Shown here: positions 1 through 9,156 of the stretch, piece by piece
Numbering within the stretch: position 1 is the first letter of the stretch
How the letters are laid out: each line of letters opens with the position of its first letter
NCBI GenBank assembly: GCA_016188625.1
Contig: JACPHL010000053.1
Span: 1-9,156 of the forward strand
Source: Candidatus Rokuibacteriota bacterium
GTDB lineage: Bacteria > Methylomirabilota > Methylomirabilia > Rokubacteriales > JACPHL01
Direction: 5' to 3'
DNA length: 9,156 nucleotides
The notes under the pieces: generated by a model
The model's database searches: none
Told to the model about the DNA's origin: nothing
Seen by the model: the letters and a program-made list of their open reading frames with translations, nothing else
Translations under genes and position numbers: made by a program

Positions 1-1
1 C

Positions 2-307
2 AAGGACCAGGTGATCCGGAAATCGCTCAAGCGCTCCGGGCTCGTGGACGTCATGTGCGACGCCCACGACTGGATGAACGCATGGATCGCCGTCCTGGAT
101 CACCCCTACTTCGCCGTCACGGGAGAGGACGGCAGCTACGCCATCCCCGACATCCCGCCCGGGACCTATACCCTCACGGCCTGGCACGAGAAGCTGGGCC
201 CCCAGCAGCTTCAGGTGACGGTGAAGGCCCAGGAGCAGAAGAAGGTCAACTTCGCCTTCCCCGTGGTAAGGACGGCCACTCCACCGGGGAGGGAGGTAAA
301 GCAATGA
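2..307 (+). CDS. Cupredoxin-like / carboxypeptidase-regulatory-like secreted protein, 3' end
   Basis: The reading frame is open to the left edge, so this is the C-terminal part of a longer gene. A GTG at 11 is in frame but probably internal. The visible protein begins with a CDAHDWM motif (C-x2-H-x2-M). This resembles the Cys-His-Met copper loop of type 1 cupredoxins. It is followed by an HPYFAVT stretch, then a GEDGSYAIPDIPPGTYTL block typical of carboxypeptidase-regulatory-like (CarboxypepD_reg/SpaA-like) β-sandwich domains, and a WHEKLG motif. Proteins with this layout are usually periplasmic and often sit near cytochrome genes in environmental Gram-negatives (family knowledge). Copper binding is inferred from the motif only. 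The gene ends at TGA 305-307. No convincing terminator follows; a GC-rich stretch at 309-334 forms only weak pairing. Its operon partners lie to the left of the window. Confidence 0.72.
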   Translation, partial: KDQVIRKSLKRSGLVDVMCDAHDWMNAWIAVLDHPYFAVTGEDGSYAIPDIPPGTYTLTAWHEKLGPQQLQVTVKAQEQKKVNFAFPVVRTATPPGREVKQ

Positions 308-433
308 GAGGAGGGGCTCTTCGCGCTCCCCCTGGGTTTCCTGGGCATGGTCACCCCCTCTGGTCCTGAAAGCTCCACGCGCGAGATGTGGTGGGGTGGG
401 GCGCGCCCACCTCCCTGGGATCTCGCCTGGACC

Positions 434-595
434 CGGGGGCGCGTCACCAACGGCGCTCTCGAGGGGATGAACAGCAAGGTCAAGCTCGTGAGTCACCGGG
501 CCCATGGCTATCGCAACCCCCAGGACTCCATCATGGTCATCTATCGCTCCTGTGCTCGGTTTCCCTTACCCCCATCCAGGAACACACCGGGCTGA
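434..595 (+). pseudogene. ISL3-family transposase, C-terminal remnant
   Basis: This frame encodes RGRVTNGALEGMNSKVKLV, then SHRAHGYRNPQD and a closing LPP block. It matches the end of ISL3-family DDE transposases, where (S/T)NG-x2-EG-(L/M)N carries the last catalytic Glu (here in ALEGMN) and is followed by K-x-K, (H/R)RA(Y/H)G(Y/F)R and a C(C/A)xxxLP tail. Only about 47 residues of a protein normally near 400 residues remain. The N-terminal zinc-finger/HTH and the first two catalytic Asp residues are missing. The frame stays open back to 308, but that part looks like junk. The remnant marks an old insertion and deletion in the gap between the cupredoxin-like gene and the two-component operon. 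The family call is from motif memory. Confidence 0.6.
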
Positions 596-666
596 CCGTG
601 ATCACCGTCGTGGCCACGCCCCGGATTGCCCGATGGCCCGCCGTGCCCTGCCATGGCCCACGAAGC

Positions 667-689
667 GGTGAACGGGGCTAACGGTCACC
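667..689. promoter_or_regulatory. Imperfect dyad, candidate enhancer (UAS) for a σ54 activator
   Basis: GGTGAACG, a 7-nt spacer, and CGGTCACC form an inverted repeat with 7 of 8 positions matching. It lies about 135 bp upstream of the -24 element of the σ54 promoter, in the usual range for NtrC-type enhancer sites. GGTGA recurs at 749-753 and TCACC at 771-775, giving a looser second dyad. The binding protein is not known; the regulator encoded at 2592-3995 is the natural candidate (inference). Confidence 0.35.
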
Positions 690-781
690 CCAGGCGTGGA
701 GCTTCGAGGAGCTTTCCCAGACTGGGACATTCCCTCGCCATGTGAGGCGGTGACGCCGCACCCCTCCCCCTCACCTCGGAG

Positions 782-808
782 AAAACGCTCGGTTTTATCA
801 GGGGTTTT
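782..808. promoter_or_regulatory. AT-rich patch with IHF-like site
   Basis: In an otherwise GC-rich region this patch contains an AAAAC/GTTTT mini-palindrome (782-786 and 792-796) and TATCAGGGGTTTT (796-808), close to the IHF consensus WATCAAN4TTR with two mismatches. It lies between the candidate enhancer dyad and the σ54 promoter, where IHF usually bends DNA. The match is short and could be chance. Confidence 0.25.
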
Positions 809-823
809 GGCCTGTTGGTTCCC

Positions 824-839
824 TGGCACGTGGATTGCT
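824..839 (+). promoter_or_regulatory. σ54 (RpoN) -24/-12 promoter
   Basis: TGGCACG, the 4-nt spacer TGGA, then TTGCT match the σ54 consensus TGGCACG-N4-TTGCW at every defined position. The -24 GG (825-826) and -12 GC (837-838) are separated by exactly 10 bp. Transcription would start near 849-851, ahead of the kinase relic at 888 and the kinase-regulator genes at 1087-3995. The regulator there is a GAFTGA-bearing σ54 activator, so autoregulation is likely (inference). No equally good σ54 site was noticed elsewhere in the window. Confidence 0.85.
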
Positions 840-887
840 GCCTTCAGGTGAATCAGGAGATCATCCCGAGCGCTTGGGGCAGGCGCC

Positions 888-1090
888 ATGAGGTTCCGGC
901 TGACGCTGATCCAGAAGTACACACTGGTGAACGCCCTCAGGTCCCCGTGGTTCTGGTCACCGGATGGGGGAGCAGGTGGCCCCGGAGCTGCTCCGCCGAA
1001 GTGGTGTCGTCCGCCGTGGGCAAGCCCGTTGAGATGAAGGGTCTCCTGCGCATGGTGTCCGAGGTCGTGCGGGGGAGGACCGGCGCTTGA
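888..1090 (+). pseudogene. Collapsed relic of a hybrid sensor kinase (N-terminus joined to broken receiver domain)
   Basis: ATG 888 opens a frame starting MRFRLTLIQKYTLVNAL, which looks like the first cytoplasmic/membrane-entry residues of a HAMP-type sensor kinase. It turns to nonsense within about 17 residues and stops at 1035-1037. From 929, a different frame gives ERPQVPVVLVTGWG, the β4 strand of a receiver domain. It later gives VGKPVEMKGLLRMVSEVV, the conserved Lys-Pro of β5 plus the last helix, ending at TGA 1088-1090. Between them, 970-1014 make sense only in a third frame (EQVAPELLRRSGVVR). That implies a one-base loss near 970 and a one-base gain near 1015. The simplest reading is an internal deletion of a hybrid histidine kinase followed by decay. 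The stop overlaps the TTG start of the next gene, suggesting the ancestral operon was hybrid kinase, kinase, regulator. Confidence 0.6.
1071..1079 (+). promoter_or_regulatory. Shine-Dalgarno that fixes the TTG start of the kinase
   Basis: GGGGGAGGA sits 7 nt before TTG 1087. The kinase frame has no ATG, GTG or other TTG between the upstream in-frame stop (1030-1032) and 1087, so this site supports the rare TTG start. Confidence 0.75.
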
Positions 1091-2591
1091 GCCTTCGCCT
1101 CTTCAAGAACTTCTCCCTGCTGAGCGCCGGCCTGTGGGTGGGCTTCGCCCTCGTCCTGGGCACGGGGGTGACCTACCTCGTCGAGCAGAAGATGCTGGAG
1201 CGGGCCACCCTCACCTCCCTCGACTACTTCAAGAACCTGGCCCGCTTCATCACCACGAAGGAGGAGTTCGTCAGGCTGAGGACCGGAGCGGAGTACGAGG
1301 CCTTCGACAGGATGATCAAGGAGAGCTTCTTCACCCCCCACGTGGTGACGATCAAGATCTATGATCGCTCGGGGACCACGATCTACCACTCCCGGGATCC
1401 GGAAGTCATCGGCCGGGCCTTTCCCGGCAACGTCCCCCTCCAAAAGGCCCTCCGGGGCGAGACGGTGGTCGGGCTTTCGGACCTCCAGGGGGCCGAACAT
1501 CTCGCGGAGCGCCTGGCCGGGTATTCTCGCCTGTTCGAGGTCTACATCCCCATCTTCCTGGAAGGGACGGGCACGGTCATCGGGGCCTACGAGATCTACA
1601 GCCCCATCGATCCGCTCTACCAGAGGGTCTGGGGCCTCCGGCTCCCCGTCTGGGGGGCGATCTTCTTCGGCCTGGCGCTGCTCTACGGGGCGCTCTCGCT
1701 GACCTTCCGCCTGGCCTCCAGGACCATCGTCCAGCAGAACCTCGCCCTGGAGCGGACTGCCAGGGAGCTCCGGGAGGCCTACGAGGAGCTGAAGCGGACC
1801 CAGACCCAGCTCGTCCAGAGCGAGAAGCTGGCCTCGACCGGCCGGCTCGCGGCCGGGATCGTCCACGAGATCGGCAACCCCCTGGGCTCGATCCTCGGCC
1901 TCCTGGACCTCCAGCTCCTCTGCCGCGGTCGGCCCGAGGATCGGGCCGAGTGTCGGGATCGGACCGAGCGCGTCGCGGGCGAGATCGCCCGGCTCAAGCG
2001 GATCCTTCAGGGGCTGCTCGACTACGCCCGCCCCAGTCCGCCTCAACTGGAGCCGCTCGATGTGAACGGGGTCATCGAGAGGACTCTCGCGCTGGTGGCA
2101 TCCCAGAAGGGGTGTCAGGGGATCGTGTGGACGAAGGATCTCGCCGCCCCCCTCCCGCCGGCGTTGGCCGACAGACATCTCCTCGAGCAGGTCCTCATCA
2201 ACCTCCTGCTCAATGCCGTCCAGGCGATGGAGCAGGGTCCCATCCGCGTGGAGACCAGGACCGGGCCGGCCGGGCGGTGGGGGGATGGGGCCTACCGGGT
2301 GGGGCGGGCCTTTTCACCGGACCACGAAGTGGTCGCCATCTCGATCGCGGATCACGGGCCGGGGATCCCCCCGGACCATGTGGAGCGGATCTTCGAGCCC
2401 TTCTTCTCCACGAAGGAGCCAGGCCAGGGCTCCGGCCTCGGCCTCGCCGTCTGCCACAGCCTCATCGAGGCCCTTCAGGGAGCCCTGGCCGTTGAGAGCC
2501 GACCCGGGGCAGGGACCACGGTGCGGGTACTCCTCCCGGCGGCCGGCGTGATGCGCCCGCTCGAGCCCGCAACGGGCAGGGGGCGGTCGGG

Positions 2592-2610
<19 letters not shown>
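1087..2610 (+). CDS. Membrane sensor histidine kinase (NtrB/ZraS-like)
   Basis: This 507-residue kinase is probably the sensor for the adjacent σ54 regulator. The first membrane segment spans residues 10-31 and the second about 184-205. Between them lies a periplasmic domain of about 150 residues with a Cache/PAS-like pattern (VTIKIYDRSGTTIYHS and later EVYIPIFLEGTGTVIGAYEIY). No clear HAMP follows; instead there is a coiled coil at about 212-245. The H-box GIVHEIGNPL has phospho-acceptor His260. The N-box QVLINLLLNAVQAM contains Asn376, the G1 box is DHGPGI (422-427), the F-box is FEPFFSTK (436-443) and the G2 box is GQGSGLGLAV (446-455), so the catalytic domain is complete. An Arg/Gly-rich tail follows from about 485. 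The start is TTG 1087, overlapping the relic's stop; the 3' end overlaps the regulator gene. The signal sensed cannot be told from sequence. Confidence 0.93.
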
Positions 2611-3975
<1,365 letters not shown>

Positions 3976-3995
<20 letters not shown>

Positions 3996-6144
3996 AGGAG
4001 CGCGCGATAGGTCTCCCGGGCGATGCGCGACGGCTCGACGCGATGAGCCACCCGCCTCTTCCTGTCGCCACCCGCCCGCGGCCCCGGGCGGTGGGGGGGC
4101 TTGGGGGAGGAGCGACGCCGCTCCCCCCCAAGGTGGCCTGTTCTGGGCCGTGGTGGCCCTTGCCGCTCCCGCCCTCGCCGCCCAGTCCCCCGCCCCCGCG
4201 GCCCTCGTCGAAGGGCCGGCGGACTACCGGGGCTTCTTCGGGGGGAACTCCCGCCTCATCATCTGGATCGTGGCCCAGCTCCACCTGATGTTCGGGGCCT
4301 TCGTCCTCGGGGTCCCGATCTTCGCCTCGATCGTGGAGATCATCGGCTGGCGCAGCGGCGATTCCCGTTACGACCACCTCGCTCACGAGTTCACGGCGCT
4401 CCTCTCCGCGGCGTTCTCCACCACGGCGGCCTTCGGCGGCCTCCTCGTCTTCGCCCTGATCGGCCTCTACCCGAAGTTCATGAGCTTCCTCACCTCGATC
4501 TTCCACACCACGTACTACATCTACGCGCTCCTGTTTTTCGCCGAGGGGTTCACCCTCTATCTCTACTACTACGGCTGGGGCCGGATGGTGGGCCGCTGGA
4601 AGGGACTCCACGTCTTTCTCGGGATTCTCCTGAACGTTTGGGGAACCGTCCTCATGCTCCTGGCCAACGCCTGGGCCTCGTATATGATGGCCCCCTCGGG
4701 CATCGACAAGGAGACCCTCCGGTTCGTCGGGACGACCTGGCAGGCCGTGGCGAACCCGCTCTGGATCCCCCTGGCCATCCACCGCTTCATCGCCAACATC
4801 GCCTTCGGCGGCTTCATCGTGGGGGCCTACGCCGCGATCAGGTTCCTGGGGGCCCGGAGCGAGGCCGAGCGCGCCCACTACGACTGGATGGGGTACGTGG
4901 GCAACTTCGTGGGCCTGGCGGCCCTGATCCCGCTCCCCTTCGCCGGCTACTACCTGGGCCGAGAGGTCTACTCTGCGAGCCCCGTCATGGGGAACAACAT
5001 GATGGGGGGGGCGTTCTCCTGGAGCTTCATCATCCAGGCGGCCTTGATCGGGATGCTCTTCATCGGCGGCAACTACTACCTCTGGGCGGGGATGGGACGG
5101 ATCAGCGGGGCCGAGCGTTACCGGCCGTACATCAAGTACATCAACGTGATCCTCCTGATTTCCTTCGCGGTCTGGCTCACCCCGCGGAACACCCCCCTCA
5201 CGGGCGAGGAGCAGATACTCCTGGGGGGCCAGTTCCACCCCCTCCTCAAGTACTTCGGCCTCATGTCCGCGAAGAACGCGGCGGTCAACTTCATCATCCT
5301 CTCCACCTTCTTCTCCTTTCTCCTCTACCGCCGGGGAAACAAGGGGCGCACCCGGCCGTTTGCCGAGCACGGACCCGGCGGGAAGCTCGCACTGGCCCTG
5401 GCGGCGGCCGTCTCGATCGGGGTCCTCCTCTGGTACGCGCGGAGCCTCCTCACCCTGGACCCGAAGACGCTCGACCTCTCCCCGGATCGGGCCCGGTACT
5501 TCGCGCTTCCGGCGTACCTCCTCCTTGGGCAGATCGGGATGGTCCTCCTCACGGGGCTCCTGACCCTCCGGGACCTGGGCAAGCTCGCCCAGGCCCTCTT
5601 CTTTGCCTCGACGACCCTGGCATCGGTCTTCGTCCTTGGGGTCTACGGCTTCGTCATCATGGAGAAGGCCAACCCCTTCCTCCGGAACCTCGCCGTGGCC
5701 CAGTGGCTCATGGTGATGGTCTGCCTCCTCTGGAACGCCGCCATCGATCTCCTCCTCTTCCGAGGGGCCGAGACCGTGGGCGGGATTCGCTGGGGGAAGA
5801 TGGCGGCGCGCTCCCAGTACGCCCTGATCCTCCTCTGCGTGAGCATCGTGATGCTCATGGGGCTGATGGGCTTCATCCGCTCCGGGCTCCGGGAAGACTG
5901 GCACGTCTACGGCGTCCTTCAGGATACCTCCCAGTGGGCCTGGACCCCCACCCACGCCTACATGGCGAGGGTCGTGGGCGGCATCGTCCTCCTCTTCCTC
6001 GGACTGGTGGCCTTTGTCTTCTGGCTGGCCGGCCTGGGGGAAAAAGAGGAGGGGATCGGCAGAGTGGCCCCGGCGTATGACGCGCCCGCAGCGGCCTTGA
6101 CCCCCGGAGGCGGAGACCCTCCCGGGGAGGGGGGCTCCCCATGA
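3976..6144 (+). CDS. Cytochrome bd-like (CydA-type) oxidase subunit with C-terminal membrane extension
   Basis: Residues about 90-455 align by eye with CydA. His103 (QLHLMFGAFVLG) matches E. coli His19, Glu190 (LFFAEGF...YYYGWGRM) matches Glu107, and LLANAW matches the VANGW motif. Differences are large. The Q-loop between segments VI and VII is about 19 residues instead of about 140; the position of haem-b558 ligand His186 is Ala273 (His269 is nearby); that of Met393 is Gln354; and the GRQPW motif is replaced by WLTPRNTP. Five or so further membrane segments (470-690) include RSGLREDWHVYG, unlike CydB. This fits the quinol-site-lacking bd-like group known from Nitrospirota (OR-N in Hemp's classification). 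It likely exchanges electrons with the cytochromes downstream (inference). The start is unsure. Residues 1-53 from ATG 3976 look non-genuine, and the signal-like GLFWAVVALAAPALAAQ (54-70) suggests a start near GTG 4150/4153 or a frame error at 4094-4129. Confidence 0.85.
3995..4000 (+). promoter_or_regulatory. Orphan Shine-Dalgarno after the regulator stop
   Basis: AAGGAG begins on the last base of the regulator's TAA. No ATG, GTG or TTG follows at normal spacing: the first ATG is at 4023 and opens only a seven-codon frame. It may be the original ribosome site of the CydA-like gene, separated from its start by later change in 4001-4135 (inference). Confidence 0.4.
4069..4132 (+). other. Two tandem GC-rich hairpins at the 5' end of the CydA-like gene
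   Basis: Hairpin A pairs CACCCGCCCG (4069-4078) with CGGGCGGTG (4085-4093) with one bulged base. Hairpin B pairs 4100-4114 (CTTGGGGG, A bulge, GGAGCG) with 4119-4132 (CGCTCC then CCCCCAAG). It has 14 base pairs, a single bulged A at 4108 and a 4-nt loop. No T-run follows, so it is not a canonical intrinsic terminator. It lies between the regulatory genes and the signal-peptide-like start of the bd-like protein, so it could separate expression of the two halves of the operon, act as an mRNA processing or stabilising element, or be an inserted palindromic repeat. Confidence 0.6.
6124..6140 (+). promoter_or_regulatory. Shine-Dalgarno buried in a start-proximal hairpin
   Basis: GGGGAG (6124-6129) can pair perfectly with CTCCCC (6135-6140), immediately before ATG 6141, with a 5-nt G loop. 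The same G-rich stretch is the ribosome-binding site of the dihaem cytochrome gene. Ribosomes finishing the upstream gene (stop at 6142-6144) would melt the hairpin, which suggests translational coupling (inference). Confidence 0.45.
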
Positions 6145-7136
6145 GGCGAGCGTTCCTGGGTGCCGTCATCTTCGCGGTTGTCCTCGTGCTGGTCTTCGTC
6201 TGGATCGGCGAGGTCATCACCAGGGTCTCCGGGGAGGCGGGGCGCGGCGCGCCCGCCGTTATCGCTCCGGGGGATATCACCCCTGAGGCGGGGGAGACCG
6301 TCTTCTGGGGGAAGGGGAAGTGTTACACCTGCCACGCCGTCGGGAGCCGCGGCAACTCCATCCGGGGCCCCAACCAGGGCGAGACCGGCCCCCTGGCCAT
6401 GGCGATCGGGGCCAGGGCCTCTGAGCGGGCCCGCGAGCGGGCGCAGGCCACGGGCAAGCCATTCACGGCTACGGATTACCTGGTGGAGTCCCTCCTCGAC
6501 CCCGGCGCGTACGTGGTCGAGGGGTACAAGAACGAGATGCCGAACCCCTTGCGCCCGCCGATCAGCCTGAAGCCGGAAGAGGTCACGGCGGCGGTGGCCT
6601 ACCTCCAGAGCCTTGGCGGAACCGTGGACGTGGCGGCCATCAAGCTGCCCCCCGGGGTGGAGGCCGCAGCCAGGGCCGGTGTGGGGGGCGACGAGTGGAG
6701 ACCCTACCTCTCCGGCGATCCCAAGAAAGGGGAGGACCTTTTCTTCGACCCTGAGTCCAACGCGGCCTGCGCCAAGTGCCACCGGGTGAAGGATAAGGGC
6801 GGCGATGTGGGGCCCGAGCTGACCGGCGTGGCCGGTGTCCGGGACCTCAAGTTCATCGTCGAGTCGATCCTGGAGCCCTCCAAGGTGATCGCCTCAGGCT
6901 TTGAGCCGATCCTCATCATCACGAAGGCCGACCAGTACATCACCGGCGTCGTCAAGGGGGAAGACGGCAGCACCATCGTGGTGGGGGATAGCCAGGGCCG
7001 GGTGTTGACGGTCCCCAAGGATCAAATCAAGCAGCGGGCTCCCCAGGCGACGTCCGTGATGCCGGAGAATTTCGGGGAGATCCTCACGGTGGAGGAGTTC
7101 CACGACCTCCTGGCCTTTCTCCAGACCCTGAAATGA
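6141..7136 (+). CDS. Membrane-anchored dihaem cytochrome c with TIGR02603-type haem domain
   Basis: This 331-residue protein begins with an uncleaved anchor or signal (residues 4-22, very hydrophobic after MRR), placing the rest in the periplasm. Domain 1 has CYTCH (61-65) with a likely axial Met133 (NEMPNP). Domain 2 has CAKCH (210-214) followed by GGDVGPELTGV, ESILEPSKVIASGFE, VPKDQI and SVMPENF (Met307), ending in LLAFLQTLK. That series matches the Planctomycete/Verrucomicrobia 'putative heme-binding domain' TIGR02603, here in a short respiratory protein instead of its usual giant dehydrogenase. The gene overlaps the bd-like gene by 4 nt (ATGA) and the next gene by 4 nt. It probably carries electrons between the bd-like subunit and the trihaem partner (inference from context). 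Axial Met assignments are by position only. Confidence 0.92.
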   Translation: MRRAFLGAVIFAVVLVLVFVWIGEVITRVSGEAGRGAPAVIAPGDITPEAGETVFWGKGKCYTCHAVGSRGNSIRGPNQGETGPLAMAIGARASERARERAQATGKPFTATDYLVESLLDPGAYVVEGYKNEMPNPLRPPISLKPEEVTAAVAYLQSLGGTVDVAAIKLPPGVEAAARAGVGGDEWRPYLSGDPKKGEDLFFDPESNAACAKCHRVKDKGGDVGPELTGVAGVRDLKFIVESILEPSKVIASGFEPILIITKADQYITGVVKGEDGSTIVVGDSQGRVLTVPKDQIKQRAPQATSVMPENFGEILTVEEFHDLLAFLQTLK

Positions 7137-9156
7137 GTCGCCAGCGGCGAATTTCCCTCTTCTGGAGCACCCTCATTGCCCTGGCGGTGGTCTGGCTGAG
7201 CCTGAGGTACGCTCTCCCCTACTTCACCATGTGGGTAGCCGGAAGCGAGCGCCCGCTCCCGATCCCCGGAGCCGCGCTCCTCATGTATCTGCTCCTGGTC
7301 CTGGTGGGGGTCCTCGTCTACATCACCATCAGCGATGAGTCGATCCAGGAATTCCTCCGGCCGGTCGTGGCCTTCCTCCGTGGCCCCGATCCCGCCGCCC
7401 CGAACGCCCGGCCGCTCCGGGCAGCGCGCCTGGCCGTTCTCGTCCTCATCCCGCTGCTGGCCGGGGGGTTCGTGTACGCTCGCGCCGTTCCGCGGGCCCA
7501 GAGCCCTACCATCCTCAGGATCCAACACCCCACCATCCCCGGCGCCTACGAGCGGTTGAAGAACCCCTTCCGAGAGCCCACCGACGAGACGGTCAGGAAA
7601 TGGACGGCGGAGACAGAGTTCACCGGAAGCCTGGAGGAGGGCCGTCGGGCGTATCAGGAGGCCGCCCTCGCCGAGGGGCGGGTGATCTTCCAGATCAACT
7701 GCCGACCCTGCCACGGGGACGCCGCCGACGGCGCGGGCCCCATGGCCCAGGGCCTTCGCCTGAAGCCGGCCAACTTCACCGATCCCGGCACCATCGCCAC
7801 GGTCGTGGAGGCCTACGCCTTCTGGCGGGCCACCGAGGGTGGTCCCGGCCTCCCGCCTGAGGCGACCCCGTGGGATTCGGCCATGCCGGTCTGGAAGGGC
7901 GACCTCACCGAGGAGCAGAGGTGGAAGGCCGTCATGGCCGCCTATGACCTGGCGGGCGTCGAGCCCCGGAAACCCGAAAAGCTTGAGGCGAGGCGGTGGG
8001 GGCTTCACCCGCCCTCCGCCTGGGCCCAGACCCGGCCGCCGGAGAATCTCGAGCGGGGAAGACAGATTTACGTCAGGCGCTGCCAGGTCTGCCACGGAGA
8101 GAAGGGGGACGGTCAGGGGCCGGTGGCGCCGTACCTGGACCCGCGCCCCCGCGACTTTACCCTGGGCATCTTCAAGCTCCGCACCACGGAGTCCGGTGAG
8201 CCGCCCACCGATGAGGACCTCTTCCGGGTGGTGACACGCGGGGTGCCGGGCACGGCCATGTCGGGCTGGGCCACGCTTTCGGCTGAGGACCGCCGGCTGG
8301 TGGTCGCTTATATCAAGACCCTCAGCGACGCCTTTGACGAGAAGGGGACGGTGGTCAAACCGGCCAGGGAAGTGGCGTCGTCGTCAGAGGTGAGCGCCAA
8401 GGGCAAGCAAGTCTACCAGAAAGCCAAATGCTGGGAGTGCCACGGCGAGAGCGGGAGGGGTGACGGGCCGTCCGCGCCCACACTCAAAGACGACGCCGGC
8501 AACCTCATCCGGGCGGCGAATCTCCAGAAGGGATGGCGGATCAAGGGGGGGCGCGAGGCGCGGGAGATCTTCATGCGCTTCTCCACGGGTCTGGACGGCA
8601 CGCCGATGCCCTCCTACGCTGATTCGCTCTCGGAAGAGGAGCGCTGGGCGCTGGCCCATTATGTGAGGTCGCTTCAGACTCGGGAGGAGCCGTCGGCCGA
8701 CATCGTTCTCAAGGCTTCGAGGGTCTCGGGGGAGCTCCCCACGGACCCCGCAGACGCTCGCTGGCAGACGGTCCCCTACCTGGTCGTGCCGCTGGCGGGG
8801 CAGGTGCTGGCCAGGCCGCGCTGGGAGCCGCACGCGGTAGACGCGGTGACGGTCCGGGCCTTCTACGACGGTCGGGCGATCGCGTTCCTCCTGGAGTGGG
8901 ATGATCCCGTCAAGGATGTCGAGCACCGACCGGGCCCCGACCCGGAGCTCGGGGAGTTCACGTACCCGCGGCTCGAGCTGAACCGGCCACGCACCGAGAA
9001 GCTCCGCGATGCCGTCAGGCTCCAGTTCCCGCTGACCATCCCGACGGGTCCCGAGCGTCCTCACTTCTTCCTCGGCAGCCCCCGGCGGCCGGTGGTCCTC
9101 TGGCACTGGAAGGCCGACCTCGATGAGGCCGGCAGTAATCCCGTGGTCAAGGAGCG
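7133..9156 (+). CDS. Membrane-anchored trihaem cytochrome c fused to EB_dh-type haem b domain, 3' truncated by window
   Basis: This frame is open from ATG 7133 to the right edge (674 codons, no stop). Three membrane segments lie at about 10-32, 47-66 and 98-117. Periplasmic cytochrome c domains follow with CRPCH (190-194), CQVCH (317-321) and CWECH (433-437), each with a plausible axial Met (251, 376, 492) in AMPVW, AMSGW and TPMPSY contexts. From about 543 the sequence WQTVPYLVVPLAGQVLARPRW, VTVRAFYDGRAIAFLLEWDDP, AVRLQFP and VVLWHWKAD matches the ethylbenzene-dehydrogenase-type haem b domain (EB_dh, PF09459), as in γ subunits of type II DMSO-reductase-family enzymes. EbdC-like proteins bind haem b by Met/Lys; Lys660 in WHWK may matter, but ligands cannot be fixed here. 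The start overlaps the previous stop by 4 nt with no strong SD, implying coupling. It probably links the module to a molybdoenzyme or other periplasmic donor (inference). Confidence 0.88.
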   Translation, partial: MSRQRRISLFWSTLIALAVVWLSLRYALPYFTMWVAGSERPLPIPGAALLMYLLLVLVGVLVYITISDESIQEFLRPVVAFLRGPDPAAPNARPLRAARLAVLVLIPLLAGGFVYARAVPRAQSPTILRIQHPTIPGAYERLKNPFREPTDETVRKWTAETEFTGSLEEGRRAYQEAALAEGRVIFQINCRPCHGDAADGAGPMAQGLRLKPANFTDPGTIATVVEAYAFWRATEGGPGLPPEATPWDSAMPVWKGDLTEEQRWKAVMAAYDLAGVEPRKPEKLEARRWGLHPPSAWAQTRPPENLERGRQIYVRRCQVCHGEKGDGQGPVAPYLDPRPRDFTLGIFKLRTTESGEPPTDEDLFRVVTRGVPGTAMSGWATLSAEDRRLVVAYIKTLSDAFDEKGTVVKPAREVASSSEVSAKGKQVYQKAKCWECHGESGRGDGPSAPTLKDDAGNLIRAANLQKGWRIKGGREAREIFMRFSTGLDGTPMPSYADSLSEEERWALAHYVRSLQTREEPSADIVLKASRVSGELPTDPADARWQTVPYLVVPLAGQVLARPRWEPHAVDAVTVRAFYDGRAIAFLLEWDDPVKDVEHRPGPDPELGEFTYPRLELNRPRTEKLRDAVRLQFPLTIPTGPERPHFFLGSPRRPVVLWHWKADLDEAGSNPVVKE

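Follow-up and report, generated by a model that had tools for sequence, protein, structure and literature searches.

An OR-N family of the cytochrome bd superfamily was reportedly described by Murali et al. in 2021. In two papers its members figure as putative O2 reductases fed by cytochrome c (PMC10839748, PMC12342949). As portrayed there, they share with the protein studied here a CydA-like nature, the lack of quinol-binding residues and cytochrome c partners. The closest described systems are bd-like proteins published beside nitrite oxidoreductase (NXR). In Nitrospira moscoviensis, bd-like_3 is accompanied by a pair of membrane cytochromes c and by alt_NxrC_2, a dihaem protein with one membrane helix (PMC6606698). 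Nitrospina gracilis and Kuenenia stuttgartiensis have the same set, in which the bd-like protein has 14 helices and the Q-loop is missing (PMC3578206). A different periplasmic enzyme, the iodate reductase Idr, is encoded in idrABP1P2 islands, which are marked by two CCP genes and surrounded by poorly conserved genes, and has been reported in Rokubacteria (PMC8692401).

The window analysed here is one whole contig (G000:C98) of 9156 bases. It belongs to a metagenome-derived genome (G000; 2.6 Mb, 84% complete) of an uncultured soil or groundwater bacterium of the Rokubacteriales (Methylomirabilota), and named orthologues with 80-90% identity place it in Candidatus Rokuibacteriota. A sequence-only reading had taken its last three genes for a possible undescribed respiratory module, a view overtaken by the published sets beside NXR (PMC6606698, PMC3578206). 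The triplet is the Rokubacterial version of that bd-like module, and gene 3 joins the monohaem cytochrome of the published sets to their dihaem "alternative NxrC" in a single protein. As in the bd-like_3/alt_nxrC_2 cluster, the bd-like protein has no Q-loop residues, it is accompanied by monohaem and dihaem cytochromes c and by a dihaem alternative NxrC that has a membrane anchor and an EB_dh-type domain, and the set is associated with NXR. The triplet differs from that cluster in its host, in uniting the monohaem and dihaem/EB_dh cytochromes in one protein, in the kinase/sigma-54 regulator pair upstream and in the additional pairing with Idr in relatives. Little has been described of the host group, the fused haem protein and the connection to nitrite-type as well as iodate-type enzymes. 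No paper linking bd-like modules to idr operons, or describing the triplet in Rokubacteria, was found in the open-access literature, subscription papers being outside the search.

Gene layout of the window

Genes 1 to 3 lie on the same strand and overlap by 4 bases at 6141-6144 and 7133-7136 (Table 1); the sequence-only reading had already called them overlapping. Over 87 aa, the CarboxypepD_reg fragment at the contig start shares 74-78% identity with proteins encoded ahead of the triplet in two related loci (L033, L034). Its family is a recurrent companion of bd-like modules and stands beside the module in most loci examined. No gene for a CydB partner subunit was found within the 9156-base window, and a scan for sigma-54 promoters, covering the window and five related loci, gave no passing site.

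Table 1. Positions of genes, motifs and other features in the window
Feature	Position	Strand	Basis
CarboxypepD_reg (beta-sandwich) periplasmic protein, 3' part, cut by contig start	2-307	+	PF13620, E 8e-10
Membrane histidine kinase	1087-2610	+	HATPase_c, HisKA
Sigma-54-dependent response regulator	2592-3995	+	Response_reg, Sigma54_activat, HTH_8
Dispersed palindromic repeat, between regulator and gene 1	4041-4136		Genome copies
Gene 1, CydA-like (bd-like) membrane subunit, start uncertain	4150-6144 (ORF opens at 3976)	+	PF01654
Gene 2, membrane-anchored dihaem cytochrome c	6141-7136	+	PF00034, TIGR02603
Haem c motif CYTCH, gene 2	6321-6335	+	
Haem c motif CAKCH, gene 2	6768-6782	+	
Gene 3, trihaem cytochrome c/EB_dh fusion, truncated by contig end	7133-9156	+	
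Haem c motif CRPCH, gene 3	7700-7714	+	
Haem c motif CQVCH, gene 3	8081-8095	+	
Haem c motif CWECH, gene 3	8429-8443	+	
EB_dh domain (truncated), gene 3	8759-9118	+	PF09459, residues 543-662
Leu codon at Met haem b ligand position (NXR-C Met155)	9074-9076	+	Comparison with NXR-C; ligand identity from PMC8387239

The palindromic repeat at 4041-4136, about 95 bases long, has about 21 further copies in the genome with 88-99% identity, and 8 of 29 relatives contain its hairpin core of about 43 bases. The repeat folds more stably than shuffled sequences do (z -2.8), and a search of Rfam gave no match. Since this dispersed repeat lies within the first part of the open frame and the orthologues of gene 1 begin downstream of 3976, a start at 3976 is unlikely, and the GTG at 4150 is the best candidate.

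The CydA-like subunit and its cytochromes

In the gene 1 protein the match to PF01654 is limited to the N-terminal half (E 1.6e-22). An AlphaFold2 model of the subunit (window 4150-6141; pLDDT 88) has about 14-15 helices and matches CydA over the whole length (Z 32-35, about 350 residues, 3.1-4.0 A), with several extra helices inside. The next-best fold matches are ActC and ActF of alternative complex III (Z 19-22), far below CydA and well above unrelated rows; the model comparison suggests a possible distant kinship with NrfD-like subunits.

The residues H19, H126, E107 and H186 of Escherichia coli CydA have counterparts in H45, H154, E132 and H211. The quinol-site residues K252 and E257 have none, which together with the extra helices of the model agrees with the earlier description of a CydA-like protein lacking the quinol loop. 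The position of M393, the second ligand of haem b558, could not be placed by sequence alignment. In 57 of 57 sequences E99 is replaced by Tyr and E445 by Ser, the latter assignment being less certain than the others because it was counted back from a shared R..W motif. In bd oxidases both glutamates are part of the high-spin haem site. The subunit thus lacks the marks of a canonical cytochrome bd quinol oxidase (K252, E257, E99, E445), and the replacement of E99 and E445 also sets it apart from the OR-N family as depicted in the two papers. Three betaproteobacterial CydA-like proteins (L110, L116, L128) have Lys in place of the conserved His at the H19 equivalent.

The gene 2 protein was correctly recognised as a dihaem membrane cytochrome c. 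It combines PF00034 with TIGR02603 (113.7 bits; cut-off 68.15), two haem c motifs and one N-terminal hydrophobic helix. The gene 3 protein has three N-terminal membrane helices, three CxxCH motifs and an EB_dh domain (PF09459, E 1.2e-8). It is cut by the contig end at 9156, and its orthologues are about 740-800 aa long. As the gene order of the paralogous locus described below indicates, it unites in one chain a monohaem cytochrome and a dihaem/EB_dh protein, which are encoded by separate genes in other modules. Its structure model has low confidence (pLDDT 63.7) and was used for domain matches only; besides PF09459, the EB_dh fold is supported by Foldseek matches of this low-confidence model to 2ivf_C and 7b04_C.

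In the NXR-C of Kuenenia, haem b is ligated by Met155 and Lys305 (PMC8387239). The Met155 position is Leu in all window-type sequences, the window's own included, and the Lys305 position, which lies beyond the window end, is Met in all window-type orthologues reaching that far. Anammox modules, unlike the Rokubacterial triplet, keep both the Met and the Lys of the EB_dh domain. The proteobacterial Idr-linked modules have Arg and Met at the two positions, and the separate NxrC proteins of Rokubacteria, that of G000 included, keep Met and Lys. Compared with the gamma subunits EbdC and NXR-C, gene 3 therefore has the EB_dh fold and not the axial Met and Lys of haem b. The proposed fusion of a trihaem cytochrome c with an EB_dh domain is real; its assignment as a haem b carrier is not supported. 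Because window-type proteins lack both known ligands, "haem b domain" would describe the fold only, and on sequence grounds the EB_dh domain is here more plausibly a fold for docking than an established carrier of haem b.

Distribution and genomic partners of the module

A scan of 85,000 species genomes gave at least 567 relatives, and details were taken from the best 80. Among these 80 are Scalindua, Brocadia, Kuenenia, Jettenia, Nitrospirota, Nitrospinota, Gemmatimonadota, KSB1, Myxococcota and Proteobacteria, and gene set and order are kept in most of them. The synteny on which the earlier proposal hinged is therefore present, and with order and content conserved the three-gene set is not a product of chance. 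The strictly anaerobic anammox bacteria share the module at about 60% identity. Among the best 80 of at least 567 relatives, the fused trihaem form was found in Rokubacteriales only. The window-type gene 1 occurs in 11 of 59 Rokubacteriales genomes, and in the tree the window-type proteins of Rokubacteria group together in a single clade (support 1.0), with branches to other clades supported at 0.04-0.9.

The NXR-like genes that had been expected next to the module are found there in relatives. NxrA and NxrB directly precede the bd-like module in L066 and L067. In L035 (the same locus as L065) the triplet faces a convergent operon of a TorD-like gene, NxrB and NxrA, this NxrA scoring 1515 bits against Kuenenia NXR-A, and in L037 a convergent operon with NxrB lies beside the triplet. 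The kinase/regulator pair leads to the same enzyme: in L168 it stands directly before an nxr operon (TorD-like gene, nxrA, nxrB, narJ, nxrC), and its kinase and regulator are 72% and 69% identical to those of the window. The 3' part of the same operon is present on contig C2 of G000, with nxrB (81% to L168), narJ and nxrC (71% to L168). The locus thus has a bd-like subunit without quinol residues, cytochromes in fixed order and an NXR association, NXR and triplet being on different contigs in G000. G000 also contains a divergent NXR-like operon (L167, G000:C75, 5043-11229, minus strand), which encodes a gamma subunit and a delta-type chaperone of its own. The NxrA-like protein of C75, 43-45% identical to the L035 NxrA, is the only near-complete one in this genome.

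Orthologues of the window kinase (69-72% identity; next best 34-37%) occur in 8 of the 59 Rokubacteriales genomes. All eight have NxrA-like genes, against 12 of the other 51 (p = 5.7e-5), six of the eight have the triplet (p = 2.4e-4), and the triplet itself is associated with NxrA-like genes (p = 0.005), all three tests ignoring shared ancestry. An NxrA-like match was absent from three triplet-bearing genomes, two of them incomplete and the third having NxrB on L037. The kinase/sigma-54 regulator pair is a marker of NXR-bearing genomes. In L198 the pair follows the trihaem gene, and in L199 it lies about 7 kb from an IdrP-like CCP gene.

The second partner is Idr. The gene immediately before the triplet belongs to the AioA/IdrA family in L035, L036 and L064, the last being the nearest relative (90% identity), and Rieske and CCP genes accompany it in L035 and L036. 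In the tree the L035/L036-type proteins fall in the Idr clade, apart from AioA, with 60% identity to the Azonexus protein and 31% to AioA. These operons are thus of the same clade as the iodate reductase islands idrABP1P2 (PMC8692401), although the idr loci of Azonexus and of a Vibrio plasmid have no bd-like modules. About 20 proteobacterial loci (L100-L136) have the order CCP-CCP-IdrB-IdrA with a HEAT-repeat protein, followed by the bd-like module. L035, L036 and these proteobacterial loci share membership of the IdrA clade and the two CCP genes. In L100-L136 a second bd-like module usually comes after the first, and the order is fixed, in contrast to the poor conservation reported around idr. 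In the 84% complete assembly of G000 no idr genes were found, nor any match to Rieske_3 or CCP_MauG. Two further Rokubacterial operons of AioA-like type (L177, L178), unlike the Idr-type ones, have no CCP genes and lie near an ArsR-like regulator; they probably encode true arsenite oxidases.

A paralogue of gene 1, 55% identical, is found in nearly all of the 59 Rokubacteriales genomes. Its locus has the order CydA-like, dihaem, monohaem, dihaem/EB_dh, CarboxypepD_reg, CoxB, CoxA, CtaA, CtaB, CoxC, so that in most Rokubacteriales genomes the paralogous module (L042-L048; L009/L002 in G000) directly precedes aa3 oxidase genes. The CoxB and CoxA fragments found in G000 belong to the cluster around the paralogous module of that genome. 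This housekeeping bd-like/cox module has the same three or four components as the window triplet but differs in preceding aa3 oxidase genes, in keeping the EB_dh Met and in having its haem genes usually split. The window-type triplet is not beside cox genes in any assembled flank.

Proposed electron exchange and competing explanations

We lean towards the view that the triplet is a Rokubacterial bd-like electron-transfer module accompanying NXR, through which a periplasmic molybdoenzyme and the membrane exchange electrons. The EB_dh domain would now mainly be a docking site for the molybdoenzyme or for the gamma subunit of that enzyme, the enzyme being NXR here and Idr in some relatives. Electrons would run along the five c haems to the haem or haems of the CydA-like subunit inside the membrane. 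From there they may go on to the quinone pool or to a different partner in the membrane, which for NXR would be reverse electron transport; no quinone site was identified. The sequence-only reading had pictured a c/b-haem wire into a non-quinol bd-like terminal reductase. A conserved electron-transfer module with a non-quinol bd-like subunit is left of that picture, the haem b is unsupported, and the role of "terminal reductase" is unproven.

It is rather doubtful that the module is an OR-N-type terminal O2 reductase supplied by cytochrome c, in which electrons from NXR or Idr would pass through the c haems and the CydA-like subunit to O2. This role would agree with the papers in which OR-N proteins figure as putative O2 reductases (PMC10839748, PMC12342949), with the retained equivalents of H19, H126, H186 and E107 in a whole-length CydA fold, and with the presence of the module in aerobic nitrite oxidisers. 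Yet the paralogous module of the same order adjoins aa3 oxidase genes of its own, represented in G000 by the CoxB and CoxA fragments. A plain terminal oxidase, reducing O2 directly at a canonical high-spin di-haem site, is also less likely because the module is strongly conserved in strictly anaerobic anammox bacteria, because both glutamates are replaced in all 57 sequences, and because the role is unfit for an iodate-reducing Idr partner. The findings agree better with a complex that exchanges electrons between periplasm and membrane, its final acceptor being inferred, than with a proven O2 reductase.

The Idr-linked relatives raise the question of whether the triplet in G000 itself serves an Idr-type enzyme instead of NXR, carrying quinol electrons to iodate reductase. 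The upstream Idr-type genes in L035, L036 and L064, the IdrP-like CCP gene near the kinase pair in L199 and the proteobacterial loci speak for this, but the 84% complete assembly of G000 has neither a Rieske_3 nor a CCP_MauG match and the kinase pair tracks NxrA-like genes with no exception; we consider it improbable. Least credible is a complex III substitute feeding the aa3 oxidase. It draws on the paralogous module before CoxB-CoxA-CtaA-CtaB-CoxC in most Rokubacteriales and on the absence of cytochrome b (PF00033) from 22 of 36 good genomes. As alternative complex III (ActD) is nearly universal (35 of 36 good genomes), a necessary substitute was rejected, and the window-type triplet is moreover confined to 11 of the 59 genomes and, in every assembled flank, lies away from cox genes.

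With the electron-exchange module as the favoured reading, the Rokubacteriales join the lineages that combine a true NXR with a bd-like module, and the regulator pair can be named as a marker of the system. One module is tied to two different molybdoenzymes, NXR and Idr, and its function is thereby constrained, as it must suit NXR, Idr and the anaerobic anammox cells. A wider and quite speculative extension, to which we give little credence, is that the bd-like module serves high-potential periplasmic molybdoenzymes in general as their membrane partner, and that the Idr-clade enzymes joined to it in Rokubacteriales and the roughly 20 proteobacterial loci run oxidatively, in an aerobic iodide-to-iodate respiratory chain built like that of nitrite oxidisers. 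If Idr-linked relatives are isolated, the role of the nitrite oxidisers' bd-like proteins would become testable in Proteobacteria.
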